Shown here: positions 1 to 52,486 of the stretch, piece by piece
Position numbering within the stretch: position 1 is the stretch's first letter
Layout of the letters: every line of letters begins with the position of its first letter
Assembly (NCBI GenBank): GCA_030057555.1
Contig: JASGUU010000082.1
Coordinates: 1-52,486, forward strand
From: Bacillota bacterium
GTDB taxonomy: Bacteria > Bacillota > Clostridia > Saccharofermentanales > Fastidiosipilaceae
Direction of reading: 5' to 3'
Length of the DNA stretch: 52,486 bases
Program-made: the position numbers and the translations under genes
The notes under the pieces: generated by a model
What the model saw: only the letters and a program-made list of their open reading frames with translations
Database searches by the model: none
What the model was told of the DNA's origin: nothing

Positions 1-31
1 AATCATTTTGACTGAGAGCCAGACAAATCAG

Positions 32-107
32 TGCTGGCTCCAGTCAGAATGAGCAGGTGGCTCCGTTTGAGCCGCGCTGCTGGCCCCAAACGAACGAGCA
101 GGTGGCT
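32..107. repeat. Two direct repeats of about 30 bp
   Basis: Two near-copies start at 32 and 78. Each reads TGCTGGC(T/C)CCA, a few variable bases, then GAGCAGGTGGCT. The second copy is one base shorter in the middle. No gene is seen in 1-350, and this is the only structured element there. The repeats lie upstream of the DUF2284 gene and could continue to the left of the window. Confidence 0.6.
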
Positions 108-282
108 TTTTCAGAACGCGCTTTGCAGCCAGGCTCATAATTGCATGTGCCCTTTCGCTTTCTCAAGATAACATGTTTATTTATATTCTTGATTTTGGCA
201 TGAGATACATTGAGGGGAAAGCAGATCCAGCACCGTCCCTGGCTGCGGGAAAAAACACTACGCTTTTTGAAATCCACTTCAG

Positions 283-288
283 TATAAT
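283..288 (+). promoter_or_regulatory. Possible -10 box upstream of the DUF2284 gene
   Basis: A perfect TATAAT lies 63 bp before the chosen ATG at 351, in the only AT-rich stretch before the first operon. No good -35 hexamer is found 16-18 bp upstream, so support is weak. Confidence 0.3.
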
Positions 289-350
289 CAGAGGAGTCCG
301 TCCAGCCGGCAACCTCTTTCCGGCACCATTTGCAGAGCGAGGCAGAAACG

Positions 351-965
351 ATGAACAGCAGCCAGCCCGAAGAGCCCGATACCCGGCGTTTCGCCGCCGC
401 GGCCGAGCTAAAACAGAGTCCGGCCGGACTCGAGGCGCTCATCGCCGCCATTCGCACGTATGCGGAAGCGGGCGGCGCCACGGCCACCGCCGTTTTTGAT
501 GTCGCCGACATTGAGCTGCGCGAGGAGGTCCGCGCCATGTGCGCCGCCGATCGCTGCCACAGCTATGGAAAGAACTGGATGTGCCCGCCCCACATCGGCG
601 ACCTCGCCACCTGGCGCGGGCGCATCGACCAGTACAGTCATGGCATTCTCATCCAGCGCACCTGCCAGCTCGAGGACAGTTTCGACTATGAGGCGATGGC
701 AGAGGGCCAGCGGATTCTGAAGGGACTCTTCAACAACTTTGTGGACGAGGGTGCCTGTCCGCCGGGCATGCTGCTGCTTACCTGTGGCACCTGCACGCTT
801 TGCTCCAGCTGCGGCTGCCCCGACATCCCCTGCCGTTTTCCTGACCGCGCCTACCCCTCGCTCGAGGCCATCGGCATTCTGGTCACCGACCTCTGTCGGA
901 CTGCAGGCCTCCCCTACTACTACGGCGAGAACACCCTGACCTGGTCGGGTGGCATTCTCGTCTGA
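351..965 (+). CDS. DUF2284 cysteine-rich metal-binding protein
   Basis: This 204-residue protein matches the DUF2284 family, predicted soluble metal- or Fe-S-binding proteins common in anaerobes and of unknown reaction. The family signature is visible: C64, C69 and C78 around CHSYGKNWMCPPHIG, then a dense cluster of C145, C148, C151, C154, C156 and C161. These could hold one or two Fe-S clusters. ATG 351 is preferred, with a GAGG motif upstream; an in-frame TTG at 330 would add seven residues. The acetyltransferase starts 15 bp downstream, so it probably opens an operon with the acetyltransferase and the MATE gene. Family assignment is firm; function is unknown. Confidence 0.85.
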   Translation: MNSSQPEEPDTRRFAAAAELKQSPAGLEALIAAIRTYAEAGGATATAVFDVADIELREEVRAMCAADRCHSYGKNWMCPPHIGDLATWRGRIDQYSHGILIQRTCQLEDSFDYEAMAEGQRILKGLFNNFVDEGACPPGMLLLTCGTCTLCSSCGCPDIPCRFPDRAYPSLEAIGILVTDLCRTAGLPYYYGENTLTWSGGILV

Positions 966-980
966 CAGGAAGGATATCTG

Positions 981-2237
981 ATGATCATACGCAAGATCCG
1001 ACGCGAGGAGCTGCCCGAATTCGAGCGGGTTCGCAGCGTTGCCTACAACTTTACCCCTCCTGATGCCGGCGATCGGGCGCTGCTGGAGCACTTTGACAGC
1101 CTCTTCCCCGATGCGGCCGGGCGCGTGGCCGCCCTCGACCGCTGCTATGCGAGTTTCACGGATGACGGCTGGATGACCGGCGTCGCGATTGCGGGACAGT
1201 TTCAGGCCGGCTTCCTCGGTGAGCTCGTGGGCGTCGGCGGCGTAGGCGGTGTCGCCTCCTATCCCGAGCATCGCCGCGGCGGCGGGGTGCGGGGAATCCT
1301 GGAGGAGATGCTGCGGCGTTTCGCGGCGGACGGCTGTGTCTTTGCCGCACTATATCCCTTCCGCCACCTCTTCTACCGAAAATTTGGCTTCGAGGTCATC
1401 CAGAACTGCCGGCGCTACACGCTGCGCCCGGCTGACATCATCCTGCGCGTGCCGCCGCTCGAGGGCAGCTGGACCATGCTGCGTCCGGCGGAGCTCGGCG
1501 GCCTGGAAGCTGACTTCGCCGACTGGCGGCGGCTCGAGGATCGCATGTGGCGACACTTTGACGGCTTTTTCGAACAGCATATGGACATCACCGCCCGCCT
1601 CGAGCAGGACAATCCCTTCACCACGAAGCACTACCACTACCTCATGCATGACGCAAAGGGCGAGCCCAGGACCGCCCTCTCCTTCCGCTCGGATCAGCGG
1701 CGCATGGTGGTGCGCGACCTGCTGTTTACGAGCGCCGTCGAGCTCGCGGCCGTGCTGCAGTTTTTGCAGAGATTCGCCGCCGATATCGACGAAGTGGAAC
1801 TCGAACTGCCGCCCGGTTATGCCTTCTCCCTCCTGATCGAGGACACGCCGGCTCCGGCGGCCTGCACGGCGATGCTGCGCGTTATTGATGCAGAAGCTTT
1901 CCTCGGTCTCCTGTCACGGCGCTGGCACGGGACGCATCCGGGTCACCGTCTGCCCGCGGGACTCGCCGTTGCCGTCCAGGACCGGCAACTGCCTGCAAAC
2001 GAGGCCTGTTTCCTCCTGACGCCCGACGGGGTGTGCCGTGGGATGGCTGCTCCCGAATCGACGCTCAGCCTCGATATCTGCGAACTCTCGGCGCTCGCGA
2101 GCGGGGATCTCAGAGTTTTTGACCTCGGCCTGACCCGCACTGCGGGCTGCCCGGCCGTCCTCGCCGAGCCGGAGCGGGCTGCAGCGCTCGCGGAAGTCTT
2201 CGCGGACCGGCGCTGGTATATGAGGACCTACTTCTGA
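981..2237 (+). CDS. Eis-family GNAT N-acetyltransferase
   Basis: This 418-residue protein has the layout of Eis-type acetyltransferases: an N-terminal GNAT domain (about 1-150), a second GNAT-like domain and a C-terminal SCP2-like domain. The acetyl-CoA loop is visible at about 94-105 (YPEHRRGGGVRG). Y132 in LFYRKFGFEV fits the general-acid tyrosine of the family. The protein ends in Phe, as in characterised Eis enzymes, where the C-terminal carboxylate takes part in catalysis. Eis proteins acetylate amines on aminoglycosides, peptides and other substrates; the substrate here cannot be told. AGGAAGGA precedes the ATG. The stop TGA overlaps the ATG of the MATE gene (TGATG), so the two are translationally coupled, which suggests modification plus export of a toxic amine. 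Confidence 0.88.
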   Translation: MIIRKIRREELPEFERVRSVAYNFTPPDAGDRALLEHFDSLFPDAAGRVAALDRCYASFTDDGWMTGVAIAGQFQAGFLGELVGVGGVGGVASYPEHRRGGGVRGILEEMLRRFAADGCVFAALYPFRHLFYRKFGFEVIQNCRRYTLRPADIILRVPPLEGSWTMLRPAELGGLEADFADWRRLEDRMWRHFDGFFEQHMDITARLEQDNPFTTKHYHYLMHDAKGEPRTALSFRSDQRRMVVRDLLFTSAVELAAVLQFLQRFAADIDEVELELPPGYAFSLLIEDTPAPAACTAMLRVIDAEAFLGLLSRRWHGTHPGHRLPAGLAVAVQDRQLPANEACFLLTPDGVCRGMAAPESTLSLDICELSALASGDLRVFDLGLTRTAGCPAVLAEPERAAALAEVFADRRWYMRTYF

Positions 2238-3622
2238 TGGCCGGAAATTCCGGTCGTGGCAGCGAAGCCGAGCGTCAGCTCGCCCGCATGACCACGACGC
2301 CGATCCCTCCGCTCATCGTGCGTCTCGCCATTCCCTCGATTATCAGCATGCTGGTGACGACACTCTACAACACTGCCGACACCTGGTTCGTCTCCCAGCT
2401 GGGTACTGAACAGAGTGCCGGTGTCGGGGTCTTCATGCCGGTGATGTCCATCATCCAGGCGCTGGGTTTCATGCTGGGCCAGGGTGCGGGCAGTCATATC
2501 GCCCGCCTGCTCGGCCAGCAGCAGCTCGAGGCCGCCCGGATGAAGGCGAGCTCGGGCGTTTTCGCGGCACTCGTGACGGGCCTCGGAATCACGGTTGCGG
2601 GGATTCTGACCCTGGATCCTCTGCTGCGTCTGGTGGGCGCCGGCGAGGATTTTCTTGTGTACGCGCGTGAGTATGCGTTCTGGATTCTGCTCGTAGCGCC
2701 GATCAAGTGCGCCTCCTTCGTCCTCAACAATCTGCTGCGCTATGAGGGGAAGACCTTCCACGCCATGATTGGCCTCACCAGCGGCGGCCTGATCAACATC
2801 GGGCTGGATCCGCTCTTTATCTTTGTCTTTGGCTGGGGCGTCTCCGGTGCCGCGATCGCGACGGCGCTGTCGGCTGTCATTTCTTTCGTGATTCTGCTCG
2901 CGATGCTGCAGTCGCGCCATTCGGCTCTGCGTCTGTCACCGCGGGCCATCAGCAGGAAGGCGGGCGACTATATCGAGATGGTCCGTCTGGGCTTCCCTTC
3001 GCTGACGCGTCAGGGGCTCGCCAGTATCGCCGTCAGCCTGCAGAACAGCAGTGCCGAAGCGCTGGGCGGTGCGGCAGCCGTCGCGGCCTTCTCGATTGTG
3101 GGTCGCGTCACCTTCTTTGTCACGGCGCTGATGCTGGGTCTGGGCCAGGGCTTCCAGCCCGTTGTCGGCTACAACTACGGCGCCCGTGCCTGGAGCCGCG
3201 TGCGGGCGGCCTATCGCTTCACCATCATCACGGGCTTTCTGCTGCAGGCGGGCATGGGTCTGCTGCTGTTTTTCTTCGCGCCTCAGGTGGTGCAGGCCTT
3301 CCGCGACGACCCTGCCGTCATCGCGGTAGGGATTCCGATCATGCAGCTGCAGACGGCCATCCTCCCCCTGATGGCACCCAATACCGCCACCAACATGCTG
3401 CTGCAGGCATCCGGGCATGCGTATTCTGCGACGCTGCTGGCCGCCTCGCGCCAGGGGCTTTTCTTCATCCCGCTGATGCTGATTCTGCCGCGCCTCTTTG
3501 GCCTCAACGGCGTGATCGCCGTGCAGCCCATCGCGGATCTGCTGACGCTCGGGATTACGATCCCCTTCGCCCTGCGCTTTTTCCGCAATCTGCCAAAGGC
3601 GGACGGCATCGCCTATGCTTGA
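2237..3622 (+). CDS. MATE-family multidrug/Na+ antiporter
   Basis: This 461-residue protein has about 12 hydrophobic segments in two homologous halves and the usual MATE length. The N-terminal half opens with PPLIVRLAIPSIISMLVTTLYNTADTWF, typical of the NorM/DinF-like bacterial branch, and the second half has the matching GFPSLTRQGLASIAVSLQNS region. MATE proteins expel cationic drugs or metabolites across the cytoplasmic membrane in exchange for H+ or Na+. The start codon overlaps the stop of the Eis-type gene, so they are expressed together. No clear rho-independent terminator follows. Confidence 0.92.
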   Translation: MAGNSGRGSEAERQLARMTTTPIPPLIVRLAIPSIISMLVTTLYNTADTWFVSQLGTEQSAGVGVFMPVMSIIQALGFMLGQGAGSHIARLLGQQQLEAARMKASSGVFAALVTGLGITVAGILTLDPLLRLVGAGEDFLVYAREYAFWILLVAPIKCASFVLNNLLRYEGKTFHAMIGLTSGGLINIGLDPLFIFVFGWGVSGAAIATALSAVISFVILLAMLQSRHSALRLSPRAISRKAGDYIEMVRLGFPSLTRQGLASIAVSLQNSSAEALGGAAAVAAFSIVGRVTFFVTALMLGLGQGFQPVVGYNYGARAWSRVRAAYRFTIITGFLLQAGMGLLLFFFAPQVVQAFRDDPAVIAVGIPIMQLQTAILPLMAPNTATNMLLQASGHAYSATLLAASRQGLFFIPLMLILPRLFGLNGVIAVQPIADLLTLGITIPFALRFFRNLPKADGIAYA

Positions 3623-3752
3623 GGGAGCCGCCGCCAGAGTTCTGACGGGGGCATGTTGGCGGACCATGACTGCCCCCGGCCGGACCGGAATCAGTCGCAG
3701 AGGTCAAAATCGGTAACATCAGCGGCGTTGGCGGACTTCTTTCTCCCCTACA

Positions 3753-4475
3753 ATGGCGCCCATGGACAAGAATAAACGCAAGTTCATCCTGCTGGGCGGC
3801 GGACTGCTGGCTGTCTTTGCCCTCGCAGCCATCCTGCTGAAGCTTCTGGGCGGCCATGCCGATCCTGCTGGCGACCCAGGCCCGCTCGCCACCCGGCAAC
3901 CAGACACAACAACGACGGCGGAAACGCCGGGCACAGCCTCGGACAGCGTCACGGGAGCCCCGGAGGACGCTGTCGAAACGGGTGAAACGGCGGGTAGCGA
4001 GAACACAGCAACGGGAGGCGAATATCAGGCTCCCGACTTCACACTCACTAACAACCGCGGCGAGACGCACAGTCTCTCGGACTTTCGCGGGCGCGTCATC
4101 GTTCTCAACTTCTGGGCCTCCTGGTGTCCTCCCTGCCGCAGCGAGATGCCGATGCTCAATGCCTGGTATCAGGAAATCGCAGAGCGGGACGACATCGTTT
4201 TCATGGCCGTCGACCTGACCGACGGTGGCCGTGAAACCCGTGATGCCGCCGACCGCTTCATTTCCGGCGAGGGCTACAGCTTTCCCTACTACTATGACGA
4301 ACGACAGGCGGGCATGCCGAGCGCTGCCGAACTCTACTATGTCCAGTCCATTCCTGCGACCTGGATCATCGCGCCGAACTTTGATCTTTACTACCAGCAC
4401 CGCGGCATCCTGACCCGCGAACAGCTCGACCACTATCTCGCTGGTGTACAGAGCTATGCTGCCGGGGCAGATTAG
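3753..4475 (+). CDS. Membrane-anchored TlpA/ResA-like thiol-disulfide protein
   Basis: This 240-residue protein has an N-terminal membrane anchor (about 11-33), a Thr/Glu-rich linker (about 45-90) and a TlpA/ResA-type thioredoxin domain. The active site is WASWCPPCRSEM, with the redox pair C125 and C128; the linker-to-domain boundary is APDFTLTN. The domain faces outside and would reduce or isomerise disulfides in exported proteins or cytochromes. ccdA follows after 12 bp, the expected electron-supply partner. No ribosome site precedes ATG 3753. A second ATG at 3762 (residue 4) is possible, and a TACAAT at 3749-3754 with TTGGCG at 3728-3733 (15-bp gap) hints that the transcript may begin close to that codon. 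Confidence 0.88.
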   Translation: MAPMDKNKRKFILLGGGLLAVFALAAILLKLLGGHADPAGDPGPLATRQPDTTTTAETPGTASDSVTGAPEDAVETGETAGSENTATGGEYQAPDFTLTNNRGETHSLSDFRGRVIVLNFWASWCPPCRSEMPMLNAWYQEIAERDDIVFMAVDLTDGGRETRDAADRFISGEGYSFPYYYDERQAGMPSAAELYYVQSIPATWIIAPNFDLYYQHRGILTREQLDHYLAGVQSYAAGAD

Positions 4476-4487
4476 GAGACAGCTGCC

Positions 4488-5192
4488 ATGCCGGTATTGA
4501 TGGTCTTTTTGGAGGGTGTCCTCGCCTTCCTCTCTCCCTGTATCCTGCCGATGCTGCCGGTCTATCTCGTCTATCTGGCGGGCGATGAGGCCGCCGGCCG
4601 GCAACGCCGCGTCATCAACACTCTCGGCTTTATCATCGGCTTCACGCTGATCTACGTCGCGCTGGGGGCTACGGCCACCTCGATCGGCCGCGCGCTCTTC
4701 CGCAATCAGGATCTCCTGCGCCGCGTTTCAGGCGTCATTATGCTCGTGCTCGGGCTGCATTATCTGGGTCTCTTCGACCGTCTGCACGTCTGGCTGCGGA
4801 GTCGCTTCATCAAGGGCGATGCCGCTTCTCCCGGCGAGCGTATGCTGAATCAGCACAGCCAGGGGCGGGGCTTTCTCCGCAGCCTGCTCTTCGGCCTGGC
4901 CTTTACGGTGACCTGGACTCCCTGCCTGACGGCCTGGGTCGGTGCCGCAATGACGATGGCGGCCAACAGCGCGACCGTCTGGCAGGGGATCGGCCTGCTC
5001 TTTGCCTTCTCGATGGGCCTCGGCATTCCTTTCATGCTGACGGCGCTCCTCTACGAGAGCATGGCTACGGGCTTTGCCTTTATCAAACGCCACATGCAGC
5101 ACATCCGCCTGTTTTCGGGTCTCCTGCTGATTCTGATCGGCATTCTGATGCTGACCAACCTCATCGGACGCTATATGAGCTTCTTCAGCTGA
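4488..5192 (+). CDS. ccdA: CcdA-type thiol:disulfide transmembrane electron carrier
   Basis: This 234-residue integral membrane protein has about six helices and the two conserved cysteines of CcdA/DsbD-beta. C18 lies in FLSPCILPMLP and C146 in TWTPCLTAW. It carries electrons from cytoplasmic thioredoxin to exported thiol proteins. Here the partner is the TlpA-like protein encoded just upstream, at 12 bp. AGGAG precedes the ATG by a normal distance. No cytochrome c maturation gene is present in the window, so the pair more likely serves oxidative-stress or surface-protein thiols. A degraded copy of the last 34 codons lies 500 bp downstream (5714-5815). Confidence 0.9.
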   Translation: MPVLMVFLEGVLAFLSPCILPMLPVYLVYLAGDEAAGRQRRVINTLGFIIGFTLIYVALGATATSIGRALFRNQDLLRRVSGVIMLVLGLHYLGLFDRLHVWLRSRFIKGDAASPGERMLNQHSQGRGFLRSLLFGLAFTVTWTPCLTAWVGAAMTMAANSATVWQGIGLLFAFSMGLGIPFMLTALLYESMATGFAFIKRHMQHIRLFSGLLLILIGILMLTNLIGRYMSFFS

Positions 5193-5424
5193 GGCTGGGC
5201 GCTGTTTCGCAGGCAGAGTGGCGGATCAGATATTAGAGCAGCAACGCCTGCGAATCGTGACTCGAATCGTCTGGCAGCTTCCATGTTGGCGACGTGTGCA
5301 AGGGAAATCGTCTCCCGTCCTGCTTGTCCTGTAATCCTGCTTTAAACTCAGCTTTTCATGGCAAAGGTTTAATGGAGTTGTGCAGGAATTGATTACACTT
5401 CGCTTCATCGGAAGAAGGCAGGAT

Positions 5425-5655
5425 ATGAAGAATAATAGAGAGATGCAGGAGGCAGTTGTGTTTGCTGTCTCTGCTTTGATTGGGGCAATTTGTCTGGGAA
5501 TCGCTGTATATTATGAAATGGAGATATTCCTGGCCATCCTTTGCATGTCAGGCATCATTTTCATCATTAACTTTTTATTCCAGATCCTGTTTTTTGATCC
5601 CAAGCACGGTGCAAAAGGTAAGAGCTGGATTTCGATCTGCCGATTTTTCATGTGA
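5425..5655 (+). CDS. Small two-helix membrane protein, unknown
   Basis: This 76-residue protein has two strongly hydrophobic segments (about 9-27 and 31-50), with a short positively charged N-terminus and C-terminus. No family was recognised. ATG 5425 is chosen over a TTG-like start at 5380 because GAAGAAGGCAGG lies just upstream. Its AT content is clearly higher than that of its neighbours, which suggests a young or transferred gene. It sits between intact ccdA and a decayed duplicate of the ccdA 3' end, so it may have arrived with that rearrangement. It could also be non-coding DNA with chance hydrophobic codons. Confidence 0.45.
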   Translation: MKNNREMQEAVVFAVSALIGAICLGIAVYYEMEIFLAILCMSGIIFIINFLFQILFFDPKHGAKGKSWISICRFFM

Positions 5656-5713
5656 TTTTTCAGACCTGTAGCATGGCTGTCTACTGGAAGGCGTCAGCCA
5701 TCTGTATCTGCTC

Positions 5714-5815
5714 GCTGCCTCCTTCAGGCGCTGCATGCAGCGCATGCACCTGTTTGAGTACTTCCTCCTGATTTTGATCGGCATATTGATGCTCACCAAC
5801 CTCAGCGAGTGCTAA
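5714..5815 (+). pseudogene. Decayed duplicate of the ccdA 3' end
   Basis: Read from 5714, the frame gives AASFRRCMQRMHLF, then LLILIGILMLTNL and a stop at 5813-5815. The real ccdA C-terminus reads AFIKRHMQHIRLF, then LLILIGILMLTNL. About 17 of 23 residues match from MQ onward, and the DNA matches too, for example GATCGGCAT and ACCAACCTC. The copy lacks everything before the last helix and stops a few codons early. It is a relic of a duplication or of a lost second ccdA gene. Confidence 0.75.
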
Positions 5816-5889
5816 ACGAGCTTTTGCCAAGGCAAGATCGGCTTGGCCAGTGGGTGCAGGTGCGGCATCTGAGCTGTGAATATCAACTT

Positions 5890-5924
5890 TTCGAGTTTTG
5901 TCACCTTTTACTGACACAACTCCG
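5890..5924. repeat. Hairpin repeat, TTCGAGTTTTGTCAC type, copy 1
   Basis: The arm TCGAGTTTTGTCA pairs with TGACACAACTCCG across an 8-base loop, with 10 of 13 positions matching. The left arm, as TCAACTTTTCGAGTTTTGTCACCT, is repeated exactly 70 bp further on at 5953-5976, which is given as a position only for its length. It lies in AT-rich DNA between the convergent small membrane protein gene and the RACo-like gene. Confidence 0.6.
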
Positions 5925-5959
5925 TTTTTTGTCATTTTCAGTGCCGTGAGTGTCAACTT

Positions 5960-5996
5960 TTCGAGTTTTGTCACCTGAAAGTGATCAAAACTCGAA
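5960..5996. repeat. Hairpin repeat, TTCGAGTTTTGTCAC type, copy 2
   Basis: This is a long inverted repeat. TTCGAGTTTTGTCAC pairs with GTGATCAAAACTCGAA around the six-base loop CTGAAA, with one bulged T: about 15 pairs. No long T-run follows on either strand, so a simple intrinsic terminator is not obvious, although a bidirectional terminator role would fit its place between convergent genes. Similar hairpins occur at 49894-50012. Confidence 0.65.
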
Positions 5997-6151
5997 GACT
6001 TGTCATATTATTGCTTCGAGGCTGTGCTTCGGCGAGGCTCCTTCCTTGGCACTCGACTGAGTTGCGCAGTAAAAGGTGGGAACATATCAGCATTCCAGGT
6101 CAGCTTTGAACACATATCGGAGTAGTGCTCCGATTTGTGGTCACAGTAGAG

Positions 6152-6271
6152 AAAAAACTCGCTGGTGCCCCGTTTGCGGGGCAGGAACGGAAAATTTGGC
6201 CAGGGGTGGACAAAAATCGCGCTGGTGCCCCGTCTGCGGGGCACAAACGGAAATAATGGCCAATCGGCCAG
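6152..6271. repeat. Two 60-bp direct repeats with a GCCCC hairpin
   Basis: Two copies start at 6152 and 6212. Each holds GCTGGTGCCCCGT(T/C)TGCGGGGC, so each forms a GCCCC/GGGGC stem with a six-base loop, followed by an ACGGAAA segment. A weaker third copy lies just upstream at about 6120-6150. On the plus strand all copies read as P(V/I)CG motifs (for example RWCPVCGAGTE and RWCPVCGAQTE) in one frame. No convincing start or ribosome site makes this a gene, so it is recorded as a repeat. Confidence 0.6.
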
Positions 6272-6306
6272 ACACCATCCGCCAGGAAAGGTTTCTCCCC
6301 TGCGCC

Positions 6307-7995
6307 TCAGCCGTTAAAAAACATGGAATCGACATAGCGCTCCATGAAGTCCGCATTGGCCGAGAGTTCGATGTAGCCTGAGCTGCGGGCGACAACGAGC
6401 ATACGCTCGCGGGCTGAGGCATCGACGAGGGCCCGGACAGCGCCCTGCAGACTGGTGTTGCCCAGAGCCGTAACCCGATCCTCGAGCGCGGCGGGAATCA
6501 GGCCGATGCGGGCAACCGACGACGCGCGCACGACGCTGCCGAAGCCGCCGGCCAGGCCAAGCCGCCGGACCTCCTGCGGCCTGTGTCCGGTCGCATCGAG
6601 CAACGTGGCGATACCGGCTGCGATAGCGGCCTTGGCCAGCTGAATTTCGCGAATATCGCGCCCGGAGAGATAGATGTCGGGTGCACGCCGCAGCAGGCAG
6701 ACCAGCTCATCAGGGCGCTCATCGCCCGTCGCGGCGGCAGAAGCCACGGCGGCACGGCCGCTGAGCCTGCGGCGCGGCAGCAGACAGGCGGCGAGACCGG
6801 GCGGCAGCTCCCCGGGATCGGCGAAACGGCCCGTCTCCTCCACCAGCCCGAGATCAAGCAGCGCAGCCATGGCGTCCAGCAGACCGGAGCCGCAGATGCC
6901 GATCGCCTCCGCATCATCGATGGTCCGGACGACCAGAGGCCAGCCTTCTGCCGACCGTGTCACCCGGTCGACCGCCCCGCTGACCCCCGGGAGGCCCATC
7001 TCGATGGTAGCACCCTCGAAAGCCGGCCCCGCCGCGGTCGAGCAGCAAACGAGTCCGGCTGCCGAGCCGAGCGCCATCTCGCCGTTCGTGCCGATGTCGA
7101 TAAAGAGCTCGAGTTCCCCGCTGCGATCCACACCCGCCGCCACCAGGCCGCCGACGACATCGCCGCCGACATAGCCGGAGATCGCCGGCAGCAGCCACAC
7201 CGGCGCGTCCGCCCGACCCGGCAGCTCCAGTTCGGCGGCTGTCCGGCTGTCGCCGAAGCGGCTCACGGGCGCAAACGGCGCCTCGCCAATCGAGCTCGGG
7301 TCAAGCCCCGCCAGAAAATGCAGCATGATGGTGTTGCCAGCAACAGACCAGGCATCGATGGAGTCTGGCCTCAGCCCCAGACCGTACACCGCATTCGCCG
7401 TGACGACCAGTTCCTCAAGCAGTTCCGTGAGCTGAGCGCGCAGAGGCACCACGAGACTCGCGAGGCCGTGCTCGCGGGCATGCTGGATGCGCGAGATGAC
7501 ATCGGCACCGGCGAAACGCTGGCGGTTGGCCGCCCGGACTCCGGCCAGGATGCGGCGGCCGGCAGCAGCGGGCGGCACGGTAGCGGACGGGTCCCCGAGA
7601 TCCAGCAGCAGCGCGATGACGGTAGTGGTGCCGATATCGACGGCAACACAATAACGAGCATCAACCTCGGGCGGGGTGCCGGAGAGGTCCAGTTCGGCCA
7701 GTTCCAGCGGAATGGCCATCGCGGCCTCGCCCGGAACATGCACCCGGGCCCCCTGATCATGCTCAGGATCCAAATAATACTGACAGGAAAGAACACGCTC
7801 GCTGATGGACGCACCCGCCCGCCGCAGTTCGACGACGCACTTGCCGCAGCGCCCGCGCCCGCCACAGGGTGTCGGCACAGCCTCGATGCCGCACGCCATG
7901 AGCCAGTCGGCGAGACTGCGCCCGGCCGCCTCCGCCAGAGGTATGGCAATCCGTTCAGGGAGCGCACGATGGCCGCTGACTGTCAGATATAACAT
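6307..7995 (-). CDS. RACo-like corrinoid-activating ASKHA ATPase with 2Fe-2S domain
   Basis: This 562-residue protein matches RACo, the family that uses ATP to drive reduction of inactive Co(II) corrinoid proteins to Co(I). The N-terminus is a ferredoxin domain with C44, C50, C53 and C71 (PCGGRGRCGKC). A linker follows, then an ASKHA ATPase core with phosphate motifs at D120 (DIGTTTV) and D300 (DIGTNGE) and the glycine-rich GLAGGFG near the end. ATG 7995 is chosen because an in-frame start at 8079 would overlap the V-ATPase subunit D gene by 44 bp. The 40-bp gap to ntpD suggests co-transcription with the V-ATPase. No corrinoid protein gene is in the window, so the target is unknown. Confidence 0.87.
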   Translation of the reverse strand: MLYLTVSGHRALPERIAIPLAEAAGRSLADWLMACGIEAVPTPCGGRGRCGKCVVELRRAGASISERVLSCQYYLDPEHDQGARVHVPGEAAMAIPLELAELDLSGTPPEVDARYCVAVDIGTTTVIALLLDLGDPSATVPPAAAGRRILAGVRAANRQRFAGADVISRIQHAREHGLASLVVPLRAQLTELLEELVVTANAVYGLGLRPDSIDAWSVAGNTIMLHFLAGLDPSSIGEAPFAPVSRFGDSRTAAELELPGRADAPVWLLPAISGYVGGDVVGGLVAAGVDRSGELELFIDIGTNGEMALGSAAGLVCCSTAAGPAFEGATIEMGLPGVSGAVDRVTRSAEGWPLVVRTIDDAEAIGICGSGLLDAMAALLDLGLVEETGRFADPGELPPGLAACLLPRRRLSGRAAVASAAATGDERPDELVCLLRRAPDIYLSGRDIREIQLAKAAIAAGIATLLDATGHRPQEVRRLGLAGGFGSVVRASSVARIGLIPAALEDRVTALGNTSLQGAVRALVDASARERMLVVARSSGYIELSANADFMERYVDSMFFNG

Positions 7996-8035
7996 ATGAC
8001 TGCACTCTGTCAGCGCCGCCGGCTCCGCGGCCGCA

Positions 8036-8737
8036 TCAGGCACCCCGGTCCGCCGACTCCCCGGCGAAGCGGCTGTCACGCTCGCGGCGCTTCAGGATGG
8101 CTTCGGCGACGATCATGTCCTTGACCTTCATCAGGCGGGTCAGGTTGTCGCGCTCATTCTCATCCATCTTCAGTGTGATACTGTGAATCGTCTCCTCGAG
8201 TTCGGGAATCATGACATGTTCCAGCGAATTGACCCGGCGTCTGGTGCGCTCGAGCTCCACAGCGAGCAGCTGCACGGTCTTCTCAACCTCGGCCAGCTCC
8301 AGCATCGCAGGCAAAGCCTTCCGGAGCCCGTCAATCGCCACGTCCACCTCGCCTGTTGTGCTGGCGAGCCCGTAGGGGAAGGTCTGCCGCTGATCCTGGA
8401 CCGCCGTCGCATCAATCCGCAGCTGCGGCACCGGCACCGCCATGATCGCCGTCTCGCTCACCTCGACCTCGAGCGGCCGCGCCGCGAGACGCATCGCGTT
8501 CCCGAGCACCTCCGGCCAGAGCACGGCGCGGGCGAGCGCCATCGCCTCCGTCGCTTCGGCGAGCTGCTGGTCAACCAGCCGCCGCAGCCGCAGCGCCTCC
8601 TGCACCAGCTCCAGAAAGCGACGCATCATGCCGTCGCGCTTGTCCTTCAGCAGGCGATGACCGCGGCGTGCGACCTCGAGCTCACGCTTGAGGCGCAGCA
8701 GCTCCATGCGGTTGGGGCTGACACGACGCACGGCCAT
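8036..8737 (-). CDS. ntpD: V-type ATPase subunit D (central rotor shaft)
   Basis: This 233-residue protein is a typical V/A-ATPase D subunit. Two long helices form the rotor coiled coil (about 10-75 and 130-205), and the start PNRMELLRLKRELEVARRGH is the family hallmark. It turns inside the A3B3 catalytic hexamer and passes torque to the membrane ring. It starts 3 bp after ntpB and is the last V-ATPase gene of the operon; the RACo-like gene follows. Confidence 0.95.
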   Translation of the reverse strand: MAVRRVSPNRMELLRLKRELEVARRGHRLLKDKRDGMMRRFLELVQEALRLRRLVDQQLAEATEAMALARAVLWPEVLGNAMRLAARPLEVEVSETAIMAVPVPQLRIDATAVQDQRQTFPYGLASTTGEVDVAIDGLRKALPAMLELAEVEKTVQLLAVELERTRRRVNSLEHVMIPELEETIHSITLKMDENERDNLTRLMKVKDMIVAEAILKRRERDSRFAGESADRGA

Positions 8738-8740
8738 GGA

Positions 8741-10123
8741 CTAGGCCTCCTCCGCCGCGACGTAGTATTGGTCAATCCACTCCCGGCTGATGCGGTTGAG
8801 CTGTGTCGCCGGCAGCATGCCCAGGAGTTCCCAGCCAATCTGGAGCGTCTCCCCGATGCTGCGGTCGGCCTCGTAGCCCTGATGGACATAGCGCTGTTCG
8901 AAGGCGGTCGAGAAGGCTGCGTACTGCCGGTCGAGATCGCCCAGCGCCGATTCACCGAGGATCACGGCGAGGGCGCGGGCGTCCTTGCCCCGCGAATAGG
9001 CGGCGAAGAGCTGGTTCATGACGTCGGCATGGTCGCCACGGGTCTTCCCCTCGCCGATGCCCTTGTCCTTCAGACGCGAGAGTGACGGCAGGACATCGAC
9101 GGGCGGCTCGATGCCGTTCTGGTTCAGCGTGCGGTCCAGAATGATCTGGCCCTCGGTGATGTAGCCGGTCAGGTCGGGGACGGGATGGGTCTTGTCATCG
9201 TCGGGCATGGTCAGGATCGGCATCATCGTGATCGAGCCGCGCCTGCCGCGGATGCGCCCCGCCCGCTCGTAGATGCCGGCGAGGTCGGTGTAGAGATAGC
9301 CCGGGTAGCCGCGGCGGCCGGGAACTTCTTTGCGTGCCGCAGAAACCTCGCGCAGCGCCTCGGCATAGTAGGTCATGTCGGTCAGGATGACGAGCACCTG
9401 CATGTCGAGGTCAAAGGCCAGATATTCAGCACAGGTCAGCGCCATGCGCGGCGTCGCGATGCGCTCGATCGGGGGCTGGTCGGCGAGGTTCAGAAACAGC
9501 GTCGTGCGCTCGATCGCCCCGGTGCGGCGAAAATCGCTGACGAAGAAGTTGGCATCCTCAAAGGTGATGCCCATGGCCGCGAAGACCACCGCAAACTTCT
9601 CGTCGTCGCCGAGGACCTTCGCCTGGCGGGCGATCTGGGCGGCGAGCTGGTTGTGCGGCAGGCCCGAGCCCGAGAAGATGGGCAGCTTCTGGCCGCGCAC
9701 CAGCGTGTTCAGGCCGTCGATGGCGCTGACGCCGGTCTGGATGAACTCGTTCGGGTAGTCGCGGGCGGCCGGGTTCATCGGGCTGCCGTTAATGTCGCGG
9801 CGTGCGACCGGGATCACGGGCGGAGCGCCGTCCATCGGCTCACCCATGCCGTTGAAGACGCGCCCGAGCATGTCCGGCGCCACGGCGAGCTCGAGGCCGC
9901 GGCCGAGAAAGCGCACGCGCGAGGCCTCGATGTTGATGCCAATGGCCGACTCAAAGAGCTGCACCAAGGCATCGCCGCCATCGATCTCCAGCACCCGGCA
10001 GCGGCGCCGCTCACCCGACGGCAGCTCGATCTCACCGAGCTCGTCATAGGCCACGCCCTCGACACCACGCACCAGCATCAGCGGGCCGGCGACTTCTTCG
10101 ATCGTACGGTACTCTTTAGCCAT
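8741..10123 (-). CDS. ntpB: V-type ATPase subunit B (non-catalytic)
   Basis: This 460-residue protein is the regulatory B subunit of the V1 head. The expected degenerate nucleotide loop ([21 protein letters not shown], at about 160-180) replaces a Walker A motif. The N-terminal beta-barrel starts with the family-typical [11 protein letters not shown]. Three copies alternate with subunit A. AAAGGA precedes ATG 10123, and the gene lies 11 bp after ntpA and 3 bp before ntpD. Confidence 0.97.
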
Positions 10124-10134
10124 GGGGGGTCCTT

Positions 10135-11910
10135 TCAGCCGACGCGGGCGATCTCATCTTCGAGTTCCTGCAAAATCTCACGGTAGACCGTCTCCGCTTC
10201 GTCCGGATCCACGGCCTTATAGCGGGCGATGCGCGCCATGACATCAAGGTTCTGCAGGGAGCGGACCGGTCGCCCGCCGCGGGCGGCCTCCTGGGCCTGA
10301 TCATGGTAGCTCATGATGAGGTCGAGCAGGTAGAACTGCTTCGCGAGCGGGGTGTAGGTGTCAACGGGGTCGAAGCTGTTCTGGTGCAGGAAGTCCTCGC
10401 GCAGGGAGCGGGCGGCCTCGAGCTTGATCGTGTCCTCGGCCGACAGGGTGTCGGCGCCGACCAGGCGGACGATCTCCTCGAGCGCGGCTTCGTCGGCGAG
10501 CAGGCGCAGGGCCTGGCGGCGCCTGGCCGACCAGCGGCCGGCGATATTGGCGTCCATCCACTCCGTCACCTTGTCGGCATAGAGCGAATAGGACTGCATC
10601 CAGTTGATGGCCGGGAAGTGACGGCGGTAGGCGAGGTCGCTGTCGAGGCGCCAGAAGACCTTCACGATGCGCAGCGTCGCCTGCACCACCGGGTCGGACA
10701 TGTCGCCGCCGGGCGGCGAGACCGCCCCGATCGCGGTCAGATAGCCCGGGCGCCTGTCCTGCCCGAGGCAGGTGACGGCGCCGGCGCGCTCATAGAACTG
10801 GGCCAGCCGCGAGCCGAGATAGGCGGGGTAGCCCTCCTCGCCCGGCATCTCCTCGAGGCGGCCGGACATCTCGCGCAGCGCCTCCGCCCAGCGCGAAGTC
10901 GAGTCGGCCATGATCGAGACGGAGTAGCCCATGTCGCGGTAGTACTCGGCAATCGTGATGCCGGTATAGATCGACGCCTCGCGCGCCGCGACGGGCATAT
11001 CGGAGGTGTTCGCGATCAGGATGGTGCGCTCCATCATGGAACGCCCGGTATTCGGGTCGATGAGCTCGGGGAACTCGTTCAGCACGTCCGTCATCTCGTT
11101 GCCGCGCTCGCCGCAGCCGATATAGACGACGATATCCGCCGCCGACCACTTGGCCAGCTGGTGCTGGACGACCGTTTTCCCGGAGCCGAAGGGGCCGGGA
11201 ATCGTCGCCGTGCCCCCGATCGTGATCGGGTTGAACATGTCGATCGTCCGCTGTCCCGTGATCAGGGGCTCTGCCGGCGCGTGCTTGCCGGCATGGGGGC
11301 GCGCCACGCGCACCGGCCAGGTCTGCAGCATGCGCACATCGACAGCGGCGCCGCCGCCCACGGGCCTGAGCGTGGCCACGGTAGCGAGAATCGTGTAGTC
11401 GCCCGGCGCAATCGCCGTCACCTCGTAGCGTCCCCTGAGATCGGCCGGCACCATCACGCGGTGCTCGATCACCTGGGTTTCCTGCACCGTGCCGAGGATG
11501 TCGCCGGCCACCACCTCATCACCAGGCTTGACACGCGGTGCAAAGGTCCACAGGCGGCCGCGGTCCAGATGGTCGTACTCGACACCGCGCTGGATCTGGC
11601 TGCCGCCCTGCTCGTACATCGCGGTCAGCGGGCGCTGGATGCCGTCAAAGATCTGGCCCATCAGACCTGGCGCCAGCTCGACCGAGAGCGGCCTGCCGCT
11701 CGATACAACCGGCTCGCCGGGACGCAGTCCCGCCGTCTCCTCATAAACCTGAATCGACGCCTGGTCGCCGTGCACCTCGATGACTTCACCGATCAGGCCG
11801 GCCTCGGACACACGCACGACGTCGAACATCTGCACGTCGCGCATGCCCGTCGCCACCACCAGCGGGCCGGCGATCTTCAGAATTTTTCCAGAACTGTGCT
11901 TGGTTTCCAT
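10135..11910 (-). CDS. ntpA: V-type ATPase catalytic subunit A
   Basis: This 591-residue protein is the catalytic subunit. The Walker A motif GPFGSGKT is at 239-246, the catalytic GCGERGNEM segment follows, and the bulge (non-homologous) domain of V/A-type enzymes is present at about 110-200. Length is normal. AAGGAG lies five bases before ATG 11910. It hydrolyses or makes ATP at the interface with subunit B. The gap to ntpG upstream is 44 bp. Confidence 0.97.
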
Positions 11911-11954
11911 GCTTGCTCCTTCGGCGCCGTCGAAGCCGACGGCGCGTCGCCGCT

Positions 11955-12320
11955 TCAGCTCTCGGGCGGCGTCTGGACAGTATCGAGAATGTCGAAGCCG
12001 ACGGCGCGGCGTACGGCCGTCCGCAGGCTGTTGGTACCGTAACCCGTCGCGCCGGTGGCCGAGGGGATCGGGATGATGGCCGGCAGAACCTCCTCCTGCC
12101 AGAGAGCGAGCTCCCGTTCGCAGGTTCGGGCGACCGCCTCGGTGATATAGATGACAGCGTGGCGACGGGCGGCCACGAGCTCCGTGAGCCGCGGCACAGG
12201 ATCCTCGTCGGGCGCGATCGGGACCACCGTCAGCCCGAGGCCACGGAAGCCGATGATGCTGCCGAGGTCACCCAGCACGGCGATGCCGGTCATCTCGCTG
12301 TAATCTGTCTTTTCTCTCAT
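11955..12320 (-). CDS. ntpG: V-type ATPase subunit F
   Basis: This protein of up to 121 residues matches subunit F, the small rotor subunit that binds D (called NtpG in Enterococcus). The Rossmann-like core MTGIAVLGDLGSIIGFRGLG and the ITEAVARTC segment are typical. ATG 12320 overlaps the stop of the subunit C gene (ATGA). A second ATG at residue 10 would remove a non-conserved tail. The C-terminal stretch after SLRTAVRRAVGFDIL is short and variable. Confidence 0.92.
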   Translation of the reverse strand: MREKTDYSEMTGIAVLGDLGSIIGFRGLGLTVVPIAPDEDPVPRLTELVAARRHAVIYITEAVARTCERELALWQEEVLPAIIPIPSATGATGYGTNSLRTAVRRAVGFDILDTVQTPPES

Positions 12321-13483
12321 CCGGGCAGCCTCCCCACTTCGGTCTCACCGTTCGGATCGAGCGCAACCGCACCAATCGGGAGACGATCCGAAGGCGGCAG
12401 CATGGCAAGCAGCTCCTCGCCGGCATAGCCCTGCTCCAGGCCGGCGATCAGGATGCGCAGGCTCGCTATCTCGAGCGTGCGGTCGAGCCAGAAACTGCCG
12501 ACGGCATCGGGACCGAACGAGGCGTGGCGTCCGGTCTCCGCAAGAAAGTCAAGTGCCTGATCCACCGCCAGGCCGTAGGCCCAGATCGCATTGCGGCTGT
12601 CATAATTCAGCGCGCGGCGGGCGAGGCCGGAAACAAGGCTCCCATGATAGGCGGCGAAGACATCCTCATCATCCGCGTCATAGAGCCTCGCGAGTCCTTC
12701 TGGCCCCACTGTCCCACCTACGACGGCGATACGGCGAAGATAGGAGGCGCCGCTCGCGGCCGCCCGGGTACGGGCGAGCATCTGCAGGTTGGCGGCATCG
12801 GCACGGATCGAGAGGTAGTCGCTGAGGAAGCCCGCCGCCGTGCCTGTCTCGGGATCTTCGACGAGTTTGGCAAAGGCGGCAAAGTAGAGCCGATCGCCTG
12901 TCTGCTCAAGCATCACCGGATCCGGATGGCGCCGCCAGATGGCGAGCAGCTGTCGGACATCGCGGGCAATTGCCTCACTGACTCCGGTGTTTTTAACCAG
13001 TTCATCGGGACGCTCCTGCTGTCGCCTGAAATGCTCATAAAGTCGGGCGGCTGCTGTCGGAGCGTCGTGCATGACGAGATCATAGAGGTCTGGCGGCAGA
13101 GACTCCAGTCCTGCCGCAGTACCGGCGGCAGCGGGGCTTGCCGGAACGGTAAGGGTCTTCATATAGACCTTCAAATTGTGATAGTCACGCTCCAAAAGCA
13201 GACCGCGGGCGAGTACACCGTCCCGGGTCAGCTCACAGAGCAGGCCGTCGATCTGCCGCCGTCCGGCGAGCACCCGTTCTTCCAGGTGCGGTGCCTCAGG
13301 ATAGCCGGCTTCCGTCAGGATCTGATGGCGCTGGCTCGTTGTCCCCCGTGTCGAGGCAAAGTTCGCGAAGTCCTCAGGCCCCATGCGCCATGCATCGATC
13401 ACCCGCAGGCGACCGGTGGCGTGGGCGTAGGCCGGGTCCGAGACACGCGGGCGACGCCAGCCGGAGCGCGGACGAGTCTTCAT
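12317..13483 (-). CDS. ntpC: V-type ATPase subunit C
   Basis: This 388-residue, mostly helical protein is of the AC39/subunit C family, the socket that joins the rotor shaft to the membrane ring. The N-terminus has extra basic residues before the conserved AYAHATGRLRVIDAWRM start, slightly longer than usual. Both ends overlap neighbours by ATGA, with the subunit E gene upstream and the F gene downstream, indicating tight translational coupling. Confidence 0.9.
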   Translation of the reverse strand: MKTRPRSGWRRPRVSDPAYAHATGRLRVIDAWRMGPEDFANFASTRGTTSQRHQILTEAGYPEAPHLEERVLAGRRQIDGLLCELTRDGVLARGLLLERDYHNLKVYMKTLTVPASPAAAGTAAGLESLPPDLYDLVMHDAPTAAARLYEHFRRQQERPDELVKNTGVSEAIARDVRQLLAIWRRHPDPVMLEQTGDRLYFAAFAKLVEDPETGTAAGFLSDYLSIRADAANLQMLARTRAAASGASYLRRIAVVGGTVGPEGLARLYDADDEDVFAAYHGSLVSGLARRALNYDSRNAIWAYGLAVDQALDFLAETGRHASFGPDAVGSFWLDRTLEIASLRILIAGLEQGYAGEELLAMLPPSDRLPIGAVALDPNGETEVGRLPG

Positions 13484-14064
13484 GCCTCTTCCCGCTCCGC
13501 AAAGAGCCGGCGACCGATCTCCTCCACCCAGCGCTCGCGCTCTTCGTCGAGGCGGCCCGTCAGACTGTGGCGCTCCTCGATGCGGTCACGGCTGAGCACG
13601 AAGCCATCCTGAAGCTCGGGATCGTCTGGCAGGCGCTCCGGCGCCTCGGGCAGGGCGGCCAGCACCGCCTCTGCCAGATGAGCATCGGTCGGTCGGAAGC
13701 GGATCTGCCAGCCGGGTTTTGCGTGCCGTGTAAGCTCACGTATATACCAGGCCTGACGCTCTTCATCCGAGATGTTCACGAGGCGTTCCCGCGCCGCCTC
13801 AAGCACTCTCTCAACGAGACGTTGACGTGCCTCGAGATCGAGGCGTCGCCGCTCCATGGCTCCGAGCGACTGGCTGCGCTGCCGGATTAAAGCCTTCTCC
13901 TGGTCACGTTCCCGGGCTCTATCGGCCTCGAGAGCGGCCAGACGCCCGTTCGCCTCCGCACGAATCGCGGCACATTCGGCTTCCGCCGCAGCAATAATAT
14001 CGTCGGCTGCAGCACGGGCTCGGCTCAGCACGTGCTCACGGACATTGTCGAGTCGTTTCGTCAC
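13480..14064 (-). CDS. ntpE: V-type ATPase subunit E (peripheral stalk)
   Basis: This 194-residue protein has a long N-terminal helix rich in Ala, Arg and Glu (about 1-90), then a globular C-terminal domain: subunit E of the stator stalk. It pairs with the ntpF product. No ATG lies at the right place. GTG 14064 is chosen because it begins just 7 bp after the ntpK stop and just before the conserved KRLDNVREHVLSRA. Starts further upstream would run back through ntpK. The stop overlaps the start of ntpC. Confidence 0.85.
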   Translation of the reverse strand: MTKRLDNVREHVLSRARAAADDIIAAAEAECAAIRAEANGRLAALEADRARERDQEKALIRQRSQSLGAMERRRLDLEARQRLVERVLEAARERLVNISDEERQAWYIRELTRHAKPGWQIRFRPTDAHLAEAVLAALPEAPERLPDDPELQDGFVLSRDRIEERHSLTGRLDEERERWVEEIGRRLFAEREEA

Positions 14065-14071
14065 GGCCGCT

Positions 14072-14581
<510 letters not shown>

Positions 14582-14621
14582 TTATGCACAGCTTCCGCCG
14601 CGCGTTCTGCCTATGTCTGCC

Positions 14622-16613
14622 CTATTCCAGCGCCTTGGCGCGCGCATCCGGGGTGCGCGTTTCGATGCGGGTATAGCGGCTGCTGTCCACGGTCAGCGGA
14701 TCGAAGGCCGAACCGCCGCCCTCCAGACAGCGGCTGAAAAACTCCACATAGTGTAGGCGTGTTGTGTGTACATATGAGCTGAGAGCCGAGAGTGCGAGGT
14801 TCAGACCATGGCCAAAAATCATGATGACGGCGAAAAAGATGATCTGCGGTCCGCGCCAGCCGACCAGCATGGCCATCATATTGATCACCAGAGCGATGAC
14901 GCCGGTGGCGAGGCTCAGAGCCAGGATACGCGTATAGGAAAGGAAGTCGCTGAGGTAACCGGTCACACCGTAGAGCTCGCCTAGCCCCGAGAAGATGCGC
15001 TTCAGCGGATTCCGGGCATCCGAACCGAAGAGCAGGATCGCAGCTGCGCCGAGCACCGCCAGTACCGTGCCCAGCTTGACCCCGGCAATCTGAATATCGG
15101 TCAGCAGCAGGCCGAGCCCCAGCAGAATCAGATACCAGGGCACCACCTGTCTCAGCGCCTGTCGTCCTTCACCGCGTTTAACGTGCGCATAGATACTGAC
15201 AGCCATGCTGGCAAAGACATGCACCACACCCGTGGCCACCGAGACGAGCATCATCTTGACCGGGTCGTCCATCGGGTTGAACCAGAGGGTCGGGAAGTTC
15301 ATCGCCCCACCCGTGATCTCCGTCAGTGCGTTACCGAAGAAGCCGCCGAAGACGAAGCCGAAGGCCATGCTGACGATGGAGCCCTGGAAGAGCACCATGC
15401 ACATGCGGCGGAATCCGCGCTCAACGCCGACGCCCCAGATCAGCCAGCCGGTCAGCAGGGCCAGCAGCAGGCCGTAGCCGGTGTCGCTCAGCATCATGCC
15501 GAAATAGAAGGCATAGAAGGGCCCCATGACCGGAATCGGATCGACGTCGGTACCCGGCAGCGGCAGGGCGAAAGTCGTCAGGATCTCCTCATAGGGTTCA
15601 AGCAGCGGATGGTTCTCCAGCAGGACGGGGACGTCGGGCGCCGGGCGGCAGGCCTCGCGCTCGCAGGCAATCGTGAAACGCCCGCTGAGTGTTTCGAGCA
15701 GCCGGTCGGCCCGTTTCCGGGGCACATAGGCCTGCAGCACATAGACATGGCGCAGCTCGTAGATCGCCCGCCGGGCTTCGAGCTCACGCTGCCGGACGGC
15801 GAGCCAGTCATAGAGCAGCTCGAAATCGCCGCGATTTACCGCGAGTTCGCGGGCCTGTCCCTCAAGCGCCTCGCGTGCAGCCCGGGCGGCTGAGATATGC
15901 TCCTCAAGCTCGCGCCAGGCGCGCGGGTAGTCGCCCACCTCTTCCGCCTCGGTCTCCGCGGGGAATGGGGCCAACTGCGCCAGATGGAGGACGCGCGCGG
16001 CCCGCCCTCTCAGCTGTCGTGGCACAGCAAAGATCACGGCAAGACCAAGTTCTGTGCGATAGATGCATTCATAGGCAAAGATCAGCTCCGCCTCATCCAT
16101 GGCCGCTATGGCTGCCTGCAGCTGCGCGTCGCCGGCGAAACTGCCACCAATCAGGGCGAGGTGCTGGAGCCGGTTATCCTCTTTGGCCGGCAGGATGAAA
16201 TTCCGCCAGGGCGCGAGCAGATCCCGCCTGGCAAGCAGACGTGCCTCCCGCTCTTTGCTACGTGCGACCTCGGCCAGGGTCTCCTCGAGCGCCTCGAGCC
16301 TGGCCATGTGTTCTTCCCGCCGCGAACCAGCGGCTTCGAGCTCCGCGAGACTCACGCGACGTCGCACGGTAAACAGCGGCTTTTTGATATGCAGAAGATC
16401 TCCCGCCACCGGAATCATCCCGGCCAGGCGCTGCCGTTCGTCGGCCATCGCAGCAATCTCCCGCTCGAGCTCCATGCGTCCGGTTTCACGCACGCTGTCA
16501 TGCCCGGAGGCCTGCTCCGGCAGCTCCCGGATGTCGGCCGCACCAAAACGGCTCAGCAGGGCGAGCACCGCCGGCAGATCCTGCGGGAGGCCAATCAGGC
16601 GGAGGCGGTCCAT
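14622..16613 (-). CDS. ntpI: V-type ATPase membrane stator subunit I
   Basis: This 663-residue protein is subunit I, equivalent to eukaryotic subunit a. The soluble N-terminal half (about 1-340) holds coiled coils that bind the stalks. The C-terminal half has about seven or eight membrane helices that form the ion half-channels. ATG 16613 (MDRLRLIGLP) is chosen; it lies two bases after the stop of the stalk gene, and longer in-frame starts would overlap that gene and read as non-conserved basic sequence. The ntpK gene follows after 52 bp. Confidence 0.93.
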   Translation of the reverse strand: MDRLRLIGLPQDLPAVLALLSRFGAADIRELPEQASGHDSVRETGRMELEREIAAMADERQRLAGMIPVAGDLLHIKKPLFTVRRRVSLAELEAAGSRREEHMARLEALEETLAEVARSKEREARLLARRDLLAPWRNFILPAKEDNRLQHLALIGGSFAGDAQLQAAIAAMDEAELIFAYECIYRTELGLAVIFAVPRQLRGRAARVLHLAQLAPFPAETEAEEVGDYPRAWRELEEHISAARAAREALEGQARELAVNRGDFELLYDWLAVRQRELEARRAIYELRHVYVLQAYVPRKRADRLLETLSGRFTIACEREACRPAPDVPVLLENHPLLEPYEEILTTFALPLPGTDVDPIPVMGPFYAFYFGMMLSDTGYGLLLALLTGWLIWGVGVERGFRRMCMVLFQGSIVSMAFGFVFGGFFGNALTEITGGAMNFPTLWFNPMDDPVKMMLVSVATGVVHVFASMAVSIYAHVKRGEGRQALRQVVPWYLILLGLGLLLTDIQIAGVKLGTVLAVLGAAAILLFGSDARNPLKRIFSGLGELYGVTGYLSDFLSYTRILALSLATGVIALVINMMAMLVGWRGPQIIFFAVIMIFGHGLNLALSALSSYVHTTRLHYVEFFSRCLEGGGSAFDPLTVDSSRYTRIETRTPDARAKALE

Positions 16614-16614
16614 C

Positions 16615-16941
16615 TCAACGATCGGCACGGTCGTCCAGGATCCTCTCTGCGATCGTGGCGGCCAGCGCCTCGACACGACTGCCGAGTCGCGCCTCCAGTT
16701 CAGCGGCGGCGCGGTCGGCATCCGCCGTGGCGGCGGCTATGGCATTCGTCTGCTGGCGACGGATGGCCTCGGCGGCGGCGCGGCGCTCCCCGGCCAGTTC
16801 ACCCTCGCGACGGGTCAGCTCGGCGGCGGCTTCCTCACGTGCGCTGGCAACCATCTCCGCCGCCCGTTCACGTGCGGCGGCAATCAGGGCTTCAGCCTCG
16901 TTCTCGAGGTCCGCTACGGAAGACAACAAATCCATGGCCAT
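16615..16941 (-). CDS. ntpF: V-type ATPase stalk subunit (NtpF/H-like)
   Basis: This 108-residue, nearly all-helical protein is rich in Ala, Glu and Arg, as expected for the second peripheral-stalk subunit that pairs with E. It is the first gene of the operon, as ntpF is in the E. hirae ntp operon. ATG 16941 (MAMDLLSSV) is chosen with AGGAG some 14 bases upstream; ATG 16935 is almost as good. Low sequence complexity makes family assignment rest partly on gene order. Confidence 0.82.
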   Translation of the reverse strand: MAMDLLSSVADLENEAEALIAAARERAAEMVASAREEAAAELTRREGELAGERRAAAEAIRRQQTNAIAAATADADRAAAELEARLGSRVEALAATIAERILDDRADR

Positions 16942-17238
16942 CTTATCCGTTCCAACTCCTGCATTCGACATACATGTGTCCAACGGGGAGGATTCCCGTT
17001 CCGAAGGTCATTATCTGTCACTCTAGCACAGGCACAGGCCAGGCAACAAGCAGGCGCATCCATTATTTAAATTAAGTTTTATAAACCCGTTGAACTTCCT
17101 GCATATGCAAAGACCGTCCCCCAAAAAATGCGGGCAGGCAGCCGCCCGTGCCTGCTTTGGGTAGAATGACGGCATCAGCCCCATCCGGATACAGTGCCGG
17201 AGACCATCTGCTCCGGCCGGCCTGGGAGGACCTGCAGC
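16942..17238. other. Divergent promoter region, V-ATPase operon / URO-D operon
   Basis: About 300 bp separates two divergent operons. An AT-rich patch at 17060-17085 (TATTTAAATTAAG and TTTATAAAC) is the likely promoter zone for one or both, but no clear -35/-10 pair could be chosen. The segment at 16984-17002 can form an AACGGG/CCCGTT hairpin in the V-ATPase leader. GGGAGGA at 17225 is the ribosome site of the plus-strand gene. Confidence 0.4.
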
Positions 17239-18336
17239 ATGCGCACTTTTGACCCTTCAATGATCGAGATCGCCAGCTGGCGTCATGACCGGCTGCAGCC
17301 GGATGTCACCGGGCTTCTCGCCGTGCTGCGGCGTGAAGTGCCGGCCCGGCCGACGCTCTTTGAGTTTTTCCTGAACGACTCCATCTACGAGGCGCTTACG
17401 GCCGACCTGAACTACGACCGCTCCGATCCGCACTGGACCCATCTGCGCCTCGCAGACGCCTACCGCCGGCTCGGCTACGACTACATCACCGTGCAGACGC
17501 ATGACCTCGGCTTTCCCCATGCTCCCTCCGGGCGGCAGGGGCGCACCACCTCGCTGAACGCCCACATCGCCATCCGCAGCCATGGCGACGCGGATTCCTA
17601 TCCCTGGCCCGACTTTGCCAGCGCAGCCATGCCGCGGCTGGACCGCCTGCGCGCCTATATGGCACCCGGCATGGGTCTCCTCGTTCACGGTCCCGGCGGC
17701 GTCGAGGAGAACCTGTTCGATCTGCTGGGCTACGATCAGCTGTGTTACCTGACCGTCGACGATCCCTCGCTGATCGACCGCGTCAGCAGCGCCATCGGCG
17801 AGCGCCTGCTGGTCTACTACGAGCGGGCGGCGGCGCATCCGGCCGTCGACGCCCTGATCGTCAACGACGACTGGGGCTTCTCGGAACAGACCCTGCTCGC
17901 CCCGGCCGATCTGCGCCGCTGGATCATCCCCTGGCACCGCCGCATCGTGGCGGCGATCCACGCCGCCGGGAAGCCCGCGATTCTGCACTGCTGCGGCAAT
18001 CTCGCCGCGGTCATGGACGACATCATCGACGACATCGGCTATGACGCCAAGCACAGTTTCGAGGACAAGATCCAGCCGGTCGAAGAGGCCTACGAACGCT
18101 ATCACGACCGCATCGCCATTCTGGGCGGCATCGATGTCGACTTCCTCATCCGCCGCCCGCCCGGGGAGGTCTATGAGCGCGCCTGCCGCCTGCTCGAGCT
18201 GACGGCGGCGACCGGCGGCTACGCCCTCGGCAGCGGCAATTCCATTCCCGACTACGTCCCGCTGCCGCAGTACCTCGCTCTGGTGGCGGCCGCCGTGTTC
18301 AACCGCGCGGCGACGACAACGCCCGGACGCGCATGA
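17239..18336 (+). CDS. Uroporphyrinogen decarboxylase-fold protein (corrinoid methyltransferase-like)
   Basis: This 365-residue TIM-barrel protein belongs to the URO-D superfamily, whose anaerobe-specific members move methyl groups between corrinoids and thiols or folate. The HxC zinc motif of MtaA/CmuA-type enzymes is visible as LHCCGN (H250, C252). The third zinc cysteine of MtaA-like proteins is not obvious; the matching loop reads GSGNSIPDYVP. The family is clear but the substrate is not, and true haem-type decarboxylation is unlikely without the rest of a haem pathway. GGGAGGA precedes ATG 17239. The stop overlaps the next gene. A RACo-like activator lies at the end of the divergent operon, which strengthens a corrinoid link. 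Confidence 0.8.
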   Translation: MRTFDPSMIEIASWRHDRLQPDVTGLLAVLRREVPARPTLFEFFLNDSIYEALTADLNYDRSDPHWTHLRLADAYRRLGYDYITVQTHDLGFPHAPSGRQGRTTSLNAHIAIRSHGDADSYPWPDFASAAMPRLDRLRAYMAPGMGLLVHGPGGVEENLFDLLGYDQLCYLTVDDPSLIDRVSSAIGERLLVYYERAAAHPAVDALIVNDDWGFSEQTLLAPADLRRWIIPWHRRIVAAIHAAGKPAILHCCGNLAAVMDDIIDDIGYDAKHSFEDKIQPVEEAYERYHDRIAILGGIDVDFLIRRPPGEVYERACRLLELTAATGGYALGSGNSIPDYVPLPQYLALVAAAVFNRAATTTPGRA

Positions 18337-19427
18337 ACGTCCTGCAGCGTCTCCTGATCCGCGGCATATCCGCACTGCTGCCCGATGTCCGCACCCAGTA
18401 TCCGCGCATCCGGCGCCTGCAGGAACCGCGTCTGCCGCTGCTGCAGCCCGTCTGGCAGGGCTTCGATCTGCTGCTGCGGGGCGACGGCCGTCCTGTCCCG
18501 CTGCGGATTTTCGAACCCGGGCAGAACAGCCCTCTGCCGGATCCCTCCGTCACGGCTGCAAAGCTGGTACTCGATGCGGACCGCGGCCCGGAAATCCCGC
18601 CGCCTCTGCTGGAACATGTCCACGAAGCAGCCCCGCCCACAGGGCTGATCCTGTTCTTCCATGGCGGCGGCTGGGTCACCGGCACGATCGACAGCTACAG
18701 CGCCTTCTGTGCCGCCGCCGCCCGCTGGACGGGCTGGCCGGTGATCTCCGTCGACTACCGGCTGGCGCCGGAACACCCCTTTCCCGCTGCCCTCAACGAC
18801 TGCCGGACGGTGGCCGGCTTTCTCTATCGTGCAGCACCGCAGCTCGGCATCCTGCCTGAGAACATCGTGCTCATGGGTGACAGTGCCGGGGGCAATCTGG
18901 CCGCCGCACTGGCGCTCTACGCCCGCACGATGGGCCATCCCGTGCCGCGCCGGCAGATTCTGCTCTATCCGGCCCTCAGCGGCGACTACGGTCCTGACAG
19001 CCGCTTTGCCTCGATGCATGAACATGGCGAACACTGGCTGCTGACCCGCGAGCGCATCGGCGCCTATATGGATCTGTATCTCTCCCGGCCGGAGGACCGT
19101 GAAAATCCGCTCAGCGCCCCGCTGCTCGCCCGTTCGCTTCACGATCAGCCCGAGACGCTCGTCATCACCGCCGAGTATGATCCGCTGCGCGACGAGGGCG
19201 AGGCCTACGCCGCGAGGCTGGTGGCGGACGGGAATGCGGCCATGGCCATCCGCGTGCTGCACACACTGCACGGTTACATGGGGGCGCCCGGACAGGGGTC
19301 CGCCACAGCCGCCACCTGGTGCCTGATTCTGCCCTGGCTGGGCCTCGAGCGGCCGGCGGAGCTGCTCGCGGCCGGCGGGGAGCACCCGGTCGAATGGCGC
19401 GTCGGCCGCCCGGGAGCGGACGGATGA
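18333..19427 (+). CDS. HSL-type alpha/beta-hydrolase (carboxylesterase/lipase)
   Basis: This 364-residue hydrolase is of the hormone-sensitive-lipase class. The oxyanion-hole motif HGGGW starts at H110. The nucleophile is S184 in GDSAGGN. The rest of the triad is probably D283 (EYDPLRDEG) and H313 (LHGYM). It should cleave acetyl or short acyl esters in the cytoplasm, as in the steryl-acetyl-hydrolase-like group. The ATG overlaps the previous stop (ATGA), and the next gene again overlaps by ATGA, so it is translated with an acyltransferase-like protein that may act in the opposite direction. Confidence 0.9.
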   Translation: MNVLQRLLIRGISALLPDVRTQYPRIRRLQEPRLPLLQPVWQGFDLLLRGDGRPVPLRIFEPGQNSPLPDPSVTAAKLVLDADRGPEIPPPLLEHVHEAAPPTGLILFFHGGGWVTGTIDSYSAFCAAAARWTGWPVISVDYRLAPEHPFPAALNDCRTVAGFLYRAAPQLGILPENIVLMGDSAGGNLAAALALYARTMGHPVPRRQILLYPALSGDYGPDSRFASMHEHGEHWLLTRERIGAYMDLYLSRPEDRENPLSAPLLARSLHDQPETLVITAEYDPLRDEGEAYAARLVADGNAAMAIRVLHTLHGYMGAPGQGSATAATWCLILPWLGLERPAELLAAGGEHPVEWRVGRPGADG

Positions 19428-20836
19428 GGCGCCGGCAGCGGGAGGCCGCGGGCACCTGGATGCGTCTCGACAACGCCTCAAAGATCTTCCCCGCCACCGC
19501 CAATGCAGCCGATACGAAGGTCTACCGCCTCTACTGCGAGCTCCGCGCGAAGGTCGATCCCGAACTGCTGCAGACGGCCCTCGACCGCACCCTGCTGCGC
19601 TTCCCCTGGTTCCGGATGGCGCTCGGCCGCGGTCTGTTCTGGTACTACTTCGAAAGCAGCGATCTCCCCGCCCGCGTCGAGGCGGACTGCCACCCGCTCT
19701 TTGCCCCGCTCCACGACACGGATCGGCGGCGGCTGCCCTTTCGCGTGCTCCACCACGGCCGGCGCATCGCCGTCGAGGTCTTCCATGCTCTGAGCGACGG
19801 TACCGGCAGCTTCAGTTTCCTGCGCTGTCTGGTCAGCGAGTACCTGCGGCTGCGCCACCCGGAGCTCGACATCGCCGAGAGCGAGATCGTCGACATCGGT
19901 TCCAGTCAGCGTCAGCACCTGGACGACAGTTTCCGGCGCTGGTTCCGCCAGCGGCCGCCACGGGTCCGGAGGCAGGCCGCCGCGTCCCGGCGCAGCATCC
20001 TGCGCCGCCGGGCTCTCCAGATTCCCGGAGCGCACGCCGCGCCCGGCTGCCAGACCGTCATCGAAGCCGGGGTCCCGCTCAGCGCCGCGCTGGAGTGCTC
20101 GCGGGCTGCAGGGGTGAGCCTGACCGTCTGGCTCGCCGCCCTCCTGCTGCAGGCCATCTACGAGGATCAGACACCACAGCGCTCCGGGCTGCCGGCGGTC
20201 ATCGATGTACCGGTCAATCTCAGACGTATCTTCCCCTCCGCGAGTGCGAGGAACTTCTTCGGTCTGCTCTCGCTCGAGCATCACCGCCCGGACCCGGCTG
20301 TCGTGCCCCCGCTCGAGGAGCTGCTGCCGCTGCTCGCCGGGCAGCTGCGCCAGCAGCTCGAACCCGCCGGGCTGCAGGCCAGGGCCGCCCGTCTGCTCGC
20401 CTTTGAGCGCCAGCCGCTGATTCGCATATTGCCGACCGTGCTCAAGGACCCGATCCTTTCGCTCATTCACCGCCTCGCCGACCGCGGTGCGACCTCGTCA
20501 CTCTCCAATCTCGGGGTTGTCGCCATGCCCGCGGCCTGCCGCCCGCATATCGCCGCCTTCGGTTCGGCAACGTCAACCCGGAGCGTGCAGATCTGTGCGA
20601 CCAGCTTTGGCGACCGCCTGACACTCTGCCTGACTTCCGCGCTGGCAGTCCATGAGGTCGAGCGCCTCTTCGTGCGGCGTCTGGTCCGGGCAGGCCTCGA
20701 AGTCGAAGTCACCAGCAACACGGAGTGGGCGGCGGCGCTGACGGCCGCCGGCGGGCGCGAGTCTGCGGAACGCGAAGCTGCGGAACGCGAAGCTGCCGCA
20801 GCTGAAGCTGTTGAAAGCGAGCCTGCCGATGCCTGA
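19424..20836 (+). CDS. Condensation-domain-like acyl/alcohol acetyltransferase-type protein
   Basis: This 470-residue protein resembles the poorly characterised alcohol-acetyltransferase/condensation-like proteins of Clostridia. Its N-terminus holds the family-typical RLDNASKIFPATAN. An HxxxDG catalytic-type motif is at H121-G126 (HALSDG). Such folds join an acyl group from CoA or a carrier to an alcohol or amine. ATG 19424 overlaps the hydrolase stop. The last about 30 residues are a low-complexity tail of repeated Glu-Arg-Glu-Ala units. The acyl donor and acceptor are unknown. Fold assignment is moderately sure; activity is inference. Confidence 0.7.
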   Translation: MRRRQREAAGTWMRLDNASKIFPATANAADTKVYRLYCELRAKVDPELLQTALDRTLLRFPWFRMALGRGLFWYYFESSDLPARVEADCHPLFAPLHDTDRRRLPFRVLHHGRRIAVEVFHALSDGTGSFSFLRCLVSEYLRLRHPELDIAESEIVDIGSSQRQHLDDSFRRWFRQRPPRVRRQAAASRRSILRRRALQIPGAHAAPGCQTVIEAGVPLSAALECSRAAGVSLTVWLAALLLQAIYEDQTPQRSGLPAVIDVPVNLRRIFPSASARNFFGLLSLEHHRPDPAVVPPLEELLPLLAGQLRQQLEPAGLQARAARLLAFERQPLIRILPTVLKDPILSLIHRLADRGATSSLSNLGVVAMPAACRPHIAAFGSATSTRSVQICATSFGDRLTLCLTSALAVHEVERLFVRRLVRAGLEVEVTSNTEWAAALTAAGGRESAEREAAEREAAAAEAVESEPADA

Positions 20837-21575
20837 AACAGACACACGGAAAACAGCACCCGCTCAGCAGGACAGCTGGCTGCCAAGTCAGCGCTGCGCC
20901 GTCTGCGAGGTCACGATTCTGGGCGAGAAGCGGGCCTGCCCTCTCTGTCAGAATCCGCTGCCGCCGGACGGCTGGCAGGCGCCCACGGACCCCGATCCCG
21001 ACCTGCCCCGGGATGCCTGGGCCCGGGTCCAGGTGCCTGAACGTCAGCATCTCGTGCTGCGCATTCTGGGCCTGGTCTCGGTCGCTCTGGTCGTCTCGAG
21101 CTTCGTCCTCTGGTGGCTCTTCCCGATCCCCATCCGCTGGCCGCTGATTCTCCTCCTGGCCCTCGCCAGCATGTGGCTTTCGCTGGCGAGCATCCTCCAT
21201 CGGCGGCGGCGCTTTGCCCGCATTGTCAGTCTGCAGCTGAGCCTCCTCGCGCCGCTCGCCGTGATCTGGGACCTCGCAATCGGCTGGCACGGCTGGTCGC
21301 TCGACTACGCCATCCCCTTTCTCTGCATCGCAGCGATGGGCACGCTCTATATCACGGCTCTCAGCCTGCGCCTCGACGCCCGGGACTATCTGGTCTATCT
21401 GCTCCTGATCACGGCACTGAGCCTTGTGCCGCTTCTTTTCCTGCTGCTGGATCTGGTGTCGAACCCGCTGCCCTCACTGCTCTCCGTCGCGCTGGCGATC
21501 CTGCTCTTTGCCGCCATCCTGCTCTTTCACGGAGCGGCCATGCGCGCTGAACTCGAGCGTCGTCTGCACCTTTAG
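20829..21575 (+). CDS. DUF6320-like membrane protein with zinc ribbon
   Basis: This 248-residue protein starts with a small zinc ribbon (CAVC, then CPLC 14 residues on) followed by about six membrane helices. It matches the DUF6320 family as I recall it, which has no known function and is often found next to the acetyltransferase-like gene. ATG 20829 overlaps the previous stop at 20834-20836. It is the last gene of the four-gene operon; no clear intrinsic terminator follows. It may anchor or regulate the hydrolase-acyltransferase pair at the membrane, which is inference. Confidence 0.72.
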   Translation: MPETDTRKTAPAQQDSWLPSQRCAVCEVTILGEKRACPLCQNPLPPDGWQAPTDPDPDLPRDAWARVQVPERQHLVLRILGLVSVALVVSSFVLWWLFPIPIRWPLILLLALASMWLSLASILHRRRRFARIVSLQLSLLAPLAVIWDLAIGWHGWSLDYAIPFLCIAAMGTLYITALSLRLDARDYLVYLLLITALSLVPLLFLLLDLVSNPLPSLLSVALAILLFAAILLFHGAAMRAELERRLHL

Positions 21576-21748
21576 CGGGAATTCTGGCAGCTGATCTGGA
21601 GCTGATTAAAGAGGTTTTTTGTTCTGCGGACAAACGAAGCGCGAATACCTTGAAGTCCTAACAAGATCGGGCGTGCAATTTTTACGCGCTGGACAGGCGG
21701 AGCCGGTCCGAGGGGACAAGCGGGACCGATCGCCCGCCACCAGCCGCC

Positions 21749-22555
21749 TCAGGCGTCCGGCAGCATGAATCCCCAGGGCCGGTCCAGCATGCCAAAACGC
21801 GTAAACGGATCCAAAAAAGCAAAGGCCTTCCCCTCGCGATCGACGAGATGGGCATGCTGGGCGGCATCGAGGCGCTTGTAACGAATCTCGCAGCGCACCG
21901 GGCCCGGCACGACAAAGGGCTCCATCTCATCGTAGCGTTCCAGCGCCCGCCTGACCCCGGCATAAATCCGCTCGACGGCCGCATCCGGATGCAGCGAAAC
22001 AATACGCGTAAAGGCCAGCGAGCGCTTCGTCGCCACGGTCTCCACCCAGGGGAAGAAATGCCTGGCCTCCCGACAGCCGGCATCATCACTCGAAACAAAA
22101 AGAATCGGACAGCCATGATCGCCCACCGCACAGGCGTCGAAGGCCAGCTCGCCCCAGTTCTCCCCGTTGATCGCGATGCCCTGATAGGTCACGCTCGAAA
22201 AGGTATGCGCCATCACAGCCTGGGGCGTCCCCTCCATGGCGTGATAGCCGATCAACACGAGGCCGGCCAGCGGACGTCCCTCATCGGGAATGCGGCGCTC
22301 CACCGTCGCCCCGATCGCGATCTCCACCCGCGAATCAAGCTCGCGATAGTTCAGGCTGCAGCCGCGTCCGTGATTGTCCCAGACCACCACCTCTTCAGCA
22401 CCGCCAGCAAACAGCGCCCGGGCGGCAGCATTGGCCTCCCGCGTCGCCTGTCCGCGCACGAACTCAATGTTAAAGGAATCCTCCACCGATCCGCCAGGCT
22501 GCGGCAGCGCGCAGGCCACCCCCTCCAGATCCACGGCCACCATAAAACGCTTCAT
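21749..22555 (-). CDS. M55-family D-aminopeptidase (DppA-like)
   Basis: This 268-residue protein matches the zinc D-aminopeptidase DppA. D9 and E11 in the N-terminal VAVDLEG, H62 (DNHGRG), H105 (GYHAMEGT) and a glutamate in NGENWGE fit the five metal ligands. DppA-type enzymes release D-alanine from D-Ala peptides and act as self-compartmentalised rings. ATG 22555 overlaps the stop of the upstream isomerase gene (ATGA). It converges on the DUF6320 gene; the 173-bp gap holds only a CGGTCC/GGACCG inverted repeat at 21714-21728. Confidence 0.9.
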   Translation of the reverse strand: MKRFMVAVDLEGVACALPQPGGSVEDSFNIEFVRGQATREANAAARALFAGGAEEVVVWDNHGRGCSLNYRELDSRVEIAIGATVERRIPDEGRPLAGLVLIGYHAMEGTPQAVMAHTFSSVTYQGIAINGENWGELAFDACAVGDHGCPILFVSSDDAGCREARHFFPWVETVATKRSLAFTRIVSLHPDAAVERIYAGVRRALERYDEMEPFVVPGPVRCEIRYKRLDAAQHAHLVDREGKAFAFLDPFTRFGMLDRPWGFMLPDA

Positions 22556-23472
22556 TTCACACCCTCCCATAATGCACGCAAAGCCTCCACGCTCTCGGCC
22601 GTGGCTTCGAGCCCGCCGTCCGAGAACGCCGCGCCGCCCGGCCGCTTCAGTGCCTCTTCGTCCAGCTGCCCGGTCAGGCGATAGTGTGTCTCCATGCTCA
22701 GCCAGCCCTCGTATCCTGCCGCCTGCAGCCCGGCGAGCACCGCCGCCCAGTTGACAGAGCCGTCGCCGACACGGAGGCACTCGACCTCATCGCCCACGGC
22801 ATCGATGCCATCCGCCCCCTGCGGCCTGCGGCGAATGGCGTCCTTCACGTGGACATGGCGCAGCCACGGCCCAACCGCCTCCCAGGCCGCGGGCCAGGGC
22901 TGCTCCCAGCCCGGGGCATAGACGGAATTGCCGGGATCGTAGATGGCCGCATAAGGCGAATCAGCGCAGCGCTCCGTCAGCACTGTCAGCAGCTGCCCCA
23001 GCTTCGCATGGCTGCTGGTGTAGACGCTGGGGTCGGCCTCGAGAAGCAGTTCGAGACCGTTGTCCGTGAGACGGCCACAGGCGGAGCAGAGCCGGTCGGC
23101 GAGAGTCTCAAGCAGTTCGGGCGTGAGCGGGGGAACGGCCGGGACCGTGGCGGCACGGAAGCCGGCAAAACCGCGGATCCGGCTGACAGCGAAGATGCGG
23201 GCGAGCGGGATCAGGCGGTCGAGCTTCTCGAGCTCGGCGGCGAAGGGCTCGTCCTCCTCGTGCTTCCCAAAGGAAGAGGCGAGACAGATCACCTCCAGGC
23301 CCGCGTCACGGAAACGCGCGGCCAGTTCCCGGGCTTCGGCGGCAGGGAGACGGTCGATGGCTTTGCCTGCAATGGAACGCAGCTCCAGACCCGACAGCCC
23401 CTCCCGTCTGGCGAAGGCGACAATCGTGTCGGGATCCTGGCTGACTTCGTCGGTGATAAAGGCGAGTTTCAT
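22552..23472 (-). CDS. Sugar phosphate isomerase/epimerase family protein
   Basis: This 306-residue TIM-barrel protein is of the xylose-isomerase-like/AP-endonuclease-2 family. Metal-ligand positions are recognisable in LLLEADPSV, IYDPGNSVY, LRHVHVKD and SMETHY. Such proteins isomerise or epimerise sugars, inositols or keto acids; the substrate cannot be told. GGAGGAG precedes ATG 23472. It is co-transcribed with the D-aminopeptidase gene, an unusual pairing that could reflect cell-wall fragment recycling. Confidence 0.85.
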   Translation of the reverse strand: MKLAFITDEVSQDPDTIVAFARREGLSGLELRSIAGKAIDRLPAAEARELAARFRDAGLEVICLASSFGKHEEDEPFAAELEKLDRLIPLARIFAVSRIRGFAGFRAATVPAVPPLTPELLETLADRLCSACGRLTDNGLELLLEADPSVYTSSHAKLGQLLTVLTERCADSPYAAIYDPGNSVYAPGWEQPWPAAWEAVGPWLRHVHVKDAIRRRPQGADGIDAVGDEVECLRVGDGSVNWAAVLAGLQAAGYEGWLSMETHYRLTGQLDEEALKRPGGAAFSDGGLEATAESVEALRALWEGVK

Positions 23473-24242
23473 CGTTCTTCTCCTCCAGAGCAGGGTGACG
23501 CCGTGCTCCTGAAAAAGGGCGCGGATCGTCTCGTCCCAGACGGCGGACTGGACTTAGCCGAAGTGGACATTTCCGGGCAGATTCATGCACGTGCGGGACC
23601 GGCCGCGGCCGCCGCCAGTGTTCTGCGGCAGTTCGCCGGCAGGCAGGGCACGGTGTCAGGCGGGGCGGCGATCCGGGTGATCTCTTCCTGCCTCTCATGG
23701 AGACGCGGGGCAGGCGTATCGTTCGTCGGATACCGGGAGTGCGTCACTCTGGTCCCCCCCTCTACATGCTGTTACGGCGCATTATCCCACACTGCCTGGC
23801 TGACGGTGCCGCCGGGCCGGCTATCCCGCGGGCCGTCCGAAAATGCCTGAAACAGGATTTACGCTCCGGACGGCAGATGCATGTAGAAAATGGCGTGAGG
23901 GATCGTGATGCATAGAGGGGGCGTGAGCAATTTATCGATTTATATACGGCGGTCCTTGTATGAATTGAATTATTGATAACCTCCACTCGCACGTTATTTT
24001 GTGCAAAAAATCAAATTATTCCCGGCGAAACATGGATAAGTTCAATTATTGCTTATTGCATACTGTACCCATCCGAAAAACGCCGCTCTCCCCGCGAAAG
24101 GAGGGGCAACTCTAACACGGCAGCAGGCTGCTTCTTACATGCAGGGCGTAAGATTCTGAAGCGCAGGTTCAAGGTTGAGGTGATCAGCCCCCGCCATGAA
24201 GCATACCTGCCGGACAGAATCGAGAACGATAAAAGGAGTTCC
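23473..24242. other. 770-bp gap with no convincing gene
   Basis: The first half (23473-23720) is GC-rich like coding DNA but is broken in all frames. On the minus strand a fragment ending GVTLLWRR is open just before the isomerase gene, which could be a relic. The second half is AT-rich and presumably holds the promoter of the CmpB-like gene. A 14-base word, AATTTATCGATTTA, at 23929-23942 recurs just upstream of adhE. Confidence 0.4.
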
Positions 24243-24941
24243 ATGCACCATATGCCCACTGCTGCCCGCTCAGACCACCACAGCACCGCCACCAGCCAGC
24301 CATTTCCGAACCCCGCCTATCTGCTCTGGATCTTCACCATCGCATCGGTCTGCGGCTACTGCCTCGAGAAGCTGTTCACACTCCTGACAGCAGGCTGTAC
24401 CTACAGCAGCAAAGGCCTGCTCTACGGACCCTTCAGCCAGGTCTACGGCTGCGGCGCCGTCGTACTCACTTTTCTCGTGATCCCGCTGCGGCGCCTGAGG
24501 CCCGGACAGGCAGCCGTTCTGGGCGGCATCCTCAGCGGTGTGCTCGAGGCTCTGATCAGCTGGCTGCAGGAGCTCTTCTTCGGATCCATATCCTGGCATT
24601 ACAGCAGCTGGACACTGCCTCTCTGGGGAGGGCGAACGAGCCTCATATACATGGTCTTCTGGGGCTTTCTCAGCATTCTTTTCCTGTATCACATCGAGCC
24701 CTGGATTCACAGACTCATCCTGCGCCTCGGCCTCTGCTCGCAGCGCCGACTGACGCTGGCCCTCGCCCTCTTTCTCGGTGTCAACATCGCCCTGACCGCA
24801 CTCGCCGTGCAGCGCTGGCACGCACGCCAGAACGGCATCACACCACAAAACGGTATCGAATTCTGGATCGACCAAAGCTACCCGGACGGCTTCATGCGCG
24901 CCACCTATCCCGGCATGCGCTTTGCGGCCGGAGAAGAATAG
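24243..24941 (+). CDS. CmpB-like putative ABC transporter permease (membrane protein)
   Basis: This 232-residue protein matches the Firmicutes family labelled putative ABC-transporter type IV/CmpB. It has about five membrane helices and the signature SSKGLLYGPFSQVYGCGAV, then SWLQELFFGSISWHYSSW. Its true role is unproven and no ATPase partner is adjacent. ATG 24243 is chosen because AAAAGGAGTTCC stands directly before it; longer in-frame readings upstream look non-coding. It is a single gene, with adhE following after 251 bp with its own promoter. Confidence 0.82.
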   Translation: MHHMPTAARSDHHSTATSQPFPNPAYLLWIFTIASVCGYCLEKLFTLLTAGCTYSSKGLLYGPFSQVYGCGAVVLTFLVIPLRRLRPGQAAVLGGILSGVLEALISWLQELFFGSISWHYSSWTLPLWGGRTSLIYMVFWGFLSILFLYHIEPWIHRLILRLGLCSQRRLTLALALFLGVNIALTALAVQRWHARQNGITPQNGIEFWIDQSYPDGFMRATYPGMRFAAGEE

Positions 24942-25103
24942 ACACAGCGGCAGCCTGGAACGATCCCGCAGCCGCAGGCAGCACATATTCAGCTGTTTCC
25001 CGCTGCCTGTCCAACTTTTCCCTGCCACATCGCCGGAACCTGCCGCCTGCCGCATGTTCTCTGTCGTCAATATGGAGAATTCGCTTTTTTGCGAACGATT
25101 ACA

Positions 25104-25132
25104 CTGGCATGCTCAGCGATCGGTGCTATAAT
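25104..25132 (+). promoter_or_regulatory. Predicted sigma-A promoter of adhE
   Basis: CTGGCA (25104-25109), a 17-bp spacer and a perfect TATAAT (25127-25132). Transcription would start near 25139, giving a leader of about 55 bases to ATG 25193. The leader contains AATTTATCGATTTA, also found at 23929. No Rex-type operator (TTGTGA...TCACAA) was seen. Confidence 0.55.
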
Positions 25133-25192
25133 TTTTGCGTACTTAAAACGTACTTAATTTATCGATTTAAAAGAGAGAATGAGGAACACAGC

Positions 25193-27808
25193 ATGAACGC
25201 TACGCTTAGCGAAAAGGAAACCGCGGCCGTCGCCGCCGTTGACCGGCTGGTCGAGCGGTCCCAGGCCGCCCTGCAGGAGATGCTGAAACTCGACCAGGAG
25301 GCGGTCGACCGCATCGTCCACGCGATGGCCCTCGCCGGACTCGATGCGAGCTTCCGCCTCGCCAAATTTGCCCAGGAGGAAACCGGGCGCGGACTGGCCG
25401 AGGACAAGGACATCAAAAACCGCTTCTCCACCGAATACATCTACCATTCCTTCGCCAACGAAAAGACCGTGGGTGTAGTCGAGCAGAATGACTTCGAAGG
25501 CTACGTCGAGATCGCCGAACCGGTCGGTGTGGTGGCGGCCGTGACCCCGGTCACCAACCCCACCTCGACAACGATGTTCAAGGCTCTTATCTGCATGAAG
25601 ACCCGCAACCCGGTCGTCTTCGCCTTCCACCCCTCCGCCCAGCAGAGCTCGGCCGAGGCCGCCCGCATCCTGCGTGATGCCGCCGTCCGGGCCGGCGCCC
25701 CGGAGGATGCCATCCTCTGGATCACGGAGCCCGCACTCGCGGCGACGCATGCCCTGATGCAGCATCCCGGCGTCTCGCTGATTCTGGCGACGGGCGGCGC
25801 CTCGATGGTCGAGGCGGCCTATTCCGCCGGGAAACCGGCCCTCGGCGTCGGTCCCGGCAACGTCCCCTGCTACATCAACGCCAATGTTGACCTCGGCCGC
25901 GCCTGTACCGATCTCGTGATCTCGAAGACCTTCGACAACGGCATGATCTGCGCTTCGGAGCAGGCGGTCATCGTCGACCGCGCCATCCATGAGGAGTTCG
26001 AGGCACGCATGCGGGCCATGAACTGCCACTTCCTGACGCCGGAAGAAACCGAACTCGTCACGCGCCACGTGATGAACCTCGAGCGCATGATGGTCAATCC
26101 GAAGGTCGTCGGACAGACGGCCGAGACGATCGCGGCGGGCGCCGGCATTGATGTGGCGCCGGGAACGAAGATCCTCATCGCCCCCCTGCCCCGGCCCTCG
26201 CGCGAGTATCCGCTGTCGCTCGAGAAGCTCTCGCCGGTTCTGGCCTATTTCGTGTGCGACGGTGAGGAGGAGGGCTTTGCCTATGCAGACACCATGCTGC
26301 AGCTGGGCGGGCTCGGCCACTCAGCTGTCATCCACTGCAACGACGACGAGATCTGTGTGCGTTACGCAAAGGCCATGCGTGTCGGCCGCGTCATCGCCAA
26401 CACGCCGTCTTCGCAGGGTGCAATCGGCGATATCTACAACACCGGGACGCCCTCGCTGACGCTCGGCTGCGGCTCCTACGGCCGCAACTCGACAACGGCC
26501 AACGTGTCGACCGTCAACCTCGTCAACCGCAAGCGCCTCTATCGCAGGAGAGTCAACATGCAGTGGTTCAAGATTCCGCCGAAGATCTATTTCGAGCGCG
26601 GCTCCATCCAGTATCTCGAGGCCATGCCGAAGATCAGCCGGGCCTTCATCGTTACCGACCAGACCATGGTCAAACTGGGCTATGTCGACATCGTGCTGCA
26701 CCACCTGAGACAGCGGGAACAGTACTGCCACTCCGAGATCTTCAGCGATGTCGAGGCGGATCCCTCGCTCGAGACGATTGAGCGCGGTGTCGCCGCCATG
26801 CGCGGCTTCGAGCCCGATGTCATCATCGCGCTGGGTGGCGGTTCGGCGATGGATGCGGCGAAGTGCATGTGGCTCTTCTATGAGCATCCGGACACCTCAT
26901 TTGACGGGCTGCGGCTGAAGTTCATGGACATCCGCAAGCGCACCTTCCACTTCCCGAACCTGGGTTCGAAGTGCCAGATGGTCTGTGTACCGACAACATC
27001 GGGCACGGGCTCGGAAGTGACGAGCTTCGCCGTGGTGACGGACAAGCGCAACGGCAACATCAAGTATCCGCTCGCCGATTATGAACTGACACCGGACGTC
27101 GCAATTGTTGATCCGCAGTTCGTCGACACCCTGCCGCGCTCGATCGTCGCCGACACCGGCATGGACGTGCTGACGCACGCGCTCGAGGCCTACGTCTCCT
27201 CGATGGCGAACGACTACACCAACGGACTGGCGATCAAGGCCATTGAGCTGGTCTTCAAGTATCTCAGGCGCAGCTATGCCGATGCGGGTGATCTCGAGGC
27301 GCGTGAGAAGATGCACAACGCCTCGGCGATTGCCGGCATGGCGTTTACGAATGCCTTCCTGGGACTGAACCACTCGATGGCGCATAAGCTGGGAGCGGCC
27401 TACCATCTGCCACACGGGCGGGCGAATGCGATCCTCCTGCCCTATGTGATGTACTACAATTCTCAGCCGCCGACAAAGTTCACCGCCTTCCCGAAGTATG
27501 CCGAGTTCCGCGGCGCCTATCGTCTGGCGCAGGTGGGGGCACGTCTGGGTTTCGCGGCCTTTGACGCCGGTGAGCAGGAGCAGGTGCTGGGGCTCATCCG
27601 GGCGATTCAGGAGCTGATGCGCGACCTCGGCCTGCCGCTCTCGATCCGCGAGGCAGGTGTCGACGAGGAGAGCTTCATGGCCGGTATCCGGACGCTGTCG
27701 GAGCAGGCCTTCGAGGACCAGTGCACCACGGCGAACCCACGCTATCCGCTGATCTCCGAGATCGAGGCGCTGTACCGGGCGGCCTATTACGGCGAAGCAA
27801 TCGGCTGA
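25193..27808 (+). CDS. adhE: Bifunctional acetaldehyde-CoA/alcohol dehydrogenase
   Basis: This 871-residue fusion converts acetyl-CoA to acetaldehyde and then ethanol with NADH, and in other bacteria forms spirosomes. The aldehyde dehydrogenase half (about 1-440) carries the catalytic C253 in NGMICASEQA and the GVGPGNVP motif. The iron-dependent alcohol dehydrogenase half (about 456-871) has GGGSAMDAAK for NAD and the Fe ligands in MDVLTHALEAY, NHSMAHKLG and LPHGRANA. Length and order are normal. GAGG precedes ATG 25193. A strong ribosome-site-like AGGAG lies inside the gene right before M456. It is the main ethanol-fermentation enzyme in the window. Confidence 0.97.
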   Translation: MNATLSEKETAAVAAVDRLVERSQAALQEMLKLDQEAVDRIVHAMALAGLDASFRLAKFAQEETGRGLAEDKDIKNRFSTEYIYHSFANEKTVGVVEQNDFEGYVEIAEPVGVVAAVTPVTNPTSTTMFKALICMKTRNPVVFAFHPSAQQSSAEAARILRDAAVRAGAPEDAILWITEPALAATHALMQHPGVSLILATGGASMVEAAYSAGKPALGVGPGNVPCYINANVDLGRACTDLVISKTFDNGMICASEQAVIVDRAIHEEFEARMRAMNCHFLTPEETELVTRHVMNLERMMVNPKVVGQTAETIAAGAGIDVAPGTKILIAPLPRPSREYPLSLEKLSPVLAYFVCDGEEEGFAYADTMLQLGGLGHSAVIHCNDDEICVRYAKAMRVGRVIANTPSSQGAIGDIYNTGTPSLTLGCGSYGRNSTTANVSTVNLVNRKRLYRRRVNMQWFKIPPKIYFERGSIQYLEAMPKISRAFIVTDQTMVKLGYVDIVLHHLRQREQYCHSEIFSDVEADPSLETIERGVAAMRGFEPDVIIALGGGSAMDAAKCMWLFYEHPDTSFDGLRLKFMDIRKRTFHFPNLGSKCQMVCVPTTSGTGSEVTSFAVVTDKRNGNIKYPLADYELTPDVAIVDPQFVDTLPRSIVADTGMDVLTHALEAYVSSMANDYTNGLAIKAIELVFKYLRRSYADAGDLEAREKMHNASAIAGMAFTNAFLGLNHSMAHKLGAAYHLPHGRANAILLPYVMYYNSQPPTKFTAFPKYAEFRGAYRLAQVGARLGFAAFDAGEQEQVLGLIRAIQELMRDLGLPLSIREAGVDEESFMAGIRTLSEQAFEDQCTTANPRYPLISEIEALYRAAYYGEAIG
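26546..26560 (+). promoter_or_regulatory. Internal ribosome site and ATG at the ADH domain of adhE
   Basis: AGGAG at 26546-26550 is followed after seven bases by in-frame ATG 26558, codon 456, exactly at the start of the alcohol dehydrogenase domain (MQWFKIPPKIYFERGS). Spacing is ideal for initiation. It may give a separate 416-residue iron alcohol dehydrogenase. Confidence 0.45.
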
Positions 27809-28004
27809 GGGCGCTCTGCTCCGGCCACAGAGCAGCCAGAGCGCAGGGAGTGCACGTCAAGAGTGTCGGGAAGCGGGTGAGCAGGCCAGGAGGAGGACAG
27901 GCAGGGGAAGAAAAGCAGCCTGCGGACTACTGGTGGTCAAAACGAAGAGAAAAGGGGGTGCTGACAAAATCTTGAACACCGAATCAGGAGGAAGTCAGCA
28001 CTCC
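27809..28004. other. adhE downstream region
   Basis: A GC-rich inverted repeat at about 27813-27847 (GCGCTCT pairs with AGAGCGC, and an inner CTGCTC pairs with GAGCAG) follows the adhE stop closely. It lacks a T-tract, so it may be a weak terminator or an mRNA-end stabiliser. No gene is seen. Confidence 0.35.
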
Positions 28005-28240
28005 ATTACTCGCCGTCCTGACCACGAAGGGGCTGTTTCTGGTCAAGTTCGAGACTTTTCCAAAAAAGAATTTGGATTACTCGCTGTCTTGACCACAAAG
28101 GGGCTGTTTCTGGTCAGGTTCGAGACTTTTCCAAAAAAAGATTTGGATTACTCGCTGTCTTGACCACGAGGGGGCCGTTTCTGGTCAGGTTCGAGACTTT
28201 TCCAAAAAAGATTTGGATTACTCGTCATCCTGACCACGAG
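28005..28240. repeat. 71-bp tandem repeat, 3.3 copies
   Basis: Copies start at the ATTACTCG word at 28005, 28076, 28147 and 28217, with periods of 71, 71 and 70 bp. Each holds the inverted pair TGACCA...TGGTCA 15 bases apart, then GTTCGAGACTTTTCC and an A-run. CTCG before and CGAG after that pair extend it to a longer stem. Copies differ by only a few bases. The period is not a multiple of three, so it does not encode a repeat protein. A degenerate remnant (TTCAAAAAGGTTTTACTCGTC) may lie at about 28490. Confidence 0.85.
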
Positions 28241-28824
28241 AGGCGCGCTGCTTATCAGAATCGCCTTTATCACACGGTATCAGGGAAACAGAACCTGGAT
28301 CGCGTCACAATCTCCTGGAACGTGCCAGGTCGTGTCTGCCATTCTCGCCGCCCGCTATCCTATTTCCTATACCATTCACATTCCGTCCGTTTGTGAGGCT
28401 GGCCGCTACGCAGGCAATGGGAGAAGGGATCTTCCATATACCTGCATGCAAGCAACGCAAAAACTCCGGTGCTTCAGGTATTTAAGGAAGGTTCAAAAAG
28501 GTTTTACTCGTCCCGACAAATATGACATGCACCAAAATGCGGCGGATGACTGGCAAAAATACCTCTTCTCGGGCGATAATAGATAATTGTAGTCGCAATG
28601 TCCCCTGCTGCCGCTGGCAGCAGCAACCGGAGCTGAATCCAGCAGCAGACCATCGCCACCTGTCGTATGAGACTGCGCCTTGACAGGACTTCATGTTGGG
28701 ACGAAAGGACGGTCAGCCGAGGCAGGAAACAGCTGACCATTCCAGGCGACACAGAAACTGGATACAGACAGCAGCCGGTACTCCGGCGGCTAGGAATCGC
28801 AGATAAAGGAGGACCTGTTCCAAA
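28241..28824. other. Gap before the transglutaminase-like gene
   Basis: About 580 bp without a convincing gene. It holds a possible degenerate repeat unit at about 28490-28515 and AAAGGAGG at 28805, the ribosome site of the next gene. No riboswitch or promoter was recognised. Confidence 0.4.
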
Positions 28825-30579
28825 ATGCGTGATCGAAATCCCGTTCCCCGCCGTTCGCATCACGGTCGACGTGTATGCGCGCTGCTGCTCGCGAGCTGCG
28901 CGCTGCTGCTGGCCACGGCCTGCCAGCGCTACACCAGTGAACCCACGCCACCGAATATCGCACTCACCCGATCCCGCTCCACGACAACATTGCGGCCGGA
29001 GCTGACCACCACGCTGCCGCCGGAAACGTCACTTCGGCTGCCTTCGGTACCGGAGCCGCCGACGACTGCAGAGGTAACGACCGCGGCGCCAACCACCACG
29101 CCGACCACGACCGCAACGCCAACCACGACCATCGCAGCAACTACAACGGCACCGCCCGAGACGACCGTGCCCACGACGACCGCCGCACCGGAAACGACCC
29201 CGGAGGCGACCACCACCCCGGCACCCGCAACGGAGACACTGCCTCCGGAGACGACAGTGGCCGACGGGACGGAGACCTCAGATACGGCTGAAACGGCCAC
29301 GGAAAGCGCCGGCACCGACGATCCCGGCGACACCGATGAAAGCAGCGAAACCCCTGCCACCGAGCCCTCCGAGACCGAGCCTCCGGCCACCGAGCCCACC
29401 GCCGGGAATGAGATCCCCGAGGAGGTCAGGCAGTGGCTCAGTCCCGACAGCCTGCCGGCAGGCTTCCTGACACCGGAGCAGGTGACGCCGAATGCGCACG
29501 ATCAGTTTGGTGACCAGAGCGGCGCCACGCCCTACTGGACCGGCATCGAGGATGATGTCCAGCGCCACATGGCCGAACTCGTCGCAGCCGCCCTTGACGC
29601 ACGCGCACTCGAAGTTGAACTCGGCCCGGCGCTCGCCGGCGTCACAATCGACCCCGCGGACCAGGAGCAGTTCGACACCGCGCTCAACACCGTCGTCTTC
29701 ACCGTGAAGGACTCCAACCCCCGCTACTTCATGTACTCCAACTGGATTACCCCTTTCTACTACTACAGGGATACAGATGGCGTGCGCAGCTTTGACAGCT
29801 ACAAGGTAAGCTTCGAGTTCCTCGATGCCTACGACACGGTCGAGAAGCAGGAGGCAGAATGGCTGCGGATCGAGGAGCATGTCCGTCTGATCGGCGACCA
29901 CATCATGGCACAGACGGCAAACGACTGGGAGCGCCTCGTCCTCCTGCACGACTATCTGACCCGCCTCAACATCTACTCGCCGACCGCCGACCGCAACCAC
30001 AACAACATCGCCTCCTGCTATTTCGCGGGCGAATCGATGTGTGTCGGCTACTCGCTCGGCTTCGAGGCGATCGCCGACTACATGGGCTTCAACACGATCA
30101 CGATCTACGGTTACGCCGGCGACGAAACACACAACTGGAATAAAATTCTGTTTGACGGCGTCTGGTACAACGTCGATGTCACCTGGGATGACCCACAGCC
30201 GGATCGCGGGACCGGGGCGCAGCCTCTGCATGTCAACTTCCTGCGCTCCGACGAGGCCATGGCTGCCACCCACACCATCTATGCCCCCGGAGTACCGGCA
30301 GCACCGAGCGACTACATCGCCCCCTACGAGGCCAACAATGCCGTGGTGACGACGCGCGAGGAGATGGTAAACCGCATCGGGCTCTGGTTTGACTCCTTCG
30401 TTCCCGACGACGGTCAGCGCTACGCCCTCGAACTCTATGCCGTCGGCTACGATCCCGACATGACGACGATCTCCGAGGCCATGAGCGAGGCCTGGACACT
30501 GTCGCCCCGCGGGCACGCCGTCACCTGGTACTATCAGATCGACAAGGGCATCATCACACTGGAACTTCAGGGCGCCTGA
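28825..30579 (+). CDS. Transglutaminase-like secreted lipoprotein with Thr/Pro linker
   Basis: This 584-residue protein has a basic N-terminus, a hydrophobic stretch and a lipobox-like LLLATAC (C at residue 33), so it is probably a lipoprotein. A Thr/Pro/Glu-rich linker of about 155 residues (45-195) would span the cell wall. The C-terminal half is a transglutaminase/protease-like fold with the expected triad C406 (ESMCVGYS), H436 (THNWN) and D451 (VDVTWDD). Such secreted domains cleave or cross-link peptides; the target is unknown. AAAGGAGG precedes ATG 28825. A hairpin terminator follows. The gene stands alone, downstream of the 71-bp repeats. Confidence 0.85.
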   Translation: MRDRNPVPRRSHHGRRVCALLLASCALLLATACQRYTSEPTPPNIALTRSRSTTTLRPELTTTLPPETSLRLPSVPEPPTTAEVTTAAPTTTPTTTATPTTTIAATTTAPPETTVPTTTAAPETTPEATTTPAPATETLPPETTVADGTETSDTAETATESAGTDDPGDTDESSETPATEPSETEPPATEPTAGNEIPEEVRQWLSPDSLPAGFLTPEQVTPNAHDQFGDQSGATPYWTGIEDDVQRHMAELVAAALDARALEVELGPALAGVTIDPADQEQFDTALNTVVFTVKDSNPRYFMYSNWITPFYYYRDTDGVRSFDSYKVSFEFLDAYDTVEKQEAEWLRIEEHVRLIGDHIMAQTANDWERLVLLHDYLTRLNIYSPTADRNHNNIASCYFAGESMCVGYSLGFEAIADYMGFNTITIYGYAGDETHNWNKILFDGVWYNVDVTWDDPQPDRGTGAQPLHVNFLRSDEAMAATHTIYAPGVPAAPSDYIAPYEANNAVVTTREEMVNRIGLWFDSFVPDDGQRYALELYAVGYDPDMTTISEAMSEAWTLSPRGHAVTWYYQIDKGIITLELQGA

Positions 30580-30598
30580 GCCGCAGCCCGGAACGAGT

Positions 30599-30632
30599 CG
30601 AGCCCGCGGATCTCCTGTCTGCGGGCTCGTTT
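30599..30632 (+). terminator. Rho-independent terminator of the transglutaminase-like gene
   Basis: CGAGCCCGC (30599-30607) pairs with GCGGGCTCG (30621-30629) over a 13-base loop, followed by TTTC. The U-tract is short. It also lies at the end of the convergent isomerase gene and may serve both. Confidence 0.65.
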
Positions 30633-30654
30633 CATGTTCTCGGCAAAGTCAGCT

Positions 30655-31536
30655 TCAGACGGCCGCGGCCTCCCAGAGGCGGGCGATGCCGGCGATAGAG
30701 TCGCGCACGGCGGTCTCCGGCTCTTCCAGTCCCTCGAACTCCAGCGAGCAGCAGCCGTCATAGCCGGCCGAGCGCACCTGGCGCAGAATCGTCGCGACGT
30801 CGAGGTCGCCCGAGCCGAAGACGGCGCCACGCAGCCAGTAGCCGCCGTTTGAGGTAAACCAGCCCGTGGGGGCCGGCGCCACAGCGCTGATGGGGCGGCG
30901 GTAGAAGTCCTTGCAGTGGAGGTGCTTCGTCCAGGGCAGCATGCGCCGTACGCCGACGAGCGGGTCGTCATCCACGCACCAGAGATTGCCCATATCCGTC
31001 AGCAGGCCGAAGTTCTCGTCGTCCACCATCCGGGCCAGGCGCACCATGCGCTCCGAGCCGTTCATGATCTGTCCATGGTTCTCCACCAGGATGCCGACAC
31101 CGCGTTCGGCGGCATAGCGGGCGGTGCGGCGGCAGGACTCGGCGAGGCGCGGCAGCAGGCGATCGAAGTTGGCGGCCGAGGTCTCGGCGGGGTCGGCGGA
31201 CCAGGAGACGATGTCGTGGCGCATGAAGCGGCTGCCGAGGGCGGCGGCAATGTCGATCTCGCCCAGAACACGCCTGATCTCCGCCTCGCGCGCGGCCTCA
31301 TCGTCGGCCATGAAGTTGGCGCCGATGGAGTAACAGGAGACCTCGAGGCCGGCATCGCGGACGCGCCCGGCCGCCGCCGTGACGAGGCCGGGGTTATCGG
31401 TAAAAGTGAAGCCGATCGGCGCGAACTCGATCTGCGCATGGCCTTCGGCGGCGGCCCAGTCGATGATCTCCAGCAGGCTCATCCGGCCCGACTGCAGATA
31501 CTTCACCAGGCTGTAGCTGCTCATTCCCAGTTTCAT
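30655..31536 (-). CDS. Sugar phosphate isomerase/epimerase family protein
   Basis: This 293-residue xylose-isomerase-like TIM barrel is a distant paralogue of the one at 22552-23472. Metal-site segments are GILVENHGQ, LTDMGNLWC, HLHCKDF and SLEFEGLE. The substrate is unknown; the group includes sugar, inositol and hydroxypyruvate isomerases. AGAAGGAG lies just before ATG 31536. It is the third gene of an operon behind a flavin reductase and an MBL-fold hydrolase, with a 52-bp gap to the latter. Confidence 0.86.
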   Translation of the reverse strand: MKLGMSSYSLVKYLQSGRMSLLEIIDWAAAEGHAQIEFAPIGFTFTDNPGLVTAAAGRVRDAGLEVSCYSIGANFMADDEAAREAEIRRVLGEIDIAAALGSRFMRHDIVSWSADPAETSAANFDRLLPRLAESCRRTARYAAERGVGILVENHGQIMNGSERMVRLARMVDDENFGLLTDMGNLWCVDDDPLVGVRRMLPWTKHLHCKDFYRRPISAVAPAPTGWFTSNGGYWLRGAVFGSGDLDVATILRQVRSAGYDGCCSLEFEGLEEPETAVRDSIAGIARLWEAAAV

Positions 31537-31588
31537 ATACTTCTCCTTCTGTCCGCCGCCGGCCGGACCGGCGGTGTCACTCTTTTTA

Positions 31589-32458
31589 TCATACGTCATC
31601 CCGGTCGTGGATGTTGGCGGGATCATAGGCGATGTTGACCGTGCCGCCGTCGAGGCGCACGAGGCCGCGGTGGGCGCGGGCATAGCGGAAGCTGCGCCCC
31701 ATGAACTCCGTCTCCACCTGATCATCGCGGCCGGCGAGAATCAGCCCGCAGAGTTCGATGCCCTCGTCGATGAGGTCCGTACCGTAGAGCTGCGGGTCAT
31801 GGCTTGAGAGCAGGCGGGCGTCGGGAGCGACGCGCTCGCGGAGCGCGAGCAGGCTCAGGCGGTAGCGTGCGATGCTGGTCGAGTGGGGCAGGCTCAGCAG
31901 GGTATTGCGGTTCAGGGCGTCGCCGGTCAGCAGCAGGCGGTTCTCACGATCATAGAAGGTGAGCGAGCCCCTGGTATGGCCGGGCACCAGAACTGCCTCG
32001 AAACGGCGCCGGCCGAGGTCGAAAATGTCGCCGTCGGCAAGCGGGCGGACGGGCATGGGGCGGGGCGGGACGAGATCGGCGGCCGTAACGCGCCCGCGGA
32101 ACTCGGGCCGGCCCTCGGAGGAGCGCAGGTAGCCGAGGCGCGGATCGGGGGCGTCGGCATCGAGCTCCAGCAGCTCGGTAAACATCGGCTGATCGGCCGG
32201 GTGCATGGCGCAGGCCCGGAAGTCATAGTTTCCGCCCGTATGATCCATGTGCCCATGGGTATTGACCAGCTCGGGCTCGTCCTCAAGCTGCCAGCGCGTT
32301 TTGATCCAGGCAGCTAGGTCACCGCAGCCCGTGAGGGAGTCGATCAGCAGCCAGCGCCGGCTGCCCTCGATGAGAAAGCAGCGCTCCGTCGCCGCGCCGT
32401 CGATCATGTGGACGCCGGGGACAATCTCCGTGCTGCGAAAAGGTTCGAGGCGCATCAT
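31589..32458 (-). CDS. MBL-fold metallo-hydrolase
   Basis: This 289-residue metallo-beta-lactamase-fold protein has the full HxHxDH zinc motif THGHMDHTGG (H68, H70, D72, H73), a third-site VPGHTRGS and a late SSHDPQ histidine. The family includes thioesterases, glyoxalase II and lactonases. The start overlaps the stop of the flavin reductase gene (ATGA), hinting at a shared pathway. The substrate is unknown. Confidence 0.88.
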   Translation of the reverse strand: MMRLEPFRSTEIVPGVHMIDGAATERCFLIEGSRRWLLIDSLTGCGDLAAWIKTRWQLEDEPELVNTHGHMDHTGGNYDFRACAMHPADQPMFTELLELDADAPDPRLGYLRSSEGRPEFRGRVTAADLVPPRPMPVRPLADGDIFDLGRRRFEAVLVPGHTRGSLTFYDRENRLLLTGDALNRNTLLSLPHSTSIARYRLSLLALRERVAPDARLLSSHDPQLYGTDLIDEGIELCGLILAGRDDQVETEFMGRSFRYARAHRGLVRLDGGTVNIAYDPANIHDRDDV

Positions 32459-32985
32459 TCTTCCTCCCTCTTCAGTACGCGTACGATCTCGCCGACATAC
32501 TGCACGTGGTAGTCGCGCTCGGGATAATTGCGGGCGATGATGTCACGGTCGAGGAAGCCGCTCTCGAGGAGCGGGGCGCGGTAGAGCGTGCGGCAGATCA
32601 GGACGAGCTTTGCCTCGGCAAAGTACACCGTCCCCTCCGCCGCCACCGGGGTGAGGCCGGCTTCACTGACCTTGTCGCCGTCGCGGCCGGAATGGGAGCC
32701 CAGGTGGTTGAGAGCAGCGCGGTGCTCTTCGCCGAGCACCGAGAGGCTGAAGCGGGGTTCGCGGTCGAGAAACTCCTTCGTGTAGCGCTGCGGACGGACG
32801 TAGATGACCGCCGTCGGCATGCTGCCCTCGCCGGGGCGGCTCCAGATCGCGCCGAGATGGCCCCAGGATGCGGTCATCGTATTGAAACTCTCCGCCCGGC
32901 CGGCGGTGACGAGCCACCAGTCTCTGCCTATCAGTGTCATCGGATTGAGCCTGAGCTGCTTGAGGTCCATTTCAACGAGACCCAT
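32455..32985 (-). CDS. Flavin reductase-like FMN-binding protein
   Basis: This 176-residue split-barrel protein is of the flavin reductase-like family. The FMN-contact region NTMTASWGHLGAIW and VIYVRPQRYT are typical of the clostridial branch, whose substrates are mostly unknown. ATG 32985 is chosen because GGGAGGT lies nine bases upstream. It is the first intact gene of the operon and lies directly downstream of the decayed secreted-protein cassette. Confidence 0.88.
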   Translation of the reverse strand: MGLVEMDLKQLRLNPMTLIGRDWWLVTAGRAESFNTMTASWGHLGAIWSRPGEGSMPTAVIYVRPQRYTKEFLDREPRFSLSVLGEEHRAALNHLGSHSGRDGDKVSEAGLTPVAAEGTVYFAEAKLVLICRTLYRAPLLESGFLDRDIIARNYPERDYHVQYVGEIVRVLKREEE

Positions 32986-33112
32986 GCACACACCTCCCTT
33001 TGTCTGCCGCACTCCCGTAGGAGAGACGGCTGCCTCCATCCATCATACGCCAACTGCCGGAAGGGGCTGTGCGCGGCGGGGACAAAGGGCGGCATGAATC
33101 CGCCGCTTTTGA

Positions 33113-33640
33113 CTGCTTCATTTGCTCATGCCTTTCCACAAATCTCTCGTAGACCAGCCGCGCAAATTCCAGCATGGGCTCCTCTTCCAGCGGTACCATG
33201 ACTCCAGCCTTTTTTGGGCGGATCACACCAGTCGATGAGCGAGATGTAGACCTCCCCGTCATTCAGTTCACGCCGCATCGTCTCGGACTCATACATGGCG
33301 GGACTTCCTTCATCATCTATGATAACGATCATGTCGAAATGCTCTTCCAGCTCTGCGATCTTGAAGAGATCGACGGCTCCGGGCAGATCCAATGGATCTC
33401 CGGCTGCCTTCTTTTCATCCACGATCTTCCCAGGACCAGACAGGAGAGAAACGAGGTCAGGATCCGACGAGGGCAGAGGATCTTTCCAGTCGGCGGGAAC
33501 ATTGATCTTAACGCGGTATTGCTCCGGGATTCCTGCCTGTAAGTCCTCAGTCTGATCGCTTTCCAGTTGCTCCGGCACCGTCTCTTCGCTTTCCTGTTCC
33601 GAAGCGGACGCTGCCATCTCGATCGTGACCACTGTCTCCC
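33113..33640 (-). pseudogene. Ruined copy of the cassette lipoprotein gene (X')
   Basis: This is a degraded paralogue of the intact gene at 34284-35093. The shared stretch includes LQAGIPEQYRVKINVPADW versus FQAGVPEAYRLKINVPAGW, and further on VDLFKIAELEEHFDM versus VDLFTIEELEAFFDM. It has lost its signal peptide, about 70-80 internal codons, and its frame: an indel in an A6 tract at 33211-33216 puts the matching C-terminus (EEEPMLEFARLVYERFVER) in another frame. Its front is joined to the pseudogene before it by a deletion. Confidence 0.85.
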
Positions 33641-34181
33641 TTTATACAGTCCACCATGATTTCCTCGTTGTAGAGCTCGAAGGAAAGGTCAACATCATGG
33701 ATATACACCCGGAACTTGTCCAGCACCCGGTCGCCGACCATGCTTTCCCGGGGATAGTTCTCCAGATCTTGCGCCTCCTCATATTCGATCTGTTCACCGG
33801 GCCTGACAAAGACGAGGCCCTGGCCGGAAACCCGATCAGGCCCTCTGCATAGCTCTCGAACACGAACATAACCCCGAGGCTGAGATCTATATCCGGGCAC
33901 AGGGTATCCGGCCTGCCAATGTCTTCATGTCCGGGCGTAAAACTGCCTTCACCGTTGAAGAACTGATGTGTGTTGTACATGCTGAACTCGCCGTACGCGA
34001 ATTCCAGCATCCAGTTCGTATCCTGCTCCGTTGTCACGTTGATGATTCACGTGCCTTCATAATTGGACAGATCGCCACTGAAGAGATCGGGTTGAGACTG
34101 GGCGGCGGCAGTAGTGTATACGGATACTGACATGAGAAGTATCGCCAGCCAGGCGGCCGAATCCGGCTTCTGACAGAGCAC
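33641..34181 (-). pseudogene. Ruined copy of the cassette secreted-protein gene (Y')
   Basis: This is a degraded paralogue of the intact gene at 35090-35950. The signal peptide region (LAILLMSVSVYTTAAAQ) and SGDLSNYEGT are readable, then a TGA at 34047-34049 stands where the intact copy has the Trp of EGTWIIN. A one-base loss near 33832 shifts the frame between EGLIG and VSGQGLVFVRPG. The last about 100 codons are deleted, and the sequence runs straight into the X' remnant after EEIMVDCIKG. Upstream of about 34181 the match fades. Confidence 0.85.
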
Positions 34182-34283
34182 TGTTCTCCGGCTTTCCCTG
34201 TTCCCCCATCAGAGTCTTTGACGTGCTTCTTCCATGGCGCCGTGCTCGAGCTGCCTCAAAGCATCATGTTTCAACTCGACCAC

Positions 34284-35093
34284 TCAGGGAGCCTGACCCA
34301 TTCTCTCCATCAGGCGTTCGTAAACATGCCGCGCCAGTTCCAGCATGGGCTCTTCGTCCATGTGTTCCGGCATCCCGCCCTCCGGAGGCTTAAACTTCGC
34401 GGAGATGCTCAGCAGCACGGAATCAGCCACCAGGATAAAGACCGAGTTCCATTCCGTGAACAGCGCGTGTTCTCCCAGATCCTCAATTTCGCGCGGCTCG
34501 GAGGCAATCATCGTCATATACGTCAAGGCACTGAGCCGGTCGCCGCAATCCTGCAGCGCGAGCTCAAGCTTTCCATCCCAGAACGCAGGTTTTGACGCGT
34601 CCGTTCGATATATGAGATACAGCTCTTTGTCACGGTTCCCTATGACGATATTGCGACCTTCTTCACTCAGAACAACCGTCATGTCAAAAAAGGCTTCCAG
34701 TTCTTCAATCGTGAAAAGGTCGACGACCCTGGGCAGCTTGACCGGCTCCCTGTCAGCCTGCTGCTGCTCATCGATGATCTTGCCAACGCCAAACAAAGGT
34801 GAGACGAAGTCCTCGCCAGCCGAGGGCAGTGGATCGTTCCAGCCGGCGGGCACGTTGATCTTCAGGCGGTATGCCTCGGGAACGCCCGCCTGAAAGTCAT
34901 CTGTCTGCCGGCTTTCCGGGTGTTCCGCAGCGGGTGCCGTGGTGCCGATTCTGCCTGTTGTTGACTCCGAAGCGGCTTTTGTTCCTGGAGAAATCGTTTC
35001 AACGATAGTCCCTTTGCTTTTCCTGCCGGCAGAACAGTCGCTCAGGCCGATGAGGATGAACAGTGAAAGGACCAGTGAGAGTGCTCTTTTCAT
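34284..35093 (-). CDS. Secreted lipoprotein-like protein, unknown family (cassette gene X)
   Basis: This 269-residue protein has a signal peptide (about 1-20) with a lipobox-like LSDC; Asp just before the Cys is unusual, so lipidation is uncertain. A Thr/Ser-rich linker (about 25-65) leads to a domain of about 200 residues with no family I recognise. Its start overlaps the stop of the upstream cassette gene (ATGA), so both are made together. A decayed copy of the pair follows directly, so the cassette was duplicated in tandem. It is likely an outer-surface protein made together with its neighbour. Confidence 0.75.
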   Translation of the reverse strand: MKRALSLVLSLFILIGLSDCSAGRKSKGTIVETISPGTKAASESTTGRIGTTAPAAEHPESRQTDDFQAGVPEAYRLKINVPAGWNDPLPSAGEDFVSPLFGVGKIIDEQQQADREPVKLPRVVDLFTIEELEAFFDMTVVLSEEGRNIVIGNRDKELYLIYRTDASKPAFWDGKLELALQDCGDRLSALTYMTMIASEPREIEDLGEHALFTEWNSVFILVADSVLLSISAKFKPPEGGMPEHMDEEPMLELARHVYERLMERMGQAP

Positions 35094-35950
35094 GCCTCGT
35101 CGCCTCCTTTTACCTGATCTACACTCGTGATCCGCTTAAAGCTGAACCAGACGAACAAATCGACGGGTCCGTCAGGAATGGGAAATACCTCGATGATCAA
35201 CTCTTCTTCCAGGCCCTGCTGCCTGCCGGCGGGCAGAACCGTTGTCAGATATCTGTTGACATAGGGCACTATCGGCTCCGGGGCTTCAAAATACATGCGG
35301 CCGCGGCCCAGATTCATGTAGCGGGCAACCGGGATACGCGCTTCCAGCTTCTCGGAGATCTGATATATAATTCCGTCCTCGAAACTGATGATCAGGCGAT
35401 TATCTCCCGTTATGCTGCCCGCCATGATGTCCTCGTTGGTGAGCTCAATGAGAAAGTTGAAGTCGAGCATATACACACAGAGCGCGTCCAGCACCCAGTC
35501 GCCGACCATGCGTTCTTTGGGGTAGTTTTCCAGCTCTTCCGCCTCGGAAAATTCGATATGGTTGCCGGGCCTGACAAAGACAAAACCCTGCCCGGAAACA
35601 TCGATCAGGCCACCTGCATAATTCTCAAGCACGATCTCAATCCCCAGATCGGGATCGAAATCCAGCCAAAGCGTATCCGGCCTGTCAAAATCCTCATGTC
35701 CGGGCGTAAAGACGACATCACCTTTGAAGTCCTGATGTTCATTGTGCAGATGGTACTTGCCACCGGAGATTTCCAGCGTCCAGCTCGAGTCCTCCTCCGT
35801 TGTCCCATTGATGATCCATGTACCTTCGTAATTGCCCAGATCCCCGCTGTAGGGATCCGGATGCGACTGGGCAGCGGGTGTTTCGTGTACAGCCAGCGGC
35901 ACCAGCAAAACCGCCAGCAGGACGGCGAGAAGCTTCATCTTTTTCTTCAT
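35090..35950 (-). CDS. Secreted protein, unknown family (cassette gene Y)
   Basis: This 286-residue protein has a classic signal peptide (MKKKMKLLAVLLAVLL, cleavage after about PAA) and a beta-rich mature part with NYEGTWIING, TPGHEDFDRPDTL and VSGQGFVFVRPG. No family was recognised; a lipocalin-like barrel is possible but unproven. ATG 35950 is chosen with AAAGGAG 11 bases upstream. It is the first gene of the cassette, divergent from the giant surface-protein gene, with which it shares a repeated upstream sequence. The stop overlaps gene X. Confidence 0.75.
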   Translation of the reverse strand: MKKKMKLLAVLLAVLLVPLAVHETPAAQSHPDPYSGDLGNYEGTWIINGTTEEDSSWTLEISGGKYHLHNEHQDFKGDVVFTPGHEDFDRPDTLWLDFDPDLGIEIVLENYAGGLIDVSGQGFVFVRPGNHIEFSEAEELENYPKERMVGDWVLDALCVYMLDFNFLIELTNEDIMAGSITGDNRLIISFEDGIIYQISEKLEARIPVARYMNLGRGRMYFEAPEPIVPYVNRYLTTVLPAGRQQGLEEELIIEVFPIPDGPVDLFVWFSFKRITSVDQVKGGDEA

Positions 35951-36094
35951 GGCATCAGGAACTCCTTTCTGTCTGCGGTGTAACTGGCTGCCGCGTCTGC
36001 CTCCCGACGGACTGCTGTTCACAGGCTGCTCTGCCGCCCCCATCTGGACGTTGACATGAGCCAGGCTTCTGCTCAGAATCTTAGTGAACAGGTC

Positions 36095-36242
36095 GTTAAA
36101 CAGGCGTGAAATACGCATCGCTTATTGGGAAACATCAACAAACAATCACCACTGCCAGGCCGAAAGACCGACGCAGGCACCTGGTGCCTCGAAAAACGAC
36201 CGTATTTTAGGCAGGCGCCGCCGTATTTCACGCTTATTTAAC
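36095..36242. promoter_or_regulatory. Inverted 21-bp upstream elements of two divergent genes
   Basis: The sequence CGTATTTCACGC(C/T)T(G/A)TTTAAC occurs at 36095-36115 (minus strand) and 36222-36242 (plus strand), 19 of 21 bases identical. Each copy points toward its own gene: 145 bp before cassette gene Y and 190 bp before the giant gene. Weaker similarity continues for about 20 bases beyond each. A half copy, CGTATTTTA, lies at 36201. It could be a shared operator or a duplicated promoter. Confidence 0.7.
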
Positions 36243-36432
36243 AGGTTCAGGACTAGGGTGTTGCCAAACTGCGGCATTCTGCGGCATCTGATCACAGAGA
36301 AGTCAGCGAAACAACATTGAAGCGAAGGTCCCGGAACACTATCAGCTTATCTCCACAAACCGTCTGTCAAGAGCAATCAGGGGTTGCGAGAAACATTTCG
36401 AAGCCCTGAAACAGAAGATTCGGAGGCAGGAA

Positions 36433-39400
36433 ATGAAGAAATCAGATTCACGGAAGACAGCTTCGGGCAACCCGTTCAGGACCAGACCGGTCCTAAGCTG
36501 GCTGATCACCTCCACGGTCATCGTTGTTCTCGTCGCGGGCAGCATCCTCACCCACAGACTCCTGAACCGCGAAGAACCGGATGAGTCCAGGCCGGAACAG
36601 AGCAGCTCCACTACCCACGAAGAACCGGTAGTGCCGGTAGTGCCGGATGACCCGAATCTGGATCAGAGCGGGTTTACCTACCTGCCCGATCGTGAGTACG
36701 TGCTCGGCGCCACCGAAGAGGAGAGGCCCCAGACATTAAACGATCTGCTCTACAGTCAGAGCCCCGACATCGAGGATTTTCTGCGCAACCCCAATATTGC
36801 CGAGGAGCTTCTCGCAGCCGAAAGTCTCACGGACATCGTCGACTCGCGCTACTCCCTCAACAATCTCAGAGAGATAGGCAGACAGCTCGAAGAGCGTACG
36901 GAGGAAGAGGATCTGCCCATGGGCGATCTGGTGACGGTGCGCGCGACTCCCATTGAAGCGCCGGTCAGAGAGAAGCCGCCGGGGCCGGAAGACGAACTGC
37001 GGCAGTTCATGCCGCCGCCCGCCCCCGTGGAGGAGAGGGACCCGCTGCCCAAGTCCGAGGGCGCGAGGAGACTCGACGAGGCAGCTGAATCCATCGACAT
37101 GAGCCGTCCCGCCGAGGCCAGTCAGGTGCTCGATGTCTATGCCGGCCAGCAGGACATACTCGGCGAGCTGCATCAAAAGGTTGACTATCTGCTCGATGAT
37201 GTCGAGTACGGTGACTGGGAACGCATGCCCTCCTCCATCAACATGAAGGGCATCTGGCAGAACCCTGGAGAAGCGCTGATTCACATGATTCCGGAGGCGG
37301 ACTGGCTCCCGGAGGAAGGCTACAGCATTTACAGACAGATCGGCAACGAGAGGGAGCTGATCGCTCAGCAGCAGGCAGCCGCGACGACAGTTATGAGTGG
37401 CGACTTCAGTCACCCCGATGCGGGCGATATCCAGAATGTCTATGAAGCCGCCGAGTACAGCGCGGACTCAGAGGCTGCGATGGGCATGGATGAAGAGTCC
37501 TTTAATGACACGGTCTATCAGACCCGCCCCTCGCTTCGACCCCTGGAGCACATGGGAGGCGAGAGGGACTTCCTCCTCATGAGGCAGATGCAGGTTACCA
37601 TTCCGGACGGACTGGAGCAGAAAATCCCCGAGAGCGATCGTGCTCTGAACTCTCCCGTCCAGCTGATGAATCACCCGGAGAACGGCCGTTACGAGGCGGG
37701 TGCCATACGTTCACAGGTCTGGGAGCGTTTCTCCGTGCAGCAGTCGTCGCTTCCCAGCGGCATCCAGACGATAGCAGGAACGGGCGGCACGGAGAATGCC
37801 TCTTATAAAGCGGCCGCCACGACGCTCGGAGCCCGCCAGCAGATCTCCACGCTGGCCTTTGTCGATGATGAGTTCGCCGAGGAGGCCGGCTTCCTGATCC
37901 GTGACAATATCGCCGAAAAAAAGCTGCCTGACGGCGAGCCCATCACATATATCATCGAGGCTCCCGGAGGACAAAGTGCCAGAGTGGAGCTGCACTGGGG
38001 AGAGGAGCTGAAACTCACCAAACCGGAAGGTTTTCTTGGCTACGGACTGGATGGAAAAGTCTTCCTGCGCTGGCGCAAACCTGCCAGCGAGGCCGAGGGC
38101 CGCATCATCAGCGGCTACTTTATCGAACGCAAGCTCGAGGGCGAAGACAAATTCACCACTGTCAATGATAAGCCGGTGGTCATCGCCGAAGTCCTTGATA
38201 AGACGGGTGTGTTCTGTGAGACACCTGTGATGTATCAGGAGAAGCTGGAGAACGGAACGAAGGCCGAGTACCGCCTCTACTCCATCGATATATTCGGCAG
38301 GCGCAGCGAGTGCTGTGCCCCGATCAAGATCCGGGTGGAAAAGGTCACTCCTCCCGATGCCCCCACGACCGCCTCTCTGGTCCTCTCCACGGACGAAACG
38401 CCACCTTCGGATGATACGGTCGGCCAGGCCATACAGGAAGCTCTGGCCAAAAACAGCGGCAAAGAGGGCATCGTCATTCCCATCTTTAATGAATCTCCCG
38501 ACACGGTCCGCTTCACCCTCTATCGGGCGGAGAAGGTTGGAGTGGGCTCCTACGGCAAACCGGTGCCGCTGGCAAACTTCCATTTTGACAACCCCAAAAA
38601 AAGCGAGGAAGGAGGCAAGGAAGGCACCCTGCCGGGCACCGTTCCTCCTGAGCTGCTGGACGAGGTGGCGGGAGGGGCGGTCGCTTCCCAGGGAGACGCG
38701 CCTCCTGTGGTCGACGAGCCCGCGCAGTATGAATCAGGGGCGCTCCATGAGGCCTTCCAGCTCTTCCTGGCGAGCAATGCATCCAGGGCACCGGACATGA
38801 TCTACTTCGATGCGAATGTAAAGAAGGGAGTGACATATAAGTACTGGGTCTCCGCCTGGGACTCCTGGAACAACGAAAGTGCCTGGTCCAAGTCCGCCGC
38901 CATCGGCGTGCCGTCCGATGTCGAGCCAACCGTTCCCGCCGCGCTTACCATCTCCATGATGGCCAGAAAGCTGCCTGACTACTCCGTCCTGCCGCCCGGC
39001 CTCGTCATTGACGAGAATGTGTCGGAAACGGACGTGGAGGAGAACTGGTCGGGTTCGGAAAGAGCCAGTGCGGAAAACACTTCGCTCGTTGAAATGGCGG
39101 ATAATTCCGGTGCCACAGTCGGAGTGTACCTCGGAGAAGGCGGGTCACCCGTGATTCTGACACGCTTTTTCGACAATCTCCCGGAACAGAAATATATCCA
39201 TGTATTTCTGGGCGTGCAGGGAAAGGATGTTCTTCCGGATGGCTCGACGCGCCTCAGGTGGCCCGCCTACAGCGGCGACGATCTGGGGGGCTATGTTGTC
39301 TATCAGCTGGTCGGGAAGTCGCCACAGCTGGAACAGCTGGCCACGACAGACCGCGACCAGCTGCTGGCAATGGGTCAATGGACCAAACTGACGGAAAAAC

Positions 39401-42400
39401 CCCTGGAGCAGAATCTGTACCTCATCCAGGGACTGGAACCGGGAGGTGACGGAGTCGACGTCTTCCTCATCTGTCTGGAGCCGGCAGCCACGGAGGGCAG
39501 TCCGGAGGAGGGCGAATCGGAGGACGGCAGCCCGGAGGAGGGCGAGTCAGAGGAGGGCGAACCGGAGGACGGCGAATCGGAGGAGGACGGCGGGTTCAAG
39601 CCAATACCCGTGAGAACCAGCAACGACAATCCCATCAACAACAACCCCGAGGGCGGCTACGTGCTCCTGGAATGGGAGGAACCGGAGGATCTGCAGGTCA
39701 AGTACTACCGCATCTACCGCAGCGAAGTGAAAAACTTCAAAAAGCCAATCGACGAGTCGACACTTGAATGGACCATGGTAAAAGATCTGGCCTTCGGCAC
39801 ACAGTATGCGGATCCCGTTGAGCAGAGCCACGCCCATTATTACTATTATAAGATCACGGCTGTCTCCCCCTGGGGCGTCGAGTCGGGCGCAGGCACGGTG
39901 CAGAAATTCCGCGTGCCCTCGACGAAGCCGCCGCAGACGCCGAACCTCCTGCTGCCGCTGTCACGGAAAGACGGCGTCGCGGTCAACTTCTCATCCGTGG
40001 AGTACTGCTGCCGCTATGAAGTCTACCGCGCCGAGATTCCCAAGATCACGGCAGAGACACTGAGAAATATAGATCCTGCCATCCTGGAGACGGTCTTTGC
40101 CACACCCACGGTAACGGACGAATTTCTCACGCAGTTCCTGGCGGAAGGGACGGCCAGGGCACAGTCCGGCTCGGGTCAGGAGATCAATCCCCTGCTGGGT
40201 TTCAAGACCGTGAACCTCTCAGAAACGGATGCTCTCACCGAGGAGCTTTCAGATGTGGATGTCGCACTGCGCCAGAGAGTCTTCTCCGAACTGATTCATA
40301 CGCTGGGACCTCTGGCTGTCTCCGATTACCGGGACCTGAGCGAACAGATGATGGCACTCGTAGGCTGGGAGAAGGTCGGCGAACTCCCCGTGGATGAGGA
40401 TACCCAAGAAGAGGTCGATCCGCAGACGGGACTGAAGAAGCCGCTGCAGATCATCGACTATAACGCCAAATACGGAACGCACTATCTCTATACAGTACAG
40501 GCCTGGAACGATGACGAGCTGGGTTCGACGAAGCCGGAGCCGATAGAGGCAACACCGCGGCGCAACCGTCCCTTTGACCCGATCGACGGGCTGGCTTTTA
40601 CCATCACGTATGGCGATAATCCGTCGATCAACCTGACATGGAACAAACCGCATATGGAAGGGCTGACCGAAGAACAGTGTCTGGAGGACACGGTCGGCTA
40701 TATCGTCTACTACTGCACCGAAAAGGACGGCGTCTATGTCCAGGCGAGCCCCCTGCTCTTCTCTACTCTCTGGCGCGACTACACAACCGACCGGGCGGCC
40801 ACCAACTGGTACAAGGTACGGGTGCTTGACACCGGTGGTTATCTGAGCGACTTCTCGGAGCCGATTCTGGCCCGGGAGGATGTGACCATCGAGCTTCCCA
40901 GAACGCAAATTCCTGACGGAGTCCGCATGGAGCGGCCCCAACTCTCCATGGATCCTCTGTACCACACGAACCAGCAGGACCTCGGCATGCCCATCCCGTT
41001 TGAGGTGACGGGAGACGAACCTTTAGAATTCATCCTCGAAGCCGTGGACGACGACGGGAATCTGGTGTCCGAGATCACGCTCCTCGAAGAGGCCCGTCTG
41101 GTCGATGTGCACCCTCATCTTGGGATCGGGCACTACACGGTGACACTCGTCGCAAGCAACATGGCCGGAGCCGATGAGCTTGTGTTCGAAGTAGAAATCA
41201 CCGAAAGGCTCGACCCGCCAGCCCTGTATATGGATGAAGAGAGCTTTATATTCGACGAGGGCTTTGACCAGTGGATCTGGTATACCGTCACCGGCAGCGA
41301 GCCGATCACCCTTGAAGTAAGCGCCTGGCACAGCGACAGTCAGAGCGAAGCCGACATGTATATCGATGAATGGAACAACGTGGTTGTGGTTCCGGGCAGC
41401 CTGAGCCCAGGCGACTATATCGTGACGCTGACAGCGACCAACGCGGTAGGACAGGCAGAGCTGGTATTCGATGTCATCATCATCGAAGAATGGGGAGAAC
41501 CCCCCGATATCATGATTGAAGACACACAGCCCAGATTCATGACGGGCTATGTGGAAGATATCCCCTTTACTATCAGCGGCAGCGAGCCGATCACCTATGA
41601 CTTATATGTAGAGGACTATGCCGGCGAGTCTGTGACGCACCTGTTCTCTGTCGATGAATGGGAGCAGAAAATCATCGTTGACAGGGATATTGTGTATGGC
41701 ACTTACGAGGGCACCATTACCGCCAGCAACAAATGGGGGTGGGATGAGGAGCACTTCTCACTTTACATCTACCGTCCTCCGCTTAAAGCACCCGACGACA
41801 ACACGAGCCTCGTCTCATTCACCGTTGAACCGGAACCTGTGCCTTCCCGGGTCATGGCTCCTGGGGACCGGCCAGCCAGACGGGCGGGAGGCACCTCCGA
41901 GCCATTACCGGAAGACACCTACACCAGTGATTCCGGCATCTTTTCGTACTACACCCTCAAAAACATCGTTCTGGTGAATCCCGCGCCTCACCTGGTTCAC
42001 ACGAAAGTCCCTTATATGGGGACTGCGGATCTGATCTTCGGAGATCCCGACACCGGGCAGGTTCTCCCGGTACAGATCGCCGGTGCCGAGTTTGCCGAGG
42101 AAGGTGACATCACCGTGTTCACCGCCGGCATCCTCTATGTCGACAAACCGTACAAACTCGAAGAAATCGGCGTCACCATCAGCTCCCTGTACATCCCCTT
42201 CACTGATATGGGAATGGCCAGCGGCTATGTCCAGAACGCCGATCCCAGCAAAAACCTGATCGGCAACCTTACCGGATTCATCTTCGTCGACGCGCCCTTC
42301 CGCGAACCCTCCAAGCTCTACATCGGCTTGCCGGCGGGCAGGCAGAGCGTGCTCCCGCCGGTCCGCATCGACCGGCTCACGCTGGACAGAGTCTCTTCCA

Positions 42401-45246
42401 TCGAGCTGCATCTGGACAGGAACGGGGAGTCGGAGGATGTGCTCTCCCTGATCACGGAAGCGACACTGAAGGCACCCCTGGAAACCCTCAACAACGAGGC
42501 TCTGAAGATGAGCTCTCTGGGTCTCGCCTGTGATGCCCATGGACGCATCACCGGCAGGCTGGACATGGTTGATTCTCCCGACGGACAGTTCCTGCAGCTG
42601 CTGGTCCCGGGTGGAGCCGGCCTGAGGGTGAAGGCCAGCATCGTCTATAAAAAGGGCGTTCCCACCGACGAAGGCTTCATCCAGGGCAGGATCATTCTCC
42701 CCTTTGAGCAGTCCGACTATATGGGACCGGGTGTTCCGGCGAGCTATGCACAGACCCACAGCACGGTCAACACCATGGACTACATCATGAATCCCAACTA
42801 CGACAAGGATAAACATGATGACAAGACCACGACCAGGTACTACATCAAGTTCGGCGAGACGGTACAGAAAAACGGTCTTCTGATCGTTCCTGCGGATCCG
42901 GAAATGCAGAAGAACTGTGCCTTCGCGGAATTCAACGTGACCAACTGGAAGGGGGAGGGCTTCCTGGTCGATTCAGCCCAGCTCACACCGGTGCGCGTGA
43001 CGGAGCGCAGCCTCAGCTCCAAGGACCAGCGCGACCAGGCCATCGTCGTGACAGCCAGTGAGATCAGCATCGACCTCGACCGCAATGACTTTTTCGCGAA
43101 ATCTGAAGGAACCGAGACGCCCCGGGAGACCGAGAAGCCGTTCTGGGTCGGCATGGTCTTCAAGGGCGGATTCCTGACACTGCCGCCGGCGTTTATCGAG
43201 ACGACGGATGGCAGCCCCATACAGTTCAAGCTGGCTGCAGGCGAGATGATCTATGACCTCAACGGCTTCAACTACCAGACATACATGTATAACGATGATG
43301 GGGTTGACGCCAGATTCGGCGAACGGCTCGGCGGCTTCACGCAGGTGAAAGTCTTCGACTGTCTGCTCGACATGTATGCCAACAAGGTCAATCTCGAGAT
43401 CAATGCCAAGGTGGCCCTGGAACTGTTCAACAACAACTGGGTCAATGTGAAGCTCTACACCAACAAGGAGGACAATGCGGACGGGGCTGCCGGTCAGCTT
43501 CTCTGCTCCGTCGCAGAAACAGTCATCGAAGACTTCGTGGGCCTCGGCACCACCCTCACCATTGACGGTGGCTTCCTGAAGCCGGAAGGCATGCGCTTCG
43601 GTGGATCGGTGGACCTGACAACACCGGAAATCCAGCTGAAGGAGCCGATGAAATTCACGAGCATGGTGGTTCCGGCGAAAAAGACGGACACGTTCGCAGC
43701 CAACAACTCCAAGAAAGTGCATGGCTGGGCTACCCTCGACAAGACCTGCCCTGTCCACATGCAGGGCTTCTCGCTGGATATCCGCGAAATCAACTTTGAA
43801 TACCTCGCCGCCAGCGCCACTCCCGGCACGGCGACCAGACTCTCGCTCTGGGGTTCGGTGCTTCTCTCGGAGGATATTGCACTGGGCTCGGACACCACGG
43901 ACTGCATCGCGGTCGATACGCTCAAGGGAACGGAGCTGGAACTGCCGGTTGTGATCTATGACAAGTCGTATTCGATACTCGAAACCAGCTTCGACGAGTG
44001 CATTGATGTCAAGGGCAGGCTGGTACCCAAACGTGTGGCGGAGGCCGAGACGCAGAACTGGCCGGATCAGCCCGTCATGCTGGCGGCAGGAATCTACCCG
44101 CCCAGGCTGCAGGCCGTCGAGCAGGCTCAGGGAGTCGAGGACCAGCTCGGGAAGATCGAGCAGGGCCTGATCGAATTCGAAACGGAGAATCTGGAACTGG
44201 GCTTCCTTGGCAGCCTGGGCGAGCTGCCGATCGACACGATTACCCGCTTCGGCTATGACGTGGACAATGCCCGCGGCTATTTCGCCATCGGTCTGCTGCA
44301 GAAGGGCAAAGATAATAAGCTGGATGTAGGCATCGGCTCCCTGAGCGACTTTTCCGGCCTGGTTGTCAACAACATGGTTGTCGAGCGCAACAAGCAAAAT
44401 CAACTGGTCTTCCCGGCGGAGAAAAGCGCGATGAAGCAGCTCATTTCCGGCATGGAGGTGGATCGGGGACCGGATGGGAAGTTTGCCGCCGGCATCAGGG
44501 GAACGATGGAAATCGCAAAAATCTGCGAGGTGCGCAAGCTCTACTTCGGCTTCGAGAATGGTCCCCTGGTGGAAGCGTCCGGAGGACTCTTTCTGCCGCT
44601 TGACGTCGAGGCGATGATCGGCGGAGACGGCTACAGACATGTGGGCGATGTGGCGATCCTGTACAGCCATCCCGAGCGCTACTTCTCCTTCAACATGACC
44701 CTCAACGAGCTCGACGTGATCGCGATCAAACTCAGCGGCTCCCTGGGCTTCGAGTTCAGCCCCAAGCTCTTCGGAGTCTATATTGGCTATCCCGAAACGC
44801 TCGCCGGCAACGTGAGCATCTACCGCGTCGGCCTGGGACTGGGCTTCCGCATCTCGGATGACGGTGCCAACATCATCAAGGGGAAGATCGAATTCGGCTT
44901 CGAGCGCAGTGTGGACGTGTCGATCGTATACCTGCGGGGCTTCCTCTATGCAGGTGCAGACGGCGGCTACTACGCCAACATTGACTTGAATAATGACGGT
45001 AAACCTGATGGCAACAAGTTCATCCTCACGCTCTATCTGAAAGGAGGCCTGGAGGGCGGTATCAAGGTGGCGGGAAAACGCTATAACATCATCAGCTTCT
45101 ATCTCGATGCCAAAGGAACCATCGAGTCGATACCGCCGAAGAACGACTGGAAACTGACCTGTTCGGCGGAAGTGTCCTACAGCCTCAATCTATTCCTCTT
45201 CTCGGTCAGCGGTTCCGTCTCGGCCAGCTTTGACACCACGTTCTAG
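36433..45246 (+). CDS. Giant membrane-anchored modular surface protein, 2937 residues
   Basis: A single membrane segment lies near the N-terminus (about 23-39), then a Pro/Glu-rich linker. Residues 75-535 have no recognised fold. Fibronectin-III-like modules follow at about 537-640, 680-825, 919-1016, 1070-1156, 1165-1375 and 1381-1480, some with long inserts. An acidic SPEEGESEDG-type repeat is at 1021-1054. Three Ig-like (He_PIG-type) modules sit at about 1517-1592, 1598-1686 and 1693-1781, with TGSEPIT and TATNAVG signatures. Residues about 1840-2937 are beta-rich and unknown, with a Ca2+-loop-like DLNNDGKPDG near 2860 and a C-terminal Phe. No LPXTG sorting signal or S-layer domain is seen. 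Function is unknown: adhesin, scaffold or wall-spanning fibre. A terminator follows. Confidence 0.85.
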   Translation: MKKSDSRKTASGNPFRTRPVLSWLITSTVIVVLVAGSILTHRLLNREEPDESRPEQSSSTTHEEPVVPVVPDDPNLDQSGFTYLPDREYVLGATEEERPQTLNDLLYSQSPDIEDFLRNPNIAEELLAAESLTDIVDSRYSLNNLREIGRQLEERTEEEDLPMGDLVTVRATPIEAPVREKPPGPEDELRQFMPPPAPVEERDPLPKSEGARRLDEAAESIDMSRPAEASQVLDVYAGQQDILGELHQKVDYLLDDVEYGDWERMPSSINMKGIWQNPGEALIHMIPEADWLPEEGYSIYRQIGNERELIAQQQAAATTVMSGDFSHPDAGDIQNVYEAAEYSADSEAAMGMDEESFNDTVYQTRPSLRPLEHMGGERDFLLMRQMQVTIPDGLEQKIPESDRALNSPVQLMNHPENGRYEAGAIRSQVWERFSVQQSSLPSGIQTIAGTGGTENASYKAAATTLGARQQISTLAFVDDEFAEEAGFLIRDNIAEKKLPDGEPITYIIEAPGGQSARVELHWGEELKLTKPEGFLGYGLDGKVFLRWRKPASEAEGRIISGYFIERKLEGEDKFTTVNDKPVVIAEVLDKTGVFCETPVMYQEKLENGTKAEYRLYSIDIFGRRSECCAPIKIRVEKVTPPDAPTTASLVLSTDETPPSDDTVGQAIQEALAKNSGKEGIVIPIFNESPDTVRFTLYRAEKVGVGSYGKPVPLANFHFDNPKKSEEGGKEGTLPGTVPPELLDEVAGGAVASQGDAPPVVDEPAQYESGALHEAFQLFLASNASRAPDMIYFDANVKKGVTYKYWVSAWDSWNNESAWSKSAAIGVPSDVEPTVPAALTISMMARKLPDYSVLPPGLVIDENVSETDVEENWSGSERASAENTSLVEMADNSGATVGVYLGEGGSPVILTRFFDNLPEQKYIHVFLGVQGKDVLPDGSTRLRWPAYSGDDLGGYVVYQLVGKSPQLEQLATTDRDQLLAMGQWTKLTEKPLEQNLYLIQGLEPGGDGVDVFLICLEPAATEGSPEEGESEDGSPEEGESEEGEPEDGESEEDGGFKPIPVRTSNDNPINNNPEGGYVLLEWEEPEDLQVKYYRIYRSEVKNFKKPIDESTLEWTMVKDLAFGTQYADPVEQSHAHYYYYKITAVSPWGVESGAGTVQKFRVPSTKPPQTPNLLLPLSRKDGVAVNFSSVEYCCRYEVYRAEIPKITAETLRNIDPAILETVFATPTVTDEFLTQFLAEGTARAQSGSGQEINPLLGFKTVNLSETDALTEELSDVDVALRQRVFSELIHTLGPLAVSDYRDLSEQMMALVGWEKVGELPVDEDTQEEVDPQTGLKKPLQIIDYNAKYGTHYLYTVQAWNDDELGSTKPEPIEATPRRNRPFDPIDGLAFTITYGDNPSINLTWNKPHMEGLTEEQCLEDTVGYIVYYCTEKDGVYVQASPLLFSTLWRDYTTDRAATNWYKVRVLDTGGYLSDFSEPILAREDVTIELPRTQIPDGVRMERPQLSMDPLYHTNQQDLGMPIPFEVTGDEPLEFILEAVDDDGNLVSEITLLEEARLVDVHPHLGIGHYTVTLVASNMAGADELVFEVEITERLDPPALYMDEESFIFDEGFDQWIWYTVTGSEPITLEVSAWHSDSQSEADMYIDEWNNVVVVPGSLSPGDYIVTLTATNAVGQAELVFDVIIIEEWGEPPDIMIEDTQPRFMTGYVEDIPFTISGSEPITYDLYVEDYAGESVTHLFSVDEWEQKIIVDRDIVYGTYEGTITASNKWGWDEEHFSLYIYRPPLKAPDDNTSLVSFTVEPEPVPSRVMAPGDRPARRAGGTSEPLPEDTYTSDSGIFSYYTLKNIVLVNPAPHLVHTKVPYMGTADLIFGDPDTGQVLPVQIAGAEFAEEGDITVFTAGILYVDKPYKLEEIGVTISSLYIPFTDMGMASGYVQNADPSKNLIGNLTGFIFVDAPFREPSKLYIGLPAGRQSVLPPVRIDRLTLDRVSSIELHLDRNGESEDVLSLITEATLKAPLETLNNEALKMSSLGLACDAHGRITGRLDMVDSPDGQFLQLLVPGGAGLRVKASIVYKKGVPTDEGFIQGRIILPFEQSDYMGPGVPASYAQTHSTVNTMDYIMNPNYDKDKHDDKTTTRYYIKFGETVQKNGLLIVPADPEMQKNCAFAEFNVTNWKGEGFLVDSAQLTPVRVTERSLSSKDQRDQAIVVTASEISIDLDRNDFFAKSEGTETPRETEKPFWVGMVFKGGFLTLPPAFIETTDGSPIQFKLAAGEMIYDLNGFNYQTYMYNDDGVDARFGERLGGFTQVKVFDCLLDMYANKVNLEINAKVALELFNNNWVNVKLYTNKEDNADGAAGQLLCSVAETVIEDFVGLGTTLTIDGGFLKPEGMRFGGSVDLTTPEIQLKEPMKFTSMVVPAKKTDTFAANNSKKVHGWATLDKTCPVHMQGFSLDIREINFEYLAASATPGTATRLSLWGSVLLSEDIALGSDTTDCIAVDTLKGTELELPVVIYDKSYSILETSFDECIDVKGRLVPKRVAEAETQNWPDQPVMLAAGIYPPRLQAVEQAQGVEDQLGKIEQGLIEFETENLELGFLGSLGELPIDTITRFGYDVDNARGYFAIGLLQKGKDNKLDVGIGSLSDFSGLVVNNMVVERNKQNQLVFPAEKSAMKQLISGMEVDRGPDGKFAAGIRGTMEIAKICEVRKLYFGFENGPLVEASGGLFLPLDVEAMIGGDGYRHVGDVAILYSHPERYFSFNMTLNELDVIAIKLSGSLGFEFSPKLFGVYIGYPETLAGNVSIYRVGLGLGFRISDDGANIIKGKIEFGFERSVDVSIVYLRGFLYAGADGGYYANIDLNNDGKPDGNKFILTLYLKGGLEGGIKVAGKRYNIISFYLDAKGTIESIPPKNDWKLTCSAEVSYSLNLFLFSVSGSVSASFDTTF

Positions 45247-45278
45247 GGCGGCAGAATCAGGAATCCTGTCAGGAGCCG

Positions 45279-45314
45279 GACAGCCCGGAGAGATCTCTCT
45301 CCGGGCTGTCTTCT
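45279..45314 (+). terminator. Terminator of the giant gene
   Basis: A perfect stem of 14 pairs (GACAGCCCGGAGAG with CTCTCCGGGCTGTC, 45279-45310) and a four-base loop ATCT, followed by TTCT. It starts 33 bases after the stop and may also serve the convergent gene. Confidence 0.75.
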
Positions 45315-45372
45315 GCCTGTCAGAAATACATCCAGGGTCTGTTCACCAGACGCATCCGGAAAAGGACTGGAG

Positions 45373-46671
45373 TCAGTTCATAAAGGTAAACGATTCAAAG
45401 ATCCGCATCGCCTGATCGTAGTAGGAAGGCACGAAGTCATGCTCCAGCTCTTCCCAGTAAATCAGCACAAATGTATCGGCGTAATTGCTCTCAAACGCGA
45501 TGATCGACATTTTGGCAAAGACGCCCGCTGCGTCGTAAATATCGAAAGTCAGTGTCAGCGCGCCGGGAAAAGCCTCCCAGTGGGCGTCCCCCTCGAAAAG
45601 GACTTCATAGCCTGTCGCCCAGCCTTCAATTGCCCCATCGAGATACACCTCGTAATCCAGGCTGAACTCGTCCAGCGTCACGGGAAGCATGTCGATCAGG
45701 ATGCCCTGGCGGTCGTCGCCTGCCGGAATGAAGCGGTGATATGTGTCTCCGCTCAGCTCTTCGTCATACTGCCACTCGTCATACAGTTTGAGCGCAAAGT
45801 CAGGGCACGACCAGTCGATTGTCGGGGCTTCGTCGGCCGGTGCCGAGTCGCGTGTCGCGGCGCTGTCGCGCAGAGCGACGGCATCCAGCGGATCGCCGTT
45901 CTCATCAAGGTACAGCATGTCGCCCATCGGGATGGAAAACACATGGGAACCGGTCGACCAGTCCTCCAGCAGGCCGCCTTCATCCATCAGAAGGCTGGCC
46001 TCGGAATTGACCGCGGCTGCCTGTTCTTCGTAGTCGAGCACAGCGTCTTCGGACAGGTCTCTGATGAAGAGGTCGGCATACGAGCCCTCCGGGTCAAAGA
46101 CATACTCGGAACGGACGAGAATGCCTTCAGCCGGCAGCTCCGGCCACGCACCGATGACGGAGAGCGGCAGCGGCAGCGACTGTGGCGCACGTTCGGCCGG
46201 TGTCAGTGTCAGCAGCAGCTGGTTGTCGTTGCTGTTGTAGACAAAGAAGACTTCATCCGCCTGCTCGTTTTGCACCCGTCCACAGTAGATGCCGCCGGAA
46301 ATATCAAAGATTCCCGGCTCATGCGAGACGGCGTTGAGGCAGAAGCCCTGATCCCAGAGACACTGCTGCACGAACACAAAGCCCTCATGGCAGCAGACAT
46401 AGCGCCCCACATATGCTGGATCGGCAACGGTGTCAGGTGACGGGAAGCCTTCCGAGATCGCGCTGACGCGGGCGGCTTCACGGAAGACAAAGCCTGCCGT
46501 CGCGGAGGGCGTGAGGCCCATCAGCCGTTCGTAGTACTCCGGTGCAGCCGGATCTTCCACCCGCAGCTCGTAGAGGTTACGGGGCTCGGACTGCGCCGGC
46601 GCAGCCAGGGTGCCGACACCGGACAGAATAACAATGAGGATGGTGAGAATGAACGATGTTGACTTTTTCAT
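45373..46671 (-). CDS. Secreted protein, unknown; possible PsbP/DUF1795-like C-terminus
   Basis: This 432-residue exported protein has a signal peptide MKKSTSFILTILIVILSGVG with cleavage near LAA-PAQ. The rest is acidic and unrecognised. The C-terminal about 110 residues, ending YDQAMRIFESFTFMN, look like the PsbP/Mog1-type fold often found at the end of clostridial secreted proteins, which is a guess from pattern only. AGGAGG stands seven bases before ATG 46671. It converges on the giant gene and sits in the surface-protein locus, so a cell-envelope role is likely. Confidence 0.7.
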   Translation of the reverse strand: MKKSTSFILTILIVILSGVGTLAAPAQSEPRNLYELRVEDPAAPEYYERLMGLTPSATAGFVFREAARVSAISEGFPSPDTVADPAYVGRYVCCHEGFVFVQQCLWDQGFCLNAVSHEPGIFDISGGIYCGRVQNEQADEVFFVYNSNDNQLLLTLTPAERAPQSLPLPLSVIGAWPELPAEGILVRSEYVFDPEGSYADLFIRDLSEDAVLDYEEQAAAVNSEASLLMDEGGLLEDWSTGSHVFSIPMGDMLYLDENGDPLDAVALRDSAATRDSAPADEAPTIDWSCPDFALKLYDEWQYDEELSGDTYHRFIPAGDDRQGILIDMLPVTLDEFSLDYEVYLDGAIEGWATGYEVLFEGDAHWEAFPGALTLTFDIYDAAGVFAKMSIIAFESNYADTFVLIYWEELEHDFVPSYYDQAMRIFESFTFMN

Positions 46672-47004
46672 GGATAACCTCCTGAAAGTGGATTGAGCGG
46701 TTACCAGAGGAAAACCGTACAGTGAAAGTATCTGCCGCTTTTTTCGCGCTGTAAACAGCCAGATGCGTTGATTTTTTCGGGGCAGTGACACGCTTCCGGT
46801 CGCTCCCGGGAACCACAACAACCGGATGCCTGTCCTGCGAGTCAGAGCCTCCCCCGGCCAAATTCATGGACGTATGGCGACGCTCACTGTCTGCCTGGTG
46901 GCTGGAAAACATGGGTTTGCATAACAATTCATCGTGCGCCTGCCAGCAGCCGGGCATATTTCACTTTCACTTCAGTGGCTGCAGACGCACGGTCCAGTTC
47001 AGAT
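46672..47004. other. Gap upstream of the secreted protein
   Basis: No gene seen. A segment at about 46748-46767 (GCTGTAAACAGCCAGATGCG) weakly resembles the element at 36095 when read on the minus strand. The rest looks like non-coding DNA. Confidence 0.3.
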
Positions 47005-47030
47005 GGCGGGGCCGGTCAGGAGGCCCCGCC
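47005..47030 (-). terminator. GC-rich hairpin after the surface-protein pseudogene
   Basis: GGCGGGGCC pairs with GGCCCCGCC around an eight-base loop, six bases after the old stop codon at 47036-47038 on the minus strand. It has no U-tract. It probably was the terminator of the pseudogene. Confidence 0.5.
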
Positions 47031-47035
47031 AGAAT

Positions 47036-47780
47036 CTATTGAATGCGGGTATAGACGTATTCGTGGCCATTTTCCGACAGCTCCTTTTCGTCTCGCCGGG
47101 CGCCTGACGGCAGATGATATAGCCATCCGCAAACTCCGCCGCTGTCCAGCTGACTGTGACGGATGTGGGATTCCCCCTTGCCTTCAGATTCGTGACGGCG
47201 CGGGGCGCTCTGGCGAAGACGCAGACGTACGCATCACTGTCTCCGGGGCTGATTCCTTCTCCATACAGAAAATATGGATAGACACGGTAGAAACAGCAGC
47301 CGTCCTCATAGACCGTATCCACATAGTCTGTGCCGCTCACATTGTAAAGGCCTCAGGTGATTGTGATCCTGTTCTCATCGGCGCCTGCCTTGAGATTCCT
47401 CACGGGCTGCGGCAGGAAAAGCATATGCTCAGGATCGCCAGAACAGTAAGATGCGATCTTTGCGACAGACGATGTGTCAACTGCTACTGCACCGTCATAG
47501 TTCTCAAAGCTTTCCATATCGCTGGAAGTCGACATTCTGGCCCGTACCTGCATAACTCGTGATGGTTCCCGTCGCTGCATCAAAGAGGAAATCACCTGCT
47601 GGTGAGTATCGTGATCCTGTACCGTCCCTTGTAGAGGATGGCGCAAAGTCCGCCTCCTGTACGTCTGTCAGGTCCGTGCCGAATTATCCACCACATCTTC
47701 CGTTTCGGGTTCCCGGGTGACCGGTTCACTGTCATTCCCCGTATCGCCGGCCTCTTCATCATCGAAAGCGGACTGTTAAA
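47036..47780 (-). pseudogene. Decayed BspA-like / fibronectin-III surface protein
   Basis: The minus strand shows, in order, an acidic linker (DDEEAGDTGNDSEPVTREPE), a segment FLFDAATGTITSYAG typical of the stretch that leads into BspA-type leucine-rich repeats, and two fibronectin-III starts (PVRNLKAGADENRITIT and AVTNLKARGNPTSVTVSW). The last ends HEYVYTRIQ and a TAG. Lesions: frameshifts near 47673, 47520 and 47090, and a TGA at 47353-47355 where the second module has its Trp. The 5' end of the gene cannot be placed. Confidence 0.75.
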
Positions 47781-47934
47781 CAAACTTGAAATCATGCGCA
47801 CCTATACAGAAAAGAGGTAACAGGCCCCTGGCTTTCATGCATATCCAACAGGAAACAGGGTCTCTCGCCCCTCACGGCGGCCAGCGGAACACCACGCTCC
47901 GGCAGGCAGTCGGATAACAGGCGTGCCCTCTGAT

Positions 47935-47962
47935 TTGCGGCTTTCATAACGTTGTTTATAAT
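47935..47962 (+). promoter_or_regulatory. Predicted promoter of the aldo/keto reductase gene
   Basis: TTGCGG (47935-47940), a 16-bp spacer and TATAAT (47957-47962). It lies 75 bp before ATG 48038, in AT-rich DNA. Confidence 0.5.
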
Positions 47963-48037
47963 TATTCATGTATGGATTGGATACTGCAGGGCGTCTGCAT
48001 CGGAGTTCGCCATAGTCAGGCAGGAGGAAGACAGCAA

Positions 48038-49189
48038 ATGAAATATGTACCCTTTGGCAGGCTGGGATTTGAAGTATCGCGCTATGGACTCGGCTGCATG
48101 CGGCTGCCGCTCAGGGTACAGCCCGACGGCAGCACCAGCACTGAAGCGATTGACGAAGAACATGCCATCGCCATGATCCGCCACGCCGCCGACAGCGGCG
48201 TCAACTACTTCGACACCGCCCACGGCTACCACGGCGGCAACAGCAAAAAGGTGCTGGGCAAAGCTCTCCGCGACGGCTACCGCGAGCGCGTCCTTGTCGC
48301 CTCGAAGCTGCCGGCCTGGATTGTCGAAACCGCGGACGATTTCGAGCGTCTCCTCGACGAGCACCTCGCTGCGCTCGAGACGGATCATATCGACTTCTGG
48401 CTTTTGCACTCCATGAACCGCCAGTCCTGGGACAAGCTCCATAAGCTCGGCATCCTCGAGCATCTCGATGCGATGGTGGCGAAGGGGAAGATCCGCTTCC
48501 CGGGCTTCTCCTTCCACGACGACCTCGATGTGTTCAAGGAAATCATCGACGCCTACGACTGGAAGATGTGCCAGATTCAGTACAACCTGCTCGATGTCGA
48601 CCATCAGGCCGGCCGCGAAGGCCTCAGGTATGCCGCCGCCAGAGGCATACCGGTAGTTGTCATGGAGCCGCTCAAGGGTGGCCGCCTCGCCGGCAACGTA
48701 CCACAGTATGTCCTTGATCGCTGGGCAACGGCCGAAACCTGGCGCAGCCCGCAGGAGTGGGCCTTCCGCTGGCTCGCCGACCAGCCGGAGGTCACGGTGG
48801 TACTGAGCGGCGCCTCGAACATGGAGCAGCTCAAGGACAGCCTCGAGATTTTCGCCACCGCCGCAGTCGATGGCCTCAGCGACGCCGAGCGCCGGCTGGT
48901 CGACAGTGTGCGCCAGCTCTACGAAAGCCGTATCAGGGTCGACTGTACGGCCTGCGACTACTGCCTGCCCTGCCAGGCCAATGTCAGCATCCCGCGCATC
49001 TTTGCCCTTCTCAACGAAGGCTCGATGTACGAGAACTGGCCCGAGGTCAAGGCGCGCTACGCCCGACTCGTCGAAGAGGGAAACGGTGCCGGCCAGTGTA
49101 TTGCCTGCGGCAAATGTGAGGCGGTCTGCCCGCAGTCGCTGGGCATCATAAACGCGCTGAAGACGGCGCATGCGACGCTCGCCCCATGA
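48038..49189 (+). CDS. Aldo/keto reductase with C-terminal 4Fe-4S ferredoxin domain
   Basis: This 383-residue protein has an AKR barrel with the tetrad D59, Y64, K90 and H124 (NYFDTAHGY, ASKLP, LLHSMN). A C-terminal ferredoxin-like extension follows, with cysteines at 303, 306, 309 and 312 and again at 354, 357, 360 and 364 (CIACGKCEAVCPQ). This form is common in anaerobes and probably passes electrons between a nicotinamide or flavin and an unknown carbonyl. AGGAGG stands before ATG 48038. The stop overlaps the next gene (ATGA). Confidence 0.92.
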   Translation: MKYVPFGRLGFEVSRYGLGCMRLPLRVQPDGSTSTEAIDEEHAIAMIRHAADSGVNYFDTAHGYHGGNSKKVLGKALRDGYRERVLVASKLPAWIVETADDFERLLDEHLAALETDHIDFWLLHSMNRQSWDKLHKLGILEHLDAMVAKGKIRFPGFSFHDDLDVFKEIIDAYDWKMCQIQYNLLDVDHQAGREGLRYAAARGIPVVVMEPLKGGRLAGNVPQYVLDRWATAETWRSPQEWAFRWLADQPEVTVVLSGASNMEQLKDSLEIFATAAVDGLSDAERRLVDSVRQLYESRIRVDCTACDYCLPCQANVSIPRIFALLNEGSMYENWPEVKARYARLVEEGNGAGQCIACGKCEAVCPQSLGIINALKTAHATLAP

Positions 49190-49758
49190 TCATCCTCCTC
49201 GACGGTAACCCGAAGAGCGACGGTCTCTGTCGTTCGCTCAGTGACGCGATTCTGGAGGGCGTCAGGCAGGGCGGCGCCGAGGTCGTCCGCCTCGATACCT
49301 GCGACCGCCGGCTGCGGCGCTGCCAGATCTGCGGTACGGGCTGGGGCAGCTGCCGGACGGAGCACCGCTGCAGCTTCGGAGACGACGGCTTCACGGCCAT
49401 GCAGGAGCAGATACACGAGGCCGCTGGCTATATTCTCGTCACGCCGGTCTACTGGCATGAAATGGCGGAGGGGCTGAAATCCTTCCTCGACCGCCTGCGC
49501 CGCTGTGAAGCCCTGCATGCCAGCCCCATACGGGGGCGCGGCGCTCTGCTTCTGGCTTCGGCCGGCGGCTCAGGGAACGGCATTCTCCCCTGCCTCGAGC
49601 AGATGGAGCGCTTCTGCCGCCATGTCGGCCTCACGGTCTACGACCGCCTCGGCGCGAACCGCTGGAACGCCGAGTGGGTTCGTGAGGCGGCGCGGGAGGC
49701 GGGGCGTGGCTTTGCCCGCTTCGTCCTCAATCCTTCGGCCTCGGGTCCGGGCCGATAG
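49186..49758 (+). CDS. Flavodoxin-like NADPH-dependent FMN reductase family protein
   Basis: This 190-residue protein has the flavodoxin-like FMN reductase fold. The phosphate loop is GNPKSDGLCRSL, the isoalloxazine segment is TPVYWHEMAEGLKSFLDRL, and a cysteine-rich stretch (CQICGTGWGSC) typical of iron-sulfur flavoprotein-like members lies between. It is translationally coupled to the Fe-S aldo/keto reductase, so the two may form one redox chain. The last 20 residues are variable. Confidence 0.88.
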   Translation: MIILLDGNPKSDGLCRSLSDAILEGVRQGGAEVVRLDTCDRRLRRCQICGTGWGSCRTEHRCSFGDDGFTAMQEQIHEAAGYILVTPVYWHEMAEGLKSFLDRLRRCEALHASPIRGRGALLLASAGGSGNGILPCLEQMERFCRHVGLTVYDRLGANRWNAEWVREAAREAGRGFARFVLNPSASGPGR

Positions 49759-49893
49759 GAGGCACCGGCAAACTGGAAGCAACAATGGCTGAGACGCTTG
49801 ACAGCCAGGCGTCCCGGCTGTTTTCCATACTGAATATGACGGAGCAGGAAAAGCAGAGCTCTTCGGTCTGGGTACATTATGCCGTGTGCAAGA

Positions 49894-49932
49894 ATTCGAT
49901 CTGGGCGCATGTTCACTGCCCATAACTCGAAT
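49894..49932. repeat. Hairpin repeat with TTCGA / TCGAA base, copy 3
   Basis: ATTCGA...TGGGC pairs with GCCCA...TCGAAT around an 11-base loop, with a small internal mismatch (TC against TAAC). The base sequence resembles the hairpins at 5890-5996. Confidence 0.5.
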
Positions 49933-49976
49933 ATATGAACAAAATACCGTACGAGTGGCGGCTTTGAGCTCATAAA

Positions 49977-50012
49977 TTCGAGTTATACACGTTTCCCAGT
50001 GCATAACTCGTA
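49977..50012. repeat. Hairpin repeat with TTCGAGTTATACAC, copy 4
   Basis: TTCGAGTTATACAC pairs with GTGCATAACTCG around the loop GTTTCCCA, with about 12 pairs and one mismatch. The layout (CGAGTT...CAC, loop, GTG...AACTCG) is that of the 5960-5996 hairpin. It also lies between convergent genes. Confidence 0.55.
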
Positions 50013-50047
50013 AACCTGTTCGCGCCCCTATATGCAACAGGCAACAT

Positions 50048-50091
50048 ACCCGGACGGCACGAAAACACCACCTGGAAGAAGCCGTCAGGGT
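50048..50091 (-). terminator. Possible terminator of the MBL hydrolase gene
   Basis: ACCC-GGACGGC and GCCGTC-AGGGT form an inverted repeat with a long loop that overlaps the stop codon at 50085-50087. It lacks a clear U-tract. Confidence 0.25.
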
Positions 50092-50798
50092 GCGAAGAAG
50101 GCCACCCCCGGCGCCCGATAGAGACGGCAGGGCCGGTCCGTACCGGGATCCTCGCCAGACAGTTCTCCGGCGAGCCAGGCTTCGCCGCCCGCGATCAGAT
50201 CCGCGAAGATACTGCCGTCCAGAACCAGATCGTGATGCGCTGAGAGAATATGGGCAAAGGCCGCCTCCCCCAGCTCCCGCCTCGCCTCCGCCAGCCGCTT
50301 CATGCTGGCGACCCAGGCTGTCATGTTGCGCCCCTGTCCAAACATGAAAATCGGGCCGCGCTGCACCGAGTCGCCGGCGATGAGCACGCCGCGGGCGGGA
50401 TCGTGGAGGGCGATCGACCCGGGCGTATGTCCGGGAATGAGCAGAACCTCATAGCGGGCGGCGCCGAGATCGAGGACCGTGCCCTCCCAGAGCGGATCGA
50501 TGCCGCGAGGCAGCCCGCCACGGGCGGCGAGATAGTCGAACTCCGCGGGATGCGCGGCGACGCGCTCGAACTGTTCCACCGCACCCGTGTGGTCGCCGTC
50601 GCCGTGGGTCAGAACGACCCGCAGCTGCCTGTCTCCGGCGAGGCGCCTCACGAGCGGCGCGAGCTCGCCGCGGCCGAAACCGGTGTCGACCAGGATCGCC
50701 TTACGCGCGCCCAGCAGCAGCCACATGCGCACATGGCCCTCTTCGATGAACAAAATATCAGGTGCAAACGTACCAACGCGATAATCTGTATCCGTCAT
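50085..50798 (-). CDS. MBL-fold metallo-hydrolase, HxDxDH variant
   Basis: This 237-residue metallo-beta-lactamase-fold protein has its first metal motif as THGDGDHTG (H65, D67, D69, H70), so the usual second His is Asp. The later PGHTPGS and SAHHD histidines are kept. Members with this change exist and are probably active, but with different metal use. The start overlaps the stop of the upstream esterase gene (ATGA). Its job in the operon with an esterase and a glycyl-radical enzyme is unknown. Confidence 0.88.
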   Translation of the reverse strand: MTDTDYRVGTFAPDILFIEEGHVRMWLLLGARKAILVDTGFGRGELAPLVRRLAGDRQLRVVLTHGDGDHTGAVEQFERVAAHPAEFDYLAARGGLPRGIDPLWEGTVLDLGAARYEVLLIPGHTPGSIALHDPARGVLIAGDSVQRGPIFMFGQGRNMTAWVASMKRLAEARRELGEAAFAHILSAHHDLVLDGSIFADLIAGGEAWLAGELSGEDPGTDRPCRLYRAPGVAFFAP

Positions 50799-52345
50799 CT
50801 TTCACCTCCGTCCGCACGGAGAAAGCCCGCCGCCTCGAGCGCACCGCCACCTGGCGTCAGCAGCGTGGCCGGCGAGGCGTTGCGACCGCCGTAGCAGAGC
50901 TCCTCAACGCCCGCTTCCTCCCAGGCAACCCGGATGCTCCTACGCCCCACGGTCACAGCCGAGCGCGGCAGCGTCCGCCAGCCGTCGCCCGTACGGATGT
51001 CGAAGCCACTGTCGCCGGCGTCCTGATCCTGCTTTGCATCCCAGAACACCTCTCCCGTCAGCTCGAGAACCATGCCGTTCTGCAGCCACTTCGCCGCGGC
51101 GATATAGGCATCAGCAGCCCGATCCAGCAGGTGCAGGGCGAGGCGGCGGCCGAGCTCGTCCTTGTTCGGCGGATGCAGGTTCTCGAGCTGTCCCTGATCG
51201 AGGGCGACGATGTGGCCCGTGTCCGGGATCCGGGCCGACGCCAGGCGCTGGGCGGCACGCAGGCGGCCCCAGCTGCGGTCGTCGGCGGCCGCAGGATCCG
51301 GATGCCAGGCCGGCAGCTGGACCTGCAGCAGCGGGAGTTCGCCGAAGAGCGCCCGCCAGTCCGCGATCATAGCCTCCAGCAGCGCCGGGTAGAGCCCGGC
51401 ATGGCCGGCGTCGCTTTCGCCCTGGTACCAGAGCGCGGCGGCGAAGCCCGCCCCTGCGAGGGGCGCGAGCATGGTCTCATAGAGGCCGCAGGGGCGCAGG
51501 AAGGAGTCTTCGTTCTCGGGCGGCGGCCAGGGGCCGGGACCGAGGGCGCGGTCGATCTCCGCCTCCGTAGCCCCGGGATGGCGCGCACGGTAGGCCATGA
51601 CACGCTCATGGCGGGCCGCCGCGCGCCGCTCATAATCGACCGCCGCCGCCTGATAGACCGACGGATCGCGCCAGGGCGCCCTCCGCTCCTCGAACTCGGC
51701 CTGATAGACCGCGAAGTCCGGATGCCGCTCGAAGCTCGCGCGCGACAGCCAGCAGCTCGCGCTGGTCGCCCCCTGATAGCAGCCGACGAGGCCGATGGGG
51801 ACATCCGGATCCAGCCGGCGCAGAGTCAGCCCGGCATAGGCGGCCAGGGCCGAGAAATCGTCCATTGCCGGACGCTCAAGCGTCTGCCAGGGCGAGGTCG
51901 TCCAGTCCCAGGGGGCGAGGTCCGGGGACAGCACGTGGCGCAGCGGTACCCGCAGAAAACGCAGCTCCGGGTCATTGAAGCGTCCGCCATCCTCCGCCGC
52001 CCTCGTGCTCAGGGCGTAGGGATGCTCCATGTTGGACTGTCCGCCACAGAGATAGACGTCACCGATCCGAAGATCGACGAGAACCGTCCGCAGCATGCCG
52101 GCCTCCACGGTGAGCCGCCATTCGCCGCCGGCCGGCTGGGCACGCAGCCAGACCGCCCAGCTGCCATCCGCCGCCGCCCGCGTGTGCTCGGCGAAGCGCT
52201 GACCGCGGCTGTCGAGGCGCACCAGCTCGACACGAACCCCGCTGCCGGGCGGGCACCAGCCCGCGATCCTGAGCGGACGTTCGCGCTGCAGGACCGCACC
52301 GCTGCGAAGCAGCGGATGCAGGGCGAGACGCTGTGGCTGCTTCAT
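50795..52345 (-). CDS. SGNH-type sialate O-acetylesterase-like protein
   Basis: This 516-residue protein is of the SASA/sialate O-acetylesterase family. The nucleophile S104 lies in CGGQSNME, the WYQGES block is present, and the catalytic His is likely in ENLHPPNKDELG. Such enzymes remove acetyl groups from sugars. No signal peptide is seen, so it would act inside the cell on imported sugars. The start overlaps the upstream stop (ATGA), and the stop overlaps the MBL gene. Confidence 0.88.
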   Translation of the reverse strand: MKQPQRLALHPLLRSGAVLQRERPLRIAGWCPPGSGVRVELVRLDSRGQRFAEHTRAAADGSWAVWLRAQPAGGEWRLTVEAGMLRTVLVDLRIGDVYLCGGQSNMEHPYALSTRAAEDGGRFNDPELRFLRVPLRHVLSPDLAPWDWTTSPWQTLERPAMDDFSALAAYAGLTLRRLDPDVPIGLVGCYQGATSASCWLSRASFERHPDFAVYQAEFEERRAPWRDPSVYQAAAVDYERRAAARHERVMAYRARHPGATEAEIDRALGPGPWPPPENEDSFLRPCGLYETMLAPLAGAGFAAALWYQGESDAGHAGLYPALLEAMIADWRALFGELPLLQVQLPAWHPDPAAADDRSWGRLRAAQRLASARIPDTGHIVALDQGQLENLHPPNKDELGRRLALHLLDRAADAYIAAAKWLQNGMVLELTGEVFWDAKQDQDAGDSGFDIRTGDGWRTLPRSAVTVGRRSIRVAWEEAGVEELCYGGRNASPATLLTPGGGALEAAGFLRADGGER

Positions 52346-52486
52346 GGCTCCACCTCCTGGCCGCGCGAGAGATAGCGGTCGACAACCTGCTGGCGATAGT
52401 CGCGGGAGAGCGAGGCAAAGAACGCCGAGTAGCCCGTCACCCGCACCACCAGATCCGGCTCGAGGGCGGGATCTTCGTGGGCGCGC
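52342..52486 (-). CDS. Glycyl-radical enzyme, C-terminal end (partial)
   Basis: Only the last about 48 residues are in the window. They hold the glycyl-radical signature VVRVTGYSAFFASLSRDYRQ, with the radical Gly in RVTGYS, typical of the pyruvate formate-lyase family. Which member it is cannot be told from the tail. A radical-SAM activating enzyme would be expected nearby, outside the window. The stop overlaps the start of the esterase gene (ATGA). Confidence 0.82.
   Translation of the reverse strand, partial: RAHEDPALEPDLVVRVTGYSAFFASLSRDYRQQVVDRYLSRGQEVEP

Follow-up and report, generated by a model that had tools for sequence, protein, structure and literature searches.

Two copies of a 21-bp word that stand upstream of divergent genes in a member of the Fastidiosipilaceae are most likely response-regulator-type boxes of two promoters, which belong to one regulon of giant secreted-protein genes. 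The conserved unit was found to be a 17-bp tandem hexamer, TTTMAC-N5-TTTAAC, with its hexamers 11 bp apart and a variable middle; a -10-like TAnnnT lies 10 or 11 bases downstream of it. The uncultured lineage thereby gains a predicted regulon with boxes, -10 elements, a candidate regulator and target genes; a single signal may induce several very large secreted proteins of the family jointly, and the 17-bp unit provides a search key for more such genes in related metagenome bins.

Two boxes between divergent genes

The stretch of DNA analyzed here (the window; contig JASGUU010000082.1, 52,486 nucleotides) belongs to a genome of 2.9 Mb in 90 contigs that is 96% complete (G000). The features considered are the following:

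36095..36111, minus strand: box A, TTTCAC-GCCTG-TTTAAC, upstream of the secreted cassette; the arm of the original prediction extends to 36115
36078..36083, minus strand: -10-like hexamer TAAGAT, 11 bases past box A; match to the consensus only
36226..36242, plus strand: box B, TTTCAC-GCTTA-TTTAAC, upstream of the giant gene; the arm of the original prediction begins at 36222
36254..36259, plus strand: -10-like hexamer TAGGGT, 11 bases past box B; poor match to TATAAT at positions 3-5
47775..47791, minus strand: one-mismatch box, TTTCAA-GTTTG-TTTAAC, preceding a stretch that by eye looks decayed; no TA at offset 10 or 11
35090..35950, minus strand: secreted cassette gene 1, 286 aa; start moved from 36118; signal peptide by eye
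34284..35093, minus strand: secreted cassette gene 2, 269 aa; lipoprotein-like N-terminus by eye
36433..45246, plus strand: giant protein gene, 2937 aa; N-terminal hydrophobic segment by eye; weak PKD match

As had been predicted, the word forms an inverted pair with arms at 36095-36115 (minus) and 36222-36242 (plus), which have the same orientation relative to their genes, agree at 19 of 21 bases and lie 106 bp apart; the weaker likeness proposed to continue beyond the arms was not recovered, the repeat between them ending at 21 bp. A repeat search of positions 35900-36500 returned this inverted repeat only (21 nt, 90% complementary, arms 106 nt apart), and a search of the window seeded with exact 7-mers, which some pairs may escape, found no second inverted pair with at least 18 of 21 bases alike within about 230 bp. 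With up to three mismatches allowed, the 21-bp pattern matched twice in the window, as compared to 0.00 matches expected from 100 shuffles, and twice in the 2.9-Mb genome, with no match for the reversed pattern; the genome-wide search that had been suggested for the 21-mer thus recovered the two window copies and no third one. A TAnnnT hexamer recurs 11 bases past each copy (36254-36259, plus; 36083-36078, minus).

A minus-strand open reading frame beginning at ATG 36118 would place the word inside a coding frame. In the sister species (G001) and in G026, the homologous proteins align to this frame from residue 49 only, hence ATG 35950 is the likely start, and the ribosome-binding end of the cassette leader is conserved and fits this position. 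The copy that contains box A lies 144 bp upstream of ATG 35950 and the copy that contains box B 190 bp upstream of ATG 36433, so that with the better fitting start both copies lie upstream of genes. The likeness of the arms might instead be due to a coding peptide, RISRLFN, shared by the N-termini of two proteins, as the minus frame that opens at ATG 36118 runs through the word without a stop, and RISRLFN is also read in the matching frame of the plus copy. This is extremely improbable: the plus frame stops after 34 residues, the homology of the minus protein begins at residue 49, and in G001 the box lies outside the orthologous open reading frame (17326-18225).

Neither cassette protein had a family match, including Pfam and NCBIfam, and the PKD match of the giant protein scored 24.7 bits at a cut-off of 23.5. 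As to structured RNA in the leaders, no Rfam family reached its gathering score in the window. Downstream of the cassette, at 33631-34157 on the minus strand, lie two fragments of a disrupted paralogue of the 286-aa protein, which are 50% and 57% identical to it and contain one in-frame TGA.

Conservation and gene association of the box

Contig C196 of the sister species keeps the divergent pair, namely a 2940-aa giant (89% identical) and a 299-aa orthologue of the cassette protein, and carries the word in both directions, as TTTCACGCTTTTTTAAC before the giant and as ATTCACGCTTATTTAAC before the small gene. The box TTTCAC-GCTTT-TTTAAC before the giant is the counterpart of box B, and ATTCAC-GCTTA-TTTAAC before the cassette orthologue is that of box A. 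When all 17-mers of the intergenic regions of both species were compared, the highest agreement in either orientation (16/17) was that of the boxes; 15/17 was attained elsewhere only at the ribosome-binding end of the cassette leader, and ten base shuffles never gave more than 15/17. The remainder of the intergenic region is largely diverged, and the core between the arms measures 106 bp as compared to 110 bp in the sister species.

Within the genus, WTTCACGYYTDTTTAAC was found with zero or one mismatch at eight sites in G000 and G001: the four sites of the divergent pairs, G000:C76:18024, G001:C6:12790, G001:C6:26738 and the window site at 47775-47791 (minus). The boxes at C76:18024 and C6:12790 precede homologous giants that are 54-55% identical, and the box at C6:26738 precedes the gene of a 1168-aa protein. 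On contig C6 of G001, each box leads a run of genes for related secreted proteins (1139 and 600 aa after 12790; 1168, 652 and 555 aa after 26738) with gaps of 124-155 bp, and these runs are presumably operons. The five proteins (L018:5156-8575 and L050:730-10370) share C-terminal repeats; the 600- and 652-aa members have LRR_4 and InlB-type matches, with LRR_4 over the cut-off only in the 652-aa one, and the 1168-aa member has a SpaA match. The stretch behind the one-mismatch box of the window (47000-47791, minus) appears by eye to be a decayed fibronectin-type secreted protein, and tblastn with the giants detected no match in it.

Beyond the genus, a first pattern, TTTMAC-N5-TTTMAC-N10/11-TAnnnT, which had been fixed on the first genus, was run on 12 genomes of the family and gave 10 matches as compared to 2 for the reversed pattern, both of the latter in G009. 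Five of the matches are in the first genus, four are new and located in G003 and G010, which represent another genus, and one is in G006, where it falls within a coding frame of the opposite strand and is regarded as a chance match. Each of the four boxes in G003 and G010 precedes a very large protein gene with a signal-like N-terminus, the open frames of which run off their contigs, and the encoded giants are 35-39% identical to that of the window over 804-1737 aligned positions; the four sites appear to form two orthologous pairs and hence do not count as four separate events. A refined pattern, settled once the first matches were known, was run on 188 genomes of the order and gave nine matches in four genomes, eight before giants and one before the linked secreted cassette, and none when reversed. 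It misses three boxes of the first genus, namely those at C76 (-10 hexamer TATATA), at C196 on the plus strand (ATTCAC) and at 47775.

Taken together, 11 of the 12 tabulated boxes precede giant or linked secreted-protein genes, and the remaining one (47775-47791) precedes the stretch that by eye looks decayed. This is not the scatter over random places that would have spoken against the original prediction, and joint control of the divergent genes, one of the readings put forward there, is well supported by the sequence comparisons, as both the sister species and a second genus retain boxes before giant or linked secreted-protein genes.

Giant homologues are also carried by four genomes from other families of the order (G055, G177, G030 and G183). 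No box with up to two mismatches was found in the upstream sequence at hand of the homologues in G177, G030 and G183, and the approximately 220 bp upstream of the G055 homologue contain no recognisable box, with one unconvincing word at three mismatches. Since these homologues are without the box, it goes with this bacterial family and not with the giant-protein family everywhere. As for homologues of the cassette protein, no upstream box with up to two mismatches was found in G026, and the homologue in G016 is located at a contig end. The G055 giant (G055:C4:1-14646; L184, L197) is 72% identical to that of the window (633-residue query) and lies in a genome of another family, for which horizontal transfer and a mis-binned contig are both possible.

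The distribution of the boxes also bears on the remaining readings of the original prediction. A recombinase might flip the 106-bp core between the arms, which as inverted repeats of 21 nt with 19 of 21 bases alike have the form of an invertible segment. The 12 boxes comprise four in two divergent pairs, seven intact single ones and the box at 47775. All seven intact single boxes are without an opposite arm within 400 bp (best words at 3-4 mismatches; for C117 and C170 the contig ends before 400 bp), and the 47775 box is also without an opposite-strand partner. Moreover, the arms share little beyond the box, and the sister species keeps both arms while the core is largely diverged. The cores of the two species have a longest common word of 9 bp when compared in the same orientation and of 8 bp when one core is inverted, which may count as weak evidence against flipping. 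Inversion is thus highly improbable.

A local inverted duplication of a promoter, with the likeness of the arms as mere descent, would be in line with the fact that in G000 the likeness of the arms extends over four more bases, CGTA, on the 5' side of the box. In G001, by contrast, the flanking bases differ between the arms, the same box stands singly before other giants, and unconstrained descent does not account for conservation amid a diverged remainder. Mere descent is therefore quite unlikely as an explanation. The duplicated promoter of the original prediction is possible as an origin, in which case it would be compatible with two boxes of one regulon, but it was not retained as a separate function.

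Proposed promoter architecture and known regulator sites

The second hexamer reads TTTAAC in all 12 tabulated boxes and the first one TTTMAC in ten, while TA is found at offset 10 or 11 in 11 boxes and the complete TAnnnT in ten. The half-sites are direct repeats that recur after roughly one turn of the helix (10-11 bp), as expected of promoters activated by regulators of the OmpR/PhoB family, and the -10-like element follows about 10 bases downstream without need of a good -35 region, as in CiaR promoters. Each downstream offset of the eight genus sites was scored with an approximate matrix of the TATAAT type. The best mean -10 score was obtained at offset 11, with the hexamer at 11 in five sites and at 10 in three, and the best offset score was reached by 5 of 2000 shuffles, whereby orthologous pairs among the eight sites are not independent.

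Based on these features, we propose that the two copies serve as activator boxes, each for a separate promoter. TTTMAC and TTTAAC, one helical turn apart, would be occupied head to tail by two subunits of a response regulator of the OmpR/PhoB family, so that the box would replace the -35 region and the -10-like hexamer would begin after 10 or 11 bases. A partner sensor kinase, which perhaps watches the envelope, would phosphorylate the regulator, and the phosphorylated regulator would subsequently bind both boxes and recruit RNA polymerase to the two divergent promoters. Expression of the secreted cassette would thus coincide with that of the giant protein, and the same regulator would serve more giant-protein genes elsewhere in the genome.

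Alternatively, the 17-bp word might be the upstream determinant of an alternative sigma factor, e.g., an ECF sigma factor, with no response regulator involved, as a long conserved word at a near-fixed distance from a second element is also typical of a sigma promoter. We regard this as unlikely, as the word consists of a pair of similar hexamers at a distance of 11 bp around a variable centre, the element downstream is an ordinary TAnnnT, and regulator and kinase genes are linked to boxes. Two further candidates were considered and rejected. Sigma-54 promoters have GG and GC as hallmarks, and both are absent from the word. Integron attC-like ends, which we take to be defined by GTTRRRY-like words, were dismissed because by eye the outer words of this kind stand in the wrong order.

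Direct-repeat sites of similar design are described for four known regulators. In streptococci, the promoters of the OmpR/PhoB-type regulator CiaR contain a TTTAAG-N5-TTTAAG direct repeat with the -10 element at distance ten from the last hexamer (PMC3091779). This layout is the same as that of the box reported here, whereas the CiaR half-site ends in G and that of the box in C, and the CiaR targets treated there are small RNA genes (PMC3091779), as compared to very large secreted-protein genes as predicted targets here. KdpE, also of the OmpR/PhoB family, recognizes a direct repeat of two AT-rich half-sites of 6 bp, TTTATA and TTTACA, with 5 bp between them; these half-sites are similar to the box but end in TA or CA instead of AC, and the target, a potassium pump operon, is unlike those of the box (PMC3264566). 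SaeR binds GTTAAN6GTTAA, which resembles the box as a direct repeat with an 11-bp period at secreted and surface-protein genes; its half-site is the complement of TTAAC, and the box-linked operon is not SaePQRS-like (PMC5083920). The pho box of PhoB has two direct repeats for a regulator dimer and is usually near the -10 element in E. coli, like the box, but consists of 7-bp repeats, each followed by a 4-bp A/T-rich stretch, and has other letters (PMC4971064). String searches of the literature, with most subscription journals outside their reach, for half-site strings such as TTTAAC-N5-TTTAAC, TTTCAC-N5-TTTAAC and TTTMAC returned only unrelated work; within this scope the half-site, the regulon and its targets appear to be undescribed, while the kind of system is well known.

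The candidate regulator and other words in the genus

Linkage of a box to two-component genes was observed outside the window locus, where no regulator with receiver and winged-helix domains is linked. On G000:C76 the order is OmpR-type response regulator, histidine kinase, LiaF-like gene, LiaG-like gene, box and giant, and on G001:C6 it is regulator, kinase (split over two open reading frames), box and 1168-aa giant. The regulators of both loci are 82% identical; that of C6 has Response_reg and Trans_reg_C matches and that of C76 a Trans_reg_C match over the cut-off, and the closest solved structure by sequence is RegX3 (2oqr). Both loci probably derive from one ancestral locus and do not represent two independent cases. 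The G001 kinase (L050:10915-12501) is split into 327 and 198 aa, either by a real break or by an assembly error, as compared to one open reading frame of 514 aa in G000.

From this linkage, the OmpR-type protein encoded at G000:C76:13602-14285 is the likeliest controller of the box, although the linkage is no proof, as G000 has 12 matches to the OmpR-type DNA-binding domain. The presence of the regulator alone says little, since 31 of 38 relatives contain homologues at E <=1e-60. The best homologue of the second genus (54-55%) is accompanied by a kinase and sits apart from the box genes. Seven homologues, three of them from genomes without boxes, share the recognition-helix region RTVDSHIxRLRxKL, which is therefore compatible with the proposal but not diagnostic. 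A search upstream of the regulator operon itself gave no good box: G000 has none at up to two mismatches, and G001 has a one-mismatch word without a -10 element at C6:29938.

The accessory genes at C76 resemble LiaF and LiaG in likeness only and do not qualify the locus as a Lia-type envelope stress operon, the scores being 33.9 bits for LiaF_C_term (cut-off 57) and 48.6 bits for LiaG (cut-off 285). LiaR is a regulator of the LuxR type. It is conceivable, albeit tentative, that a small dedicated regulon exists in an undescribed Bacillota family, in which an envelope-sensing two-component system with LiaF/LiaG-like accessories and an OmpR-type regulator would activate a set of giant secreted proteins via a box with a half-site of its own (TTTMAC-N5-TTTAAC), the box being kept with the giant across two genera while the protein goes down to about 37% identity.

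Further members of the regulon were also sought. With up to one mismatch, TTTMACNNNNNTTTMAC matched 26 times in G000 (18 reversed) and 72 times in G001 (73 reversed), and as the reversed counts are similar, these matches are mostly chance. They were examined in part of the loci, words with TTTTGAC being dropped. One match, at G000:C12:5039 (L058), is followed by TAnnnT at offset 11. No TAnnnT stands at offsets 9-12 of C85:20589, which is the fourth exact match in G000. At two mismatches, most G001 matches to WTTCACGYYTDTTTAAC are of a different word type, TTTCACGnnnTTTTGAC, which at the two loci examined (L030 and L047) belongs to a 71-bp tandem repeat (GGTCAAAACAGCGTG...TTTGACCAC; L047:1499-2219 and L030:1288-1643). 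Its likeness to the first half of the box would be due to chance or composition. A single word of this kind is located at G000:C71:3540, and such words occur on many further G001 contigs.
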